From Caldisericia bacterium (lineage in GTDB: Bacteria > Caldisericota > Caldisericia > B22-G15), in contig JASEFN010000001.1 of the NCBI GenBank assembly GCA_030018355.1, positions 62,001 to 126,000 on the forward strand: a DNA stretch of 64,000 bases, given 5' to 3'. The notes under the pieces were generated by a model, which worked only from the letters and a program-made list of their open reading frames with translations, was not told the DNA's origin and did no database searches. The position numbers were made by a program, and so were the translations under genes. Positions 1-64,000 of this stretch are shown here, in pieces (the first letter of the stretch is position 1; the number at the start of each line of letters is the position of its first letter).

Positions 1-475
1 TTCTTTCAGGAACATAAGATAAATAAAAATCTTTCTCAACTTTTAATCCAGAATAACCTTCAAGAAGGGGTAAAACCAATTTTCTTGTTGTGCCTATTGG
101 AACTGTGCTTCTTAAAATAATAAGAGTATCCTTTTTTAAATTTTTCCCAATATTTTCAATTCCATTAATTAAAAAATCATAATTAATCTCTTTGTTTCTT
201 TTTAAAGGAAGAGGAATTGTTATCATAATAATTTCAGAATTTAATATTGCTTCTTTAAAATCTATTGTTGGAATAAAATTTCCTTTTTTAATTTCATCTA
301 AAACTATCTCATCAATGCTTTTATCATTATAAAATTCAAAAAGTGAAGTTTTTCCAGATTTTATATCTTCAATTCTTTTCTTATTTATATCAACTCCATA
401 TACTTTAAGACCCTTCATACTTAAAATAAGCGAGAGTGGAAGACCAACAGCGCCAAGACCAAAAACAGAAATCAT
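1..475 (-). CDS. Nucleotide-sugar (UDP-glucose/GDP-mannose family) dehydrogenase, 3' part missing
   Basis: This frame is open to the window edge, so only the N-terminal 158 residues are seen. They begin with a Rossmann fold (GLGAVGLP near residues 6-13) and continue to RSTVPIGTT and YVPER, the signatures of UDP-N-acetyl-mannosaminuronate/glucosaminuronate-type dehydrogenases (WecC, TuaD and WbpA relatives). Family members oxidise the C6 hydroxyl of a nucleotide sugar to a uronic acid with two NAD+, using a cysteine that would lie outside the window. The ATG overlaps the stop of the upstream glycosyltransferase as TAATG, so it is the last visible gene of the polysaccharide operon and probably supplies an acidic sugar. 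The exact substrate cannot be told. Confidence 0.9.
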   Translation of the reverse strand, partial: MISVFGLGAVGLPLSLILSMKGLKVYGVDINKKRIEDIKSGKTSLFEFYNDKSIDEIVLDEIKKGNFIPTIDFKEAILNSEIIMITIPLPLKRNKEINYDFLINGIENIGKNLKKDTLIILRSTVPIGTTRKLVLPLLEGYSGLKVEKDFYLSYVPER

Positions 476-1758
476 TAAAGAACTCCTCCTTCTTTTAAAG
501 ATTCTATAAAAATTTTTGATAAGTTTTCCATTGAAAATTTATCTATCTCTTCTTTATTATATTTAACTTCAACTCCATTTAAATAATCTAAATAGATTTT
601 TTTCAAAGTCTCCTTTATTTTATCAACATCATCGGGTTCAACAATATCTTTTACGCCACATCTTGATAAAATATCTTTACACTCTCCATCTGGTACAAGT
701 GCAATTATTCTTCTTCCACTACCTAAATATTCAAAAGTTTTTTGTGGAACAGTTACCTCACCGCCTCTTCCAAGGAATAAGAAAAGTAGGCTTGATCCAA
801 GAATATAACTTATTGCATCTTTATGTGGAAGAAACCCAGAAATTTTAACAAAATCACTTAAATTCATCTCATCTACAATTTTTTTAACATTCTCTTCAAA
901 TGGCGAAAGTATATAAACTTTTGCATCTTTTTTAAATTTTTCATTTTCATTGATTAGAAGTTGAAATGCTTTTAAAAAGAAAACTGGAGTTTGCAAAGAG
1001 TAAAAACTTCCAATGTAAGAGATTGAAAAACCATCTAATTTTTTACTTTCAACTTCAAAATCTTTTTTATCAAACCCTCCATAAACAATTTTTATCTTAT
1101 TTTCATTTAGAAATGCAAACTCTTTGAGTAAAACTTTCTTAAATGATTCTGTTACAACAACTATTAAATCACACTCTTTCAAACATTTTTCTTCAACTTT
1201 TCTATTTTTAATTTTTGATGATAGAGAATATTCTATAAATGGATTCTCAGACCAAAGATCTCTTAGATCCATAACCCATTTAATATTTATTCTTTTCTTT
1301 AAATTTAAACCAATAAGATGAGTTGAGTGTGGAGGACCAGATGTTATAACAATATTAATTTTCTCTTTTTCAATAATTTTCTTTGCTTCTTTAAAAGCAT
1401 CTTTTACCCATTTTATCTTATCATCTGGGATAAATAATTTTAATCTTAACTTTGTTAAAAGAGAACTCTTTAATACTCTATATTTATCCAAGATATCTTT
1501 CTCTTCCTTTTTTTCTCTTTTTAAAACTCTATATAAAAATTTAGGTATAAAAATTCGTGGATCTTTAAATTTAACTCTAATCACCTTTACATCTTCTGGA
1601 ATTCTTGAAGAGTCATCTCTATATTTATATGTTGGATAATCGCTTGTTAAAAGATATTTTTCATAATCTTTTATATATTTTAAAAGTTTTATGACTCTTT
1701 CACCACCACCACTTCCAATTGGGGGAGAAAAAAATGAAACAAAAAGAATTTTTTTCAT
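475..1758 (-). CDS. Glycosyltransferase, GT4-like, 427 aa
   Basis: The protein has the two-domain GT-B look. The N-terminal donor/acceptor half opens with FFSPPIGSGGGERV, typical of exopolysaccharide GT4 enzymes. The C-terminal half carries a PQKTFEYLGSGRRIIAL segment matching the nucleotide-sugar binding region of this fold. Family members transfer a sugar from a nucleotide donor to a lipid-linked glycan on the cytoplasmic face. The start codon lies inside the preceding glycosyltransferase stop, so both are translationally coupled. Donor and linkage cannot be read from sequence. Confidence is high for the fold and low for substrate. Confidence 0.85.
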   Translation of the reverse strand: MKKILFVSFFSPPIGSGGGERVIKLLKYIKDYEKYLLTSDYPTYKYRDDSSRIPEDVKVIRVKFKDPRIFIPKFLYRVLKREKKEEKDILDKYRVLKSSLLTKLRLKLFIPDDKIKWVKDAFKEAKKIIEKEKINIVITSGPPHSTHLIGLNLKKRINIKWVMDLRDLWSENPFIEYSLSSKIKNRKVEEKCLKECDLIVVVTESFKKVLLKEFAFLNENKIKIVYGGFDKKDFEVESKKLDGFSISYIGSFYSLQTPVFFLKAFQLLINENEKFKKDAKVYILSPFEENVKKIVDEMNLSDFVKISGFLPHKDAISYILGSSLLFLFLGRGGEVTVPQKTFEYLGSGRRIIALVPDGECKDILSRCGVKDIVEPDDVDKIKETLKKIYLDYLNGVEVKYNKEEIDKFSMENLSKIFIESLKEGGVL

Positions 1759-2825
1759 CTAATAACCTCTTTATAAACATTAAATGTTTTTTCAATCATA
1801 TTTTCTTTTGTAAATTTTTCTGATACCTTTTTTCTATTTCTCTCTCCAAACTCCTTTCTTTTATCTTCATCTAAAAAATATAATATCTTTCCAACAAAAT
1901 CCTCTTTATTCAACTTTTTTATTATAAATCCATTTATTCCATCTTCAACAATATCTCTTACACCTAAGGAGTCAAAAGTGATAACTGGAAGAGAAGATGA
2001 CATTGCCTCAAGAGTCACGATTGAAAAACCCTCTTTAATTGATGGAAGAACAAATACATCAAAAATTCCATAAATTTTTCTCACATCACTTCTAAATCCA
2101 AGCAAAAGAACATTTTTAGATAAATTTAACTTTTCGATTCTCCTTTCAACATCTTTTCTTAAAGAACCATCTCCAACAATAATAAGTTTTGCATTTTTAA
2201 TCTCTTTTGAGATCAAAGAAAAGATTTCAATTAAAAAGAGTGGATTTTTTACTCTCTCAAGCCTCATAACAGTTCCAATAACAAAATCACTTTTTTTCAA
2301 ACCAAAATCTTCCTTTTTATAAAAATTATCATTTAATTCTATACCAAGATTAATTAATTTAATTTCTTTTTTATATCCTCTATTTAAAATATATTCTTTT
2401 AATGAATTAGAAGGAACAATTATCAACTCTGCGACTTTAAGAGTAAGATCATCAATTTTTTCAAAAAAGAGACCTTTAATTTTTGTGCTATAATCTTCAT
2501 TCATAAAACTTGTATAAGATGAAATAGATTTTATATTTAATTTTTTAGATATAACTCTTCCATAAAAATTTCCTCTAAAACCATAAGTGTGAATTAGATC
2601 AAGTCTTTCATCTTCTACTACTTTTCCTATTTCTTTAAAATTTAAAATTTCCTTAAATAAGTATTGTCTAAAACCACTCTCCTTTATTTCATTAAAAAGA
2701 ACCCCTTTATAAAAATTAAAAAACACAAATTCAAATTCTTTTCTTAACTCTTTTGCTATAGACATAACTTGATATCTTGACCCCCCTTTTTCACCACCAC
2801 TTATAAAAATTCCAATTTTTTTCAT
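1755..2825 (-). CDS. Glycosyltransferase family 4, 356 aa
   Basis: A standard-length GT4 retaining glycosyltransferase. It has an N-terminal GGEKGGSRYQV glycine-rich loop, a mid-protein GTVMRLERVKNP segment and a C-terminal EGFSIVTLE motif (the EX7E signature) that contacts the donor nucleotide sugar. It overlaps the O-antigen ligase-like gene by ATGA and the next glycosyltransferase by 4 nt, so it belongs to the same polysaccharide operon. The likely role is adding a sugar to the lipid-linked repeat unit before MurJ-type or Wzx-type export. The specific sugar is unknown. Confidence 0.9.
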   Translation of the reverse strand: MKKIGIFISGGEKGGSRYQVMSIAKELRKEFEFVFFNFYKGVLFNEIKESGFRQYLFKEILNFKEIGKVVEDERLDLIHTYGFRGNFYGRVISKKLNIKSISSYTSFMNEDYSTKIKGLFFEKIDDLTLKVAELIIVPSNSLKEYILNRGYKKEIKLINLGIELNDNFYKKEDFGLKKSDFVIGTVMRLERVKNPLFLIEIFSLISKEIKNAKLIIVGDGSLRKDVERRIEKLNLSKNVLLLGFRSDVRKIYGIFDVFVLPSIKEGFSIVTLEAMSSSLPVITFDSLGVRDIVEDGINGFIIKKLNKEDFVGKILYFLDEDKRKEFGERNRKKVSEKFTKENMIEKTFNVYKEVIR

Positions 2826-4117
2826 TCTTTTTTAAATGAAAATAAAATAGAAACTAAACTCCACATTGTCGCACTTAATATTGGAATTTCCCATAGGTTT
2901 TCTGTAATATTGTTTAAGAAAAACGCAACTAAACCTAAAAAAATCCCTAAAGAAATCATCTTTTCTTTTTCATTTTTTAAGTTTATCAAATTTGAAACTC
3001 CTTTTCTTAAAATTGAAAAAATAAGATAAATAAAAGATATAAAACCAACAAATCCTGTTTCAACAAGTGTTTTTAAATAGTAGTTATCAACATAAAGACC
3101 TTCAAACATTCCTAACCTACTTGCAACTGCTCCTCCAAATCCACCTGGACCAACACCAAAAATTGGTTTTAATGAGAAAATCATTATTGCAAGATTCCAT
3201 CTAAAAAGTCTCCCATAAGTTTTTGCTTTTTCAAGATAAATTGGAGATAAAAGATTTAAAAATCTAATTCTAATTTGGGGTATGGAAAATGCAATTATAA
3301 TAAAAAATATTAAAACAAGAAAGTATCTTTTATCTTTATACAAAAGGGTAAAAAGTAAAAATGAAAATATAATTGAGATTTGTGCTGCCCTTGTTAATGT
3401 GAAAAGAAGAGCAAATAAAGATAAACCAAGAACAAAAAGATAATATAATTTTTTAATAAGTTTTTTTTCTGAAAGAAACATTGTAAATATAAGAGGAATT
3501 AAAAGAATCAGATATCCTGCAAAAGCATTTGGTGAACCAAAAATTGAATATGCCCTTGTTGAAATTGTAACCTCAAGATCTTTGTCAACCCAAGACGAAG
3601 GAATTGGAACTCTTGCAATATATTGATAAATTCCATAAAGAGAAAGAAAAAGGAGTGAGATTGATGATAAATTAATGAAAATTTCAACATCCTTTTTATC
3701 ATCTATAAAATTAACTACAATTAAAAAGAAAAGAAACATTTCTAGATAACTTCTTATTCCATCGAAAGCAATTCTTGTATCAATTTTTGTAAAATAAGAG
3801 GATAAAAGAAGAACAAAAAGAAAAACAAATACTGGATAAATAATTTCTGTGAATTTTATCTTTTGAGTTTTGGATCTTAGTAAAAAAATTAAAATTAAAA
3901 GAAAAATGAAGGCTTCATCCCATATAGATGAAAATGGGGGAAAAGAGTTTCTTATAAAAAAATCAAGTAGAGGATAGAAAGGAATTAAATAAAATAAAAA
4001 TTTATATGGAAAATAGTAAAAAAGAAGTGGTAGCGAAAAAACAAATCCAAATTGAGGTTTAATTAAAAAAGAAATAACTGTTAAAAAGGTGAAAAAAATT
4101 GTTCCTATTTCAATCAT
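2822..4117 (-). CDS. O-antigen ligase / Wzy-like polysaccharide membrane protein, 431 aa
   Basis: A polytopic membrane protein with about ten hydrophobic segments and a large hydrophilic loop in the second half holding the RLFRWNLAIMIFSLKPIFGVGPGGFG stretch (split here for clarity: RLFRWNLAI, then PIFGVGPGGFG), typical of the Wzy_C/O-antigen ligase family. These proteins join or polymerise undecaprenyl-linked glycans outside the membrane. I chose the ATG at 4117 because a GGCGG Shine-Dalgarno-like stretch lies 5 nt before it and a membrane segment starts at once. A TTG four codons earlier would also be in frame. It overlaps the small membrane gene upstream by 8 nt. Confidence 0.85.
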   Translation of the reverse strand: MIEIGTIFFTFLTVISFLIKPQFGFVFSLPLLFYYFPYKFLFYLIPFYPLLDFFIRNSFPPFSSIWDEAFIFLLILIFLLRSKTQKIKFTEIIYPVFVFLFVLLLSSYFTKIDTRIAFDGIRSYLEMFLFFLIVVNFIDDKKDVEIFINLSSISLLFLSLYGIYQYIARVPIPSSWVDKDLEVTISTRAYSIFGSPNAFAGYLILLIPLIFTMFLSEKKLIKKLYYLFVLGLSLFALLFTLTRAAQISIIFSFLLFTLLYKDKRYFLVLIFFIIIAFSIPQIRIRFLNLLSPIYLEKAKTYGRLFRWNLAIMIFSLKPIFGVGPGGFGGAVASRLGMFEGLYVDNYYLKTLVETGFVGFISFIYLIFSILRKGVSNLINLKNEKEKMISLGIFLGLVAFFLNNITENLWEIPILSATMWSLVSILFSFKKE

Positions 4118-4520
4118 TCTTGCCGCCAAATAATCTAAAGATAAAAGAGTTCTTTATTAAATCTTCATTTATAAAAATAGAAATAAAAATAAAATACAAA
4201 AGAAAAAGAAGTAAAAGTTTTATCATAAAAGATTGAATCTTTAAAATATATGGAATAGATAAGATTATAAAAAATATTAAAACACTTTTATAATTACCAT
4301 TATATTTAATTTTAAAAATATTTAAATTTAAAGAGAGATCTTCGTCTTCTTTTTTTAAAATTTTAAATATAAAACTTTCATAATAAAAATCCTTAATTAA
4401 ATTAAATACCTTTGATATAAAACTTTCACTGTATAACTCTCCTAAAAGTGTCAAAAATTTATTGATAAAACTCTCATCTATTAAATTTCTTAAATTTTCA
4501 TTAATCTTTAAGGTATTCAT
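4110..4520 (-). CDS. Small membrane protein with N-terminal ESFI repeats, 136 aa
   Basis: I do not recognise this family. The N-terminal half carries a degenerate repeat of about 17 residues: DESFINKF, SESFISKV and YESFIFKI, with a last NSFIFRL near the C-terminus. The second half has two hydrophobic segments. The start overlaps the last 20 nt of the LCP gene and the stop overlaps the next start, so translation is coupled within the polysaccharide operon. The repeat register suggests amphipathic helices lying on the membrane. It could be an assembly scaffold for the polymerase/ligase pair, which is inference from position only. No Shine-Dalgarno is clear. Confidence 0.65.
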   Translation of the reverse strand: MNTLKINENLRNLIDESFINKFLTLLGELYSESFISKVFNLIKDFYYESFIFKILKKEDEDLSLNLNIFKIKYNGNYKSVLIFFIILSIPYILKIQSFMIKLLLLFLLYFIFISIFINEDLIKNSFIFRLFGGKND

Positions 4521-5400
4521 CTACTATATTTTTTATTTTATCATAGTCTAAAATATAATATGAAAGACCGTTTTTCCAATCAATAGTTCCTGGAAGAGTA
4601 AAAGATATCATGTCTTCTTCCTTAATATTTTTAACAATAAGACCCAATTTTATTATTTGAGTTGGCTCAAGATTCGTTTTAACCCAATTTTTAAGTTCTA
4701 GTAAAGCCTTTTGAAGTCTTAAAGTATTTGAAAGTCCAAGTGCTTGTTTTATTAGTGCCTTTATAAATTTCTGTTGTCTCTCCATTCTTCCAATATCTCC
4801 AGTTTCATCCATTCTGAATCTAACATATTCAAGTGCTTTCTCGCCATTTAAATGTTGCAACCCCTTTTTAAGATGAATTTTTACATCTCCAAGATAAGAT
4901 TCATAATCCATATCTTTTTCTACATCAATTGTTATGCCACCAATTAAATCTATCATTTTTACAAACCCTTCAAAGTTAACTTCAACATAATATGGAATTT
5001 CTATACTTAAAATAGATTCTACTGTTTTAATTAAAAGTGGAACTCCTCCATAAGAGTGAGCATGAGCCAATTTTTCATCTCCTTCATAACCTGGAAGTGT
5101 AACAAGAGAATCTCTTGGAAGAGAAATAAGAACTAACTTTTTATTGACTGGATCAATAGATAAAAGTAAATTAGTATCAGATCTTGACATCTCATCTTCA
5201 TATCTTTGATCTATTCCAACAAGCAAAATATTAATTTTTTTACTCCAATCAATTTCTTTTGGAGGAACTATATTTTCATCATTTTCATCAACCTTTGGAT
5301 TTATTGAAGATAAAATGTAATATGTGTAACCAATAAATGACACAATTAAAACAATTAAAACTATTAAAATAATAGTTAATATCTTTTTAACTTTTTTCAT
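4501..5400 (-). CDS. LytR-CpsA-Psr (LCP) family glycopolymer ligase, 299 aa
   Basis: A single N-terminal membrane anchor (about residues 7-27) precedes one extracytoplasmic LCP domain. Family motifs are present: RSDTNLLLSIDP, LPRDSLV, the GGITIDVE stretch and the basic EYVRFRMDETGDIGRMERQQ block, whose arginines bind the pyrophosphate of polyprenyl-linked glycans. LCP enzymes move such glycans from the lipid carrier onto peptidoglycan or a protein. Length is normal for a minimal LCP enzyme. AGAGGTGG lies 5 nt before the ATG. The gene overlaps MurJ by 14 nt and the small membrane gene by 20 nt. Confidence 0.92.
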   Translation of the reverse strand: MKKVKKILTIILIVLIVLIVSFIGYTYYILSSINPKVDENDENIVPPKEIDWSKKINILLVGIDQRYEDEMSRSDTNLLLSIDPVNKKLVLISLPRDSLVTLPGYEGDEKLAHAHSYGGVPLLIKTVESILSIEIPYYVEVNFEGFVKMIDLIGGITIDVEKDMDYESYLGDVKIHLKKGLQHLNGEKALEYVRFRMDETGDIGRMERQQKFIKALIKQALGLSNTLRLQKALLELKNWVKTNLEPTQIIKLGLIVKNIKEEDMISFTLPGTIDWKNGLSYYILDYDKIKNIVDEYLKD

Positions 5401-6946
5401 CTATTCCACCTCTAATTCTATCAAGTTCTAACTTTAAACTTTTATAATCTTTAAAATATAATACTGAAAAATATATTAAAAGTGTTACAAAAATCACTAT
5501 TCCAACTTGCATAAGTTGTCCATATTTTGAAATTGTATAACCATTTTTATCTAAATAGTTTGATATTAAAAGGGAAATTAAAGTTGCTATTAGAGAGTAT
5601 GCTGAAATTTTTATAAAATTTATTAAAAACTCTTTTAAACTTAATGTTTTAAGTTTTTTAAATAAAATTCCAAATAAAAGAATAAATTGAAATATGCTTG
5701 CAAGAGATGCTCCAAGCGGAATTCCTGAAAGACCAATTATTTTTGAGTTTAATAAATATAAAGAAATCTGTATAATAATTGTTATGATGCTTATTATAAC
5801 TGGTGTTATTGTGTCTTTAAATGAATAATAAACTCTTACAAGAAGCGATGTCATACCCCAAAATGGTAGACCTATTGAATAAAAAATAAGAAGAGATGAA
5901 ACAACTTTTGTTGCGTTTTCAGTAAACATGCCTTGTTCAAAAAGAAGTCTTATAATAGGATATGAAAATAAAATTAAACCAACTGATGATGGAATCATAA
6001 GATAAAGAATAAATTTTAAACCAAATTGTATTGTTTTTGAAAGTCTCTCGAACTCTTTTTTTGACACAAGTTGAGAAAGTGTTGGAAAGATTATTAATGA
6101 TACAACGAAAGCAAAAATTCCAAGAGGAAGTTGAGATACTTTAAAAGCATAATCAAGCGAAGATATTGCTCCTTCGCCAAAATATGAACCAATTGATTTT
6201 TCAAAAATTGGAGTTATATATCCAAAAGTTGAATTTATTAAAATTGGAACTGCAAGAATTCCAATTTTTCTTACATATTGATTCTTTAGATTAAATATTA
6301 ATTTATATTTCCAACCCTTTTTTATAACAAAAGGAACTTGTATTAAAAGTTGGAGTATTGCACCAATTATAGCACCATAAATAATTGCATATGGACCATA
6401 AAATTTAGTTAAAAAAATAAGAGATGCAACTATTGAAATATTATAAAGGACACCGCCTATTCCAGGAATTATAAAAGATTCATAAGTGTTGTGAAATCCA
6501 CTAAAAAGTGATGCCCATGCAAGAATTAACATTTGAGGTATAAGATATAAAAATAAAGAATTTGCTAAAGTTTTCATTTCTTCACTTGCATGTGGTGCCA
6601 TTAGATGAATTAGCTCTTTTGAAAAAATAAAAAATAAAAATGATAAAATAACAAAAATAATTCCAATAACATTAAACAAGATATTGAAAGTTTCCCACAT
6701 ATCTTTTTCTTTTTTCTCAATAAGAAAATCTGTAAAAACAGGAATGAATATTGCAGACAAAAGTCCTGCCACAAGAAGGTGAGAGATTGTTAAAGGAATG
6801 TATGTTGAAATTTTAATTGCATCAGATTGAAAGGTTGTACCAAAAAAATAAGCAATAACTTCTTCTCTTATAAAGCCTAAAATTCTTGTAATTAGGGTGA
6901 TAAGAATCATTATGAAACTAATTGAAATTAACCTTTTACCTCTCAA
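5387..6946 (-). CDS. murJ: MurJ/MviN-family lipid flippase, 519 aa
   Basis: A MOP-superfamily flippase with about 14 membrane segments and the usual length of 500-520 residues. The N-terminus shows ITLITRILGFIREEVIAYFFG, a well-conserved MurJ start. A central APHASEEM region follows the fourth helix, as in MviN proteins. MurJ flips lipid II, and paralogues flip other polyprenyl-linked glycans. Its place at the head of a glycan operon leaves open whether this copy serves peptidoglycan or the operon's own polymer. The start is TTG, preceded by GGAGG at a suitable distance, with no ATG nearby. Confidence 0.9.
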   Translation of the reverse strand: MRGKRLISISFIMILITLITRILGFIREEVIAYFFGTTFQSDAIKISTYIPLTISHLLVAGLLSAIFIPVFTDFLIEKKEKDMWETFNILFNVIGIIFVILSFLFFIFSKELIHLMAPHASEEMKTLANSLFLYLIPQMLILAWASLFSGFHNTYESFIIPGIGGVLYNISIVASLIFLTKFYGPYAIIYGAIIGAILQLLIQVPFVIKKGWKYKLIFNLKNQYVRKIGILAVPILINSTFGYITPIFEKSIGSYFGEGAISSLDYAFKVSQLPLGIFAFVVSLIIFPTLSQLVSKKEFERLSKTIQFGLKFILYLMIPSSVGLILFSYPIIRLLFEQGMFTENATKVVSSLLIFYSIGLPFWGMTSLLVRVYYSFKDTITPVIISIITIIIQISLYLLNSKIIGLSGIPLGASLASIFQFILLFGILFKKLKTLSLKEFLINFIKISAYSLIATLISLLISNYLDKNGYTISKYGQLMQVGIVIFVTLLIYFSVLYFKDYKSLKLELDRIRGGIDEKS

Positions 6947-7259
6947 AAGTGACTTCCTCCAAAAATTTTTGGATAAAAATAATCAATATCTTTTTCTCTC
7001 TATTCATCACTCATAAAATTTTATTCAATTTCTCCCCCTTTGTCAAATAATATAAAAACCTAATATAAATTATTTAATATTCTATAACACTAAAAGATAA
7101 AACGAGCATCTATTAATTACAAATCAGAATCACAAATCAGATGACACAATATATGATAGATTATTTTAAATTTTCAAATATGTTATGGATTTATATATTT
7201 GCTTGACAAATTTTAAAAATTTTATTAAAATATTTAAAATAAAACATTGGAGGTATAAA
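6947..7259. other. Divergent intergenic region, 313 nt
   Basis: No gene is seen between murJ and the large surface protein. The region holds the murJ ribosome-binding site at its left end and a clear plus-strand promoter and ribosome-binding site at its right end. A 10-bp direct repeat ACAAATCAGA lies at 7119-7128 and 7132-7141, a possible regulator site. The rest is featureless A+T-rich sequence. Confidence 0.6.
7203..7231 (+). promoter_or_regulatory. Sigma-70-type promoter for the large surface protein
   Basis: TTGACA at 7203-7208 and TAAAAT at 7226-7231 are separated by 17 nt, close to the bacterial vegetative consensus. Transcription would start near 7238, giving a leader of about 22 nt with GGAGG at 7249-7253. 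This rules out the longer reading frame from 7185, which would lie upstream of the transcript. Confidence 0.8.
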
Positions 7260-10200
7260 ATGAATAAAAAATTAATTTTTGTTTTGATATTATTAATAAT
7301 TTTAATAACTTTTAATTTTTATTTTATTAATGCAGAAAATACTAAAAATTCTGTTATTGCAAAAAAAAATGATAATATAGAATATATTATATTACGACCT
7401 CCATGGGATTTTACGAAATATTATTTACATCCCTCAACATATGATAACCATAAAGAAGGTACTAAGGACAAAGCAGTTGATTTTTATTTTAAGCCTGATT
7501 ATAATAAACCAAATATATATATATATGAAAGAGAGGGTGAGTCAGGTATTGAAGTTTTATCTTCAAATAAAGGTAAAGTTTATATTAATTTATATGTACA
7601 ATTTACAAAAAATGAAAACGAATATCAAGGAGGAAAATGGGATGATATTCAAATAATTAAACAAAACGATAATTTATTAAGTATTAATAAGTTTCCAGAG
7701 GGTTCATTTAAATTTAAAAAAGATAATAAAATTTATTATATAGATATGGAATTATTTGTTGAAGATGAAAGTTCAAACCTTAGAACTTATTATGTTCATT
7801 TAAAAATAGATCCCAAGTTTTTTGAGTATATTAAAGAAAAAATAAAATCAAAAATAATAGAATGTTTTATAAATAATGGGAAATTTAGTAATTTACAAAA
7901 TTATATTAAAATTTATACAGAGAAAGATATAAATAGTGGTGAAATTTTAGGTACTATTGACAAGTTTGGTAATGCAGATAAGCCTCATTTACATTTTGAA
8001 GTTTGGACAAAGACAGATAATTATTCTATTTCTGCTATTTCTTTAAATAAAATAAAATTTAAATATACTGATCAATATTATGAAAAAATTTTTGAAAATG
8101 AAGAAAAAAAAACTATTAATAATAAAAATTATTATTTTTATCCTTCTATGCCTCGTAAATATCAATTATTTATATCCTCAAATTTTACAAGCCAAATTAA
8201 AGGTTATCCATTAACTATAACTGCAAAAGTTGTTGATTTTAAAAATCAAGGTATCCCAAATGTAAAAATATATTGTGATGATCCAATTATGCAACAATGT
8301 GGTATTTTTGGAATAACGAATATAGATGGAACTATTACTAAAACATATATTACTTCTATTATTGAACCAGGTATATATACTTTTAAATTTTATTCGAATA
8401 TTACTAATGAAATTTTTTATACAATTAATATTAAAAATTATTATTCTTTATATAATACTAATAATACAAAAATTTGCAATTCTAATGATAATGAAATAAT
8501 TTTACCCAATATAAAAATTACTTTAGGATCTTATTCAAATTTGACTGAAGATAATATTATTTATAGCAAAAAATGTGGTAGTGTACCAAGACCTAATTCT
8601 AATCAAATGAGAGATTCTTTATTTACTAATATATTACCCTTTTTAGATGATTGGATGAAAAATTTTAATAAAAATCCAGCAAATAATGTTGCAGTTGCAC
8701 TTGCTATTACTGCTTGTGTCTCAGAACCTGTAAGTATACCAATATCTTGTCCTGCTGCTGTTATAATGGCTATAAAAGCAGGTATAAAAAATACAATAAT
8801 TACTTATGGAAATAGAATTATAGATAATTCAAATCTTTCTAATGAAGAAAAAAATAATATTAAATTATTTTTATCAACTCAAACAACATTACTTTCTCTT
8901 ATAACTCTTGATCCCGATTCTGTAATAGCACCTTTAGGTGTAATAGGTTCAAGTTGGTCTGCAGTTCAATCAATTGTTGAATATAAGAAAGATGATTTTG
9001 GTAAAATTATATCTTTAATATTAATTGGTATTACTAAAAATGATGGACCGCCCAATTCAGTTATTGGTATAAGAGCAATATCAACTACTTCAAATATATC
9101 AACTCAAATAACAACGCTCTCCAATAATACCCCTATACCTAATTTATCTGATAGTAAAGATGGTAAGAAATATTTTAAAATTACTGTTCCATCAGGTTCA
9201 TCTAAACTTGTAATAAAAACATCAGGTGGCTCAGGGGATGTAGATCTTTATGTTAAATATGGTTCAATTCCTGATTTAAATAATTATGATAAAAGACCAT
9301 ATTTAAATGGGAATGATGAATTGGTTGAAATAAACAATCCTCAGTTAGGCGATTGGTATATAATGCTTCATGGTTATAAAGCGTACTCTGGGGTAACACT
9401 TGTGGCTTATTATTCTTCTACTACTAATTATGGTATTATGTCAGTATCACCACCATCTTGGTCACCAACGGTTAATTCTGGAACTTCAACTTATCAAACA
9501 TTTAATGTATCAGCATCCAATGGAAATTTAGTAAAAGTTACTATTGAGAAAATAGAAGGTCCTAACTGGTTAACAATATCAAATGTAGATCTTGGAGACA
9601 TTATAAGTGGCACAAATAAAACATTTAATTTAATAATCTCACCACCTATAGGTTTGAGTGGAAATTATCGGTATAAAGTTGGAGTAAAATGTTTGTATGG
9701 AACACCAACAAATATTGATATAACTGGAAATATAAATGTAGTATCTCAAAATCAAATACAAATAACAACGCTCTCCAATAATACCCCTATACCTAATTTA
9801 TCTGATAGTAAAGATGGTAAGAAATATTTTAAAATTACTGTTCCATCAGGTTCATCTAAACTTGTAATAAAAACATCAGGTGGCTCAGGGGATGTAGATC
9901 TTTATGTTAAATATGGTTCAATTCCTGATTTAAATAATTATGATAAAAGACCATATTTAAATGGGAATGATGAATTGGTTGAAATAAACAATCCTCAGTT
10001 AGGCGATTGGTATATAATGCTTCATGGTTATAAAGCGTACTCTGGGGTAACACTTGTGGCTTATTATTCTTCTACTACTAATGTGACACTTGGACAGGTT
10101 CAATTATTAAGCCCTGCAAATGGAGTAACGCTACCACCTGGTAATATAACTTTTAAATGGAGTTCAGTTAATAATGCAACAAAATATGAATTTATACTAT

Positions 10201-11552
10201 ACAATCACTTAGGACAAATTGCATTAGATACAACCACTACTAATTTGTATATAACTGTTACCCTTAATATTGAAGAAACAGTTACTTGGAAAGTGAGAGC
10301 AGGTGATAATAGTGGTAATTGGGGACCCTGGTCTAATATATGGAGCGTGATTATAAAATCTAATGTGACACTTGGACAGGTTCAATTATTAAGCCCTGCA
10401 AATGGAGTAACGCTACCACCTGGTAATATAACTTTTAAATGGAGTTCAGTTAATAATGCAACAAAATATGAATTTATACTATACAATCACTTAGGACAAA
10501 TTGCATTAGATACAACCACTACTAATTTGTATATAACTGTTACCCTTAATATTGAAGAAACAGTTACTTGGAAAGTGAGAGCAGGTGATAATAGTGGTAA
10601 TTGGGGACCCTGGTCTAATATATGGAGCGTGATTATAAAATCTAATGTGACACCTAATGTTACACTAACACTTTATATTCATGAAAATAGTGTAAATGGT
10701 CCTATTTTAGCAGGAGCTAGAGTAACTGGTAAAGACGGAGGAGGTAACTATTTTGACCAAACAACAAATTCAAATGGTTATGTGAAAATAACAGGAGCTC
10801 CTGGTAATTGGACTTTTACAGCATCTAAAAGTGGTTATAAAACAACTACTTGGAATCAGGATATAACTACTGATTGTGAGAAACATGGTTATTTAGTGAA
10901 AGATGTACAAATAACCAAACCATCACCTCCTCAAAATTTAACTGCTGAAGTAGTTTATGATAAAACAACAAGAAAAGCGGGTATTAAAATTTCTTGGAGC
11001 CCACCGTCAAATGATGGCGGCTCGTCAATAATAAAATATAAAGTGTATAGAAAAGAAGAAAATGGATCTTATGTATTTATAAAAGATATAGATTCTCAAG
11101 ATATATATTTTAGGGATTGGGGTGTAACTCTTGGAAAAAAATATTTTTATAAAGTAACTGCTGTAAATTCTGCCGGTGAAAGTGAACCTTCAAATGAAAA
11201 AGATATTTATGTTGGTGTTTTAGTAAAGACAACAGCAAATTTAAATGTAAGATCTTCTCCAAGTTTAAATGGTTCAATTATAATTACATTGCCTCCAAAC
11301 TATTACGGTTTAGTTGTGGGTGGTCCAATTTTTGCAGATAATTATTGGTGGTGGTATTGCTTATGGGTGTATAATAATAATACATATTACGGTTGGTCTG
11401 TAGAAAACTATTTATGGTTTTATAGCGGAAATTTAAATAAAATCTTATACATAAATAAAAATTTTATTATAATAACTTATATTTTAAATAAAAAGAGTAG
11501 AGATTTTCTCTGTTATAATAATAAAATTACTCTTTCGGATATATTATTTTAA
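7260..11552 (+). CDS. Secreted multidomain surface protein: M23-like, PPC x2, FN3-like x2, FN3, SH3b
   Basis: A 1430-residue exported protein with a signal peptide (residues 1-25). An M23/LytM-like region has H64 and D74, then H243 and H245 in HLHFEVW. That matches the lysostaphin zinc-ligand pattern but has odd spacing and a long insert, so activity is uncertain. An Ig-like segment and a helical region follow. Then come two identical pre-peptidase C-terminal (PPC) domains (about 616-723 and 834-941), two identical FN3-like units (about 941-1128), a carboxypeptidase-regulatory-like domain, an FN3 domain and an SH3b domain with NVRSSPS. The start is fixed by GGAGG 6 nt upstream and the promoter. 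The 3' end overlaps the convergent gene by 26 nt. It is probably a cell-wall-associated adhesin or hydrolase. Confidence 0.85.
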   Translation: MNKKLIFVLILLIILITFNFYFINAENTKNSVIAKKNDNIEYIILRPPWDFTKYYLHPSTYDNHKEGTKDKAVDFYFKPDYNKPNIYIYEREGESGIEVLSSNKGKVYINLYVQFTKNENEYQGGKWDDIQIIKQNDNLLSINKFPEGSFKFKKDNKIYYIDMELFVEDESSNLRTYYVHLKIDPKFFEYIKEKIKSKIIECFINNGKFSNLQNYIKIYTEKDINSGEILGTIDKFGNADKPHLHFEVWTKTDNYSISAISLNKIKFKYTDQYYEKIFENEEKKTINNKNYYFYPSMPRKYQLFISSNFTSQIKGYPLTITAKVVDFKNQGIPNVKIYCDDPIMQQCGIFGITNIDGTITKTYITSIIEPGIYTFKFYSNITNEIFYTINIKNYYSLYNTNNTKICNSNDNEIILPNIKITLGSYSNLTEDNIIYSKKCGSVPRPNSNQMRDSLFTNILPFLDDWMKNFNKNPANNVAVALAITACVSEPVSIPISCPAAVIMAIKAGIKNTIITYGNRIIDNSNLSNEEKNNIKLFLSTQTTLLSLITLDPDSVIAPLGVIGSSWSAVQSIVEYKKDDFGKIISLILIGITKNDGPPNSVIGIRAISTTSNISTQITTLSNNTPIPNLSDSKDGKKYFKITVPSGSSKLVIKTSGGSGDVDLYVKYGSIPDLNNYDKRPYLNGNDELVEINNPQLGDWYIMLHGYKAYSGVTLVAYYSSTTNYGIMSVSPPSWSPTVNSGTSTYQTFNVSASNGNLVKVTIEKIEGPNWLTISNVDLGDIISGTNKTFNLIISPPIGLSGNYRYKVGVKCLYGTPTNIDITGNINVVSQNQIQITTLSNNTPIPNLSDSKDGKKYFKITVPSGSSKLVIKTSGGSGDVDLYVKYGSIPDLNNYDKRPYLNGNDELVEINNPQLGDWYIMLHGYKAYSGVTLVAYYSSTTNVTLGQVQLLSPANGVTLPPGNITFKWSSVNNATKYEFILYNHLGQIALDTTTTNLYITVTLNIEETVTWKVRAGDNSGNWGPWSNIWSVIIKSNVTLGQVQLLSPANGVTLPPGNITFKWSSVNNATKYEFILYNHLGQIALDTTTTNLYITVTLNIEETVTWKVRAGDNSGNWGPWSNIWSVIIKSNVTPNVTLTLYIHENSVNGPILAGARVTGKDGGGNYFDQTTNSNGYVKITGAPGNWTFTASKSGYKTTTWNQDITTDCEKHGYLVKDVQITKPSPPQNLTAEVVYDKTTRKAGIKISWSPPSNDGGSSIIKYKVYRKEENGSYVFIKDIDSQDIYFRDWGVTLGKKYFYKVTAVNSAGESEPSNEKDIYVGVLVKTTANLNVRSSPSLNGSIIITLPPNYYGLVVGGPIFADNYWWWYCLWVYNNNTYYGWSVENYLWFYSGNLNKILYINKNFIIITYILNKKSRDFLCYNNKITLSDILF
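9105..9428 (+). repeat. Direct repeat A, copy 1 (324 bp, PPC domain)
   Basis: By eye this stretch is identical at every base to 9759-10082. It encodes one pre-peptidase C-terminal domain with the GDVDLYVKYG core. No synonymous difference is visible, so the duplication is recent or kept identical by gene conversion. Confidence 0.9.
9759..10082 (+). repeat. Direct repeat A, copy 2 (324 bp, PPC domain)
   Basis: Second copy of the PPC-encoding repeat, offset 654 bp (218 codons) from the first. The copies are separated by one Ig-like module. The offset keeps the reading frame. Confidence 0.9.
10081..10644 (+). repeat. Tandem direct repeat B, 2 x 282 bp (FN3-like domain)
   Basis: Two head-to-tail units, 10081-10362 and 10363-10644, look identical base for base and encode the same 94 residues, beginning NVTLGQVQLLSPANG. 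A stub of a third unit (AATGTGACAC) follows before the sequence diverges. The unit is a whole number of codons, so copy number can change without breaking the frame. Confidence 0.9.
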
Positions 11553-14500
11553 TTGTTTTTGTTATTGGATCCCAACTTACATCACAACCAAGGTTTTCTG
11601 CAACAAAACGCACTGGAAGCATTGTTCTGCCATTAACAATTAAAGGTGTAACTTTTGGATTGTTTGGATCAATTGGTGTATTAAATCCATTAACTTTTGC
11701 AATGTTTTTTCCTATCCATAGTTCAATTAAAATATCTTTAAATAAAATTGTAACTTTTTTCTCTTGAGAATCCCATAAAGTTTCACCACCAAGTGGTTCC
11801 ACTATATATCTTATTGGTAGATAAGTTCTTCCTTCTATTATTTTTGGCGCAACATCTATCTCTTTATCTAGACCATTAATATTTATGTATCTATTTCCTA
11901 CTTGTAATATAATAGTAATTCTCTTAATATATTTTATTGTATATTTTTTACTTATCTTATTCCCTGCATTATCTTCTGATTCAATTAGAATATTATTTGT
12001 TCCTTCAGATAGATTTAAAGAATATGAGAATTTATTATCTAAAGAGATTGAGATGTTAATATTGTTGATTTTAAGATATTTTACTCCAGAAATGTTATCT
12101 ACTATTGAACCAGATATAAGAAGAGTTGGTTCATTTGTCTCATTTGGTATATTAACTGAAATTTGAGGAGGGGTAAGATCACAGATTATTTTAATTATCT
12201 TTCTTGTTTCATTGTTCTCTTTATCTGTTGAGATTATTAAGAAACTATTTTCTCCTTCATTAAGATTTGCTTGATAATTGAAGTATCCTTGTTGGTTTAT
12301 AGGAATTTCATTGTTGTTTATCAATAATTTTTTTATTCCAGATTCATTATCAATTGTTTTTCCTGATATTGTTATTTTAGAGTTATTTGTTAGATATGTT
12401 TCTGTTTGAGGAGAAGTGATTTCTAAGAGAGGAGGGGTAGTGTCTTTAAGAGTTATATTAATAGTTATTATATTTGATTTTTCTGAAAGATTACCTTGAG
12501 TATCAAATGATTGGATATAATATGAATATGTTTTTCCAGGCTCAATGTCGAAATCTTCATATTCAAAAGTATCTTTACTAAAATTTCTTAAAAGGTACCA
12601 ATCGAAATTTTCTTTTTTCTTATAAAGAGAATAACCTGAAACTGGATAAGAACCATCTTGAGATTTAGTCCATTTAAGTAAAATAGAATTGTCTTTTATT
12701 TGATAATCCAGAGTAGGAGAAGAAGGTGGAACTAATTCTTTTTCTGTCTCTAATACACTGTATTTATAAATTCCACAACCATCAGTGCCAATATATACTG
12801 AGTTTGGATCATTAATATCAATTGAGAGATAGGTTATTTTTGAAAATTTAATAAAGTTAATTGAGTAATCCCATGTTATATATTTCCAAGTTAAACCATT
12901 ATCTTCAGACTTTATTAAATTTCTTCCTCTATTTGCAAAAATAACTGGTTTGTTTGGATGGAAAGTCATTGTATCAACATTTTCATTAAACAAATTCTTC
13001 CAAGTTAAACCTCCATCATTTGATCTTTTAAAACCCTTATTTGTAGAAACATAAACATTTTTACTATCCTTTGGATCAATAAAAATTTTATAAATACCTA
13101 TCTCTTTCAAAGAGATCAATTTCCAATTTTTTCCTGAATCAGTTGATTTATAAAGACCTCCTCCCTTGATCACCCAATTTCCGCTTGAATCTCTATCCCA
13201 ATATGTTTCCATCCCAATATATAAAATTTGGGGATTGTTTGGATCTATTGTAATAAACATATTATAAGGTGGATAATTTAAAGGTAAGTTTTGTGGCTCA
13301 ATTTTTTGCCATTCATTGAATAGATTAACTTTATAAAGTATAAATTTTCTATTCTCCCAATTATAAACAATAGCATATATTAATTTATTACCAAAATCAA
13401 CAGTGAATGAAATAATATAAGTATTCTCTGGTGGATAAATTGGTTCAAACCAACTAATTCCTGAATTATTGGAATAATAAACATTATAATCATTAAAATA
13501 ATAAAATTCGTCAGGATATTTAATATTTATAAATAAATTTCCATAATTGCTATATTCTTTATTTATTTTACTCCAATTTTTTTCCTCAAGTTTATATAAA
13601 CCACTATTTGTCTGAACAAAAGTATCTTTAAAATTTGAAATACCTAAAATTTTGTTTGAGTTTATACCAATATTTGCTACATTCCACGATAAACCATTAT
13701 TTTCAGATACGAATAACCCCTCATTACAATTTTTCACTAAGTAGATAAAATCCTCGTTCTGAAAATCATTAATAAAATCTCGTATATTATCTGAACTATT
13801 ATATATTGTAATCCAACTATCTCCATTATTTTTACTTATCCACAATTGAGAATAAGAACTACAGTATAAAATATTTGTATTTATTGAATTTATTTTTATT
13901 TTTTCTAACCATTTATATGGAGAATTTACACTATTAAAACTTTTTCCACCATCATTTGATTTAAATAATCCATCTCCATCAGTTGCTAAATAAATAATAT
14001 CTGAATTATTTGGATCAATGATTATAGAGTCTATATCACTATATTTAGATAAATTTATTTTAATCTCACTCCAAGATGAACCACCATTATTTGTTTTAAA
14101 TAACTTTGATTTGCTATCATTATAAAAGTAACCACTTAAAAAAATTATATCTTTATTTTTGAAATCAACACAAAATTCAAGAAAGTAGTAATTATAATCA
14201 CTAAATTTTGGTGTTATATCTATCCATGTTTTCCCATAATCACCTGATTTATATAAATTATAAGAAGATAATGCAAAAATTGTTGTGCTATCATAGGAAA
14301 TTTTAATTTTTTTGATGTTTGATAAACCATAATTTGTCCAAGAGTTTCCTCCATTAAAAGATATATAAACTCCACCATTTGTTGCTGCTAAAATTATATT
14401 TGTATTATTTTTATCTATATCAAGTGAATTAACATAAAGGGATTCAAGCCCAAAAGATGCTCTAAACCATGTCTTTCCTTTATCAATTGATTTATAAACT

Positions 14501-15636
14501 CCTCCACCATAACTCCCTATATATAAAATATCAGGATTTTTGGGATCTTGAACAATTGAAGTTAAATTTCCACCATATAAATTATAATTTATATCAATAA
14601 ATGAATAGATCTTTTTACTTGAGTCTTTCAAAAAAACAACAATATCTGACCAGTCACTCTCTTTATACTCTTCTTTTGCTTTTGCCCTTAAATAATAAGT
14701 CACTTTTTCTTTTGCAAATTTGAATTCATATTCATTTGTTTCGCTTTCTTGATCAACTAAAATATTTGAGAAATCTTCTTTATCACTTATTTGAAATTTA
14801 ATTTTTTTGCTATTTGATAAAAATTTAATTAAAGGATCACCTACAAATATTTGTTGATTTTTCGGTGATATTATCACTGGAGGAGTCAAATTTGAAATAA
14901 TATTTATGTTACTACTCTCAGCCTGAATAACTTCTAATGTTTGAAAATCTTGAATCCAAACTGCAATTCCAAAATCGTTTGGATTTACATTTTGTTTTAA
15001 CTTGAATGGAAAATTAAATTTTAAAATATCACCCTTTTTTAAATTTAAAACCTCTCCAGCATCATCATAAATATAATCTCTAATAACAAATTTATGAGTT
15101 TTTTCTTTGTTTGGCCCTTCATAGTTTACTAATTTTTCATAAAGAGTAACTAAAAGATGAGGTTCCTTTAAATTAATATTATCAAGAACTTCAATTGTAA
15201 TATATAGGTTTCCTAATGTTGCACCAGAAGTGATAATAGGATTCAATTTAATTGAAATTGGAGAATTTGTTTTTAAAATATCATCAATTTTTTTTCTATA
15301 ATCTTGATAATTTGCAGGATGATATTCATATTTTCCATTAACATATAAAGTTGGAACACCATCAACTCCATAAAAACTACATCTATTGTTTGTTTCTTCT
15401 GTATCTAATCCATCATTCCAAACTTGATTTCTCAATAAAATTACTTTATCAGAACCATAAATATTATATGTTTCATCTGCATAAGGTCCATATTTAGCAC
15501 ATGGGCCACACCAAGTTGCAGTAAATAACTCAAGAAGAACTTTTCTTTTTGTTCCACTTTCAATTCCAAGAGATAAATTTAAAAAAGATGTTAATGTTAA
15601 AAAGGTTAAAAGTAGAAATAAAATTAATTTTTTCAT
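11527..15636 (-). CDS. Secreted thioredoxin-fold / Asp-box propeller / stalk-domain protein, 1369 aa
   Basis: After a signal peptide (about 1-24) comes a thioredoxin-like domain with the active-site motif WCGPC (C43, C46) and VPTLYVNG at the cis-proline position. The middle (about 345-990) is a long series of Asp-box/BNR repeats of the form S-x-D-G-G-x-x-W, as in sialidase and sortilin propellers. An FN3 domain, two Ig-like domains (KITISGKTIDNESGIK type) and two copper-amine-oxidase-N-like 'stalk' domains (GRTYLPIRYI, GRTMLPVRFVAENLG) complete it. GGAGGTT precedes the ATG. It follows the stalk-only gene by 3 nt. Thiol exchange and glycan binding at the surface are inferred from domains. Confidence 0.85.
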   Translation of the reverse strand: MKKLILFLLLTFLTLTSFLNLSLGIESGTKRKVLLELFTATWCGPCAKYGPYADETYNIYGSDKVILLRNQVWNDGLDTEETNNRCSFYGVDGVPTLYVNGKYEYHPANYQDYRKKIDDILKTNSPISIKLNPIITSGATLGNLYITIEVLDNINLKEPHLLVTLYEKLVNYEGPNKEKTHKFVIRDYIYDDAGEVLNLKKGDILKFNFPFKLKQNVNPNDFGIAVWIQDFQTLEVIQAESSNINIISNLTPPVIISPKNQQIFVGDPLIKFLSNSKKIKFQISDKEDFSNILVDQESETNEYEFKFAKEKVTYYLRAKAKEEYKESDWSDIVVFLKDSSKKIYSFIDINYNLYGGNLTSIVQDPKNPDILYIGSYGGGVYKSIDKGKTWFRASFGLESLYVNSLDIDKNNTNIILAATNGGVYISFNGGNSWTNYGLSNIKKIKISYDSTTIFALSSYNLYKSGDYGKTWIDITPKFSDYNYYFLEFCVDFKNKDIIFLSGYFYNDSKSKLFKTNNGGSSWSEIKINLSKYSDIDSIIIDPNNSDIIYLATDGDGLFKSNDGGKSFNSVNSPYKWLEKIKINSINTNILYCSSYSQLWISKNNGDSWITIYNSSDNIRDFINDFQNEDFIYLVKNCNEGLFVSENNGLSWNVANIGINSNKILGISNFKDTFVQTNSGLYKLEEKNWSKINKEYSNYGNLFINIKYPDEFYYFNDYNVYYSNNSGISWFEPIYPPENTYIISFTVDFGNKLIYAIVYNWENRKFILYKVNLFNEWQKIEPQNLPLNYPPYNMFITIDPNNPQILYIGMETYWDRDSSGNWVIKGGGLYKSTDSGKNWKLISLKEIGIYKIFIDPKDSKNVYVSTNKGFKRSNDGGLTWKNLFNENVDTMTFHPNKPVIFANRGRNLIKSEDNGLTWKYITWDYSINFIKFSKITYLSIDINDPNSVYIGTDGCGIYKYSVLETEKELVPPSSPTLDYQIKDNSILLKWTKSQDGSYPVSGYSLYKKKENFDWYLLRNFSKDTFEYEDFDIEPGKTYSYYIQSFDTQGNLSEKSNIITINITLKDTTPPLLEITSPQTETYLTNNSKITISGKTIDNESGIKKLLINNNEIPINQQGYFNYQANLNEGENSFLIISTDKENNETRKIIKIICDLTPPQISVNIPNETNEPTLLISGSIVDNISGVKYLKINNINISISLDNKFSYSLNLSEGTNNILIESEDNAGNKISKKYTIKYIKRITIILQVGNRYININGLDKEIDVAPKIIEGRTYLPIRYIVEPLGGETLWDSQEKKVTILFKDILIELWIGKNIAKVNGFNTPIDPNNPKVTPLIVNGRTMLPVRFVAENLGCDVSWDPITKTIKIIYPKE

Positions 15637-15639
15637 ATT

Positions 15640-16473
15640 TTAACCTCCATTTATATTAAATTTTATACATTCCATATAATCTAAATATTTTAAACAAAAA
15701 ATAAATTCTCCAAATCCCCTTTCTCTGATATAAAAATATATTTCTAATTCAATTTCTTCTTTCTCTTTTAACTCAATTTCAGCCTCATTAAAAAAACATA
15801 CATCTTTTATGCAAAATTCTGAAAACCAACTCTTTGGTTTATTAATTGTATTAAGTGTGATTTTTAGTTTAATTTTCTCATTTAATGGATTTTTAATTTT
15901 TATTTTATATACTCCCTGTTCCTCAAGATTAAAAGATAAATTAACCTCATTTTTATAATTCAAAATAAATTTTTTATTATATGTTATTATAATCATTTTA
16001 TCTTTATTTATCCATTCAACTTTACATCCGATATTCTCTGCAACAAATCTAATAGGAAGCATAGTTCTTCCATTTATAATTAATGGCATAACAGAGTGAT
16101 TATTTTCATCAATCCACTTTATTTCATTATTAACTTTTGCTTGTGGTTTATTTATCCATAGTTCAATTATATTCTCATCAAGAACTACTTTTACTTTTCT
16201 CTCATCTTGATACCAAAAAACTTCACCACTTAAATTTTCAATTATACTTCTTATAGGCAAAACAACTCTCCCCCACTCTTTAACTAAAATAGGTTTTGTT
16301 CTTCTTCCAGGGTCTATCTCTTTTTTAATACCATTAACTATCATATATTCTGAATTAAGTTGTAAAATTATTTCATAATTTAATTGGAAGGTGTGAGAGT
16401 CTAAAATTTTAAAATTAAAATTTAAATTTAAAAAATATAAAAAAATTAATAAGAAAATTATTAATTTTTTCAT
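15640..16473 (-). CDS. Secreted stalk-domain (copper amine oxidase N-like) protein, 277 aa
   Basis: A signal peptide (about 1-25) is followed by one stalk domain containing two half-motifs: RVVLPIRSIIENL, then GRTMLPIRFVAENIG. A C-terminal beta-rich region of about 100 residues follows. This domain is widespread in surface proteins of anaerobic Gram-positive-type bacteria, where it acts as a structural module with no shown oxidase activity. The gene has its own strong promoter but only a short leader without a clear Shine-Dalgarno. It is cotranscribed with the downstream thioredoxin/propeller gene, whose ribosome-binding site overlaps this stop. Confidence 0.8.
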   Translation of the reverse strand: MKKLIIFLLIFLYFLNLNFNFKILDSHTFQLNYEIILQLNSEYMIVNGIKKEIDPGRRTKPILVKEWGRVVLPIRSIIENLSGEVFWYQDERKVKVVLDENIIELWINKPQAKVNNEIKWIDENNHSVMPLIINGRTMLPIRFVAENIGCKVEWINKDKMIIITYNKKFILNYKNEVNLSFNLEEQGVYKIKIKNPLNEKIKLKITLNTINKPKSWFSEFCIKDVCFFNEAEIELKEKEEIELEIYFYIRERGFGEFIFCLKYLDYMECIKFNINGG

Positions 16474-16490
16474 TATTTTATTTCAAATAA

Positions 16491-16519
16491 ATTATATTTT
16501 ATTTTTTAAATTTGGTCAA
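16491..16519 (-). promoter_or_regulatory. Promoter for the stalk-domain operon
   Basis: On the minus strand TTGACC (plus 16514-16519) and TATAAT (plus 16491-16496) are 17 nt apart. Transcription would begin near 16484, leaving a leader of roughly 11 nt. The promoter lies directly beside the stop of the PH-like gene, marking a new transcription unit. Confidence 0.8.
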
Positions 16520-16521
16520 GT

Positions 16522-17034
16522 TTACACATTAAAGGCTTGATTTAGAGCACCTCTTACTTTTCCAAAATTTGTATTAAATGTAAAAACCATTTTGCCAGTT
16601 TTTGTTGTAATTATAAGTTCATGAGGAGTTTCTAGATCATCTATATCTCCACCTCCACCAATATTTACTCCAACCTTTACATTTATTATTGCTCCACCCT
16701 TGCCCCTTCCTTTTTTCATATCAACTTTTACTATATCTTCTGGTGTAAGAGCAAAGTTTTCATTATGTTCATTAATAATTTCATCTGGTGTCATCTCATA
16801 ATATTTCTTATAATATGTAAAGCTTGTTCCCATCTGAGAAAAAAATTGTTTTAATTTTCCTCCTCCTGCCTCTTTTGTTTCTTCTTTTCTTTTTTCAGAC
16901 TCTTTTTTAAAAAGTTCCTGAGTCCACTTTGCAAATAATAATCTTCTATCTGTAATAATAAGTGCCCAAGGTTCTTGTTTAAACATACTTTTTTTCCAGT
17001 TGGCTGGAATTACTTCAATAATTTTTTCATTCAT
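16522..17034 (-). CDS. Hypothetical PH-like cytosolic protein, 170 aa
   Basis: I do not recognise a named family. The first strands (EPWALIITDRRLLFAKW) and the last strands (HELIITTKTGKMVFTFN followed by a helix) resemble bacterial PH-like domains. A long charged helix is inserted after the first strands, and there is a glycine-rich GRGKGGAI stretch. No signal peptide or membrane segment is seen. The ATG at 17034 was chosen because GGAGG (plus 17041-17045) lies 6 nt upstream; a frame start nine codons earlier lacks one. The protein is followed by an independent promoter, so it is probably the end of its own unit with the NERD gene. Confidence 0.65.
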   Translation of the reverse strand: MNEKIIEVIPANWKKSMFKQEPWALIITDRRLLFAKWTQELFKKESEKRKEETKEAGGGKLKQFFSQMGTSFTYYKKYYEMTPDEIINEHNENFALTPEDIVKVDMKKGRGKGGAIINVKVGVNIGGGGDIDDLETPHELIITTKTGKMVFTFNTNFGKVRGALNQAFNV

Positions 17035-17111
17035 AATAATCCTCCAAATATTTTCAATCAAAAATTTTTCAAATTTTTGATTTATCGACTTATTGCCTAT
17101 TATAACACTTT

Positions 17112-17798
17112 TTAAAAATTTTTAAATAAATTGTATATTTTTTCAATATAATCTGAATCTATTTTTGTTTTTTGATTTAATAAATAACTCTTTAACATTC
17201 TTATTGAAATAGTTTTAACACCTTTTACTTCATAAGACTTAACATAAGCTTTTGGATTTGCGAAAACAATAACAGGTTTAACAAAAATATTTAAATTTAA
17301 TGAACTCTTTATTTTATCTTTTATATAATATGACTCATCTAAAGTTTGTTTTATTATGTCTTTTTCAAACAATCTATTATTGATCAACAATGTATCTCCG
17401 ATATTTGTAATAACTCCTTTATGATTTTTTGTCTCAATTACAAATACGCCAGTTGGTCCAATTACTAAATGATCAATGTTAAATTTATCTTCAACATTGA
17501 TATCATTTATCACTTTAAAATCTTTTGGAAGTTCATTTAAAACTTTTGCTACATCTATTTCGCCTTTATAACCATAATCAATCCTATCTACTTTATTTAA
17601 TTGAAAATTACCAAAAATATAATAAATTAAACTTAAAACCATAGTGAAACCTCCTAATGATTTTAAAAAGGATACTTTTTGAGTGACTAGAATTACTCCA
17701 ACTATAAAGATAATTGAACCAATAATAAAATTTTTAAAACTTAATTTCAAGACTCTCTTTCTCATTTTTTTTAAACTTTTTCCTGCTTCGTTTGTCAT
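17112..17798 (-). CDS. NERD-domain membrane protein, 228 aa
   Basis: Two membrane segments lie at about residues 24-65. A nuclease-related NERD domain follows, with GEIDVAKVL, then FNIDHLVIGPTGVFVIETKNHKG, shown here as NIDHLVIGPTGVFVIETKN. The Asp-(x)n-Glu-x-Lys arrangement resembles the restriction-endonuclease-like fold. NERD proteins are often linked to DNA processing, but function is mostly unproven. GGAGG precedes the ATG. The gene diverges from the BTAD regulator with an 86-nt gap, so the two may share control. A role in uptake or destruction of DNA at the membrane is speculation. Confidence 0.8.
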   Translation of the reverse strand: MTNEAGKSLKKMRKRVLKLSFKNFIIGSIIFIVGVILVTQKVSFLKSLGGFTMVLSLIYYIFGNFQLNKVDRIDYGYKGEIDVAKVLNELPKDFKVINDINVEDKFNIDHLVIGPTGVFVIETKNHKGVITNIGDTLLINNRLFEKDIIKQTLDESYYIKDKIKSSLNLNIFVKPVIVFANPKAYVKSYEVKGVKTISIRMLKSYLLNQKTKIDSDYIEKIYNLFKNF

Positions 17799-17884
17799 AC
17801 TTTGGCCTCCGTATTAAATTTGTGATAATATCTAACATTAATTATATTTTAATTTTTGTAATAAAATAAAAGTAATAAACTAAA

Positions 17885-20821
17885 ATGAAAACTATTAGAT
17901 CTTCTTTTAATTTTAAAGTTTTTAAGACAAAGAGAATTTTAGATAAATTAAATCTTTTGTTAGATAAAAAATTAATTTTTATTGAAGGTAGAGCAGGTTC
18001 AGGAAAAACTACTTTAATAAAATTACTTTTTGAATCAAAAGATAACTTTATATATTTTTCTTTTAATGAAGAACAAAAGGATTTTAGATTTTTCTTAAAT
18101 AGTTTATTAGGAAAATTAACAAAAGATAATTTTTCTATACCAGAGAAAGATAAATTAAATTTTATATTGAATCTTTTAGAAGACTATGAAGAAGAGTTTA
18201 TCATCATTTTAGATGATGTCCATTTTATTTATGAAAACAAAGAATCTATTGAACTCATCAAAAAATTAATTGAAAATACAAACCAAAATATAAAGTTTAT
18301 TTTAGCATCAAGATATAAATTAAAAGAAAAATTTTATGATCTGATTTTAAAATTTGAAGTTGGAATAATAGATGATAAAGATTTGATGTTAAATGAAAAA
18401 GAGATAAAAGAGTTTTTTGAATTTTATAACATAAAAATAGATAAAAGAAAATTAGATGAAATATATAAAAAAAGTTCTGGTTGGATTTTATATTTAAATC
18501 TTATATCAAAATATTACAAAGGAGATTTAAAATTATATGATTTAAATCTTATTGAGAAATTTTTTGATGAACAAATCTTATCAAAATTAAGTGATAAAGA
18601 AAGTGATGCATTAAAAATATTTACTTTAAATGAGACATTAAATAAATATATCATTCAAAATTACAACTCAAATATTTATGAAATTATTAAAGAAATTGTT
18701 TCTAAAAATCTTTTTATAGAAGAGGTAGATGATAGTTTCAAAATTCATCCTGTTTTAAAAGAGATTCTAATTAAAAAATTTGGCTTATTAGAAAAAAATT
18801 TTGCTTTTAAAATAGGAGAATTATATGAAAATAATAACCTTTTTATAGATTCCTTAAATATATATTTCAAATATAACGAATTTTATAAAGCAAAAGAAGT
18901 TATAAAGAGATGGGGAAGACAACTTTTTGTAAAAGATGAAGTTAATTTAATTGAGAATTATTTAAATAAATTACCAACAAATATTTTTGATGATGATCTC
19001 TTTTTAATAAAAGTAGAGATTGAAAAAAATAGAGGAAATTTAAAAGAGGCGGAAAATTTAATTAAAAAAATTAATACTAAAAATTTAAATTTAGACTTCA
19101 AAAAATTTTATTTTATTACAAAAGGGGAACTTCTATATAAACTCGGAAATTATAAACAAAGTTTAAAATTGCTAAAAAGATTTAAATTTGAAAACAACCT
19201 TGAAATAAAGAGAATGCATCTCTTGGCTGTTGTTAATTTTTTTCTTGAAAAAATTCAAGATTTTGAAAAATATATAAATAAAGCAATAAAATTAGCAAAA
19301 GAGACAAAAGAGGTATATAGAGAAATAAAACTTCTTAATGATATGGCTGTTGGTTTATATGAACCAAGAGGAATGATTCATGAATTTGATTTAACTTTCA
19401 AAAAAATAGAATATTTAATGAATAAAAATAATATCCCAGGTGATCCTATTATATTTGGAAATATTGGATATATAAATCTTATTTTAGGAAATTTAAATTT
19501 AGCAGAAAAATATGCTACTCATGGTTTGAAATTTGCAAGAAAAGAAGATAATAAATTAAAAATTATATTTAATCTAAGAGTACTTGGGACTATTTATATA
19601 AGAAAAAAAGAGTTCAATAAAGCAAAAAATTGTTTAGAAGAGGCTCTACTTTTATCAGAACAGTCTCCAGATCCTTCAAGAAAAATTGGAGTTTTATATA
19701 TTCTCTCTATGTTATATGAAAAATTGGGTGATTTTGATAAATCTATATATTATGCAATGGAGGATTATAAAATTGTAAATAAGTTATCAAATAGTCTTTT
19801 TATTGCTCAATCAAATCTAAATTTAGGAAGAATATACTTTAGTTTTAAAAAGTTTGAGGAATCAAAAAAACATTTAAAAGAAGCAGCAAAAATATTTGAA
19901 AAATTAAATGCAAATTTATATTTGTTTGAAACCTATCTTTATCTTTTTTTGAACCCACTCAATTTTCCTGCAGAAAAGGAAATATATAAAGAAAAAATCA
20001 TAGAAATGATTAAAACTTATGGTTATGGTTTTTTCATAAAGTCTAATTTTGATAAAGATTTATCTAATTTAATTTTGAAAGAGATCGAAAGTGATCTTAA
20101 AAAATGTTATGTTGTACAAACTTTCGGAACATTTAAACTCATAGTAGATGGAATTGAAATTAAAGATAAGGAGTGGAAAAGAGAAAGAGTAAAAAATCTC
20201 TTTAAATATTTACTTATAAAAGGTGGGAAAGCGCTTAAAGACGAAATTTATGAGGAACTCTTTTTAGATTTACCATCAAAAACAAGAGAAATTAATCTCA
20301 GAGTTTCTCTCTCTATACTAAGGAAAATACTCGATAAAGAATCAAAAAAGCCATACATTCTTTTTCAAAAGAGAGACTTAATATACCTTAATCTTGATGA
20401 ATTTTACATTGACTTCTATATTTTTGAAAAGTTAGGCAATGAAGGTCTTGAGGAAAATAATAAACAAAAAATTCTTGAAGCATTAGATATTTATAAAGGA
20501 AAATTTTTGTATGAAGATAGATATAAAGACTTTGTTATTTATAAAACAAATAAGTTAGAAGATCTTTATGTTAAATTACTGAATCGGTTGGCTTTTATTT
20601 TAGAAAATGAAAACAAAATCGAAGAATCAATTAATTTACTAAAAAAATCTTTAGAAATTGATCCATTTCAAGATGATATATTAAAAAGATTTTTTGATCT
20701 TTTGAAGTTAAAAAAGAAAAAATTTGAGTATTTAAAAATTTATAAAGAATTTTATGAAAAATATAAAACAAATTGGGATATAGACATAGACGAAATAATT
20801 AAAAATTCCAAAATTTTGTAA
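17885..20821 (+). CDS. SARP/MalT-like transcription regulator: ATPase, TPR, winged helix, BTAD; 978 aa
   Basis: The N-terminal STAND-type ATPase has Walker A EGRAGSGKTT (residues 34-43) and Walker B FIIILDDVHF (105-114). A large array of TPR-like helical repeats spans about 300-730. The C-terminus (about 742-840) begins VVQTFGTFKLIVDG, the usual start of an OmpR-type winged helix, and ends in a bacterial transcriptional activator (BTAD) domain (about 845-970). Such proteins bind DNA after nucleotide- or ligand-driven assembly. The start ATG has no good Shine-Dalgarno. It is the first gene of the surface-signalling run and may control it. The signal is unknown. Confidence 0.88.
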   Translation: MKTIRSSFNFKVFKTKRILDKLNLLLDKKLIFIEGRAGSGKTTLIKLLFESKDNFIYFSFNEEQKDFRFFLNSLLGKLTKDNFSIPEKDKLNFILNLLEDYEEEFIIILDDVHFIYENKESIELIKKLIENTNQNIKFILASRYKLKEKFYDLILKFEVGIIDDKDLMLNEKEIKEFFEFYNIKIDKRKLDEIYKKSSGWILYLNLISKYYKGDLKLYDLNLIEKFFDEQILSKLSDKESDALKIFTLNETLNKYIIQNYNSNIYEIIKEIVSKNLFIEEVDDSFKIHPVLKEILIKKFGLLEKNFAFKIGELYENNNLFIDSLNIYFKYNEFYKAKEVIKRWGRQLFVKDEVNLIENYLNKLPTNIFDDDLFLIKVEIEKNRGNLKEAENLIKKINTKNLNLDFKKFYFITKGELLYKLGNYKQSLKLLKRFKFENNLEIKRMHLLAVVNFFLEKIQDFEKYINKAIKLAKETKEVYREIKLLNDMAVGLYEPRGMIHEFDLTFKKIEYLMNKNNIPGDPIIFGNIGYINLILGNLNLAEKYATHGLKFARKEDNKLKIIFNLRVLGTIYIRKKEFNKAKNCLEEALLLSEQSPDPSRKIGVLYILSMLYEKLGDFDKSIYYAMEDYKIVNKLSNSLFIAQSNLNLGRIYFSFKKFEESKKHLKEAAKIFEKLNANLYLFETYLYLFLNPLNFPAEKEIYKEKIIEMIKTYGYGFFIKSNFDKDLSNLILKEIESDLKKCYVVQTFGTFKLIVDGIEIKDKEWKRERVKNLFKYLLIKGGKALKDEIYEELFLDLPSKTREINLRVSLSILRKILDKESKKPYILFQKRDLIYLNLDEFYIDFYIFEKLGNEGLEENNKQKILEALDIYKGKFLYEDRYKDFVIYKTNKLEDLYVKLLNRLAFILENENKIEESINLLKKSLEIDPFQDDILKRFFDLLKLKKKKFEYLKIYKEFYEKYKTNWDIDIDEIIKNSKIL

Positions 20822-20855
20822 CAAATTTGTAACAAAATTTCAATTCAATTTAAGT

Positions 20856-21023
20856 ATGAAAAATCAAATTAAGAAAAATTTGTTAATAAAGATTACAAAA
20901 ATGGGTGATAAATATTTTGGTTATGTTGAAGATTTAAATATGAAAACTAAATTTAATTTTAAAAATTTAGAAGAGATTAATATTTTAATAAAAGAGATCT
21001 TAGAAAAAGGAGATGAGAAATGA
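20856..21023 (+). CDS. Small protein of 55 aa between the BTAD regulator and the C11 peptidase
   Basis: This short frame has an ATG and ends in an ATGA overlap with the next gene, a strong sign of real translation. The sequence has the pattern KYFGYVEDLNMKTKFNF-KNLEEINILIKEIL. It resembles small proteins that I recall beside BTAD regulators in Chloroflexi, with a G-x-V/L-E-D strand pair and a final F-x-s-L-E-E-L helix. That recall should be checked by search. No signal peptide or cysteine is present. It could be a partner or antagonist of the regulator, inferred from context only. Confidence 0.7.
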   Translation: MKNQIKKNLLIKITKMGDKYFGYVEDLNMKTKFNFKNLEEINILIKEILEKGDEK

Positions 21024-22765
21024 GTTCTAAAAAGTTTTTAATTTTGATTTTTTTATTAATAATAACTTTTTCAATCATAGGATGTAAAAGAAATGTTACT
21101 AATCCTGTTGGTGTTCAAACAGAACCCATTGCAAATTGGACTCTTTTATTTTATATGGGTGGAACAAATAATTTAGAGGATTTAATGTTCTATAATATAA
21201 ATCAACTTGAAAAAATTGGATCTAATCCAAAATTTAACATTCTTGTTCAATTTTCAAAACTTTCTGAAAATGGAAAAGCCACAAGATATTACATAACACA
21301 GGATAATGATATGGAAAAAATTAACTCAAAGCCAATAGAAATTGGAGAAGTGGATTCAGCAGATTATAGAGTTTTAAAAGATTTCATAATTTGGGGAATA
21401 AAAAACTATCCTTCAAATCAATATGCCTTAATAATTTCATCACATGGTGGAGGATGGACTGGAATTATTGAAGATGAAATTCACAAATCTTTTATGTCTG
21501 CGATTGACCTTCAAAAAGCGTTAAGAGAAGCAAGATTTGAAACTGGAAGAAAATTTGATGTTATTCATATCTATTCTTGTCTTATGGGTATGACTGAAAT
21601 TTTATATCAATTGAGAGACGAGGCCAATTTTATAATTGCATCTGAAATATCACAATATGTTTTTATTAATTTAGATAAAGCAATTAAACCTTTAAGTGAA
21701 TTTCCAGGAGTTACTCCAAAAGATTTTGCAATCTCATTAGTAAAAAATTTCATTGAAGGATGGAAAAATCCACCATTTGGTTTAGAGTCAAAACCACAAA
21801 TTTATACTGCCTTTAATATGTTGGAAATTAAAAACTTAAAGGACACTATTGATAGACTATCAACTGCTATTCTAAGAAATTTTCTTTTTTATGGAGATTA
21901 TATAATTGAAGATATTTTATCAGTTCCTCCAATTGAAAAAGAGGGTCTTTATTCAACATATCTTGATCTAAAATATGTTTTAGAGACTTTAAATAAAGAT
22001 ATAAGAATTACAAGTTATGAAATAAAAAGCTCTATAAATGAAGTTTTAAATGTCCTCAATAGATTTATTCTTTATAAAGAGATAAGTCCAGGTTATGTTC
22101 ATAAAGATCCAAAACTACTTAATCTCCAAGATGCAAGTGGTTTATCAATTTGGTTACCCATTCAAAAATTTAGTACACAATTTGTAATTGATTATTCTAA
22201 ACTTGACTTCTCAGTTGATACTGCTTGGCTACCAGTGTTACATAATTTAAACCCAAACCTTCCAAGATTTTTGCAAAAAGCAAGATTCAGAAATTGGGCT
22301 CTTTATAGTGACGATGAATTTAGTTTTGAATTTAAATATCCAAATGATGAAGATTTTAAACCAATAAAAGAAGGGAATTTTATTTATATCTTTGGTGGAG
22401 AATTTGTTGGATTTAGTGGAGAAAGAAGATATTTTGGTGGAGATGCATATATGTTTATTGAGATACAAAAAAATTTAGCAGAAAATGATATTGAGTTATG
22501 GGCAAAAAGAGAAATAGCCAAAATTGTACCTCTTTATGTTGAATATAAAGATGTACATAAAGAGGTAACAGAAATTAATGGACAAAAGGCATTTATATCA
22601 ATTTCATCTGGAATTGATAGAGTTGGAGAAAAAATAACTGAGGCTCATTTCTATTTCTTATCAGATAGAACAGGATATAATCTTACATATATAGCAGATA
22701 GTGCTCTATTCCCTGAATTTATTGATATTTTTATTTCAATTGCTAAAAGTTTTAAAATTTATTAA
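21020..22765 (+). CDS. Clostripain-family (peptidase C11) lipoprotein, 581 aa
   Basis: The signal peptide ends in a lipobox (SIIGC, Cys22), so the protein is membrane-anchored outside the cytoplasm. The C11 fold is evident: NWTLLFYMGGTNNLED, the catalytic His142 in IISSHGGGW and the catalytic Cys187 in IYSCLMGM. C11 enzymes cleave after basic residues and are often calcium dependent and self-processed. The C-terminal 150 residues form an extra beta-rich region with no assigned family. The start overlaps the small upstream gene by ATGA. It may process or sense surface proteins for the kinase cascade that follows, which is inference. Confidence 0.9.
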   Translation: MSSKKFLILIFLLIITFSIIGCKRNVTNPVGVQTEPIANWTLLFYMGGTNNLEDLMFYNINQLEKIGSNPKFNILVQFSKLSENGKATRYYITQDNDMEKINSKPIEIGEVDSADYRVLKDFIIWGIKNYPSNQYALIISSHGGGWTGIIEDEIHKSFMSAIDLQKALREARFETGRKFDVIHIYSCLMGMTEILYQLRDEANFIIASEISQYVFINLDKAIKPLSEFPGVTPKDFAISLVKNFIEGWKNPPFGLESKPQIYTAFNMLEIKNLKDTIDRLSTAILRNFLFYGDYIIEDILSVPPIEKEGLYSTYLDLKYVLETLNKDIRITSYEIKSSINEVLNVLNRFILYKEISPGYVHKDPKLLNLQDASGLSIWLPIQKFSTQFVIDYSKLDFSVDTAWLPVLHNLNPNLPRFLQKARFRNWALYSDDEFSFEFKYPNDEDFKPIKEGNFIYIFGGEFVGFSGERRYFGGDAYMFIEIQKNLAENDIELWAKREIAKIVPLYVEYKDVHKEVTEINGQKAFISISSGIDRVGEKITEAHFYFLSDRTGYNLTYIADSALFPEFIDIFISIAKSFKIY

Positions 22766-22791
22766 TTTTAATAATTTTTTAGGAGGTTAAT

Positions 22792-23691
22792 ATGTTTAAA
22801 AAATTTAGTTTAATTTTAGTGTTGATTCTTCTTGCATTGGGTTTATTTTCTTGTAAGGCTTATCCAGAAAATCCAAGTATTGTGAAAACAGCAGATATTA
22901 ATAACAATCCGTTAAATTATGATCAACATTTTATAGCAGTTAAGGGTAGAGTTGTTGCAAATGGAACACAACCATCACTTCAACTTGGATGGTATGATCT
23001 TGCAGATGAAACAGGTACTATTGCAATTTTAACAACTCCAGATGTACCAAAAGTTGGGCAGGAGTTATGGGTATCTGGAACAGTAATATATGCTACTAAA
23101 GTTGTTGGTGCAAGAACACTTTCTATTGTAATTCAAGAAAAAGAAAGAAGAGTAATTGGTGGAATTAACACAACTTTTATAATAATTATTGCAGTAATTG
23201 TATTAGTAGCATTAACCTTACTCTATCTCTTTGTTTTCCAACAAAGAGTTAAGCCAACTTATATACCAATTAAAAAGGAGACTCCAAGAAGAGAACAAGT
23301 AAGATATGAAGAACCTATAAAACAATCAACAATTATCTCTGAACCACCAGTATCAAAAAAAGCAAGTGAAACTATTATAGATGAAGGAGCAACAGAACCC
23401 GTTTTAGCATATTTAATAGTTAAAAGTGGAAGAAGAGTTGGAGCATCATATCCACTTAGAAAGAAGGTTATAAATATAGGAAGAGAAAGTGATAATGATA
23501 TTGTATTAGATGATCCAAAAGTATCGAGACAACATGCTAAAATGAAAATTGAAGGCGATACTTTTGTTATTTATGATCTTGCTTCATCTAATGGAACTTT
23601 TGTAAATAATCAAAAAATCACAAATGAACTTCTTCATGATGGAGATGAAATTAAAATTGGTGATACAATCTTTGTTTTTAAGAAAATTTGA
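22792..23691 (+). CDS. Membrane-anchored OB-like/FHA-domain protein, 299 aa
   Basis: An N-terminal lipoprotein-type signal (LGLFSC, Cys21) is followed by an OB-fold-like extracytoplasmic domain (FIAVKGRVVANG through GQELWVSGTV). Then come a membrane helix (about 125-147), a flexible charged linker and a C-terminal cytoplasmic FHA domain (about 200-299). The FHA residues that bind phosphothreonine are present: IGRESDNDI, VSRQHA and SSNGTFVNN. It therefore probably docks to the Ser/Thr kinase encoded two genes later and links it to something outside the membrane. AGGAGG precedes the ATG. The stop overlaps the PP2C start. Confidence 0.88.
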   Translation: MFKKFSLILVLILLALGLFSCKAYPENPSIVKTADINNNPLNYDQHFIAVKGRVVANGTQPSLQLGWYDLADETGTIAILTTPDVPKVGQELWVSGTVIYATKVVGARTLSIVIQEKERRVIGGINTTFIIIIAVIVLVALTLLYLFVFQQRVKPTYIPIKKETPRREQVRYEEPIKQSTIISEPPVSKKASETIIDEGATEPVLAYLIVKSGRRVGASYPLRKKVINIGRESDNDIVLDDPKVSRQHAKMKIEGDTFVIYDLASSNGTFVNNQKITNELLHDGDEIKIGDTIFVFKKI

Positions 23692-24473
23692 TGAAATTAA
23701 AAGTTGAAGTTTTTGGAAACACAGATAGAGGTAATTTAAGAGAAAATAATGAAGATAGTTTTAAGATAATAGTTAAAGATGATTTTTATGCATTTGCTGT
23801 TTGTGATGGTATGGGTGGTCATAATGCAGGTGAGGTTGCATCAAGTTTAGCAGTAAAATATTTTGAAGATTATGTAAATCAAAAAGGAGATTTTGCTATT
23901 ACCCTAGGTGATGGAACGCTTCCATCACCTAGGGATTTATTAAAAAATGAAAATTTAAAAGAATTTATAACTAAAACAAATTATAAAATATTTAAAGAAT
24001 CTATCAAAAATGAAAATTATATCGGAATGGGAACAACATTTACAGGTGTCTTTATTTATGGAAATATTGCAAAATTTATTAATATTGGAGATTCAAGAGG
24101 CTATTTAATCAGAGATAAAAATATTTTAAGAATTACAAAAGATCATTCTCTTTTACAACAAGAGATAGATAAAGGATTAAGTGAATTAGATGCAAAAAAG
24201 TATATTCCAAAAAATGTAATTACAAAGGCATTGGGAATAAAAGAAAGTGTTGATGGTGATATTTATGAAATTGAATTGTTAGATAAAGATAAAATAGTGC
24301 TTGTAACAGATGGAGTTCATGATCTTTTAAGAGATGATGAAATTTTAAAAATTTGTAGAAAAAATAAAGTAAAGAATGCTGTTGAAAAAATTATAAATAG
24401 AGCAAAAAAACTTGGTGGATTTGATAACATAACAGTCATAGTTTCTGAAATTAGGTTGGAGAAAGAAACATGA
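23691..24473 (+). CDS. PP2C-family Ser/Thr protein phosphatase, 260 aa
   Basis: All metal-binding PP2C motifs are present: GNTDRGNLRENNEDSF, VCDGMGGHNAGEVAS, INIGDSRGYLIRD, ITKDHS, LVTDGVHDLL and GGFDNITVIV. It is the usual partner of a Hanks-type kinase and removes phosphates from Ser/Thr. The ATG at 23691 overlaps the FHA gene stop (TGATG), and a TTG one codon earlier is also in frame. The 3' end overlaps the kinase by ATGA. An unusual perfect palindrome at 23902-23934 is translated as TLGDGTLPSPR inside a loop after the DGMGGH motif region and looks like an insert. Confidence 0.93.
   Translation: MKLKVEVFGNTDRGNLRENNEDSFKIIVKDDFYAFAVCDGMGGHNAGEVASSLAVKYFEDYVNQKGDFAITLGDGTLPSPRDLLKNENLKEFITKTNYKIFKESIKNENYIGMGTTFTGVFIYGNIAKFINIGDSRGYLIRDKNILRITKDHSLLQQEIDKGLSELDAKKYIPKNVITKALGIKESVDGDIYEIELLDKDKIVLVTDGVHDLLRDDEILKICRKNKVKNAVEKIINRAKKLGGFDNITVIVSEIRLEKET
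23902..23934 (+). repeat. Perfect 15-bp inverted repeat with 3-nt loop inside the PP2C gene
   Basis: CCCTAGGTGATGGAA at 23902-23916, loop CGC, then TTCCATCACCTAGGG at 23920-23934, with no mismatch. It is far richer in G+C than its surroundings and keeps the reading frame. A strong mRNA hairpin, a protein-coding palindromic element or a regulator site are all possible. Confidence 0.9.
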
Positions 24474-26743
24474 TTGGAAAAATAATTAAAAATAGATACA
24501 AAATTTATGATAAAGTTGGAAGCGGTGGTGTAGCAACTGTTTATATAGCAAGAGATTTATTAACAAATGAAGTTGTAGCAATTAAAATTTTAAAAGAAGA
24601 ACTCACAACTTCACCAAATTACGTAAAAAGATTTCTCAGAGAAGCAGAGATTGTTTATAATATGAACCACCCCAATATTGCAAAAGTTAAAGATTTTGGG
24701 GTAGAAGAAGGAATTTATTTTATTGTGATGGAATACATAGAAGGTAAAACTCTCTCTCAAATCCTCGAGGAGAAAGGTGTTTTTTCAATAGAAGAGGCAA
24801 TGAAAGTTATAATTCAAGTTCTTGAAGCGCTTCAATATGCATATGAAAAGGGGGTTGAGGCACATAGAGATATTAAACCTCAAAATATAATGATTGATAA
24901 AAATCAAAATGTAAAAGTAATGGATTTTGGGATTGCAAGAGTTTCATTTTCTCACACAATGACACAAGAAGGATCATTTCTTGGCACACCATATTACATT
25001 TCTCCTGAGCAAGCACAAGGTAAAGATGTAGATATAAGGAGTGATATATATTCTGTTGGCATAACTCTATATCAATTAATAACTGGAAAACCGCCTTTTG
25101 ATGCAGATACTCCTTGGGCTGTTGTTAATATGCATTTAACTAAAGATGTGCCAAAAATAAAATTACCTGAAAAATATGAAAAATTGAATTTCATTTTAAA
25201 GAAAGCATTAGATAAAAATAGAGAAAATAGATATAGAACTCCAAGAGAATTTATTGAAGATCTTAAAAAATTAATCGATTACAAAGTAGAAGAGAAACCT
25301 ATAATTGAAAAGGCAATAATAGAAGAGGGTAAAGGAGAACTATTTGTAGAGACAGAACCTTCCCATGCTGATATTTTAATTAATGGAGAAAAAAGAGGTA
25401 TATCTCCAATACTTATAGAAAATTTACCTAATGGAAAATATGAGATAACAATTTTTAAAGAAGGATATGAGAAAAAAGTAGTCAATATTGACATAATTGA
25501 AGGTAAGAGAGCAGTTGTAAAGTTAAAATTAAAAAGAAGTTCTATTGAAAAAAAACCTAAAAAACTTTCCTTATTACCTATTTTTGCTTTATCTATATTT
25601 ATTATTGTAACTTTATCAATTTATTTTATAAATAGATCAAAAGGCCCTACAAATAAAAATTCAAATATAGTTACTTTAGGCTCAATAACAGTAAAATCTG
25701 ATCCGACTGGACTTGATATATATATTAATGGAAATCCAACCGGAAAAAAGACACCTTTTACATTTTCTTCTCTTGAACCAGGAAATTATAAAATTGAAGT
25801 TTTCTATCAAAATGAATCAAAAAGTGAATCAATTAATTTAAATAGTGGAGAAAATAGAGAGATTTATTTTAATTTTTTAATTTTTGGAAAATTAATTATT
25901 GAATCTGAACCAAGGGGGGCAAAAATTTTTTTAGATGGAATAGATACAAATATAACTACTCCAGGTGTTTTAGAAAATGTAAAATTTGGTAAACATCAAA
26001 TAAAACTTGTTTTAACTGGTTATGAAGATTATTTAATTAATATAGATCTCAATCAAAAAGAGAAACAAATAAAGGCTAAATTAAATAAAATTTTAAGTCA
26101 AAACGGAACTTTAGAAATATCAACAATACCAGAAGGAGCAACTGTTTTTATAAATGAAGAAGAAGTTGGAGAAACTCCTTTAAAATTAAGTTTAGAAAAA
26201 GGGATATATAATATAAAAATCTCATTAGAAGGATATAAAGATTATATAACAGAAGTGACTATTGAAGAAAATAAAGTAACTAAACTTGAAGTTAAAATGG
26301 AAGAAATAAAAAAAGAGGGTGTTTTGATAATAAAATCAACACCTTCAGCAAATGTTTATATAAATGGAAAATATAGAGGCACCACACCATTAAAAATAAA
26401 CTTACCTGAAGGTGAATATACTCTTTCATTAATATTGGAAGGTTATGAAAAGTATGAAAAAGTGGTAAAAGTTTATAGTGAAAAGGAGGAAGTGATTGAA
26501 GTTAATTTAAAAAAACTACCTATTACTAAAAAGAGTTATGTTGTTATAAATTCAACTCCTTCAAAAGCAGAGGTATACATTGATAAAAAATTTGTTGGTT
26601 TATCAAATGGTAAATTTGAAGTAACCCCTGGAAAACATGAAATATTACTTAAATTAGAAGGCTATCTTGATTATTTAATAGATATAGACATAAAAGAAGG
26701 TGAAACAAAAGAATTAAATATTATTTTAACTAAAAATCCATAA
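24470..26743 (+). CDS. Hanks-type Ser/Thr protein kinase with PEGA repeats, 757 aa
   Basis: The kinase domain (about 1-270) is complete: GSGGVATVY loop, Lys39, catalytic AHRDIKPQN (Asp134), MDFGIAR (152-154 DFG), GTPYYISPEQA and the C-lobe SDIYSVG. One PEGA domain (about 289-355) comes before the single membrane helix (about 368-386), so it would be cytoplasmic. Five further PEGA domains follow outside, each opening with a strand, then P-x-G/A-x-v-x-I/V-N-G. PEGA domains bind surface structures in PASTA-like fashion. The kinase overlaps PP2C by ATGA and probably forms a cascade with the FHA protein. Its ligand is unknown. Confidence 0.93.
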   Translation: MIGKIIKNRYKIYDKVGSGGVATVYIARDLLTNEVVAIKILKEELTTSPNYVKRFLREAEIVYNMNHPNIAKVKDFGVEEGIYFIVMEYIEGKTLSQILEEKGVFSIEEAMKVIIQVLEALQYAYEKGVEAHRDIKPQNIMIDKNQNVKVMDFGIARVSFSHTMTQEGSFLGTPYYISPEQAQGKDVDIRSDIYSVGITLYQLITGKPPFDADTPWAVVNMHLTKDVPKIKLPEKYEKLNFILKKALDKNRENRYRTPREFIEDLKKLIDYKVEEKPIIEKAIIEEGKGELFVETEPSHADILINGEKRGISPILIENLPNGKYEITIFKEGYEKKVVNIDIIEGKRAVVKLKLKRSSIEKKPKKLSLLPIFALSIFIIVTLSIYFINRSKGPTNKNSNIVTLGSITVKSDPTGLDIYINGNPTGKKTPFTFSSLEPGNYKIEVFYQNESKSESINLNSGENREIYFNFLIFGKLIIESEPRGAKIFLDGIDTNITTPGVLENVKFGKHQIKLVLTGYEDYLINIDLNQKEKQIKAKLNKILSQNGTLEISTIPEGATVFINEEEVGETPLKLSLEKGIYNIKISLEGYKDYITEVTIEENKVTKLEVKMEEIKKEGVLIIKSTPSANVYINGKYRGTTPLKINLPEGEYTLSLILEGYEKYEKVVKVYSEKEEVIEVNLKKLPITKKSYVVINSTPSKAEVYIDKKFVGLSNGKFEVTPGKHEILLKLEGYLDYLIDIDIKEGETKELNIILTKNP

Positions 26744-26754
26744 AGGAGAAAGAA

Positions 26755-28917
26755 ATGAAGAAAGTTATTTTATTTTTGCTAATTTTAACTTCATTATTTT
26801 TAAATATTTTTAATATAAACTCACAAGAGACAACTCAAGTAGTTGGAAAAGGAGTTTCTTCTTCTAATTTAATTTTTCCAACTGGAATATATTATGCTTT
26901 CAATAAAGTTTTTATTTCAAATTATTATGGTAATACAATAACTATTTATGATCTTCCAACTGGAACATATCAAGAGTTTGGTTGTTTTGGTAGTGAAAAA
27001 GAAAAACTAAACCATCCGAACTCTCTTTTAGTAACCACAAATGAAAAAATAGTTGTTATAGATAGCGGAAATAATGCTGTAAAAGTTTTTGATTTTATGG
27101 GTAACTTCGAATTTTCTTTTGGAGAAAATGTATTACATGCACCTGTAGATTTAGATCTTTTTGGAGGTTTCTTTTATATAACAGATTATGAGGATTCGAA
27201 AATATATATTTTTGATACAACAAATTTTAATTTATATGATTCTTTTGGTAGTAGAGGGACAAATCCCAAAGAATTTAATGGACTCCTTGGTATATTTATT
27301 GATAATAATGGTTATATATATGCATGTGATTCAGAAAACAAAAGGGTGCAAATTTTTGATATAAATTTTAATTTTATAAAAGCAATAAATATAAGTGGTA
27401 AACCTTCAGATGTCTTCGTTGATAGAGATGGTAAAGTTTATGTTTCTGATTATGATACTTTGAAAATTCATGTTTTTGATAGAATGGGTGTATCCAAAAT
27501 TAAAGAAATAAAATTAAATACTGATGCTGATTGGTTTTTCTTTAAAGCGATACCATCAATTTTTATAACAGAGGATAATTATTTAATGTATTCTATACCT
27601 TGGGAAAATAGAGTTGAAATTATTGATGAAAATGGAAAATTGATAAGAGTAATTGGAGAAGAAGATAAAGTTGGAAATTTATGTTATCCAATTTCAATAT
27701 CAATTTCAAATGATAAAAGAATTTTTATTGTTGATAATATGTCAAATTCCGTCAATATTTATAACCAAAATGGCTCTTTTTTAAACAAAATCAATTACGC
27801 TTTTGAACACCCAAATAAAATCTTCATTGATGAAAATGATAACATCTATGTTATATCAAGATATTCAGGTGAAATAGTCTGTTTTGATAAAAACTTAAAT
27901 TTCAAATTTAAAATAAAAAATTTCTCAAATTCTGATTCATTTTATTTTCCATACGATATTTTTATAAAAAATGACAAAATTTATGTAGTAGATACATTAA
28001 AAGATAGAATTGTTATTTTTTTAAGAGATGGGAAATTTTTGAGTTCATATGGAAGTAATGAGAAAAATTATTTAGCATTAGACAAACCGATTTCTATTTT
28101 TATAGATGAAGATAACTCTATTTTTATCTTAAATTATGGAGATAAAACAATAAATTATTATGACTCATCTTTTAACTTAATAACTTCCTATAAAGATTCA
28201 AATCTTAAATCACCCTCATCAATTCAAAAATATTTAGATTACTTGTTTATCTCTGATGATGAGGAAAATAAAATTTATGTTTATAGATTAAATAATAATA
28301 AAATAGAATTTTTAAAAACTTTTGGTGAAACTGGTGGTCCTCACCATCACTTTTGCACATTAAGAAAAACAATTGATAACTATAATTTTGAAACTGAAAA
28401 GTTCTTAGGAATTTCTGATATATACATAAAAGAAAATCATTTATATGTTGTTGATTCATTTAATAGACGTGTTCAAATTGTAGATATAAACAAAATAATT
28501 GGAAATAGTTATAAAAAATTTGTAATAACTCTTTGGATAGATAAACCAAAAGCACTCATAAATGAAAAGGAAGTATACATAGATCCTCAAAATCCTAAAG
28601 TTGTTCCTTTTGTTGTCCCACCTGGAAGAACAGTTGTTCCAATTAGATTTATCTCAGAATCTTTTGGAGCACAAGTAACTTGGGAGGGTGACACAAAAAC
28701 AATAAGAATTTATTTGAATTCAAAAAATATCAAAATAACACTTCAAGTAGGAAATAAAATTGCAAGAGTTAATGATAAAATTATAACTCTTGATGCGGCG
28801 CCATTGATAAAAGAAGGAAGAACTTTTGTTCCTTTAAGATTTATTTCTGAATCTTTTGGTGCAGATGTTAAGTGGTTTGGAGAAGAAAAGAAAATTGTTA
28901 TAGAATTTACTCCCTAA
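26755..28917 (+). CDS. Secreted NHL-propeller / stalk-domain protein, 720 aa
   Basis: A signal peptide (about 1-24) is followed by two runs of NHL-like beta-propeller blades (about 40-590), recognisable by repeated NNGYIYACDSENKRVQIFD-type units (V/I-x-V-x-D-x-x-N-x-R-V-Q/x-I/V-F). The C-terminal 130 residues contain stalk domains with GRTVVPIRFISESFGA and GRTFVPLRFISESFGA. GGAG precedes the ATG and the gap from the kinase gene is only 11 nt, so it belongs to the same transcript. It may be the extracellular ligand or a phospho-controlled surface product. That assignment is inference. Confidence 0.85.
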   Translation: MKKVILFLLILTSLFLNIFNINSQETTQVVGKGVSSSNLIFPTGIYYAFNKVFISNYYGNTITIYDLPTGTYQEFGCFGSEKEKLNHPNSLLVTTNEKIVVIDSGNNAVKVFDFMGNFEFSFGENVLHAPVDLDLFGGFFYITDYEDSKIYIFDTTNFNLYDSFGSRGTNPKEFNGLLGIFIDNNGYIYACDSENKRVQIFDINFNFIKAINISGKPSDVFVDRDGKVYVSDYDTLKIHVFDRMGVSKIKEIKLNTDADWFFFKAIPSIFITEDNYLMYSIPWENRVEIIDENGKLIRVIGEEDKVGNLCYPISISISNDKRIFIVDNMSNSVNIYNQNGSFLNKINYAFEHPNKIFIDENDNIYVISRYSGEIVCFDKNLNFKFKIKNFSNSDSFYFPYDIFIKNDKIYVVDTLKDRIVIFLRDGKFLSSYGSNEKNYLALDKPISIFIDEDNSIFILNYGDKTINYYDSSFNLITSYKDSNLKSPSSIQKYLDYLFISDDEENKIYVYRLNNNKIEFLKTFGETGGPHHHFCTLRKTIDNYNFETEKFLGISDIYIKENHLYVVDSFNRRVQIVDINKIIGNSYKKFVITLWIDKPKALINEKEVYIDPQNPKVVPFVVPPGRTVVPIRFISESFGAQVTWEGDTKTIRIYLNSKNIKITLQVGNKIARVNDKIITLDAAPLIKEGRTFVPLRFISESFGADVKWFGEEKKIVIEFTP

Positions 28918-28990
28918 GTAGAAGTCAAACAAGAAAAAAGACAAAATAAAAATTATTTAAGAAATTTTTAGATTTTTATAAAATTTTTGA

Positions 28991-28996
28991 TAAAAT
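28991..28996 (+). promoter_or_regulatory. -10 box 7 nt before the degV start (leaderless candidate)
   Basis: TAAAAT at 28991-28996 lies 7 nt before ATG 29004, and no Shine-Dalgarno is present. Spacing fits transcription beginning at the start codon. The -35 region (TTAGAT, 17 nt upstream) matches weakly. Confidence 0.5.
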
Positions 28997-29003
28997 TTTG
29001 AAT

Positions 29004-29864
29004 ATGAATATAAAAATTGTAACTGATTCAACATGGGATTTTGACGAGGAGACAAGAAAAGAACACGACATTGAAGTAGTTCCTCTATATCTAACAATTA
29101 AAGGAAAAAGATACAGAGAAGGAGTTGATATTTCAAATGAAGAATTTTATGAAATAATGAAAACAAGCGAAAAACTCCCACAAACATCTCAACCAACACC
29201 TTTTGATTTTGTAGATGTATATAAAAAACTTCTAAAAGAATTTGAAAAAATAATATCAATTCATATATCATCAAAACTTTCAGGGACATATAATTCTGCA
29301 CTTATTGCAAAAAATGAAATAGATAAAGATAATAGAATAACTGTTATAGATTCGAAAAATGCTTCAGGTGCTTTAGGTCTTATTGTTTATTTTGCATCAC
29401 TTTTAAAAAAAGAGGGTAAAGCATTTAATGAAATAGTTGAAGGAGTTAAGAAGGCAATAGATAAAATAGTTACTATTTTTGTTCTTGATAACCTTAAAGC
29501 ACTCGAAATGGGTGGAAGAATTGGAAAAGCTAAGTATCTTATTGGTACAATTTTAAATTTCAAACCAGTTTTATCTTTAAAAAATGGAATAATTGAACCT
29601 TATGGTTCAGGAAAAATTATGGGTACAAATTATATTATTCCCACATTATTAAAATTTTTAAAAGAAAACTATAAAGGTGGAGAATTTATTGGTGGAATAG
29701 CAAATAATATTGTAAATAATGTCTATCTAAAAAAAATGAACATTCTTAAAGATGAAATTTTAAAATATGTAAAACTTGGAACATTTTTATCACTAAAATT
29801 TGGCGCAACTATAACATCACACATTGGACTCAATTCAATTGGTTTCAGTTTTTTAGAAAAATAA
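29004..29864 (+). CDS. DegV family fatty-acid-binding protein (FakB-like), 286 aa
   Basis: The N-terminus IKIVTDSTWDFDEE and the central HISSKLSGTYNSA are the two DegV signatures that hold the fatty-acid carboxylate. The C-terminal part has the EMGGRIGKAK element. DegV/FakB proteins present a fatty acid to FakA for phosphorylation. Here it stands alone, while fakA and a second degV lie at 43574-46555. Two FakB proteins with different chain preferences are common in the family. The ATG was chosen over a TTG two codons earlier. It is convergent with the HEPN gene. Confidence 0.9.
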   Translation: MNIKIVTDSTWDFDEETRKEHDIEVVPLYLTIKGKRYREGVDISNEEFYEIMKTSEKLPQTSQPTPFDFVDVYKKLLKEFEKIISIHISSKLSGTYNSALIAKNEIDKDNRITVIDSKNASGALGLIVYFASLLKKEGKAFNEIVEGVKKAIDKIVTIFVLDNLKALEMGGRIGKAKYLIGTILNFKPVLSLKNGIIEPYGSGKIMGTNYIIPTLLKFLKENYKGGEFIGGIANNIVNNVYLKKMNILKDEILKYVKLGTFLSLKFGATITSHIGLNSIGFSFLEK

Positions 29865-29868
29865 ATTT

Positions 29869-30273
29869 TTATTTAATCACAATTTCCCCTATAGAAACAA
29901 CAAATTCTGCATCTTTTAAAGCTTTAAGAGCATCTTCTTTTGTGTATTCTTCAGTTGGTATAAAATCAACATCTCCATAAAAAGCAAACTCCCTTTCTTT
30001 TCTTAAATATTTAGATATCTCTCTTATTTTTTCGAAATTTTTTGAAATTTCGTCATCAAAAAAATCTTTGTATTCAATTAATAAATCACTTACATCATGT
30101 TTTTTTGGGACATCTACACCTTTGTATCTCAAAATTCCTTTAACTACCAATTCAACAATTTCTTGAGCTTCTCTAATTACGTCTGAATATGCCTCTTCTT
30201 CAAATAAAACTTTTAAAGCCTTTAACCTTTTTTTTGATTTAATTAAATAGCTTTTTGCAAGATCAATGTTCAT
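29869..30273 (-). CDS. HEPN-domain protein, 134 aa
   Basis: A helical HEPN protein of the COG2250 type: LAKSYLIKSKKRLKAL at the start, QEIVELVVKGILRYKGVDVPKKHDV in the middle (shown as VELVVKGILRYKGVDVPKKH) and LRKEREFAFYGD near the end. The RX4-6H ribonuclease motif of HEPN toxins is not evident, so RNase activity is doubtful. The start overlaps the nucleotidyltransferase stop by 1 nt. The pair is the classic MNT/HEPN arrangement, seen in toxin-antitoxin modules and other small modules of uncertain role. Confidence 0.85.
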   Translation of the reverse strand: MNIDLAKSYLIKSKKRLKALKVLFEEEAYSDVIREAQEIVELVVKGILRYKGVDVPKKHDVSDLLIEYKDFFDDEISKNFEKIREISKYLRKEREFAFYGDVDFIPTEEYTKEDALKALKDAEFVVSIGEIVIK

Positions 30274-30755
30274 TAAATTTCCACACCGTCTTTTTTGTTA
30301 ACTTTCTCTTTATAAACCCAGTATCCATTCTTTCTAATTGATTTCAACTCTTTAAGTTTTTCATCTAATTTTTTTAAATAATCATTAAAAAAGTTATCTT
30401 TATCATAAACAATTTTTACTCCTCTAAGCATTTCAATATATAAAGGACTTCCATAAAGAACCTCATCTTTTGATCTAATAATTGGTGAAATAAAAGTATC
30501 AATAGAGTAATTTTTGAGATTTTTTATTTTATCTTCGATCTCCTTCTCAATATTTTGATAAAATTCTTCCATCCTTTTTAATCTATTTATTTTTATCTCA
30601 TTTAAAATTATTAATATATCAATATCTGATTCATTCGTTGGAGTACCTCTACCACATGAACCAAACACAACAAAAGATACTAAGTTTTCTTTATAAAATT
30701 CCTTTGTTTTTTCAAAAATTAAATTAATTAGCTCATCAAATTTTTCTCTTATCAC
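30273..30755 (-). CDS. Minimal nucleotidyltransferase (MNT) domain protein, 160 aa
   Basis: The pol-beta-type nucleotidyltransferase signature is intact: VVFGSCGRGTPTNESDIDILI, written here as FGSCGRGTP then SDIDILIIL, with the metal-binding Asp pair. In MNT/HEPN modules the enzyme AMPylates the HEPN partner. The C-terminal 60 residues form charged helices. The start is GTG with a TATAAT box 6 nt upstream and no Shine-Dalgarno, so the mRNA may be leaderless. It is the first gene of a two-gene unit. Confidence 0.88.
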   Translation of the reverse strand: MIREKFDELINLIFEKTKEFYKENLVSFVVFGSCGRGTPTNESDIDILIILNEIKINRLKRMEEFYQNIEKEIEDKIKNLKNYSIDTFISPIIRSKDEVLYGSPLYIEMLRGVKIVYDKDNFFNDYLKKLDEKLKELKSIRKNGYWVYKEKVNKKDGVEI

Positions 30756-30761
30756 AATTAA

Positions 30762-30767
30762 ATTATA
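30762..30767 (-). promoter_or_regulatory. -10 box 6 nt before the MNT start (leaderless candidate)
   Basis: On the minus strand TATAAT (plus 30762-30767) ends 6 nt before the GTG at 30755, and there is no Shine-Dalgarno between them. A transcript starting at this box would begin at or next to the start codon. Confidence 0.6.
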
Positions 30768-30862
30768 TCATCAACTTTTTTCTAAAAACAGCTTAATAAT
30801 TCCTTAACAATGTTTTTTTATAGTTTTTAAAGACACTTTAAGATAAAGAAAGGAGGTGTCAA

Positions 30863-31690
30863 GTGAAAAGAGGATTAAAGATTTTAGTGGTTTTACTTGT
30901 TGCTGGAGTGCTTATTTTTGGAGGTGTAGTTTACACAATTCTCTCTCAAAAAAATATAACAACTTTGTCCTTTATGAAAACTACTTTCGCAGAAGAAGTG
31001 CTTCAATGCAATAACCATCCTAAAGGAATATACTTTAAAATTTTAGGACCAGGAATAATAGAAGAAGTTTTAAAAACATTAAATCTTTCAGAAGATGAAT
31101 TAAAAACATATTGGGATCAAGGAAAAACTTTGCTTGATTATGCACAGGATAAGGGAATAACAAAAGAAAAACTTATTGAAGCATTTAAAAAAGTAATAGT
31201 TGAAAAATTGAATCAACTTGTTTTAGAAGGAAAAATTACTGAAACAGAAAAAGAGAATTTTCTTTCAAATATTGAATCAAGAATAGAGGAATTTATAACA
31301 AAAACACCACCCTTTAAAAATGGAAAAGGAATGCCAAAAGATAATCTACCATTTGAACAAAAATTTCTTTGTGATGGTAAAAATTTAATTGAAGAGGTTC
31401 TTACAAGACTTAATCTCTCTTTAGATGAATTTCAAAATGCAATGAAAGACAAAAAATCACTTCTTGAGTTTGTAGAATCAAAGGGAATCACAAAAGATGA
31501 ACTAATAAAAGTTGTTAAAGAGGTTGTAATAGAAAAAGTTAATCAACTTGTAAAAGATGGTAAGATTACAGAGGATCAAAAAACAAAATTTATTGAAAGG
31601 CTTGACGAATTTGTTGAAAGATTCATAAATGGTCCTGGTCATAGAAGAGGTAGAAAAGGAAATAACTCAATCTTTACCCCAGATATTTAG
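30863..31690 (+). CDS. Exported/membrane-anchored duplicated helical protein, 275 aa
   Basis: I do not recognise a specific family. An N-terminal hydrophobic segment (about 5-27) may be a signal or anchor. Two copies of an approximately 95-residue helical unit follow (about 52-145 and 165-262). Each has I-x-E-V-L-x-x-L-N-L-S-x-D-E, then KSLLEFVESKGITKDEL or TLLDYAQDKGITKEKL, then KVNQLVKDGKITEDQK-like endings, so the protein arose by internal duplication. Similar units occur in clostridial exported proteins of unknown role. The GTG start has a strong AGGAGGTG before it. A terminator follows at 31716. Confidence 0.75.
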   Translation: MKRGLKILVVLLVAGVLIFGGVVYTILSQKNITTLSFMKTTFAEEVLQCNNHPKGIYFKILGPGIIEEVLKTLNLSEDELKTYWDQGKTLLDYAQDKGITKEKLIEAFKKVIVEKLNQLVLEGKITETEKENFLSNIESRIEEFITKTPPFKNGKGMPKDNLPFEQKFLCDGKNLIEEVLTRLNLSLDEFQNAMKDKKSLLEFVESKGITKDELIKVVKEVVIEKVNQLVKDGKITEDQKTKFIERLDEFVERFINGPGHRRGRKGNNSIFTPDI

Positions 31691-31715
31691 GAAAATTTTA
31701 AATTACCTCACCTCT

Positions 31716-31743
31716 AAGGGGTGCAATATTGCACCCCTTTTTT
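31716..31743 (+). terminator. Rho-independent terminator
   Basis: A perfect 24-nt palindrome AAGGGGTGCAAT/ATTGCACCCCTT at 31716-31739 is followed by a T run to 31743. It ends the transcript of the duplicated helical protein and insulates the broken gene behind it. Confidence 0.92.
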
Positions 31744-31751
31744 ATTAAATT

Positions 31752-31757
31752 TATAAT
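31752..31757 (+). promoter_or_regulatory. -10 box 5 nt before the broken gene's ATG
   Basis: TATAAT at 31752-31757 sits 5 nt before ATG 31763, with no Shine-Dalgarno, directly after the terminator T run. It fits a leaderless start. Confidence 0.55.
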
Positions 31758-31762
31758 TAAAT

Positions 31763-32378
31763 ATGGATACATTCAAAATAGTTTTGGGATTAATTAGTTT
31801 TGTTTTATTGTTTATATTTTATTTTCTAATCTCAACTTTTATTAAATTTATAAAAAGAAAAGAGAGTTTTAAGAATTTATTCACTTCATTTATTACTTTT
31901 TTCATTATTTTATTAATCTCAATTATTCTTCTTCTCTTTTTCTCTCCTCTTCAAACTTTTTCAAGATTTTCTTATGAAGAGAAAATTGGTGAAGTTTATG
32001 CAACAAAAACAGATAATTTAATAAAAATAATTTATGCTGAGTTAAAAACAACAAAAATATGTGTTTGATTTAAATGGTGACCAGTGGATGATTGGGGGAG
32101 AAATTATTGTGTTTGAAAAATGGTTAAGATGGCTTGGTGCAGAAAGTTATTATAGAGTTTCAATATTTTCTGGAAGATATGAAGAAAATTTAAATGAAGT
32201 TCCAACAATTTATGTAATAAATAAAAAAACTCTTTTTGGAAATTTATTTTAAAAAATTATGAAAAGTTATCCTTTTATTGACACTGCATATGGAATAAGA
32301 GCATTTCAATATGCTGGGTCAAATTTTGAAATTTACTTTTGCGATACAGGTTTTATAATTAGAAAAATTAAAAAATAG
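31763..32378 (+). pseudogene. Broken membrane-protein gene: one frameshift and one in-frame stop
   Basis: Three pieces read as one protein. 31763-32068 gives two membrane segments and ends ELKTTKICV. From about 32050 the +1 frame continues FDLNGDQWMIGGE, then ESYYRVSIFSGRYEE, up to a TAA at 32250-32252. The same frame then resumes KSYPFIDTAYGIRAFQYAG to TAG 32376-32378. I recall a proteobacterial membrane-protein family with the order GDQW, YR-x-x-R-x-S-G-R-Y and VDA-YG, which suggests the parts belong together. The frameshift falls in an A-rich run (AAAAACAACAAAAAT), so a sequencing error is possible there, but the stop needs a second event. Function unknown. Confidence 0.75.
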
Positions 32379-32380
32379 AT

Positions 32381-32851
32381 CTATCTTATTCTTCTATTAT
32401 GTACCTTAAGATAAGTTTTATAATCTTCTTCTTTGTTCATTCTCCAAGAGTAAATCTCTTCAAATTCATCATCATCAAGAATTTTTATAATAATTTTTGC
32501 TTCAAGAGTTTCTGGCAAATTTGCTGAATCTTTAAGTTCAAATTCAAATTCTTGCTTTAATGGATTAAAATTGCCAATATATTTTTCAATATAACCTTCA
32601 CTCATAAAAAGAGTTAAAACAAAATTCTTTTTAACTTTATCAAAATTTATAAAACCAACTCCTCTAACAAAATCTCCAAGAGGGTTTTTTTCTTGTCTTG
32701 GATAAGAAATTTCCCATTCAAGTTTTATAAAGTTTCCACTTAAATTAAATGGATATGTAAAGGTAGACCTTTTATTACAGTATCCCCAATCGCTATTTCC
32801 TTCTCCAGAAAATTCTCCTAAAAAATATCTAAAAATATTCAACTCTTTCAT
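32381..32851 (-). CDS. Hypothetical beta-barrel (lipocalin/FABP-like) protein, 156 aa
   Basis: The sequence opens with FRYFLGEFSGEGNSDWGY, which resembles the start of small calycin-like proteins (a G-x-W-x-G-x-G strand). It continues as regular alternating strands to the final TYLKVHNRRIR. There is no signal peptide, membrane segment or cysteine cluster. AAGGAG lies before the ATG. Its 3' end meets the broken gene tail-to-tail with a 2-nt gap. A small-molecule carrier role is a guess from fold alone. Confidence 0.6.
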   Translation of the reverse strand: MKELNIFRYFLGEFSGEGNSDWGYCNKRSTFTYPFNLSGNFIKLEWEISYPRQEKNPLGDFVRGVGFINFDKVKKNFVLTLFMSEGYIEKYIGNFNPLKQEFEFELKDSANLPETLEAKIIIKILDDDEFEEIYSWRMNKEEDYKTYLKVHNRRIR

Positions 32852-32892
32852 AAAATCTCCTTATAAAAATTATAAATCAAATAAAAAAATTA

Positions 32893-32932
32893 TATGACCC
32901 ATAATATGACTTTTGGCACTTGTGAATATGAC
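32893..32932. promoter_or_regulatory. Three TATGAC direct repeats before the Lnt/two-component operon
   Basis: TATGAC occurs at 32893-32898, 32905-32910 and 32927-32932, with the last two inside the longer AATATGACT. They sit about 50-90 nt upstream of the first gene of an operon encoding its own NarL-type regulator. They are candidate binding sites for that regulator or promoter elements. The evidence is repetition and position only. Confidence 0.35.
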
Positions 32933-32980
32933 TAGTCAAATTTTATTCTTATTCTGAAACTTAATTTAAGGAGGTTTAAG

Positions 32981-33481
32981 ATGGAAAAGAAAGATTTTGG
33001 CAAACTTTTTTTAGGAAGCATACTTATTATAGCTGGTTTATTTGCGGTTTTAGCAAACTTTTTTAAATTAACAATTTTTGGAGTTCTATTTCTTCCCACA
33101 CTTGGTTTACTTTTTATAATTTGGTCAATAATTTTAAAAGAGGAAGAATTAATAATTCCTGGTGGAATAATAGGAGGTGTTGGATTAGGAATTTTGTTTA
33201 TTAATTTATTTGAAAATGTTAATGATATATCAAAAGGTGGTTTATTTTTTATTGGCTTCTCAATAGGTTGGATTTTAATTACTATTATATCAAAATTGAT
33301 TTTCAAAAAAACAATATTATGGCCACTTATTCCATCTTCAATTTTATTTATCTTAGGAATTATTTTGTTTCTTGGTGATAAAGGTATAATATTTTTGCAA
33401 AATTTTAGTTTAATATGGCCCTATCTATTGATTATTGGTGGATTTTTCATTATTTTAAAAAGTTTCATAAGAAAAAAATAG
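32981..33481 (+). CDS. Polytopic membrane protein, 166 aa
   Basis: The protein has about five to six hydrophobic segments in pairs separated by short loops, like the LiaF-type transmembrane or DUF5668-like families often found with two-component systems. I cannot assign it to one family. AAGGAGG precedes the ATG and the next gene begins 10 nt after its stop, so it leads the operon with the Lnt-like enzyme, the histidine kinase and the response regulator. A sensor-accessory role is inferred from context. Confidence 0.7.
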   Translation: MEKKDFGKLFLGSILIIAGLFAVLANFFKLTIFGVLFLPTLGLLFIIWSIILKEEELIIPGGIIGGVGLGILFINLFENVNDISKGGLFFIGFSIGWILITIISKLIFKKTILWPLIPSSILFILGIILFLGDKGIIFLQNFSLIWPYLLIIGGFFIILKSFIRKK

Positions 33482-33491
33482 GAGGTTCAAG

Positions 33492-35000
33492 ATGAACAGT
33501 ATTAAGTTAAGAATAATTTTAGGAATTTTTTTATCAATTTTAAGTGCGCTTCTTATATTGCTTTCTTTTTCACCTTACAATTTATCTTTTTTAATTTTAA
33601 TAAGTTTTATTCCAATGGTTATTTCTCAATATCTTCTTTTTCCAGAAAAAATTTCAAGTTTAGCTAAAGCAATAACAATTGGAGGGTTTTTATTTTTATA
33701 TCTAAATGGTCTTTTTTCAGGTTTTGGACCGAAAGCTTGGCATATGAAATATCTTCCTATAATTATAGGTTTTTTAACATTTTTTATTGATAAAAATTTA
33801 AGAAAAAGTGATGAGAAGACAAATTTTAAATATTTTGTAATTGATGGAGTTTTCTCTTGGGTTGGAGTTGAATTGATAAGATCATTTATACCTGCATTTG
33901 GTACATGGGCTTTCCTTTCTTATACATTTTATAACATACCTTGGTTTATTCAACCTATTAAAATTTTTGGAATATTTGGTTTAAGTGTATTAATTGTTTT
34001 AATTAATTTCTCCTTAGGTTTTTTTATACTTAAATGGTTAAATAACAAATGGAGATTAAATGAAAAATTAATGGAAGTTTCTTTTTCTTTTGTAAAAAAA
34101 TGGGTATCTATTTCTATCATAATTTTAATTTTTTGGGGGTTTTTAAGCTTAATTTTATGTAAAAAACCAAAAGGGGAGAGTATTAAAATTGGTATAACTC
34201 AAACAAATCCATTTGATTTAATTTCTTTAAAAAATTTATGGAGTGGTAATTTTACTGAAGAAGAGTTTGAAAATTTTAAATCAGAGAGTTTTAAAAGATT
34301 AATTGAAGATACAAAAAAAGCGAAGGAGTTTGGTGCTAAAATTGTAGTTTGGCCTGAAGGTGCTTTAAGTTATGATCCAAAAATTGAAAATAGCGAGACT
34401 TTTAAAAATCTTGTTAAGGAACTTAATATATATCTTGTTATTCCGTATGGAGTTATTGAAAAAAATGGTTATAGAAATGAAGTAACAATATTAACACCAG
34501 ATGGTGAATTTTTAGGAGTTTTTGGAAAAGATCATCCTGTTGTTTTTGCACAAGAAACAAGTATAACTCGAGGAAAATATCCAGTTTATGAAACAGAACT
34601 TGGTGGTCTTGGAACTATAATTTGTTATGATCTTGATTTTACTGATACAGCAAGAAAAGTTGCAAAAAATGGAGCTCAAATTCTTTTAATTCCTTCTGCA
34701 GATTGGCCTCAAATTGCTAATAAACATTATACACATGCAATCTTTAGAGCAGTTGAAAATGGTGTTTCAATTGTAAAAAGTGAATGGGCTTATGATTCAG
34801 CTTTTATTGATCCATTTGGAAGAGTTTTAAAAAAGAGCGTAAGTTTTGATGGTTTAAGAAAAGTCATAGTTCAAGATGTTCCTCTTGGAGGATTAAAACC
34901 AATTCAAGTTTATCTTGGAGATTATATAGGATGGTTTTCTTTTATAGGAATGATTGTTATTATGATTTTAAAGTCAAGAAAAGATAAAAAAATTATATAA
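33492..35000 (+). CDS. Apolipoprotein N-acyltransferase-like (carbon-nitrogen hydrolase) membrane protein, 502 aa
   Basis: Six or seven N-terminal membrane segments (about 1-225) are followed by a nitrilase-type domain. The catalytic triad is visible: Glu in VVWPEGAL, Lys in FGKDHP and Cys in TIICYDLDF. The arrangement and length match Lnt, which adds the third acyl chain to lipoproteins, but ICYD in place of ICYE suggests a divergent member. The window has lipoproteins (21020 and 22792) that could be substrates. AGGAGG precedes the ATG. The final membrane helix (about 480-496) also fits Lnt. Confidence 0.82.
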   Translation: MNSIKLRIILGIFLSILSALLILLSFSPYNLSFLILISFIPMVISQYLLFPEKISSLAKAITIGGFLFLYLNGLFSGFGPKAWHMKYLPIIIGFLTFFIDKNLRKSDEKTNFKYFVIDGVFSWVGVELIRSFIPAFGTWAFLSYTFYNIPWFIQPIKIFGIFGLSVLIVLINFSLGFFILKWLNNKWRLNEKLMEVSFSFVKKWVSISIIILIFWGFLSLILCKKPKGESIKIGITQTNPFDLISLKNLWSGNFTEEEFENFKSESFKRLIEDTKKAKEFGAKIVVWPEGALSYDPKIENSETFKNLVKELNIYLVIPYGVIEKNGYRNEVTILTPDGEFLGVFGKDHPVVFAQETSITRGKYPVYETELGGLGTIICYDLDFTDTARKVAKNGAQILLIPSADWPQIANKHYTHAIFRAVENGVSIVKSEWAYDSAFIDPFGRVLKKSVSFDGLRKVIVQDVPLGGLKPIQVYLGDYIGWFSFIGMIVIMILKSRKDKKII

Positions 35001-35026
35001 TTTAAATGTAAATTATTGAGGCTTTA

Positions 35027-36226
35027 ATGGAAAAAAGAGCGGAAACAGAATCTAAAAAAATAAATAAAATAACAAATCTTGTAGCATACATAACAATATT
35101 GATTTTCATAATTTTACAAGTAAATATTGTTCAAAGCATTAGAGAAAAAATAATAAGTTTTGTTATTATGGTTTTATTTGTAATTTTATGGAGATTTTGG
35201 CTTCCAAAAATTGAAAATTCAAAATTCTATTTGAATCTTTTTATTTTAGTTGAAACAATATTAATTCTAACTCCTTTAATTTTGAATATAAATTGGGGCA
35301 TATTTCCTTATATATTTTTTGTTTTAAGTGTATTTTCTCTTATGGAACTCTCTTTTCAAAATGGAATAATATGGATATTAATTTTTTCTATTATTTCTTT
35401 TTTTGTTTTTTCTTATCAACTTGGAGTTTATCAAGGTATACTTTTTGGTTTACTTTATGGAGCAGGATCACTATTTTTTGGTGGATTTGGTTATGCTTTA
35501 TCAATTGTTATAGAATCAAAGAGAAAACAAGAAGATTTAGTAAATGAATTAAGTGAAGCTAATAAAAAATTAAAAGAGTATGCTTCAAAAGTTGAGCAAT
35601 TAACACTTATAGAGGAGAGAAATAGATTATCAAGAGAAATGCATGATTCTCTTGGACACCATCTTGTTTCTGCATCCCTTCTTTTAGAGATAGTTAAAAG
35701 GATGATTAAAGAAAATCCAGATGAAGCATATAAAATAATAGAAACTATTAAAAAGGAGATTAGCGAATCACTTGATGAATTAAGAAATGTTGTAAAAACT
35801 TTAAGAAAACCATATGAATTTGATATTCCTTTAGAAGAATCTATTAAAAATTTAATTAATAATTTCTCAAAAATAGAAAATATAAAATTAGATTTTGAAA
35901 TGGATGAAGATATAAAAGATTTAACATTTGATTATAAAATAACAATATTTAGGGTTTGTCAAGAAGCATTAACAAATATAGAAAAACACTCTCATGCAAC
36001 AGAAGCAAAAATCAGTTTGAAAAAGATAAATAATGAAATTGTTCTTATAATAGAAGATAATGGTGTTGGATTTCCAAAAAATATAAAAGATGACTCTTTT
36101 GGTCTTAAAGGAATAAAAGAGAGGGCAAAAATTTTAGGTGGGAGGGTGAGTTTTGAAAATAGAGAAGAGGGTGGTGCAAAAATTATCTTTTCTCTTCCTT
36201 TAATTCAAGGAGGAAACTCACCTTGA
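35027..36226 (+). CDS. Sensor histidine kinase, HisKA_3 (NarX/DesK-like), 399 aa
   Basis: About six membrane segments (about 15-160) lead into a short coiled coil and the dimerisation helix with the phospho-accepting His in SREMHDSLGHHL. The ATPase domain has the N-box CQEALTNIEKHS, then IEDNGVGFP and GLKGIKERAKILGG. No extracellular sensor domain is present, so it probably senses within or near the membrane, as DesK does. The cognate regulator overlaps it by 4 nt. A link to lipid or lipoprotein status is suggested by the upstream Lnt-like gene but not shown. Confidence 0.93.
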   Translation: MEKRAETESKKINKITNLVAYITILIFIILQVNIVQSIREKIISFVIMVLFVILWRFWLPKIENSKFYLNLFILVETILILTPLILNINWGIFPYIFFVLSVFSLMELSFQNGIIWILIFSIISFFVFSYQLGVYQGILFGLLYGAGSLFFGGFGYALSIVIESKRKQEDLVNELSEANKKLKEYASKVEQLTLIEERNRLSREMHDSLGHHLVSASLLLEIVKRMIKENPDEAYKIIETIKKEISESLDELRNVVKTLRKPYEFDIPLEESIKNLINNFSKIENIKLDFEMDEDIKDLTFDYKITIFRVCQEALTNIEKHSHATEAKISLKKINNEIVLIIEDNGVGFPKNIKDDSFGLKGIKERAKILGGRVSFENREEGGAKIIFSLPLIQGGNSP

Positions 36227-36876
36227 GTGAAAAAATAAAAATTTTAATTGTTGATGATCAAAAACTAATAAGAGAGGGTCTTAAAGTTCTTCTTGAATTA
36301 GAGAAAGATTTTTTAATTGTAGGGGAAGCATCAAATGGATTAGAAGCATATGAAGCTTATATTAAATTAAAACCAGATGTTGTTTTGATGGATATCCAGA
36401 TGCCAGTTATGAATGGAGTTGAAGCAATTAAAAAAATAAAAGAGTTTGACGAGAATTCAAAAATAATAATTCTTACAACTTTTGATGATGACCAATATGT
36501 ATATGATGGATTAAAAAGTGGTGCTTTAGGTTACATTTTAAAAGATACTTCAATTGAAAAACTCTCAGAAACAATAAAAATTGTTTATAGTGGAGGGGCT
36601 TTAATTGAACCATTCATTACTAAAAAAATCCTTTCAGAACTATCTAAATTTGAAAAAACCAAAAAGAGCAAAGATGAATTAATTGAAGAGTTAAATTTAA
36701 GAGAATTGGAAATTTTGAGGTTAATTTCAAAAGGTTATACAAATCAGGAAATTGCCAATAAATTAAATCTTTCAGTTGGAACAGTAAAAAATTATGTAAC
36801 TACAATTTTACAAAAAATTGGAGCGAAAGATAGAACTGAAGCAGCAATTTTAGCAAAAGAGATCGGAATTATATGA
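36223..36876 (+). CDS. NarL/FixJ-type response regulator, 217 aa
   Basis: The receiver domain has the acidic pair VDDQ and the phospho-acceptor Asp in VVLMDIQMPVMNG, the switch Thr in IILTTFDDD and the Lys in YILKDTS. A C-terminal LuxR-type helix-turn-helix follows (LRELEILRLISKGYTNQEIA, then SVGTVKNYVTTIL). The start is TTG, overlapping the kinase stop, with AAGGAGG 10 nt upstream. No ATG or GTG is in frame nearby. It may act on the TATGAC repeats upstream of the operon, which is untested. Confidence 0.93.
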   Translation: MSEKIKILIVDDQKLIREGLKVLLELEKDFLIVGEASNGLEAYEAYIKLKPDVVLMDIQMPVMNGVEAIKKIKEFDENSKIIILTTFDDDQYVYDGLKSGALGYILKDTSIEKLSETIKIVYSGGALIEPFITKKILSELSKFEKTKKSKDELIEELNLRELEILRLISKGYTNQEIANKLNLSVGTVKNYVTTILQKIGAKDRTEAAILAKEIGII

Positions 36877-37466
36877 AATCTAAAGAAGAGATAAGAAATT
36901 TTGTTTGGGATAAAATGGAGAGAGAAAATGTTGCATCTTTTCCAAGACCAGTTTTTGGAAGAATTCCAAATTTTGTTGGTTCAGATAAAGTATGTGAAAA
37001 AATAAAAGAGTTAAATGAATTTAAAATTGCTAAGGCTATTTTTGTTGCACCTGATTCCCCGTTAAGAAGAGCAAGAGAAATAGTTCTTGAGGAAGGAAAA
37101 ATTTTAGTTGTTGCTCTTCCACATATAAAAGATATTGTTGAAATTCATGAGAGAGTTAATATAAAGGAAGCATCAATTATTCGTGGATTTGAAAAGTATG
37201 GGAAACCTTTAAAATCAAAAATTGATCTTATGATTGAGGGAAGTGTTGCAGTTGATCTTAAAGGAAATAGAATTGGAAAAGGAAAGGGTTATGGAGATAA
37301 AGAGTATGAAATTTTAAAGAATAGGAGGTTTTTGAAAGAGAGTTTAAAAATAGTAACAATTGTTCATGAGTGTCAAATTTTTGAAGATTTCTCATATCTT
37401 ATGAATGAAAGGGACATCAAGGTTAATTATATAATCACAAATAAAAGAATAATTAAAACTTTTTAA
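36873..37466 (+). CDS. 5-formyltetrahydrofolate cyclo-ligase family protein, 197 aa
   Basis: The conserved GKGKGYGDKEYEIL loop that binds the phosphate and folate in cyclo-ligases is present, along with the N-terminal KEEIRNFVWDKM helix. It fits the shorter archaeal-type branch better than the typical bacterial enzyme. The reaction would be ATP-dependent conversion of 5-formyl-THF to 5,10-methenyl-THF. The ATG overlaps the regulator stop by ATGA. A functional link with the two-component system is not obvious. Confidence 0.82.
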   Translation: MKSKEEIRNFVWDKMERENVASFPRPVFGRIPNFVGSDKVCEKIKELNEFKIAKAIFVAPDSPLRRAREIVLEEGKILVVALPHIKDIVEIHERVNIKEASIIRGFEKYGKPLKSKIDLMIEGSVAVDLKGNRIGKGKGYGDKEYEILKNRRFLKESLKIVTIVHECQIFEDFSYLMNERDIKVNYIITNKRIIKTF

Positions 37467-37489
37467 CATGTTAAAAAGGTGTCAGACAC
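37459..37489. terminator. 20-bp palindrome plus TGTCAGACA hairpin between convergent genes
   Basis: CTTTTTAACA/TGTTAAAAAG (37459-37478) is a perfect palindrome covering the stop of the cyclo-ligase gene. It is followed directly by GTGTCAGACAC (37479-37489). The A/T flanks could let the first act as a weak bidirectional terminator. The second element resembles short palindromes associated with REP/IS200-type ends, but no transposase is nearby. Confidence 0.45.
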
Positions 37490-37499
37490 ATTTGTAACA

Positions 37500-38489
37500 T
37501 CATGGTAAAAAACATTGAGGGTCTTCATTATAAAGGTCGCCTGAAATAGCATAAGTTAATGCTCTGCATCCAATACAATTTTCTACATTACATTTACTAC
37601 ATTTTCCCTTGAGTCTTTCTTTTACCCCATTTCTAAAATCCTTTAGTTTTTTTAAAATCTCATTAAAATCATCATTTAAAATATTTCCATAAGATATAGG
37701 TAGTCTTCTACACGGAAAAATTGTTCCATCTGGCATAATTGCCATTGACTCATCTCCAAGATTGCAAAGTGCTCCTTTTATTTTATTATTTTTAAGATCA
37801 ATCCAGAAGGCTTTGTATGGAAGGAGATCAATGGGTGAGATATTTAAATCAAGAAAATAAATTATCTCTCTCATAACCTCCTTCCATTCTTCTTTTTTTA
37901 AATAATAATTAAATAGACTCCTTCCTCTTCCAAGTGGAACAAACCTTTCAATGATAACTCCGTCAACATTTAAATCTTTTGCAAATTCAAAAAAGGATAT
38001 TAAATCTTTATAATTTAGAGAGGATAATGTGATCATAATCAAAATTTTTTTGTTTAATAACTTAAGGAAATATTTTATATTCTCAGTGACTTTTTTAAAA
38101 TTTCCTTTTCCTCTTATAAAATCATTTTTGATCTCATCATATGATTCAATTGAAACCTTAAGATACTTAAATTTATCTGTTTTATTTAAAAAAATTATAA
38201 TCTCTTCATTTAATATTGTTCCATTAGTTATTATATTTATTTCTTTAAAATTTTCTTTTTCATTTATATAAGAGATTATATTTAAAATATCATTTCTTAA
38301 AAATGGCTCTCCACCAGTTAAATTTACTGAAATTTTTTTATCTTTTAGAGTTTCGCTTATTTTATCAACAATAAAAATAATTTTTTCAAAAGAAAGTTCA
38401 TTTTCCTTATTAAATTTACTTTGATAACAATGTTTACATCTTAAGTTACAGAAATCTGTTATGTGCCATTGAAAACCAAATTCTTTCAC
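37500..38489 (-). CDS. Radical SAM/SPASM-domain protein, 329 aa
   Basis: The [4Fe-4S] cluster motif CNLRCKHC opens the TIM barrel (about residues 14-21), with a GGEPFL S-adenosylmethionine loop near 60. The C-terminal SPASM domain has extra cysteines: a Cys in LCNLGDESM, one in FPCRR and the final CSKCNVENCIGC cluster. Such enzymes modify peptides or proteins with auxiliary clusters, or mature heme-type cofactors. No precursor peptide gene is evident next to it. The start is GTG with TATAAT 8 nt upstream and no Shine-Dalgarno. The substrate is unknown. Confidence 0.9.
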   Translation of the reverse strand: MKEFGFQWHITDFCNLRCKHCYQSKFNKENELSFEKIIFIVDKISETLKDKKISVNLTGGEPFLRNDILNIISYINEKENFKEINIITNGTILNEEIIIFLNKTDKFKYLKVSIESYDEIKNDFIRGKGNFKKVTENIKYFLKLLNKKILIMITLSSLNYKDLISFFEFAKDLNVDGVIIERFVPLGRGRSLFNYYLKKEEWKEVMREIIYFLDLNISPIDLLPYKAFWIDLKNNKIKGALCNLGDESMAIMPDGTIFPCRRLPISYGNILNDDFNEILKKLKDFRNGVKERLKGKCSKCNVENCIGCRALTYAISGDLYNEDPQCFLP

Positions 38490-38497
38490 AAAAAGAA

Positions 38498-38503
38498 TTA
38501 TAT
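38498..38503 (-). promoter_or_regulatory. -10 box 8 nt before the radical SAM start
   Basis: TATAAT on the minus strand (plus 38498-38503) lies 8 nt before GTG 38489, in the short gap and stop region of the upstream gene. It fits a leaderless or nearly leaderless transcript for the radical SAM gene. Confidence 0.5.
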
Positions 38504-38504
38504 A

Positions 38505-38891
38505 CTATTTTAATTTTGGTGGATTTCTCTTTAACCATTCCTCATGTTTTTGGTATAAAAGTTCAAAATTTTCATACATTCTTACATTTGTCTCTTTTCT
38601 AAAACCTTCCATCATTGGCTTTACCTTTTTCCACATAACATCAAGACCAAAACTAAGATCAAAAAATAGATCTTCATCTAAATGTCCTCTTAAAACAAGA
38701 ACACCACACAATTCAAAGAAATTACACACTGTTGTGAAATATTTTCTTTCCTTTGTACCTCTTGGATATTTTTCTTTAAACTCTTCATATGAATCTGCTT
38801 TGAATTGAGTGTACATCCATATGAAAGCATCATCGATTTTTTCCCACATTCTCATTTCAGTTAATTTTAAAATGATTTCGGCTTGACTCAT
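38505..38891 (-). CDS. Hypothetical helical protein, 128 aa
   Basis: The sequence is all-helical and soluble, with aromatic-rich segments (FIWMYTQF, FFELCGVLVLRG and a final YENFELLYQKHEEW). It resembles the DUF4760-type pattern of a central F-F-E helix followed by a W and an R-x-x-x-N/T helix, but I am not certain. Two cysteines are not arranged as a metal site. GGAGG precedes the ATG. It is upstream of the radical SAM gene with a 15-nt gap, but that gene appears to have its own start site. Confidence 0.6.
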   Translation of the reverse strand: MSQAEIILKLTEMRMWEKIDDAFIWMYTQFKADSYEEFKEKYPRGTKERKYFTTVCNFFELCGVLVLRGHLDEDLFFDLSFGLDVMWKKVKPMMEGFRKETNVRMYENFELLYQKHEEWLKRNPPKLK

Positions 38892-38937
38892 AAAATTTCA
38901 CCTCCCTTATTTTTTAATATATTTATTTTATCAATTT

Positions 38938-39204
38938 TTAAAAATTTTTTAACTCTTTATACAAAATCCACTCTCTTTTTCTAAAACCTAAAGATTTGTA
39001 TATTTCAAAAATTCTTCCTTCAGTTGTTTTAACTATATAAATTTTTTTATGTCTTCTTTGATACCACTTTCTTTTTAAATCAATTTTTCTCTCTTCATAT
39101 AAAATTTTATCTATTAAAAATTTTTCATTCTTCCAAATAAAACTAACAGGAACACCAATGTTATTCAACTCAACTAAAATTTTTTCACTAATAAAAATAT
39201 CCAT
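38938..39204 (-). CDS. Small basic protein, 88 aa
   Basis: The sequence (VSFIWKNEKFLIDKIL, then KKIYIVKTTEGRIFEIYKS) has a small SH3-like beta pattern and a basic central stretch. It resembles DUF6504-type proteins, in which P-V-x-F-x-W-x-G is followed by an R-W-W-x-R/V-x-T strand. The family's role is unknown. The ATG lacks a Shine-Dalgarno but has TATAAT 9 nt upstream. It diverges from the copper operon, so its promoter region backs onto that of the copper operon. Confidence 0.55.
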   Translation of the reverse strand: MDIFISEKILVELNNIGVPVSFIWKNEKFLIDKILYEERKIDLKRKWYQRRHKKIYIVKTTEGRIFEIYKSLGFRKREWILYKELKNF

Positions 39205-39213
39205 TTTAATTTA

Positions 39214-39219
39214 ATTATA
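39214..39219 (-). promoter_or_regulatory. -10 box 9 nt before the 88-aa protein start
   Basis: TATAAT on the minus strand (plus 39214-39219) with a 9-nt gap to ATG 39204 and no Shine-Dalgarno. The expected leader is at most a few bases. Confidence 0.45.
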
Positions 39220-39228
39220 AATTACCTA

Positions 39229-39256
39229 TTGACAAAATTTAATATTTCTATATAAT
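39229..39256 (+). promoter_or_regulatory. Promoter of the copper operon
   Basis: TTGACA at 39229-39234 and TATAAT at 39251-39256 are 16 nt apart, nearly ideal. Transcription should start close to 39263, the first base of the CsoR-type palindrome, so repressor bound there would block the polymerase. Confidence 0.85.
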
Positions 39257-39262
39257 GTTATT

Positions 39263-39284
39263 ATCCTACCCTATAGGGTAGGAT
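39263..39284. promoter_or_regulatory. CsoR-type operator, perfect 22-bp palindrome
   Basis: ATCCTACCCTA/TAGGGTAGGAT is a perfect inverted repeat with the TACCC...GGGTA core seen in CsoR/RcnR operators. It overlaps the predicted start point of transcription, and csoR is encoded four frames later in the same run. The expected behaviour is repression without Cu(I) and release when CsoR binds Cu(I). Confidence 0.85.
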
Positions 39285-39296
39285 TAAGAGGTGAAT

Positions 39297-40622
39297 ATGA
39301 AAGTAAAGAAAGTTTTTATTGATGGAATGCATTGTAGTGGTTGTGTGAATTTAATGGAAAAAGAATTAAGTAAAATTAAAGGAGTTAAAAAGGTCGAAGT
39401 ATCTCTTTCTGGTGGTTTTGCAAAAATTTATTATGATAATCTTGAACCTGATTTTGAAGAGATCCAAAAAATTGTTACAAATAATGGTTATAAGGCATAT
39501 GATAGTTTAGATGATAAAAAAAGGAATCAAAAATTGAAATACAGAGAATGGTTGATAACTTTATCTATTTTCTCAATAATACTTTTAATATTCATCTTTT
39601 TAAAGAAAACTAATATTATAAACAATATAAGTTTTTTAAATAAAGAAATCTCTTATACTTTTTCTTTTATGATGGGAGTTGTTGCATCTATTAGCACATG
39701 TTTTGCAGTTGTTGGTTCAGTAGTATTAACTTTTAACCAAAGACATAATTTTTCAAATAAAAATAAAACAAGTGATATTTTATTACCAAATATACTTTTT
39801 CAAATTGGAAGAGTAGGTGGATTCTTTATATTAGGTGGACTTCTTGGTATGATAGGTGGAACTCTTAAATTAGAAAATAAGTTTTTCTCAATTTATACTA
39901 TTTTAATAGGTGTAATACTAATATTTCTCTCTTTAAATATGATTGGCATAACACTTCCTTTTAAAGTAAATATATTTAAAAATTTTACATTAATAGAAAA
40001 AACAAAAAAATCTAAAGGCATTTTTTCACCATTATTATTGGGAATTTTTACTTTCTTTCTTCCATGTGGCTTCACACAGAGTATGCAAGCCTTAGCACTA
40101 TTAAGTGGAAGTTTCTTAAAAGGAGGCCTTTTGCTTTTTCTTTTCTCTTTAGGAACTTTACCTGTCTTATTATTACTTGGAATATTTTCAAGAACTGTGA
40201 AAGTAGGTAATTTTAAAATTTTACAAAAAACTTTAGGATTAATTATAATATTAATGGCATTTTATACAATTTCTTCTGGAATAACTATTTATAAAAATAC
40301 ATTGATTTCAAATTCTTTGAATAAAGAAAATATAGTAGAAAATATTGAAAGTTTTAAAGATTTTCAAATTGTAGAAATGCATATAAAATATAGTGGCTTT
40401 GAGCCAAATGTTATTAAAGTTAAAAAGGGTATTCCAGTAAAATGGATAATTTATGGAGACGAAGTAACTGGTTGCACTGATAGAATAATTGTTCCAAGTT
40501 TAAACATAAAAAAAGACATCACCTCTTACGAAACAATAATAATATTCACTCCAAAAGAAAAAGGGGTAATACCTTTTTCATGTTGGATGGGTATGGTAAG
40601 AGGAAAATTTATAGTTGAATAA
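39297..40622 (+). CDS. HMA / SafE-like membrane / cupredoxin-like fusion protein, 441 aa
   Basis: Three modules are joined. Residues 1-70 are a heavy-metal-associated domain with GMHCSGC. About 85-320 is a six-helix membrane domain of the COG2836 (TauE/SafE, DsbD-like) type with a paired STCFAV and LPCGFTQ, the cysteines typical of that family. The C-terminal 90 residues are cupredoxin-like with a Cys in VTGCTD and FSCWMGM as candidate copper ligands. It probably moves or reduces copper across the membrane. The ATG follows AGAGGTG. A GTG two codons earlier is possible. It is first in the CsoR-controlled operon. Confidence 0.85.
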   Translation: MKVKKVFIDGMHCSGCVNLMEKELSKIKGVKKVEVSLSGGFAKIYYDNLEPDFEEIQKIVTNNGYKAYDSLDDKKRNQKLKYREWLITLSIFSIILLIFIFLKKTNIINNISFLNKEISYTFSFMMGVVASISTCFAVVGSVVLTFNQRHNFSNKNKTSDILLPNILFQIGRVGGFFILGGLLGMIGGTLKLENKFFSIYTILIGVILIFLSLNMIGITLPFKVNIFKNFTLIEKTKKSKGIFSPLLLGIFTFFLPCGFTQSMQALALLSGSFLKGGLLLFLFSLGTLPVLLLLGIFSRTVKVGNFKILQKTLGLIIILMAFYTISSGITIYKNTLISNSLNKENIVENIESFKDFQIVEMHIKYSGFEPNVIKVKKGIPVKWIIYGDEVTGCTDRIIVPSLNIKKDITSYETIIIFTPKEKGVIPFSCWMGMVRGKFIVE

Positions 40623-40640
40623 TTTAAAAAGGAGGTTAAC

Positions 40641-40898
40641 ATGTGTCACTTATTTTATTGGTTCCCATTTTTTATGGGTGGTTTTGGATGGTTATGGATA
40701 GTAATAGGATTAATTTTGATCGTTGGTTTAATAATTCTTTTTACAAGAAAATTTGATTTTGGCTGCATGATGCACGATTCTGGGCACACTCATCGTATAC
40801 ATGATGAAGATCCTATAACAATTTTAAAAAGAATGTATGCTAAAGGAGAAATTAGCGAAGAAGAATATGAAAAGAGAAGAAAAAACATCGAAAAATAA
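40641..40898 (+). CDS. SHOCT-domain small membrane protein, 85 aa
   Basis: One membrane helix (about 12-35) is followed by a His/Met/Cys-rich cytoplasmic stretch (GCMMHDSGHTHRIHDED) and a C-terminal SHOCT domain (DPITILKRMYAKGEISEEEYEKR, given here as ITILKRMYAKGEI and EEEYEKR). The metal-binding residues in the middle fit a copper-handling accessory. AAGGAGG precedes the ATG. Its 3' end overlaps the csoR reading frame. Confidence 0.8.
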   Translation: MCHLFYWFPFFMGGFGWLWIVIGLILIVGLIILFTRKFDFGCMMHDSGHTHRIHDEDPITILKRMYAKGEISEEEYEKRRKNIEK

Positions 40899-41178
40899 TC
40901 ATCATTTACATCATAAACACGAAGGTGTTTTAAAGTTACTAAATATTGCAAAAGGGCATATTAGTGGAATTGAAAAGATGATTCTTGAAGATAAATATTG
41001 TATTGATATTTCAAAACAGATTCTTGCTGTAATCTCAATTTTAAAGAAAGTGAATCTTGAAGTTTTAAAAAAGCATATTGAGACATGTGTAAGAGAATCA
41101 AGAGAAACTGAAAAATTTGAAGAAAAACTTGAGGAATTAAAAGGTGTTATTGATTATTTGACAAAAGGAGTGGATTAA
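40867..41178 (+). CDS. csoR: CsoR-family Cu(I)-sensing repressor, 103 aa
   Basis: A four-helix CsoR protein with the sensor ligands in register: Cys in EDKYCIDI, then His and Cys in KKHIETCV (the C-H-C triad that binds Cu(I)). It also has LLNIAKGHISGIEKMI, the DNA-contacting helix. A His-rich N-terminal tail (HHLHHKH) is unusual and might buffer metal. The start at 40867 overlaps the SHOCT gene by 32 nt; an ATG at 40837 would overlap more. No clear Shine-Dalgarno is seen, so translation is probably coupled. It should act at the 39263-39284 palindrome. Confidence 0.9.
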   Translation: MKREEKTSKNNHHLHHKHEGVLKLLNIAKGHISGIEKMILEDKYCIDISKQILAVISILKKVNLEVLKKHIETCVRESRETEKFEEKLEELKGVIDYLTKGVD

Positions 41179-41182
41179 AAAT

Positions 41183-43384
41183 ATGAAAAAAAGAGTAAAT
41201 ATAGAAGTTGAAGGGATGCATTGTGCATCCTGTGTAAATACAGTTAAAAAAGCAATTGAAAGTGCACAGGGAGTTTCAGATGTTGATGTTAATTTAGTAA
41301 CAAACACTGCTACTTTTTATTATGATCCTGAAATAATAACTTTAAAGGAAATTCAAGAAAAAGTAAAAAAAGTTGGATATTCACTTAAATTAAATATTGA
41401 AGAAGAGGAAAAAGAACTTAAAAAGGCGAAAAATCTTTTAATTTATTCAATTATTTTTCTTATTCCAATAGTTACAATAATGGTAATTCATATGTTTAAT
41501 ATTTTTATGATTCCACAAATATCAATCATTGAAACAACTCTTTCTTCTTTAATTATTTTTGGAATAGGATACAGAATACATAAATCTGCTTTTTTCTCGC
41601 TTTTAAATAAAACAATAAATATGGATTTACTTATTTCTCTTGGAACAATTTCAAGTTTTATTACTGGTATTTTTGAATTGTTTGGAATTAAAATTTCAAA
41701 TTTCTCTTTTGTTGGTGCAATGATAACATTTTTCTTCCTTCTTGGAAAATATCTTGAGGCACTTGCCAAAGGAAAAGCATCTAAAGAAATAAAATCTCTT
41801 CTTGAAATTGGAGCTAAAAAAGCAAGAATAATAGTTGATGAAACCGAAGTGGAAGTAGACATTAACCAGATAGAACCAGGTGATATTATGGTTGTAAAAC
41901 CATTTGAAAAAATTCCAACAGATGGAGTAATAATTGAAGGCAAAACAACCATAAATGAATCAATGGTAACCGGTGAATCTAATGAAGTGTTTAAAAAAGA
42001 GGGAGACGAAGTAATTGGTGGAACTTTAAATGGAAGTGGAAAAATTTTAGTTAAAGTTATTAAAAGAAGCGATGAAACATTTTTAGCAAATCTAATTAAA
42101 CTTGTTGAGGAAGCACAAAAATCAAAAGTTCCTATTCAACAACTTGCAGATAAAATAACAACTTATTTTGTTCCTTCTGTTTTAATAATTTCTCTTTTAT
42201 CATTTCTATTTTCTTTTTTCTTCTATGAAACATCAAGGACAATTCTTATTAATGCATCAAAATTTATTCCTTGGATAAATCCTGAAATTAATAGAATTTC
42301 GTTATCTATCTATTCGATGATTGCAACCCTTGTTATTGCATGTCCATGTGCGTTAGGCCTTGCAACACCTACTGCAATAATGGTGAGTAGTGGTATAAGT
42401 GCAAAAAGAGGAATTTTTATAAGAAATGGTGAAGCAATTCAGAGAATGAAGGATATTAACACAATTGTTTTTGATAAAACAGGAACTTTAACTTATGGAG
42501 AACCTGAAGTTATAGATATTTTTGATTTTACATCACAAAATGATGGATTTAGGATTTCTGCTTCTTTAGAAAATAATTCAAGTCATTCACTTGGGAAAAG
42601 TATCATTAAAAAATATTTAGAGACAGAAAAAGACTTTTTCTCTGTTTTAGATTATGAAGAAATTCCAGGAATTGGGGTTAAAGGAAAAATAGAAGGCAAA
42701 GAATATATTTTAGGCAAACCAAAAGAAATTTTAAAATTAATTAAAAATGGTAATGACAAAATTAATTTAATTGAAAATTTAGAAAAAGATGGAAAAACTG
42801 TAATACTTTTAAGTGATTTCAAAGAAATCTTAACAATAATTTCATTGAGAGACAAATTAAGAGAAGAATCAAAAGAACTCATAAATGAATTAAAGAGAAT
42901 GAATATTGAACCAATACTTGCGACAGGAGATAACATAAATTATGCTTTATGGGTAAGAGATGTACTAAAAATAGATAGATTTTTTGCAGAAGTTCTTCCA
43001 GAAGATAAATTAAAAATTATAAAAGAGTTACAGAATGAAGGAAGAATTGTTGCAATGGTTGGTGATGGAATAAATGATGCACCAAGTTTAAAACAAGCAG
43101 ATGTAGGAATTGCAATGGGAACAGGAAGTGATACTGCTATAGAAACAGGCGATATTGTTCTTCTAAAAGGATCACTTTCTAATGTTATAAAAGCGATTAA
43201 AATATCTAAAGCAACATTTAAGAAAATAAAAGAAAATTTATTTTGGGCATTCTTCTATAACATAATAGCAATTCCACTTGCTTTTTTGGGTCTCCTTCAT
43301 CCAATCATTGCGGAAATTGCAATGGCTTTAAGTTCAATAAATGTGATAACAAATTCTTTAAGATTGAATAAAATAAAAATTTAA
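41183..43384 (+). CDS. copA: Copper-exporting P1B-type ATPase, 733 aa
   Basis: One N-terminal HMA domain (GMHCASC), eight membrane helices and the soluble domains of a Cu(I) ATPase are present. They include VTGES in the actuator domain, CPC in the membrane (IACPCALGLATPT), DKTGT for phosphorylation, GDGINDAP and the TM7-8 signature FYNIIAIP with ALSSINVITNSLRL, diagnostic for Cu(I). Two usually conserved spots differ. The nucleotide-domain SEHPL is SSHSL (His468-Ser469), and TGESxPV is TGESNEV. Whether these lower turnover is unknown. It exports Cu(I) from the cytoplasm. Confidence 0.92.
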   Translation: MKKRVNIEVEGMHCASCVNTVKKAIESAQGVSDVDVNLVTNTATFYYDPEIITLKEIQEKVKKVGYSLKLNIEEEEKELKKAKNLLIYSIIFLIPIVTIMVIHMFNIFMIPQISIIETTLSSLIIFGIGYRIHKSAFFSLLNKTINMDLLISLGTISSFITGIFELFGIKISNFSFVGAMITFFFLLGKYLEALAKGKASKEIKSLLEIGAKKARIIVDETEVEVDINQIEPGDIMVVKPFEKIPTDGVIIEGKTTINESMVTGESNEVFKKEGDEVIGGTLNGSGKILVKVIKRSDETFLANLIKLVEEAQKSKVPIQQLADKITTYFVPSVLIISLLSFLFSFFFYETSRTILINASKFIPWINPEINRISLSIYSMIATLVIACPCALGLATPTAIMVSSGISAKRGIFIRNGEAIQRMKDINTIVFDKTGTLTYGEPEVIDIFDFTSQNDGFRISASLENNSSHSLGKSIIKKYLETEKDFFSVLDYEEIPGIGVKGKIEGKEYILGKPKEILKLIKNGNDKINLIENLEKDGKTVILLSDFKEILTIISLRDKLREESKELINELKRMNIEPILATGDNINYALWVRDVLKIDRFFAEVLPEDKLKIIKELQNEGRIVAMVGDGINDAPSLKQADVGIAMGTGSDTAIETGDIVLLKGSLSNVIKAIKISKATFKKIKENLFWAFFYNIIAIPLAFLGLLHPIIAEIAMALSSINVITNSLRLNKIKI

Positions 43385-43398
43385 AAAGGAGGTTATTT

Positions 43399-43572
43399 AT
43401 GAAGCATATTGATCCTGTATGTGGGATGATAGTTAAAGAAGAAGATAGCATAAGTTTTGAATATAAAGGTAAAATATATTATTTTTGTAGTGAATTTTGT
43501 TATGAAAAGTTTAAAGAGAATCCTGAAAAGTATCTAGATTCAAATTATAAAAAAGACATGAAAAAAGATTAA
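43399..43572 (+). CDS. YHS-domain metal-binding protein, 57 aa
   Basis: The short protein holds one YHS domain: DPVCGMIV at the start and YYFCSEFCYEKFKENPEKY at the end, with the Cys residues that bind metal. The strong AAAGGAGG precedes the ATG and it lies 14 nt after copA, so it is the last gene of the copper operon. YHS proteins in such operons are thought to hand over or hold copper. It ends 1 nt before the convergent fakA stop. Confidence 0.9.
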   Translation: MKHIDPVCGMIVKEEDSISFEYKGKIYYFCSEFCYEKFKENPEKYLDSNYKKDMKKD

Positions 43573-43573
43573 T

Positions 43574-45109
43574 TTATTTTATGCTATATATGATAGTATA
43601 AATTTTCTGTCCGCCATCATAGGCTATTAAATCAACTAAATTATATTCATTCAATATTTTAAATCTTATCTCTTCTTGAGAGTTATAATGTAATTCTTCT
43701 CCAAATACAACAACAATTTCTTGTATTTTTGAATTAATCTTTTTTAAAAGTGAAATAAAAAGTTTAGATGGATCATCACCCTTTAAAATAATTTCATTAT
43801 TTAGCGTTGCAAAAAATTCTCCTCTCGAAATTTCCAAATTATTGAATTTTGTGTCTCTATCTGACCTTGCTATATAACCTGATTTAATGTTTTCAATAGA
43901 TTTCATCATATTAATAATATTTTCCTTAAAACTTAAAGAACCATCAAAATTCAAAAGAGCAATAATTCCTTCTGTAATAAATTTTGTTTCTAAATATTCT
44001 AATCTTTTAAAAGTTTTATCTTTTAAATTCTTAATTGTTAAAATCAGATCCTTATCATTAGGAAGAATTATAATTTTTTCACTTGGTATATCATTCACAG
44101 TTTCAAGAATTTCTTCTAATGATGGCTTCTCATTTATATCCATAACAATAGTTGATCCAAGAGAATAAAAGAGATCTGTTATTTTATCGCTTAAAGAAAA
44201 TGTTACAATTCCAATATCAATATCATATAAAAACCTCAGTTGTTGTTTTCTCATATCTCTTGATATTACTTCTTTTACTTCTCCTAAATTTTTGAAGAAT
44301 TCATTTATTTCATTTAGTTTATTTGTATGAATGTGAATTTTTAATTCACTATCTTCTTTTAAAACAATAATTGAATTACCAAATTCTTTTAATTTTTTCT
44401 TTAATTGAGGTAACTCAATAAAATTTGTTATGTATGCTTCTACACAATATCTAAAACTGGGCTTTCTTCTCCACAACGAAGGAATAAGTTCGTCAAATTT
44501 TATCATTTCTCTTTGATAAAATTCATTATTAAAAGTCTTAAGGAGTGCCTCAAGAAACAAAACAAAACCCTCTCCACCCGCATCAACAACATGTGCATCT
44601 TTAAGAATTGGAAGAAGATCCGGAGTTTTCTTTAAAGCCTCAACCCCCTTAAAATAAGCATTTCTAATCATCTCATTTATATCATTACCTTTCTTTAAAC
44701 CTTCAAGTGCTTCCCTAATTACTGTTATAATTGTTCCTTCAACTGGATTATCTATAATTTCATAAGATAATTTATATCCTTTTTCAAAACCCTCTTTAAT
44801 TTTTCTAATTTCATCACAGTCCTCTTTAAGTATCTCTTCCAAAAAACCTTTTATAAATTGGGAAAAAATTATTCCTGAGTTTCCGTGTGCCTTTAACACT
44901 ATTCTTTCTTTTACAAAATTCAAAAATTCTTTATCACTTAAATTTTCTTTTGATTCAATTGTCTCTTTTAAGGTTTTACACATGTTTGTTCCAGTATCAC
45001 CATCTGGAACAGGGAAAACATTTAAATTGTTTATATATGCCTCTTTTTCTTCAAGTTTTCTTAAAGTCAAAAAGAGTGTTTCTTTTATTTTTCTATAAAT
45101 TTCACTCAT
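43574..45109 (-). CDS. fakA: Fatty acid kinase FakA (DAK2/YloV family), 511 aa
   Basis: The N-terminal DhaL-like kinase domain shows NVFPVPDGDTGTNM (nucleotide/Mg2+ site) and KAHGNSGIIFSQFIKGF, then VVDAGGEGFVLFLEAL. The middle and C-terminal parts match the YloV/FakA region that binds the FakB partner. FakA phosphorylates FakB-bound fatty acids to acyl-phosphates, which PlsX and PlsY use to begin phospholipids. Length (about 510-550) is normal. It overlaps plsY by ATGA, and two DegV/FakB genes are in the window. Confidence 0.9.
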   Translation of the reverse strand: MSEIYRKIKETLFLTLRKLEEKEAYINNLNVFPVPDGDTGTNMCKTLKETIESKENLSDKEFLNFVKERIVLKAHGNSGIIFSQFIKGFLEEILKEDCDEIRKIKEGFEKGYKLSYEIIDNPVEGTIITVIREALEGLKKGNDINEMIRNAYFKGVEALKKTPDLLPILKDAHVVDAGGEGFVLFLEALLKTFNNEFYQREMIKFDELIPSLWRRKPSFRYCVEAYITNFIELPQLKKKLKEFGNSIIVLKEDSELKIHIHTNKLNEINEFFKNLGEVKEVISRDMRKQQLRFLYDIDIGIVTFSLSDKITDLFYSLGSTIVMDINEKPSLEEILETVNDIPSEKIIILPNDKDLILTIKNLKDKTFKRLEYLETKFITEGIIALLNFDGSLSFKENIINMMKSIENIKSGYIARSDRDTKFNNLEISRGEFFATLNNEIILKGDDPSKLFISLLKKINSKIQEIVVVFGEELHYNSQEEIRFKILNEYNLVDLIAYDGGQKIYTIIYSIK

Positions 45110-45711
45110 CTCATTCTCTTTTTTTGAAAAAGTATTACTTGAAGACCTCTAAAAAGCAAAAGTATACCTGCAATTATTACAAGTAAAGGAAATGGATAGA
45201 ATGGATATTTTCTACTTAAAATAATAAACATGGTTATTAATCCAAATACAGCACCAAATGGAACTGCTCCCATAAATTTTATTAGCCTATTTAATTTTAA
45301 AAATTTATATAGAATTGCAAAAAGTGAGCCAACTAAAAATGAAATAAGTGTCTCAAAAGGGAAAAGAGTCAACGCAAATCCTATTGTTGCACCAACTCCT
45401 TGTCCTCCTCTAAAACCAAAATAGATTGGATAATTATTTCCAAGAATTAAAAAAATATACGAAAGAATAATTGTGATTTCATTTTTACTAAATGAAATAA
45501 CAAGAAAAGCAATAAATGCACCTTTTAAAATATCAAGTAGACCAACAAGTGATCCAAAGCCAATTCCATATTGTCTTACTGCTCCTGATCCTCCTGGAAA
45601 ATCTTTGTTTCTTATATCTTCTTTTTTTATTAATTTCGCTAAAATAATTCCAGATGTTAGTGAACCAATAAAATATGAAAGAGTAATTAATATAAAATCA
45701 ATGACCCTCAT
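45106..45711 (-). CDS. plsY: Acyl-phosphate:glycerol-3-phosphate acyltransferase PlsY, 201 aa
   Basis: A five-helix membrane protein of normal length with the PlsY motifs GSLTSGIILAKL, then FPGGSGAVRQYGIGFGS (glycerol-phosphate binding) and FRGGQGVGATIGFAL. It acylates the 1-position of glycerol-3-phosphate with acyl-phosphate. The ATG at 45711 is preceded by GGAGGTG at 11 nt; a GTG four codons earlier would sit inside that Shine-Dalgarno. It lies between the FakB-like and FakA genes, a compact acyl-phosphate pathway. Confidence 0.92.
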   Translation of the reverse strand: MRVIDFILITLSYFIGSLTSGIILAKLIKKEDIRNKDFPGGSGAVRQYGIGFGSLVGLLDILKGAFIAFLVISFSKNEITIILSYIFLILGNNYPIYFGFRGGQGVGATIGFALTLFPFETLISFLVGSLFAILYKFLKLNRLIKFMGAVPFGAVFGLITMFIILSRKYPFYPFPLLVIIAGILLLFRGLQVILFQKKRMR

Positions 45712-46555
45712 TCTCTTTTTCACCTCCTATAAATGAAACACCAAAGGCACCAGTTAAAACTGCATAACCCATAATCGGAGTGAATGGTACAGTATAAATT
45801 TTTTTCTCTTTAAATACTTTATTTATTTCATTTTTAAAAAACTCAATTTCTTCATCTTTAAAATTTATATGCATGCAAAAAATTAAATTTTCTTTTATCT
45901 CTCTTTTTATAATTTCAATTAGTTTTAAAATTCCATCAAATCTATCTTTTGAAAGTGTCACTTTTTTTATTTTTCCAAAGTCAATTGAAACAATAGGCTT
46001 TAAAGATAAAAGTGCTCCAAAATCAGATAAAATTTTTGGAATTCTTCCTGTTCTATAGACATCCTTTAAAGAATCAATGTAAACATAAGTTTTAATTTTA
46101 TTAACCAAATCTTTGATGTTTAAAATTATTTCATTAAAAGGTATATTATTTTCAATTAATTCAATAACTTTATAAGTTAAAATACCTTCACCACTTCCTG
46201 CATTTAACGAATCTATAACTTCTATTTGTTTATTCAAAACTAAATCTTTTGCGATTAAGGCATTTTTATAACACCCACTAATTGTTGAGGATATCGTTAT
46301 ACATATAATTTTTTCTTCCTCAATTTTATTGTAAGTGTCTAAAAAATCTTCAACTTTTGGAGGATATGCTTTAAATTCTAAAAATTTTTTACTCTCAAAT
46401 ATTTTAAAAATTTCTTCATTTGTTATATCAATTGAATCTCTATAAACTTTATTTTCTATCTCAAAATAAAATGGAACTTGTATAATATTATATTTCTTTA
46501 TTAATTCTTTAGGTAAATTAGCAGTTGAATCAGTTATAACTCTAATCCTTTCCAT
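45698..46555 (-). CDS. DegV family fatty-acid-binding protein (FakB), 285 aa
   Basis: DegV signatures are present: IRVITDSTANLPKEL at the N-terminus and TISSTISGCYKNA in the middle, with YRTGRIPKI later. In the family, FakB binds one fatty acid and hands it to FakA, encoded two genes downstream, and PlsY lies between them. The ATG at 46555 was chosen over an adjacent TTG. TAAAAT lies 7 nt upstream, but an AGGTGAT could also serve as Shine-Dalgarno, so start mode is unclear. The 3' end overlaps plsY by 14 nt. Confidence 0.9.
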   Translation of the reverse strand: MERIRVITDSTANLPKELIKKYNIIQVPFYFEIENKVYRDSIDITNEEIFKIFESKKFLEFKAYPPKVEDFLDTYNKIEEEKIICITISSTISGCYKNALIAKDLVLNKQIEVIDSLNAGSGEGILTYKVIELIENNIPFNEIILNIKDLVNKIKTYVYIDSLKDVYRTGRIPKILSDFGALLSLKPIVSIDFGKIKKVTLSKDRFDGILKLIEIIKREIKENLIFCMHINFKDEEIEFFKNEINKVFKEKKIYTVPFTPIMGYAVLTGAFGVSFIGGEKENEGH

Positions 46556-46580
46556 CAATTACATTTTATCACCTACCATT

Positions 46581-47345
46581 TTAAACATGCCAAAAGAATT
46601 TTGGTTTTGTTCTACCATAAATTGCAAAACTTTTTCCCTTATGATATGCCCAAAGTTGGTCACCATAATCATAATGCCACCATTCATTAGAAAAATTTGA
46701 AAAATCAAAATAATTCATTAAATGAAAAAGGAGTCTTCTATTTTTTAATATTTCAAATTCTTTTTCATTTAATTCTTCTCCTCTTTCTAATTTTTCTTCA
46801 AAATATCTTGTTTTTGCAATATCACTCATTTCATCAAAATATGTTCCCATTTCAAGCATTCTTCCTTTATCATCACATATAGAAAGATCTATTGCGCCAC
46901 CTGTATTATGTGGAGATGGTTTTGTTTCATCAAAAGAAGGTAAAGCAACAAAATTTAAAGTCAATTTTATTAATTCTTCTTCGACCAAATCTGGATTCTC
47001 TTTTCTTAATTTTTCTTTGTATGTATCAAAAAGAGATTGTTGTAATTCGACAGGTCTATAGGCATCAAAAATGACAAATTTATAACCTTTTGGTAATAGT
47101 TCACTTGCCTTAATTAGTTTTTCATATATAGATATCCTTGTATAACAAACAGATATTGCATTTTTTAATCCTTGGATAAAATATTCTGGGTGATTTATTA
47201 TTTTTTCTGGGTAAAGATCAAGAGATACAAGATCTTCATTACATTCAATAATTTTTATTTTTCTTATCTCTTCCCAATTTTCCTTTTTTAAGAGAGGTAT
47301 TGGAGTTTCAATAAATTTTAAAATTAATTCATTTGAATTATTCAT
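46581..47345 (-). CDS. VanX/DdpX-type D-Ala-D-Ala dipeptidase, 254 aa
   Basis: Zinc-ligand motifs of M15D peptidases are seen: SPHNTGGAIDLS (the SxHxxGxAxD motif) and NEWWHYDYG (ExWH motif). FDAYRPVELQQ contains the catalytic Arg. These enzymes hydrolyse D-Ala-D-Ala, for vancomycin resistance or wall recycling. Without vanH/vanA neighbours, recycling or nutrition is the likelier role. AAGGAG precedes the ATG, and the terminator hairpin of the upstream DUF819 gene ends only about 20 nt before, so readthrough may supply its transcript. Confidence 0.9.
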   Translation of the reverse strand: MNNSNELILKFIETPIPLLKKENWEEIRKIKIIECNEDLVSLDLYPEKIINHPEYFIQGLKNAISVCYTRISIYEKLIKASELLPKGYKFVIFDAYRPVELQQSLFDTYKEKLRKENPDLVEEELIKLTLNFVALPSFDETKPSPHNTGGAIDLSICDDKGRMLEMGTYFDEMSDIAKTRYFEEKLERGEELNEKEFEILKNRRLLFHLMNYFDFSNFSNEWWHYDYGDQLWAYHKGKSFAIYGRTKPKFFWHV

Positions 47346-47360
47346 AGTTGACTCCTTAAA

Positions 47361-47392
47361 AATAAAAAAGCCCTCAGCTCTCTGCTGAGGGC
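47361..47392 (-). terminator. Terminator of the DUF819 gene, possible attenuator for the dipeptidase
   Basis: Stem GCCCTCAGC (47370-47378), loop TCTCT, GCTGAGGGC (47384-47392). On the minus strand it is followed by TTTTTTATTTTT. It lies between the DUF819 stop and the VanX-like ribosome-binding site, so it both ends the first and gates the second. Confidence 0.9.
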
Positions 47393-47409
47393 ATAAATTT
47401 AAAATTTGT

Positions 47410-48642
47410 TTAGAAGTGGAAAATACCTTTTAATAGATACCCAACAAATGTGCCTAAATAATTCCCTATAATATATCCCCATATCCCAACAAGAATTGCA
47501 GGAACAATTAATTTTGTCCATCCTTTTGCTATAGCCATACCTGCAGCAGTTGATGGTCCACCAAGGTTTGCATTTGAAGCGAGAACACACTCTTCAACAC
47601 TATATTTAAATGCTTTTCCGACTCCTAAAGTAAAAACAATATTTATAATTGCCATAACAAGGCAGAAAAGAAGCAGCACGGGTGCTTTTGTAATAATCTC
47701 ATATAAACTTGCTGGAATTCCTATAACTACAAAGAATAAATAAATCATAAACATTCCAATTTCATTTGAACCCGGAATTTTTGGTAAGAAATTGGGGAAA
47801 AGGGTAGCAAGAATGAGTGTAATAATTGGTATTATCAAATAAATCTGTCCAAAAATTAATCTTATAATAAAAAGAAAACCAGTAGCATCTCCAGGGATAA
47901 CTGTTTTAACCCATGTTGTAAATTTAACAGAAATAAAAACAATAACAAATGCTATTGCAAGGTTTTTTGCAATATCAAGTAAAGAAATTTCTTTTCTTTT
48001 CCAATACATTGCTGCTCTTGTTTTCTCTTGCAAATCTTTTGACTCATTTTCTAATTTTTCAACTTCATCTTCATATGGATGAGGAAATCTTTTCCTAAAG
48101 AAGGTCCATGATGGAATTGCAAGAAGAATTATGAATGCAATTGCCATATTTAAATTATCCGCAACAGTTAGAGCACCTATTAAATTTTCACTTGCTTCAA
48201 AAATTTTAGAAAGAGCAACAAAGTTAACTCCTCCTCCAATATAAGATCCAGTCATCATTCCTGCAGCCTTAAAGTACTCAGGAATAAATGTCCCGAAAAG
48301 AAGGGTTGCAATAAAAGCACCAAGAATTGTACCAACTGCAGAAATATTGAAAATCCCAAACATTCTTCCAGATTCTTTAAGAATTTTTTTTAAATCTGCT
48401 TGAAAGAGAAGTAATGTTACAGCAAGAGGTAAAATATAAGTCCAAACATTATCCCATACAGGTGAATCCGTTGGAACAATTCTTAAATTTGTTGCAGCAA
48501 GACCAAAAATTAAAGCAATAACTGCTCCACTAATTTTTGATGCCCATTTGTACTTCTGTTCAAGATAAATTGAAAGAGATGCAGCAACAACAAGAAATGT
48601 CCATAGAGCCCATGTGTCATCAGGTTTAAACAATGTTGTCAC
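47410..48642 (-). CDS. DUF819 family transporter-like membrane protein, 410 aa
   Basis: A ten-helix membrane protein with the DUF819 (YjcL-like) pattern: an N-terminal LEQKYKWASKISGAVIALI, then AAGMMTGSYIGGGVNFVALS with its glycine-rich helix, and a late NANLGGPSTAAGMA. These look like paired inverted-repeat motifs of a secondary transporter. The substrate is unknown; peptide or amino-acid transport would suit its dipeptidase neighbour. The start is GTG with GGAGG upstream. It diverges from the fluoride riboswitch transcript. Confidence 0.85.
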   Translation of the reverse strand: MTTLFKPDDTWALWTFLVVAASLSIYLEQKYKWASKISGAVIALIFGLAATNLRIVPTDSPVWDNVWTYILPLAVTLLLFQADLKKILKESGRMFGIFNISAVGTILGAFIATLLFGTFIPEYFKAAGMMTGSYIGGGVNFVALSKIFEASENLIGALTVADNLNMAIAFIILLAIPSWTFFRKRFPHPYEDEVEKLENESKDLQEKTRAAMYWKRKEISLLDIAKNLAIAFVIVFISVKFTTWVKTVIPGDATGFLFIIRLIFGQIYLIIPIITLILATLFPNFLPKIPGSNEIGMFMIYLFFVVIGIPASLYEIITKAPVLLLFCLVMAIINIVFTLGVGKAFKYSVEECVLASNANLGGPSTAAGMAIAKGWTKLIVPAILVGIWGYIIGNYLGTFVGYLLKGIFHF

Positions 48643-48692
48643 TATCCACCTCCTTAAGATTTTGAATTGTTTATATTATAACAAATTTTAAG

Positions 48693-48720
48693 TTGACAAT
48701 TAAATCTTTGGGTATAAAAT
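48693..48720 (+). promoter_or_regulatory. Promoter of the riboswitch transcript
   Basis: TTGACA (48693-48698) and TAAAAT (48715-48720) are 16 nt apart. Transcription would start near 48727, just before the aptamer. Confidence 0.75.
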
Positions 48721-48732
48721 TATATAAAAATT

Positions 48733-48797
48733 AAGGCAATGGAGTCTGCCTTATAAATCTCTTTTAAGAGTGATGACTCCTATTAAAAGGAGTGTAT
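48733..48797 (+). promoter_or_regulatory. Fluoride (crcB-type) riboswitch with Shine-Dalgarno-hiding platform
   Basis: The aptamer fits the crcB motif. A stem AAGGCA (48733-48738) pairs with TGCCTT (48747-48752) around the loop AUGGAGUC. A short hairpin CTCU/AGAG follows (48759-48770), then TGATGACTCC. The loop GGAGTC (48741-48746) can pair with GACTCC (48775-48780) as the pseudoknot. ACTCCT (48776-48781) can instead pair with AGGAGT (48788-48793), the ribosome-binding site of the next gene. The two pairings exclude each other, so bound fluoride should free the Shine-Dalgarno and switch translation on. The motif is known from fluoride riboswitches; the gene it controls here is not. Confidence 0.9.
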
Positions 48798-49037
48798 ATG
48801 GAAAAAGAGACTCTTTCATATGAAGAACTTAAAGAAAAAGTTGAAAATTTAATTCAAGAAAATATGAAATTATCAAAACTGAATGCAACACTTAACTTTA
48901 AATTATATTCTGCTCTGAAAGAGATAGAAAAACTTAATTTTGAAATAGGAGCACTTAAAGGAGAAATACTTTTTTTAAAACAAGCACTTGAAAATGCAAA
49001 AAACAAATTAAAGAAATATAATGAAGAGATATTTTAA
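48798..49037 (+). CDS. Coiled-coil protein under the fluoride riboswitch, 79 aa
   Basis: The protein is a single continuous heptad-repeat coiled coil with Leu/Ile at a/d positions (LNATLNFKLYSALKEIEKLN, then FLKQALENAKNKL). It has no membrane segment or metal-binding cluster and is unlike CrcB/Fluc, ClC-F or known fluoride-riboswitch genes. The ATG at 48798 lies 5 nt after AAAGGAG; a GTG two codons earlier overlaps the Shine-Dalgarno. It could be a dimer-forming regulator or scaffold. The gene is alone on its transcript and ends 2 nt before a convergent gene. Confidence 0.8.
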   Translation: MEKETLSYEELKEKVENLIQENMKLSKLNATLNFKLYSALKEIEKLNFEIGALKGEILFLKQALENAKNKLKKYNEEIF

Positions 49038-49039
49038 AT

Positions 49040-49597
49040 TTAAATTTTTATTTTCTTTATCTCATTTTTATTTGTTGTAAATAAATTTCCGCCAACATGT
49101 AAAAGTAAATTAATTTTAGTTAGATCCCAATGTTTATCAAAAAAATCCTCTTCTACTTTAACATTTAAAACTTCACCTAAAATAATTACATGATCTAACT
49201 CTTTTTTATCAATAATATCAATAACTTTACACTCGATGTTTGCGATACACTCTTTAATTGATGGCACACTCACAAAATCAGATTCAATTGGTGTAAAACC
49301 AGTTAATTCAAATTTATCTTTTTCTCTTCCACTATAAGTTCCACAAATAAGAGACTCTTTTGAATATCTTATATCTGGAATATTTACAACAAATTCTTTA
49401 TTCTCAAGAAGAAGTTTATATGAATATCTTTCTCTTCTTAATGCAAAAGTTAAAACTGGTGGCGTTATGCTTAAAGGAGTAATCCATGCAATTGCTATAA
49501 TATTTGGTTTTTTGTCATTTCCCATTGTTGTTATAAGTGTTGTCGGGTAAGGATGAAGTATTGATGTAAAATTATTAACTTTTATAACTTTTTTCAT
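49040..49597 (-). CDS. Flavin reductase / flavoredoxin family protein, 185 aa
   Basis: The protein has the FMN-binding flavin-reductase-like fold: HPYPTTLITTMG, then ITPLSITPPVLTFALR and an FVVNIPD strand, as in flavoredoxin and the HpaC/Flr group. Length is normal. It moves electrons between NAD(P)H or ferredoxin-type donors and FMN. GGAGG precedes the ATG. It diverges from the flavodoxin gene with a short gap, so the two redox proteins may be co-controlled. Confidence 0.87.
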   Translation of the reverse strand: MKKVIKVNNFTSILHPYPTTLITTMGNDKKPNIIAIAWITPLSITPPVLTFALRRERYSYKLLLENKEFVVNIPDIRYSKESLICGTYSGREKDKFELTGFTPIESDFVSVPSIKECIANIECKVIDIIDKKELDHVIILGEVLNVKVEEDFFDKHWDLTKINLLLHVGGNLFTTNKNEIKKIKI

Positions 49598-49645
49598 ATT
49601 TCCCTCCTTATTTAAATTTTATTATCATTATATAAGGAGGTAAAG

Positions 49646-50119
49646 ATGAAAGGAATAATTTTATATTATTCAAGAACAGGAAATAATAAAAAATTAGCTA
49701 AAATTTTAAAGGAAAAATTAAGTTTTTCTTTAGAAGAAATTATTGATAGGAAAAGAAGAGATGGAATCATTGGTTTTATCATTTCAGGGTATGATGCTTT
49801 AACCAAAAAATTAACTAAAATAGAAAAATTAAACTCTAATATCGAAAATTTTGAACATATTGTTATTGGAACCCCAATTTGGGCAGGGAACATAACTCCA
49901 GCAATCAGAACTTTCCTTTTAGAAAATAAAGATAAAATAAGAAGTTATTCAGTTTACTCAGTTTCTGAATTTGGAGAGAAAAATTTGAAAATTCTGGATG
50001 ATTTTGAAAAAATTATTGGATTTAAAGCGAAATCTTATCTTTTCTTAAAAGATAGTGAGTTAGAAAAAAATATATTTGAAAATAAAGTAAATAAATTTAT
50101 AGATAATATTTTGAAATGA
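49646..50119 (+). CDS. Flavodoxin-like protein, 157 aa
   Basis: The N-terminal YYSRTGNNKKLAK phosphate loop and the GTPIWAGNITPAIRTFL segment match short-chain flavodoxin/FMN-binding proteins. The length of about 150 residues is typical. The expected role is a low-potential electron carrier in the anaerobic metabolism that follows. AAGGAGG precedes the ATG. Beyond its stop is a 135-nt gap with no gene and then the minus-strand terminator. Confidence 0.88.
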   Translation: MKGIILYYSRTGNNKKLAKILKEKLSFSLEEIIDRKRRDGIIGFIISGYDALTKKLTKIEKLNSNIENFEHIVIGTPIWAGNITPAIRTFLLENKDKIRSYSVYSVSEFGEKNLKILDDFEKIIGFKAKSYLFLKDSELEKNIFENKVNKFIDNILK

Positions 50120-50217
50120 AAATTATTTCACAAATGAGATACATGAAAAAATTAAAAGTTAACTATGTTAAAGGTGTAATTATTGATAGGGTTATTTGAA
50201 AGTATTATAAATTTTTT

Positions 50218-50250
50218 AAAAAATTTGGGAGGCCCGGGTTGGCCTCCCAA
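50218..50250 (-). terminator. Rho-independent terminator of the oxidoreductase/fermentation operon
   Basis: Stem TTGGGAGGCC (plus 50225-50234), loop CGGGTT, GGCCTCCCAA (50241-50250). On the minus strand it is followed by A then TTTTTT. It ends the run of minus-strand genes that starts at 57908 or recN. Confidence 0.93.
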
Positions 50251-50254
50251 AAGT

Positions 50255-50797
50255 TTATTTAATTAATTTTGCTCCTTCGTCAAGTGCCTTAAGGTTTATC
50301 TCAATAAGTTCCTTTTTTCTTTCACTTAAAAATTTCTCAACAACCTCTTTTATTGTATCAATTGGAAGAAATTTTGTTTTCTCAATAAATGCTCCTAACA
50401 TCACCATATTTGCAACAACTGTCTTTCCTAATTTATCTGCAATTTCATTGGCTGGAATTTTTATTATTTCAATATCATTTCTTGTTGGCTCTTTATCAAT
50501 CAAAGAGGAATTCATAAAAAGTATCCCTTTTTCTTTAACTCTACTTTCAAATTTATCAAGAGAAGGTTTATTCATAACAATTATATTTTGACTTGTGGCA
50601 AGTACAGGAGATGCAATTGGTTTATCTGAAACAATAACATTACAATTTGCAGTTCCACCTCTCATTTCAGGACCATAAGATGGAAAGAACGTCGCAAAGA
50701 GATTCAATTTAGTTGCTGCTTCACAAATTAGTTCTCCCATTAACATAACACCTTGGCCACCAAATCCAGCAATTATCGCCTCAAGCCTTCTCTCCAT
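50255..50797 (-). CDS. 2-oxoacid:ferredoxin oxidoreductase, gamma subunit, 180 aa
   Basis: The gamma-subunit motif GFGGQGVMLMGELICEAA is at the N-terminus, followed by PSYGPEMRGGTANCNV, conserved in Kor/Vor/Por gamma chains. It helps bind coenzyme A and completes the alpha-beta-gamma-delta complex. It starts 1 nt after the beta subunit stop. Subunit set and sequence fit the 2-oxoisovalerate (VOR)/2-oxoglutarate (KOR) branch better than pyruvate. The terminator lies right after its stop. Confidence 0.9.
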   Translation of the reverse strand: MERRLEAIIAGFGGQGVMLMGELICEAATKLNLFATFFPSYGPEMRGGTANCNVIVSDKPIASPVLATSQNIIVMNKPSLDKFESRVKEKGILFMNSSLIDKEPTRNDIEIIKIPANEIADKLGKTVVANMVMLGAFIEKTKFLPIDTIKEVVEKFLSERKKELIEINLKALDEGAKLIK

Positions 50798-50798
50798 A

Positions 50799-51551
50799 TC
50801 ACTCTACCCCCTCTTTTACTTTAAATTCTCCAAGAGGATAGTATGGAATTAATTCATTTTCAATTCTTTCAAGTGCCTTAAGTGGTGTCATATGCCACTG
50901 AACAGGACATGCTGATAAAAATTCTACAAGAGAGAATCCTATTTCTTTAAGTTGAGCATTAAATGCTTTTTTCAAAAATTTTTTTGCCTGAGTTATTCTT
51001 GTAGGTTTATTTACTGCTGCTCTTGCAATGTACGCAGCACCTTCAAGGTTTGATAAGAGTTCTGCAACTTTTATTGGATAACCAGAAACCTTTGGATCTC
51101 TTCCATAGGGTGATGTTGTTGTTTTCTGTCCAATAAGGGTTGTTGGTGCCATTTGTCCTCCAGTCATTCCATAATTTGTGTTATTTATAAACACAACTGT
51201 TATTTTTTCACCTCTTGCTGCTGCATGAACAATTTCTGCCATACCTATTGAAGCAAGATCACCATCTCCTTGATATGATAAAACAAAATTTTCTGGATTT
51301 GCTCTTTTAATACCTGTTGCCATTGCTGGTGCTCTTCCATGTGCTGCTACACATGAATCAACTTTAAAATATTCATAGCCTAAAACAGAACAACCAATTG
51401 GCCAAACAATAATTGTTTTTTCAAGTAAATTCATTTCATCAATAAGTTCTGCAATTAATTTATGTATTATTCCATGATGGCAACCAGGACAGTAGTGAGT
51501 AACTTTCTTCTCAAGAGAATCTGGATATTTATAAATTGTTTTAACTTCCAT
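50799..51551 (-). CDS. 2-oxoacid:ferredoxin oxidoreductase, beta (TPP-binding) subunit, 250 aa
   Basis: Two family signatures are seen: CPGCHHGIIHKL at the start and the TPP/Mg2+ site GDGDLASIGM with FINNTNYGMTGGQMAPTTL. The MTGGQ and following TTTSPYGRD resemble clostridial 3-methyl-2-oxobutanoate (VOR-type) enzymes. The subunit holds thiamine diphosphate and a [4Fe-4S] cluster for oxidative decarboxylation to acyl-CoA with electrons to ferredoxin. It lies 1 nt from both neighbouring subunit genes. Confidence 0.92.
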   Translation of the reverse strand: MEVKTIYKYPDSLEKKVTHYCPGCHHGIIHKLIAELIDEMNLLEKTIIVWPIGCSVLGYEYFKVDSCVAAHGRAPAMATGIKRANPENFVLSYQGDGDLASIGMAEIVHAAARGEKITVVFINNTNYGMTGGQMAPTTLIGQKTTTSPYGRDPKVSGYPIKVAELLSNLEGAAYIARAAVNKPTRITQAKKFLKKAFNAQLKEIGFSLVEFLSACPVQWHMTPLKALERIENELIPYYPLGEFKVKEGVE

Positions 51552-51552
51552 T

Positions 51553-52617
51553 TTATCCTACCTCCTTCATTTTCTTTTCAAAAAATTCCTTTATCTCAAC
51601 TGTTGTTGGAACAACTCCTCCTGTTCTTCCATAGAAAAAGGTTGGTTTCCTATCTAAAATAGAAAGACGAGTATCTTCCAACATCTGACCTAAACTCATT
51701 TCAACATTTATGAAAAATTTTGCTTGATCAACAAATTTTCTTAATTCTTCATATGGAAAAGGCCACAATGTTATTGGTCTAAAAAGACCAACTTTAATTC
51801 CTTTTTCTCTTTCTTCATCAACAACTGTTTTTATAATTCTTCCAACAGTACCATAAGCAACAAAAATATACTCTGCATCTATTAATTTATACTCTTCCCA
51901 CATCTTTTCATTCTTTTCAATCTCATCATATTTTTTCTTAAGTTCCAAATTCATCTGTTCAAGTTTTTCAGGATCAAGATTAAATGAAACAATTGTGTTT
52001 TTCTTCCTTCCTTTTGCACCAGTTAAAGCCCAAGGTTTTTCAGGAAGAGAGTTAGGATCTATATCATAATTAAATTCAACAGCCTCCATCATTTGACCAA
52101 GAACACCATCCAAAAGAAGTTCAACAACAGTTCTATATTTATCTGCAATTTCAAATGCTTTAGGAACAAGATCAACTATCTCTTGTACTGATGAAGGTGC
52201 AATTACAACAACTTTATAATCACCATGTCCTCCACCTTTTGTTGCTTGAAAATAATCAGATTGTGCAGGCGAAATTCCTCCTAAACCTGGTCCTCCTCTC
52301 ACTACATTTGCAACTACAACAGGAACATTAGAACATGCAATATAAGAAATGCCTTCCTGCATTAGAGAAAATCCCGGAGAAGATGTTGAAGTAAAAACTC
52401 TTTTTCCAGCACATGCAGTTCCATAAACCATATTTATTGCAGCAACTTCACTTTCTGCTTGAAGGTAAAGACCACCAACTAAAGGAAGTTTTCTTGCAAA
52501 ATATTCAGGTGTTTCATTTTGTGGAGTTATAGGATATCCATAAAAAAATCTACATCCAGATCTAATTACTGCTTCTGCCAACGCTTCTGCACCTTTCATA
52601 AAAACTCTTTCGCTCAT
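51553..52617 (-). CDS. 2-oxoacid:ferredoxin oxidoreductase, alpha subunit (VorB-like), 354 aa
   Basis: The start FMKGAEALAEAVIRSGCRFF, the GYPITPQNETPEYF segment and TSTSSPGFSLMQEGISY are conserved in VorB/KorA alpha chains, which bind the 2-oxoacid. FYGRTGGVVPT near the C-terminus completes the family pattern. Together with phosphate butyryltransferase and butyrate kinase genes, branched-chain 2-oxoacids are the most likely substrates. That is inference from context. The 3' end lies 1 nt from beta; the start overlaps the ferredoxin stop. Confidence 0.9.
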   Translation of the reverse strand: MSERVFMKGAEALAEAVIRSGCRFFYGYPITPQNETPEYFARKLPLVGGLYLQAESEVAAINMVYGTACAGKRVFTSTSSPGFSLMQEGISYIACSNVPVVVANVVRGGPGLGGISPAQSDYFQATKGGGHGDYKVVVIAPSSVQEIVDLVPKAFEIADKYRTVVELLLDGVLGQMMEAVEFNYDIDPNSLPEKPWALTGAKGRKKNTIVSFNLDPEKLEQMNLELKKKYDEIEKNEKMWEEYKLIDAEYIFVAYGTVGRIIKTVVDEEREKGIKVGLFRPITLWPFPYEELRKFVDQAKFFINVEMSLGQMLEDTRLSILDRKPTFFYGRTGGVVPTTVEIKEFFEKKMKEVG

Positions 52618-52850
52618 TTCTTAACCTCCTCTTTAATTCTAAATACCTCAATTGCACCTTCTGGACAAACTTGAGCACATATTCCACACATAATACAACC
52701 ATCTTCATTTACTAGTTTTGCAGGATGAAAACCTCTTGAATTAAATTTAGTAAGATCACTTTCCAATACATGAGTTGGGCAAAAATTAATACAGTAAAGG
52801 CACTCTTTGCAAAACTCTTCATTAATTAAAACCTTTGTGATTTTATCCAT
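52614..52850 (-). CDS. 2-oxoacid:ferredoxin oxidoreductase, delta (2x[4Fe-4S] ferredoxin) subunit, 78 aa
   Basis: Two ferredoxin cluster motifs, CKECLYCINFCP and CIMCGICAQVCP, are present in a short protein, as in delta subunits of VOR/KOR. It carries electrons from the TPP-bearing subunit to external ferredoxin. It overlaps the alpha gene by ATGA and is the first subunit gene of the set. GGAGG precedes the ATG. Confidence 0.93.
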   Translation of the reverse strand: MDKITKVLINEEFCKECLYCINFCPTHVLESDLTKFNSRGFHPAKLVNEDGCIMCGICAQVCPEGAIEVFRIKEEVKK

Positions 52851-52861
52851 AATACCTCCTC

Positions 52862-53551
52862 TTAATCTACCTCATATGGGTATCTTATAAAAATTTTTAC
52901 AGGCAAAATTAATTTTTTTAAATTTTCATCTTCAATTTTATCAATCAAATCTTCTTTAACTCCCACATATTTTATTGGTATTTTTATCTTTTCTGAAATT
53001 TTTTTTGCAATTAAATATCCCTCTATTATATTTTCAACTTTTGTCTCAAATCTCAAATTTGTGTTTGAAACTAAGCCTGTAATTGAAAAACCAGAGGCAA
53101 TTTCTATATCTTTAATGTTTTTTTCAATATCTTTTAAAGTTCTTGTAAAAGGTCTATAAACATTTAAAACATAAAATATATCATAATCAAAATCTTTTAT
53201 TTCAGGAAATTGTCTTAAAACAAAAGTTGAATTTTCGCCACCTCCTATATCATAAATACAAATTTTATTCTCTTCATAAATACATCTTTTTGAAGCATGA
53301 ACTATAAGTGGAAGATCAGATTTTGAAATTTCTTTTGGAGGAGCAACAATATTTACTCCAAATTTCTCAACTTTATCTTTTAAATCTCTTAATCTTATAT
53401 ATGGTTTATAAATATCTAAATCAATAATATCTATACTTTTGCCATCTTTTCTTATATTTATTCCAAAATTTATTGATATTTCTGTTTTTCCGCTTCCAAT
53501 CTCTCCGATGAAAATATTTATCTTTTTAATTCCATCTATTCCATCACTCAT
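52862..53551 (-). CDS. P-loop (SIMIBI-type) ATPase of unknown role in the fermentation operon, 229 aa
   Basis: The N-terminus has a Walker A motif GEIGSGKTE close to a strand pair, then [12 protein letters not shown] (a Walker A' style Asp pair) and [11 protein letters not shown] as Walker B. This is the SIMIBI/MinD-CooC arrangement. No DNA-binding or membrane segment is seen. It overlaps butyrate kinase 1 by 8 nt and precedes the ferredoxin subunit by 11 nt. It may insert or repair metal centres in the oxidoreductase, or be a regulator; neither is shown. I cannot assign a narrower family. Confidence 0.7.
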
Positions 53552-54611
53552 AAATCTTTGGTTCCTCTTCTTTTCTTAAAACTCTCAACGCTCCAAGGGC
53601 TAAAGCCTCCATCTCATCTTCACCAGGATAAATTAAAACTTTTCCAAGAAAACTCACTCTCTCTTTAATTAAATTTGTAAGCATTTCAGAATAGGCAATA
53701 CCACCTGTTAAAACTATCGCATCAATTTCACCCTTTAAAACTGCTGCCATCTCACCAATTGTTTTTGAAACTTGATAAGCCATTGCTTCATAAACAAGTT
53801 TTGCATAACTATCTCCTTCTTCAATTCTTTTCTCTACTTCTCTTGCGTCATTTGTTCCAAGATGCGAAACAAGACCACCCTCACCTGCTAATTTCTTTTT
53901 CATCTCTTCAAAAGTGTATTTTCCACTAAAGCAAAGTTCAACTAAATCTTGAGTTGGAAGTCCACCTGCTCTTTCTGGTGCAAATGGTCCATCTCCATTT
54001 AGAGCATTATTTACATCAACAACTCTTCCTTTTCTATGTGCTCCAATTGAAATTCCACCACCAAGATGTACAACAATTAAATTAACTTCCTCATATTTTT
54101 TTCTGAGATCACGGGCTGCTCTTCTTGCAACTGCCTTTTGGTTTAGTGCATGAAAAATACTTTTTCTTTCTATTCCCTTTAAACCAGAAATTCTTGCAAT
54201 ATCATCCATTTCATCAACAACAACTGGATCAACTATAAAAGCAGGAATTCCTAATGGTTTTGCAATTTCATAAGCAATTATTGCTCCAAGATTACTTGCA
54301 TGTTCTCCTCTCTTTGCCTCTTTAAGATCTTCTATCATTTGTTCATTAACTAAATAAGTTCCACTTTTAAGAGGTTTAACAAGCCCGCCCCTTCCAACAA
54401 CACATGACAAAGTTTTAGGATCTATATTTTTATTTTTAAGAAACTCTAAAACACTATTTTTTCTAAATTCATATTGATCAAAAATTCTTTTAAACTTTTT
54501 TAACTCTCCTGAATTATGTCTTAAAACTTCAATAAAAAGAGGTTTTTCTCCTTCAAAAATTCCTATTTTTGTTGAAGTTGAGCCAGGATTAATAACAAGG
54601 ATTCTCTCCAT
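53544..54611 (-). CDS. buk: Butyrate/branched-chain acid kinase 1, 355 aa
   Basis: Acetokinase-family signatures are present: [15 protein letters not shown] (nucleotide/phosphate loop) and the central [22 protein letters not shown]. Length matches butyrate kinase (about 355), shorter than acetate kinase (about 400). The reaction is acyl-phosphate + ADP to acid + ATP. A second kinase is at 56850-57908, and phosphate butyryltransferase sits between. The 3' end overlaps the P-loop ATPase start by 8 nt. Isobutyrate or isovalerate is as likely a product as butyrate here. Confidence 0.93.
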
Positions 54612-54631
54612 GCATTTCCTCCATATATTTC

Positions 54632-54659
54632 AAGGGGCCCATCTACAGGGCCCCTTTTT
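54632..54659. other. GC-rich intercistronic hairpin, T tract on the plus side
   Basis: AAGGGGCCC (54632-54640), loop ATCTACA, GGGCCCCTT (54648-54656), then T to 54659 on the plus strand. The genes here run on the minus strand, where no T run follows the stem. It therefore looks like an RNA-processing or stabilising hairpin for the minus transcript, or a terminator for antisense transcription. Confidence 0.75.
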
Positions 54660-54664
54660 AGGTT

Positions 54665-55918
54665 TTATACCCATCCTCTTAATTTCATTGCTTCAACTAC
54701 TCTATTTATACTAACAGCACCTGCGGAAGTTCTCATATCTATTTTTTTCTCTTTATGCATCTCATATACATTCTTAAATGCATTTACCATTATTCTTTCG
54801 AGTCTCTCTAAAACTTCTTCTTCGCTCCAGTAATATCCATAATTATTTTGTACCCACTCAAAATAAGAAACTGTAACTCCTCCTGCATTTGCTAAAATAT
54901 CTGGAAGCATAAGAATACCCTTTTTAACAATAACTTCATCTGCTTCTGGAGTTGTTGGTCCATTTGCAGCCTCAGCAATTATTTTTGTTTTAACCTCATT
55001 AACATTTTCTGTTGTTATCTGATTTTCAAGAGCAGCAGGAACAAGAATATCACATGGAACTGTTAATGGATCTTTAGGACCAATCTCTTTTGTACCAGGA
55101 TAACCTACAACACTTCCTGTCTTTTGTTTATATTCAAACACTTTATCTGGATCAATACCATCTTCACAATATATTCCACCTTTTGAATCACTCACTGCAA
55201 TAATCTTTGCACCATCCTCATAAAGAAGTTTTGCAGCAAAATATCCAGCATTTCCATATCCTTGAATTGAAACTGTTGCTCCTTTAAGTGATAAACCAAT
55301 TGCTTTCGCTCCTTCTCTAATTGTGTAAAGTGTTCCCATTGCAGTTGCCATATTTCTTCCTAAAGAGCCACCTAAAAGAATTGGCTTTCCTGTAATAACT
55401 CCAAAAACATTATGACCTTTTAATTTTGAATATTCGTCCATCATCCATGCCATAATTTGAGGATTTGTATATACATCAGGAGCAGGAATATCTTTTTCAG
55501 GGCCAATTATATGTGCTATTGCATCAATATAACCTCTTGATAATCTCTCTAACTCACCCTCACTCATCTCTTTGGGATTACATCTGACTCCTCCCTTTCC
55601 GCCACCATAAGGAATTCCAACAACACCACATTTAAGAGTCATCCAGATAGATAAAGCAATAACTTCATCCATTGTTGTTTCAGGATGAAAACGAATTCCA
55701 CCTTTTGTTGGTCCTAAAGCATCATTATGTTGTGATCTCCATCCCAAAAAAGTTCTTACACTTCCGTCATCCATTCTAACTGGAATTGAAACTTGTAGAA
55801 CTCTTTTTGGCCACTTTAAAACTTCAATTAACTCTTTTGAAAGATTAAGCACTTCTCCTACTTTTTCGATCTGCTCCTGAGCAATTTTAAATGGGTTTAA
55901 TGTTAACTCTTTCTCCAT
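54665..55918 (-). CDS. Glutamate/leucine-type dehydrogenase, 417 aa
   Basis: The Glu/Leu/Phe/Val dehydrogenase family is clear: GPTKGGIRFHPE (substrate-binding Lys), YGGGKGGVRCNP, the catalytic Lys/Asp region with APDVYTNPQIMAWMMDEY, and a Rossmann IQGYGNAGYFAAKLL. Length is normal for a hexameric GDH. It could regenerate 2-oxoglutarate for transaminases or oxidise branched-chain amino acids directly. The ATG at 55918 follows GGAGGA; a GTG two codons earlier is closer to the Shine-Dalgarno. It supplies the first step of the operon's pathway. Confidence 0.92.
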   Translation of the reverse strand: MEKELTLNPFKIAQEQIEKVGEVLNLSKELIEVLKWPKRVLQVSIPVRMDDGSVRTFLGWRSQHNDALGPTKGGIRFHPETTMDEVIALSIWMTLKCGVVGIPYGGGKGGVRCNPKEMSEGELERLSRGYIDAIAHIIGPEKDIPAPDVYTNPQIMAWMMDEYSKLKGHNVFGVITGKPILLGGSLGRNMATAMGTLYTIREGAKAIGLSLKGATVSIQGYGNAGYFAAKLLYEDGAKIIAVSDSKGGIYCEDGIDPDKVFEYKQKTGSVVGYPGTKEIGPKDPLTVPCDILVPAALENQITTENVNEVKTKIIAEAANGPTTPEADEVIVKKGILMLPDILANAGGVTVSYFEWVQNNYGYYWSEEEVLERLERIMVNAFKNVYEMHKEKKIDMRTSAGAVSINRVVEAMKLRGWV

Positions 55919-55934
55919 AAACACTCCTCCTTAT

Positions 55935-56837
55935 TTATTTAATTTCTGATACTAAACAACCCAATGCTATTGAATAAAATTTTGACTCTTTTGTATCTGA
56001 TCTTGATGGTAAAATAACAGGTGCTTTTGCACCAATTACAACACCTGCACTAACTCCATCAGAAAGATAGTTTAAAATCTTAAAGAAAATGTTTCCTGCT
56101 TCGATATTTGGTACAATAAAAACATCTGCATCACCTGCAACATCTGATTTTATTCCTTTAACATCGGCAGCCCATTTTGAAATAGCATTATCAAAAGCAA
56201 GAGGCCCATCAACAATTGCTCCTTTGATTTGGCCTCTTTTAGCCATCATTGTAATAAGTGCTGCATCAAGAGTTGATGGCATATCTGGATTTACAATCTC
56301 AATTGCAGAAAGAAGTGCAACTTTTGGCATATCAATTTTTAATGCTTTTGCAACAATTAAAGCGTTTTTTAAAATTTCGACCTTCTGCTCAAGTGTTGGA
56401 GCAATAACCATGCCTCCATCACTCATGATTATTAACTTTGGATATCTTGAACATTGTAAAACTCCAACATGAGATAGAAGTTTTTCTTTCCTAATACCTT
56501 TTTCTTTATCAAGAACTGCATGAAGAAGTTCAGGTGTTTTTACTAAACCTTTCATAACTAAATCTGCTCTTCCATCTCTAATATATGAAATTGAGAGTTC
56601 AATTGCTTTAAAGTAATCTTTCTCATCAACTATTTCTGCTTGTAATTCTATGTTCTCTTTCTCGAGAAATTTATTGATCTCCTCTTTGCTACCAATTAAT
56701 ATTGGTTCAATAATTCCCTCGTCTTTTGCAAATTTAATTGCTTTTAAATCTTCGGCTTCATATGGATTTGCAATTGTTAATCTTTTTTTACCAAGTTTTT
56801 TAACTTCAACTAATAATTCGTTGAAATTTTTAATCAC
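55935..56837 (-). CDS. ptb: Phosphate butyryltransferase, 300 aa
   Basis: The protein has the Pta/Ptb fold: LTIANPYEAEDLKAIKFA near the start, then the substrate segment EIVNPDMPSTLDAA and the conserved GPLAFDNAIS. Length (about 300) matches phosphate butyryltransferase. It turns butyryl-CoA, and in related enzymes isobutyryl- or isovaleryl-CoA, plus phosphate into acyl-phosphate and CoA. It lies 10 nt upstream of the dehydrogenase and 12 nt after kinase 2. Confidence 0.92.
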   Translation of the reverse strand: MIKNFNELLVEVKKLGKKRLTIANPYEAEDLKAIKFAKDEGIIEPILIGSKEEINKFLEKENIELQAEIVDEKDYFKAIELSISYIRDGRADLVMKGLVKTPELLHAVLDKEKGIRKEKLLSHVGVLQCSRYPKLIIMSDGGMVIAPTLEQKVEILKNALIVAKALKIDMPKVALLSAIEIVNPDMPSTLDAALITMMAKRGQIKGAIVDGPLAFDNAISKWAADVKGIKSDVAGDADVFIVPNIEAGNIFFKILNYLSDGVSAGVVIGAKAPVILPSRSDTKESKFYSIALGCLVSEIK

Positions 56838-56849
56838 TTTAAACCTCCT

Positions 56850-57908
56850 TTAATACTCCTTTGGCTTTTCTTCTCCTCTCAATACACTCAATGCACCAAA
56901 ACATAGTGCTTCTTGCTCCATCTCACCTGGAAATACAAAAATCTTTGAAATGAAAGAAACTCTTTCTTTTATTAAATTTGTTAACCTTTCAGACTTTGAT
57001 GCGCCTCCAGTTAGAATTATTTCATCCACTTTTCCCTTTAAAACAACAGCACACGCTCCTATATCTTTTGAAATTTGGTATGCCATTGCCTCATAAATTA
57101 ATTTTGCATAAGAATTTCCTTCATCAATCATTCTCTCAACTTCTTTTAAATCATTTGTACCAAGATATGACACAATTCCGCCCTCTCCCATTAAAAGTTT
57201 TTTGATTTTCTCTTTTGTGTATTTACCACTATAACACATTTCAACAATATCAATTGATGGAAGACCGCCTGGTCTTTCTGGAGAAAATGGTCCAGATGAA
57301 CTTGGATCATTAACATCAACTGCTCTTCCCGCCTCAAATGCAACAACAGAAATACCCCCACCAATATGAGCAACAATGAAATTGAAATCAGTAATCTTTC
57401 CGCCTAACATTTCTGCCCTTTTCTTTGCAACATATCTTGTGTTCAAAGCATGAAATCTAGATTTTCTTTGAATCTCTTTTAATCCACAAATTCTTGCAAT
57501 ACTAGGAAATTCATCAACAACAACTGGATCAACTATAAAAGCAGGAATTCCTAATGGTTTTGCAATTTCATAAGCAATAGGTGCTCCTAAGTTTGATGCA
57601 TGTTCAATTTGAGCATTTTTTAAATCCTCAATCATTTTTTCATTTATAATGTAGGTTCCTGCAGGGATTGGTCTTAGTACCCCACCTCTACCTACAACTG
57701 CAGAAAGTTCTTTTTCATCTATTAAATTTTCTTTTAAAAACTCCAAAACTGCCATTTTTCTAAATTCATATTGATCAAAAATTCTTTGAAACTTTTTTAA
57801 CTCTTCAATTGAATGTTCAATTTTTTTTGTTTTAACTTCCCTCTCATCTTCAAAATATGAAACTTTTGTTGAGGTTGAGCCAGGATTTATAACAAGAATT
57901 TTATACAC
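56850..57908 (-). CDS. buk: Butyrate/branched-chain acid kinase 2, 352 aa
   Basis: A close homologue of the kinase at 53544-54611. It has [32 protein letters not shown] and AHIGGGISVVAFEAGRAVD, with the acetokinase-family catalytic layout. The copies differ through most of the sequence, so they are old paralogues and might differ in chain or branch preference. It overlaps recN by 8 nt and precedes ptb by 12 nt. Both kinases probably take part in ATP formation. Confidence 0.93.
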   Translation of the reverse strand: MYKILVINPGSTSTKVSYFEDEREVKTKKIEHSIEELKKFQRIFDQYEFRKMAVLEFLKENLIDEKELSAVVGRGGVLRPIPAGTYIINEKMIEDLKNAQIEHASNLGAPIAYEIAKPLGIPAFIVDPVVVDEFPSIARICGLKEIQRKSRFHALNTRYVAKKRAEMLGGKITDFNFIVAHIGGGISVVAFEAGRAVDVNDPSSSGPFSPERPGGLPSIDIVEMCYSGKYTKEKIKKLLMGEGGIVSYLGTNDLKEVERMIDEGNSYAKLIYEAMAYQISKDIGACAVVLKGKVDEIILTGGASKSERLTNLIKERVSFISKIFVFPGEMEQEALCFGALSVLRGEEKPKEY

Positions 57909-59622
57909 CCTTTACCTCCTTTCCTTTAATTAAAAGTTCTTTTGCATGATTTATTGCACTTTCTGTTATTTCAATTCCTCCTAACATTCTTGCAATTTCA
58001 TAAACTCTCTCATCCTCTGAAAGGACTCTTGCTATAAGATAAGTTCTTTCATTTATTACATTTTTTGAAAGCACTATATGATGATCACCTAAACTTGCAA
58101 TTTGTGGAAGATGAGTTATTGATATAACTTGTACATTTTTTGAGAGTTCAAGAAGTTTCCTTCCAACCATCTCACCAACTCTACCACCTATACCCTGATC
58201 TATTTCATCAAAAACAATACAAGGCATTTCATCTAATTTTCCAAAAATTGTTCTTAATGCAAGCATAACTCTTGAGAGTTCACCGCCTGATGCAATTTTA
58301 ATTAATGGTTTTTCAGATTCACCTGGATTTGGAGAAATATAAAATTCAACTGATTCAAAACCAAACTCATTGGGTTCTAATTTTTTACCATCAAAGAAAA
58401 TGCCTTCCTCACTCTCCTTTTCAAAAAATTTGATAAAAAATTTTGCTTTTTCCATTGCAAGAGATGAAAGTTCATGTTCAATAAGTTCTTTAAGTTTAAG
58501 TGATGCATCTTCTCTTTCTTTTCTCAAAATTTTTCCAATTTCAACTAATTCTTTTTCTATCTCTTCAAATTCACTTTTGAGTTCTTCAAGCCGCTCAAAA
58601 CTTGTATCTATATTTTTTAATTCTTCTTTCGAAGTTTCAAGGAAATTTAAAATATCCTTGACACTTTTTCCATATTTTCTCTTTAAATCTTCATATGTTT
58701 TTAATCTACTCTCAATAAAATCTAAATCTTCAGGAGAAAAATCAATTTCACTTTTTCTTTTCTTAATCTCTTGAGAAAGTTCACTTATTTTAACCTCAAT
58801 TTCCTCTATTTCTTTTTTGAAATTCTCAGCAAAGGAATCTATTTTTGAAATCTCACTTAACTTTTTTTCAATTAAAACTATTCTATCAATAATGCTTAAA
58901 TCGCTACTTTCGCCTTCAATTAGATTATATGACTCACTATACACTTCTTTTAATTTTGACACATTTTTTAATATTTCTCTCTTTTTTGTTAATTCTTCTT
59001 CTTCCTCTTCGCTTATTTTCGCTTTTTCAATTTCGTTTATAACATAACTTAAATAATCCTTTCTTCTTTCTCTTTCCTCTTTTTTATTTATTATTTCTTC
59101 AATTTCTTTTTTTAAATTTTTTGCTTTTTCAAGTTTTGCTCTAAAGATTTCTCTTTTCTTTAAAAAATCTTCTCCTATAAATCTATCTAAAAGTTCTAAA
59201 TGTTTTGACTTATCAAGAAGAGATTGTGGTTCATGTTGGCCATGAATATCAATTAGTTTTTCACCAATTTCTCTATAAATTGAAAATGGAACAACCATTC
59301 CATTTATTTTTAATTTCTGTTTTCCATCACGTGTTATTTCTCTTTGAAAAAATAAAATATCTTCATCAATTCCTTTTTCAATTAAAAAATTTTTAATTTT
59401 TTGGTTTCCACTAATATCAAAAGTTGTAGTTAAATAAACTTTATCCTCACCCTCCCTAAACATTTCTTTGGAAAATTTATTTCCTAATGCTACTCCAAGT
59501 GCTGTTATTAAAATTGATTTGCCCACCCCCGTTTCACCTGTAATTACATTTAAACCCTTATCGAATTCGATCGATAAGTCCTCAATAATTGCAAAATTTT
59601 TAACGGTAAGATTTTTAAGCAT
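57901..59622 (-). CDS. recN: DNA repair protein RecN, 573 aa
   Basis: An SMC-like ATPase with Walker A in GETGVGKSILITAL, a long coiled coil (about 150-380), then the ABC signature ASGGELSRVMLALR and Walker B VFDEIDQGIGG. Length and order match RecN, which acts in double-strand break repair. The functional link with fermentation genes is likely none. It is transcribed first and overlaps kinase 2 by 8 nt. Confidence is high. Confidence 0.95.
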   Translation of the reverse strand: MLKNLTVKNFAIIEDLSIEFDKGLNVITGETGVGKSILITALGVALGNKFSKEMFREGEDKVYLTTTFDISGNQKIKNFLIEKGIDEDILFFQREITRDGKQKLKINGMVVPFSIYREIGEKLIDIHGQHEPQSLLDKSKHLELLDRFIGEDFLKKREIFRAKLEKAKNLKKEIEEIINKKEERERRKDYLSYVINEIEKAKISEEEEEELTKKREILKNVSKLKEVYSESYNLIEGESSDLSIIDRIVLIEKKLSEISKIDSFAENFKKEIEEIEVKISELSQEIKKRKSEIDFSPEDLDFIESRLKTYEDLKRKYGKSVKDILNFLETSKEELKNIDTSFERLEELKSEFEEIEKELVEIGKILRKEREDASLKLKELIEHELSSLAMEKAKFFIKFFEKESEEGIFFDGKKLEPNEFGFESVEFYISPNPGESEKPLIKIASGGELSRVMLALRTIFGKLDEMPCIVFDEIDQGIGGRVGEMVGRKLLELSKNVQVISITHLPQIASLGDHHIVLSKNVINERTYLIARVLSEDERVYEIARMLGGIEITESAINHAKELLIKGKEVKGV

Positions 59623-59664
59623 TCAATTTTATTTTATCAAATTTTTGAATATTTAGTAGTTTTA

Positions 59665-60393
59665 TTAATCCATATATCTTCCACCATTAACATCAATAAC
59701 TTCGCCATGTACAAAATCATTTTCAATTAAATAAATTATTGTATGAGCAATCTCATATGGTGTTGCTATTCTTTTTAATGGAGTTAACTCACTCAATCTT
59801 TTCTTCACATCTTCACTTACAAGTTCTGTATCAACAGGTCCTGGTGCAATTGCATTTACATTAATTTTTCTTGGAGCAAGTTCACTTGCAAGTGCAAATG
59901 TAAAACCAATAATACCTGCTTTACTTGCAGCATAATGGGGTCCTATTGTTCCACCCATTTTACCAGCAATTGATGAAAGATTTATAATTTTACCACCATC
60001 TGGAATAAAAGGAAGTGCCTCTTTTGTAACAAGAAACATACTTTTTAAATTTACATCTATAATTTCATCCCATTCTTCTTCACTTATTTCAAGAAGTTTC
60101 GTATGAGGTGGTGCAATTCCAGCATTGTTAACAAGAATATCTATTTTTCCAAATTTATCAACAAAATCTTTTATAATTTTTTTAACATCATGAGATTTAC
60201 TAACATCTCCTTGTAATAAAATTCCATTCACACCAAAACTTTCACAAATTTCCAAAACTTTTTCTGCTTCATCTCTTCTTGATCTAAAATTAATCCCAAC
60301 ATTTCCTCCTCTTTTCGCTATTTCAATTGCAGCCTCTCTTCCGATTCCTCTGCTACCTCCAGTAATCAAAGCACATTTTCCCTTTATTTCCAT
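59665..60393 (-). CDS. SDR-family 3-oxoacyl-ACP reductase (FabG-like), 242 aa
   Basis: Classical short-chain dehydrogenase motifs are present: TGGSRGIG (cofactor), NNAG, and the Ser-Tyr-Lys set in INLSSIAG and YAASKAG. It uses NAD(P)H on a carbonyl or hydroxyl. FabG-like sequence is suggested, but SDR annotations are often broad. I chose ATG 60393, preceded by AAAGGAGG; the longer frame start 14 codons earlier has no such signal. It diverges from the MoxR operon. Confidence 0.85.
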   Translation of the reverse strand: MEIKGKCALITGGSRGIGREAAIEIAKRGGNVGINFRSRRDEAEKVLEICESFGVNGILLQGDVSKSHDVKKIIKDFVDKFGKIDILVNNAGIAPPHTKLLEISEEEWDEIIDVNLKSMFLVTKEALPFIPDGGKIINLSSIAGKMGGTIGPHYAASKAGIIGFTFALASELAPRKINVNAIAPGPVDTELVSEDVKKRLSELTPLKRIATPYEIAHTIIYLIENDFVHGEVIDVNGGRYMD

Positions 60394-60455
60394 ATTGACC
60401 TCCTTTATCAAATCAATTAAAATTATAATACTCATAAAACAAAAAGGAGAATATT

Positions 60456-61379
60456 ATGAACCAAAAAATAAGTTTAATCATAGATTTTCTTTTAAACTAT
60501 CTACAGGGAAAGAAAAAAGCAATTGAACTTTCTCTCATAACTTTACTTTCAAATGGACATCTATTAATTGAAGATTTACCAGGTTTAGGTAAAACAACAC
60601 TTGCAATAGGGCTTGCAAAAACACTTGGACTCTCTTTTGGAAGAGTGCAAGCAACTTCTGATCTTCTTCCATCAGACATAACAGGACTCTCTGTTTTTAA
60701 CAAAAATACAGGAGAATTTGAGTTTCATCCTGGGCCAATTTTTAATAATATTCTTCTTGTTGATGAAATAAACAGAGCAACACCAAAAACTCAATCTGCA
60801 CTTCTTGAGGCAATGGCAGAAAGACAAGTAACTATTGATGGAAAAACATATGATCTTCCTAAACCATTTTTTGTAATAGCAACACAAAATCCATATGAAC
60901 TATTTGGAACATTTCCTCTACCTGAATCACAACTTGATAGATTTATGATGAAAATTTCTTTAGGTTATCCTCAAAAAGAAGAATTAAGAGAAATTTTAAG
61001 AATTGGAAGTACAAGAGAAGAAATAATTAAAATAAACCCAATATTATCAAAAGAAGAAATACTAAAAATTCAAGATTTTATAAAAATTGGAATTTATATA
61101 TCAAGTAAAGTTATAGATTATATTATTGATATAGTTGAGGCAACAAAAAGGAGTAAATTTTTATATTCAGGAATTTCAACAAGAGGCTCTCTTTCTCTTC
61201 TTCTTGCAGCAAAGGCAAATGCTTTTATAAAAGGAAGAGACTATGTAATACCTGAAGATGTAAAAGAACTTATTGAATACATTATTCCTCATAGGGTTCT
61301 CTTTAAAGAAGAGTATGAAAATATAAACAAAAAGGAGATTATAAAATCAATAATAGAAGAAGTACCTACCCCAGTGTAA
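60456..61379 (+). CDS. MoxR-family AAA+ ATPase, 307 aa
   Basis: Walker A DLPGLGKTTLA (about residues 40-50), Walker B LLVDEINRA and sensor 1 ATQNPYE are intact. The C-terminal lid helices follow. MoxR ATPases act as chaperones for VWA or membrane protein partners, and the MoxR/DUF58/transglutaminase order here is a well-known operon type. AAAGGAGA precedes the ATG. The stop TAA shares bases with the candidate start of DUF58. Confidence 0.93.
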   Translation: MNQKISLIIDFLLNYLQGKKKAIELSLITLLSNGHLLIEDLPGLGKTTLAIGLAKTLGLSFGRVQATSDLLPSDITGLSVFNKNTGEFEFHPGPIFNNILLVDEINRATPKTQSALLEAMAERQVTIDGKTYDLPKPFFVIATQNPYELFGTFPLPESQLDRFMMKISLGYPQKEELREILRIGSTREEIIKINPILSKEEILKIQDFIKIGIYISSKVIDYIIDIVEATKRSKFLYSGISTRGSLSLLLAAKANAFIKGRDYVIPEDVKELIEYIIPHRVLFKEEYENINKKEIIKSIIEEVPTPV

Positions 61380-62236
61380 TTAAAATCACTGGGTCAGGTT
61401 ATTTTTATATTTTAATTACAATATTTTTAGGTGTATCAGCAATTAATACAGGAAATAATCTACTTTTTTTAATTACTTCTTTTCTATTGAGTTTTATGGC
61501 AATTTCGGGTTTTTATGGAAGATATAATATTCAAAACCTAGATTTTGATATTGAAATTCCTCAGGAAATTTATGCGAAAAAGGAGACTCCTTTTATAATT
61601 AAACTGATAAATAAGAAAAAATTTCCCTCATTTTTAATAAAATTAAAAATATTTGATAAAGTAATTCTATTTCCATATTTTGAAAAAACTATTTCAAAAA
61701 GTGAGATCTTTTTATTTCAAAAAAGAGGTCTTTATAAAATAAAAGATATTCAAATCTCATCTCCTTTTCCATTTAATTTTTTTGTTAGATTTTATAATTT
61801 TAAAAAAGAAGTAGAGTTTTTTGTTTTTCCAGAACCAAAAAGATTTTTATTTTATGAAGATCTATCTAATCAAAAAGAAAAAAACGGAGAATATGAATCT
61901 CAAATTAAAAGTGGATATGATGGAGATATAAAATCAATAAAAGATTATATTGACGGAACTCCAAAAAAGTATATAGATTGGAAAAGTAGTGCAAAAACAG
62001 GTTCACTCAAAATAAAGGAATTTGATTCACTCTTAAATAAACCAGTTATAATTGAATTTGATAAAATCAGAATAAAAAATATTGAAGATAAAATATCTTT
62101 TATAACTTTTCTTATAATTGATAATTATAAAAAAGGTGTTCCGGTTGGATTAAAAATAAAAGATAAACTTTTTAAACCAGAATTTTCATACACACATAAA
62201 TTAAATTTATTAATGGAACTTGCTCTATATGAATAG
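61379..62236 (+). CDS. DUF58 protein with non-canonical start candidate (ATT)
   Basis: The frame begins IKITGSGYFYILITIFLG and then the conserved NTGNNLLFL motif, which are standard DUF58 starts (two membrane helices). They lie before the first ATG, GTG or TTG in frame (TTG at 61487). The most likely start is the ATT at 61379, overlapping the MoxR stop (TAATT). A frameshift or sequencing error near the junction, or another rare start, is possible. The C-terminal part has PKKYIDWKSSAKTGSLKIKEFD (shown as YIDWKSSAKTG), the usual VWA-adjacent DUF58 core. Confidence 0.75.
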   Translation: MKITGSGYFYILITIFLGVSAINTGNNLLFLITSFLLSFMAISGFYGRYNIQNLDFDIEIPQEIYAKKETPFIIKLINKKKFPSFLIKLKIFDKVILFPYFEKTISKSEIFLFQKRGLYKIKDIQISSPFPFNFFVRFYNFKKEVEFFVFPEPKRFLFYEDLSNQKEKNGEYESQIKSGYDGDIKSIKDYIDGTPKKYIDWKSSAKTGSLKIKEFDSLLNKPVIIEFDKIRIKNIEDKISFITFLIIDNYKKGVPVGLKIKDKLFKPEFSYTHKLNLLMELALYE

Positions 62237-64000
62237 AATTGAGATTAAAAAAGTTTTAAACATATTAACATATTTAATTGGATTTGAAATGTTTATTTTC
62301 TCTTTTAAAAATATCTCTTATCCATATTTTTTAATTTCATCTTTTATTTTTTTAATTTCAATATATAGAGATTTTATAAAATATTTTAGATTAAATAGAG
62401 TTCTATTAAATATAGTTGCAATAATTTTTATAATTCTCATTTTTTTAAGAGTAACACTACAAGACATAATAACTCCAGCGCTTGAATCTCTAATTGTTCT
62501 TCTTTCAATTAAATTTTTAGAAGATAAAGAGAAAAGAGACTATCTTCAAATTTTTCTCATATCAATTTTAATATTTACTGGTGCAACAATTTTTTCTTTT
62601 GAAATATCATTTCTTGTTTTCTTTTTAATTTTTATTCTATTAATAAACTTTTCAATAATATTTTTGACATATTATTCTGAAGATAAAAATCTTAAACTTA
62701 AAACAAATGAAGTGATAAAAATAGTAAAGAAAGCAATTTTAATACCAATTATTGCTCTTCCATTTTCAGCAATTTTATTTTTTGGTCTCCCAAGATCTCC
62801 AAATCCGCTTTTCTCATTCTTTGGATCAACATTAACAGCAAAAACTGGTTTTTCTGAAACAGTAAAACTTGGAACTGTTTCAGAAATTCAAGAGGATGAT
62901 TCAGTTATATTTAGAGTTTCAACTGAAAAGTTAAATGACTCTGAACTATATTTTAGGGGAATTACATTGAATTATTATGAAAATAATGAATGGAGTTATG
63001 TTAGGGGTTTTGAGAATACAAAAAATATTGAAATAACAGGTAAATTAGTTGAACAGACAATTTATCTTGAACCGTATGGCGGAAATTATCTTTTTTCTTT
63101 AGATAAACCTATTGCAATTTATTCATTTTTAAGATATGAAACTGAAGGGTTAAATTTTAAAACAAGAGAGATAATTTCAAATAAGGTTAAATATGAAGCA
63201 AAATCAATTATTTCAGATGTTATTTATGAAAAAGGAATTGATAAAAATTTTTACACACAACTTCCAAAAAATCTTTCAAATAAATTTTATGAACTTGCCA
63301 AAAGTTTCAATGGAAATGAAGAATTAGAGGTCATTAAAAATGTTCAAAATTATTTTTTAAGTGGGGAATTTAAATATAATTTAAAAAATTTACCAGTTTC
63401 AGAAAACCCTATTGAAGATTTTCTTTTTAAAACAAAAGAAGGGAATTGCGAATATTTTGCAACCTCAATGGCTTTAATTTTAAGAGCACTTCAAATTCCA
63501 TCAAGGGTTGTTGCAGGTTACAAAGGAGGGATTTATAATGAAATAGGAAAATATTATATTATAAAGCAATCTGACGCACATCTTTGGGTTGAAGCATACA
63601 TTGATAATATTGGATGGATAAGACTTGATCCAACCCCATCATCTCAAAGAGATTTTGCCCTTTTAAAATCAAGAAAGATTTCCAAATTTAGAATTTTTCT
63701 CGACACAATAAATTATTACTATAATACTTTTGTCATAAATTATGATCTCGAAAAACAAATTGCATTACTTAATAAAATAAGAGATATAAGGTTTGATTTT
63801 AAATTAAAATTTAATTTGATAACACTTTTTAAAAATTTAAATTTATTCTTGATAGTGGCCTCGATGCTACTTGTTATCTTTTTATTAAAAGGATTTAAAT
63901 TTGAAAGGATCCAATTTGAAGATAAAATAATAAAACTCTTTTATAAAAAATTAAAAAAACTTCACATAAAAAAAGAAAAATATGAGGGGCTTCATGAAGT
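62229..64000 (+). CDS. Transglutaminase-like membrane protein (TgpA-type), 3' end beyond window
   Basis: The frame is open to the last base, about 590 residues long in the window. The first 220 residues hold around seven membrane helices. The external transglutaminase domain has the catalytic triad: Cys in EGNCEYFATSMAL, His in SDAHLWVEAYI and Asp in RLDPTP. A final membrane helix (about 540-556) leads into a cytoplasmic charged tail, as in TgpA/DUF3488-DUF4129 proteins. The start overlaps the DUF58 stop by 8 nt. It is the usual third gene of MoxR/DUF58 operons, of peptidoglycan-linked or protease-like role. Confidence 0.9.
   Translation, partial: MNRIEIKKVLNILTYLIGFEMFIFSFKNISYPYFLISSFIFLISIYRDFIKYFRLNRVLLNIVAIIFIILIFLRVTLQDIITPALESLIVLLSIKFLEDKEKRDYLQIFLISILIFTGATIFSFEISFLVFFLIFILLINFSIIFLTYYSEDKNLKLKTNEVIKIVKKAILIPIIALPFSAILFFGLPRSPNPLFSFFGSTLTAKTGFSETVKLGTVSEIQEDDSVIFRVSTEKLNDSELYFRGITLNYYENNEWSYVRGFENTKNIEITGKLVEQTIYLEPYGGNYLFSLDKPIAIYSFLRYETEGLNFKTREIISNKVKYEAKSIISDVIYEKGIDKNFYTQLPKNLSNKFYELAKSFNGNEELEVIKNVQNYFLSGEFKYNLKNLPVSENPIEDFLFKTKEGNCEYFATSMALILRALQIPSRVVAGYKGGIYNEIGKYYIIKQSDAHLWVEAYIDNIGWIRLDPTPSSQRDFALLKSRKISKFRIFLDTINYYYNTFVINYDLEKQIALLNKIRDIRFDFKLKFNLITLFKNLNLFLIVASMLLVIFLLKGFKFERIQFEDKIIKLFYKKLKKLHIKKEKYEGLHE

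Follow-up and report, generated by a model that had tools for sequence, protein, structure and literature searches.

Fluoride riboswitches of Rfam family RF01734 bind fluoride together with Mg2+, and this binding stabilizes a pseudoknot in the RNA. Such riboswitches have repeatedly revealed what bacteria need under fluoride stress, and both classes of fluoride exporter were recognized in that way.

The genes reported to be controlled by fluoride riboswitches encode exporters, Na+/H+ antiporters, pyrophosphatase, HAD proteins, enolase, formate hydrogenlyase, MutS and K+/Cl- transport proteins (PMC11139923, PMC2864571, PMC7266159). A small coiled coil was absent from the targets given in these three papers. 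A literature search also returned nothing naming DUF6062 and nothing tying a fluoride switch to Caldiserica.

Here we describe a locus in a 64,000-nucleotide stretch of DNA from a Caldisericia bacterium, referred to below as the window. The locus has the same control element as the known fluoride-response genes (CrcB/Fluc, CLC-F, antiporters, pyrophosphatase, enolase, HAD and formate hydrogenlyase; PMC11139923, PMC2864571), but none of those genes encodes a small soluble coiled coil like the protein found in the window.

Results

The fluoride riboswitch and its expression platform

The whole window was searched against Rfam with cmscan. The only match was the fluoride riboswitch, which was aligned over the full length of the model (positions 1-64) and scored 45.1 bits, above the RF01734 gathering cut-off of 34 bits (Table 1). 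An earlier note on this DNA had proposed a fluoride aptamer here and had suggested an Infernal search with RF01734; the search recovered the element on the plus strand with its loop and tail strands both present, but placed its start at 48726, 7 nt before the 48733 given in that note. The Rfam alignment showed the loop AUGGAGUC, the stem CUCU/AGAG and the tail UGAUGACUCCU. The P1 strands, GGCA (48735-48738) and TGCC (48747-48750), form an A-U pair at a position where the consensus has a G-C pair. The loop that they close (ATGGAGTC, 48739-48746) supplies the 5' pseudoknot strand, GGAGTC, which is perfectly complementary to GACTCC in the tail.

In comparison with a typical RF01734 riboswitch, the window element has the same full-length aptamer, P1, second stem, pseudoknot strands and position in a 5' leader, where 8 nt separate the aptamer end from the ATG and a Shine-Dalgarno (SD) hairpin is present. 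It differs in its target, as the gene behind it stands alone, encodes a coiled coil and belongs to a genome in which neither CrcB/Fluc nor CLC was found, and in its platform, an SD hairpin that uses the pseudoknot strand itself as the anti-SD.

A sigma-70-like promoter-like site was found upstream of the aptamer, and the congener G003 also has the TTGACA. This site is a consensus match only, in a region that overall shows no excess over shuffles. The site ends six bases 5' of the aptamer, so the transcript would start with the aptamer; the start predicted about 6 nt past the site is the first aptamer base. On the minus strand, the aptamer P1 and the A-rich leader (48753-48732) resemble an intrinsic terminator with an 8-bp stem and a T-run, an element that might end antisense transcripts.

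Table 1. Features of the riboswitch locus and its neighbors (positions in the window)
Feature	Position	Strand	Basis
DUF819 membrane protein gene, divergent, upstream, outside the unit	47410..48642	-	PF05684, E 2.7e-95
Promoter-like site TTGACA-16-TAAAAT	48693..48720	+	11/12 consensus matches, sigma-70-like
Fluoride riboswitch aptamer (RF01734)	48726..48789	+	45.1 bits, E 2.8e-9, full-length model
P1 stem GGCA/TGCC closing loop ATGGAGTC	48735..48750	+	Rfam alignment
Second aptamer stem CTCT/AGAG	48759..48770	+	Rfam alignment
Predicted expression platform ACTCCT (48776-48781)/AGGAGT (48788-48793)	48776..48793	+	MFE fold
Shine-Dalgarno AGGAG	48788..48792	+	Sequence; 5 nt before ATG
79-aa coiled-coil protein gene, start ATG	48798..49037	+	dN/dS, heptads, AlphaFold2, homologues
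Flavin reductase-like gene, convergent, bounding the unit	49040..49597	-	PF01613, E 6.9e-32; same place in G003

The strand ACTCCT is both the 3' strand of the pseudoknot and the complement of AGGAGT, which contains the SD. The unconstrained minimum-energy fold was the ACTCCT/AGGAGT hairpin, at -18.5 kcal/mol, and the fold in which the tail strand was kept free had -12.4 kcal/mol, which puts the predicted cost of freeing that strand at about 6 kcal/mol. Pairing of the same strand with the SD region was seen in all five intact relatives (G003, G049, G050, G051 and G053), with stems that vary in both length and sequence: GACTCCT in G003, CTCCTACAA/TTGTAGGAG in G051, CTCCTAC/GTAGGAG in G053 and G049, and CTCCTGCATC/GATGCAGGAG in G050. 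The predicted SD hairpin is a conserved pairing with compensatory change across the relatives, although this pairing is partly built in, as the aptamer CUCC complements any GGAG SD. Both the mutually exclusive pairing over the SD and the ON switch at the SD, which the earlier note had claimed, agreed with the predicted folds and with the arrangement in the five relatives, and we regard the window platform as a predicted translational ON switch. A U-run follows the hairpin in G051 and G053, where transcription attenuation may add to the SD control.

Read from 5' to 3', the locus consists of a promoter-like site, an aptamer, an SD hairpin and a conserved coiled-coil gene; aptamer, SD hairpin and gene also follow one another in the related genomes. 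It is very probable that expression of the coiled-coil gene is controlled by the riboswitch.

The protein encoded behind the riboswitch

The ATG at 48798 was taken as the start of the gene, because an in-frame GTG at 48792 falls inside the SD and is missing in the congener. The 79-aa protein was 90% identical to its homologue in G003, with a dN of 0.08, a dS of 1.33 and a dN/dS of 0.061, and third codon positions held 27 of the 42 differences. These values show strong purifying selection on the protein encoded by the 79-codon ORF.

The protein was described in the earlier note as a coiled coil and not an exporter, and our analysis gave the same picture. It had no CrcB or CLC domain match; its residues 8-70 formed nine unbroken heptads, as good as which none of 2000 shuffles was; and AlphaFold2 predicted a single helix over residues 8-78 (pLDDT 93.9). 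In the core, the a positions hold Asn22 and Asn29 and then Leu or Ile, and most d positions hold Leu. The heptads are continuous and the core is like that of GCN4, a pattern expected of a dimeric coiled coil. The charge of the protein is balanced (14 K, 14 E). For a related 140-aa protein, an 87-residue helix flanked by two short helices was predicted with lower confidence (pLDDT 71.8).

The window protein had no Pfam or NCBIfam match above cut-off, and below cut-off it matched only generic or eukaryotic coiled-coil models of Pfam. The proteins from a second family of genomes, here named f7 (G049, G050, G051 and G053), also had no Pfam match above cut-off, and no PDB chain was matched by the family profile. 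One other family member matched NCBIfam TIGR01047 at 4e-4, which was taken as generic coil similarity. Membership in a known small coiled-coil family was therefore rejected. ZapB and SlyX are similar to the window protein in size and in their all-helical coiled-coil nature, but the window protein has no Pfam match to either and no PDB relative by profile.

Distribution of the riboswitch and the gene

RF01734 was searched in 54 phylum genomes (Caldisericota and neighbors), and matches above threshold were found in 6 of them: G000, which is the window genome, G003, G049, G050, G051 and G053. Behind all six, the next gene was a member of the coiled-coil family and started about 15-35 nt past the aptamer core. 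The earlier note had claimed a new class of fluoride-response gene, and these six switches preceding one coiled-coil family support the claim computationally. The proteins have 79 aa in G000 and G003 and 140-146 aa in the four f7 genomes, which gives a range of 79-146 aa for the phylum members. Where records of the f7 family are named, they are MAGs of Caldisericota and Coprothermobacterota, and no neighbor gene was common to the two clades.

Of the 54 genomes, 7 carry the gene, and the switch accompanies it in 6; the 47 genomes lacking the gene had no switch above threshold (hypergeometric 2.7e-7, to be read with the fact that the genomes form two clades and not 54 independent draws, which makes the effective sample smaller). 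In the seventh genome (G052, L048), the gene was kept, the aptamer was degenerate and remnants of the SD hairpin remained (L048:1400-1475), an apparent decay of the switch. Two of the four genomes of the window's genus, G001 and G002, had neither gene nor switch.

Fluoride riboswitches and the ORFs behind them were also surveyed in 386 genomes. Over these genomes, the complete profile found eight members only, followed by noise at E of about 0.005. Seven of the eight, including a fused copy, lie directly behind a fluoride riboswitch. The idea in the earlier note that homologues would also follow crcB motifs therefore held for six of the seven phylum genomes and for the fused copy, but not for G052/L048, which lacks the aptamer. 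Marginal profile matches in G139, G015, G230 and G355 were rejected, as the open frames there are unrelated proteins, for example MutS-like. The sub-threshold riboswitch matches in the Caldisericota genomes G012, G026 and G005 lie within other genes or on the strand opposite to them and look spurious. Another sub-threshold match, in G015 (Caldisericota; L010:1012-1082, 28.7 bits), is followed after about 100 nt by a P-type ATPase gene (L010:1185-2582, PF00122/PF00690) and may be a real diverged switch.

Fluoride export in the host

The Pfam models PF02537 (CrcB/Fluc) and PF00654 (CLC) had no match in G000, G001, G002 or G003; this absence of exporters rests on the two models, for which control searches were positive in 10-12 of 14 well-known genomes. 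Among the f7 genomes, CLC was found in G051 only, and no CRCB match reached the cut-off. Genome G000 has 1.41 Mb and a completeness rating of 100%, and the window aptamer is its only fluoride riboswitch. The window gene thus appears, from these searches, to be the only recognizable riboswitch-controlled fluoride-response gene of its host.

Tolerance would still be by export if the coiled coil served an unlinked membrane protein, such as an unrecognized fluoride exporter or Na+/H+ antiporter, as a regulatory or partner subunit. Fluoride riboswitches mostly control transporters, with Na+/H+ antiporters next (PMC11139923). PF00999 was found behind one switch, and in a host without a CRCB or CLC gene an unknown exporter must be considered. 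However, no linked transporter was found in the relatives except MacAB-like genes downstream in one genus, and the host has no second fluoride riboswitch. We consider such a subunit unlikely, and judge it likely that the coiled-coil protein has a real role in fluoride tolerance.

Relationship between the small proteins and a DUF6062 protein

In a genome of another phylum (G190, L053), a fluoride riboswitch was followed by a 378-aa DUF6062 protein (PF19538), the last 80 residues of which resemble the window protein. This fused form was seen in only one of the 386 genomes. Residues 11-46 of the window protein and the L053 tail align in an ungapped register (LKEKVENL..NATLNFKLYSALKEIEKL and LKLRVEEL..EASSLHYRYWQALEKIKEL), and in the family an ungapped register is shared around (A/S)(S/T)L-x-(F/Y)(K/R)-x-(Y/W). 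The register of the profile alignments was preferred; a full-length MAFFT alignment gave a shifted register.

Because coiled coils look alike, homology was assessed with shuffles that keep every residue in its heptad class. The real pairwise score of the window protein and L053 was reached by 36 of 5000 such shuffles, and the pairwise scores of the window protein and the f7 proteins were reached by 4-9%. With a profile of five f7 proteins alone (140-146 aa), the numbers were 16 of 5000 for the window protein and 0 of 5000 for L053, and a search of 5997 ORFs with this profile placed the DUF6062 tail (2e-4) and the window and G003 proteins (0.02-0.04) right after its own members. When the window protein was held out, a profile of f7 and L053 matched it at E 2.8e-4 among the 5997 ORFs, and 6 of 10000 shuffles did as well (p ~6e-4). 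When L053 was held out, the profile of f7 and the window protein matched it at E 1.3e-6, a result reached by 0 of 10000 shuffles (p <1e-4). In the whole genomes G000 and G003, the sole match of the f7 profile at E<=1 was the coiled-coil gene, with a weak E of 0.14-0.29.

Coiled coils converge easily, and the window protein, the 140-aa proteins and the DUF6062 tail could be similar by convergence, in which case the switches would control several unrelated coiled coils. The proportion of shuffles that reached the pairwise window-to-f7 scores and the generic, sub-cut-off matches in Pfam are consistent with this explanation. In contrast, the held-out profiles, for both the window protein and the DUF6062 tail, argue against it, and so do the single match in each of G000 and G003, the ungapped shared register and the same place behind the same riboswitch. 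Convergence is quite improbable on this evidence, and the comparisons make common ancestry of the window protein, the f7 proteins and the DUF6062 tail highly likely.

The L053 protein shares with the window protein a probably homologous tail and a place behind a fluoride riboswitch, but its Cys-rich DUF6062 domain has no counterpart in the window protein. Since the overlap with DUF6062 proteins does not go beyond the C-terminal tail of this single one, the window protein was not filed under DUF6062. Pfam gave no DUF6062 match in the window protein and none in genome G000, so the window protein cannot act as a DUF6062 partner there.

The transcription unit

No further plus-strand gene lies between the small ORF and the convergent flavin reductase-like gene, and an exporter controlled further along was rejected for this reason. 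The earlier note had called the coiled-coil gene the only gene of its transcript; the convergent neighbor, 2 bp away, favors this, but a search for an intrinsic terminator behind the small ORF found none. Upstream, G003 has a degV-like gene where the window has the DUF819 gene. Beyond the flavin reductase gene, a flavodoxin-like gene (49646-50119) is co-oriented with the small ORF.

Readthrough antisense to the flavin reductase gene could carry transcription into the flavodoxin-like gene, which would put the true target elsewhere and make the small ORF a leader. The lack of a terminator would allow this, and the order of riboswitch, small ORF, convergent flavin reductase gene and co-oriented flavodoxin gene is the same in G003. 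However, selection on the small ORF is strongly purifying at the protein level, the switch is predicted to control the small ORF's own SD, and the other clade keeps the riboswitch and the coiled coil without these neighbors. We therefore consider a leader very unlikely and keep the coiled-coil gene as the target. The suspicion that the ORF, short and without a match to a curated family, is spurious, or that the RNA match arose by chance, was refuted by the dN/dS ratio and by the conserved aptamer (E 2.8e-9), together with the 90% protein identity at dS ~1.3 and the members in seven phylum genomes, and it can be dismissed.

Discussion

We propose, with moderate confidence, that the locus is a fluoride-responsive, translationally controlled single-gene unit, which may provide a dimeric scaffold or adaptor in an exporter-independent response. 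Mg2+-fluoride would bind the aptamer, and the loop GGAGUC would pair with the tail GACUCC. This pseudoknot would withdraw ACUCC from the SD and expose AGGAG, and the coiled-coil protein would be made only under fluoride stress. The protein would form a parallel homodimer, since its core (two Asn, then Leu or Ile at a, and Leu at most d positions) resembles that of GCN4-type dimers, and the homodimer might act as a scaffold or adaptor in the exporter-independent fluoride response. In the fused relative, the homologous tail may serve DUF6062 in the same way. Of the regulator, chaperone and scaffold roles that the earlier note had put forward, we favor the last, as a homodimeric scaffold or adaptor; this is a tentative suggestion, for which the heptad reading and analogy are the basis. 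It is conceivable, if doubtful, that the coiled-coil family is the whole riboswitch-controlled fluoride response in exporter-less bacteria, a form of tolerance based on intracellular protein binding or scaffolding, with the module fused to DUF6062 elsewhere.

The riboswitch is of a known kind, and the coiled-coil family would be new among its targets. The sole switch of a genome without a recognizable exporter precedes, and probably controls, the gene of a small soluble coiled coil; switch and gene are also found together in other genera and, as a fusion, in another phylum. Should the protein turn out to be protective against fluoride, it would represent a route of tolerance other than export, and at 79 aa it is small enough for a direct test in a laboratory strain. 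The family also offers a way to approach DUF6062, which is found in fluoride operons and has no assigned function.

Other genes behind fluoride riboswitches

A DUF6062-like protein (CPxC..CxxH) was encoded by the first substantial gene behind the switch in at least seven loci (L029, L041, L053, L056, L071, L074 and L089), and a crcB-like gene came after it in L041, L071 and L089. Genes for dynamin-like GTPases were found directly behind switches in L037, L051, L059, L061, L066 and L077, with PF00350 confirmed in L037 and L051; the literature search found no link between dynamin-like GTPases and fluoride riboswitches. In G128, a 123-aa ORF with a coiled-coil-like C-terminus (L093:270-640) lies behind another fluoride riboswitch; it matched the family profile at E ~1 and is not a member. 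At L088 (G098:C8), the switch was found before a 134-aa protein resembling a zinc ribbon with HEAT-like repeats, which was followed by an MFS-like gene.
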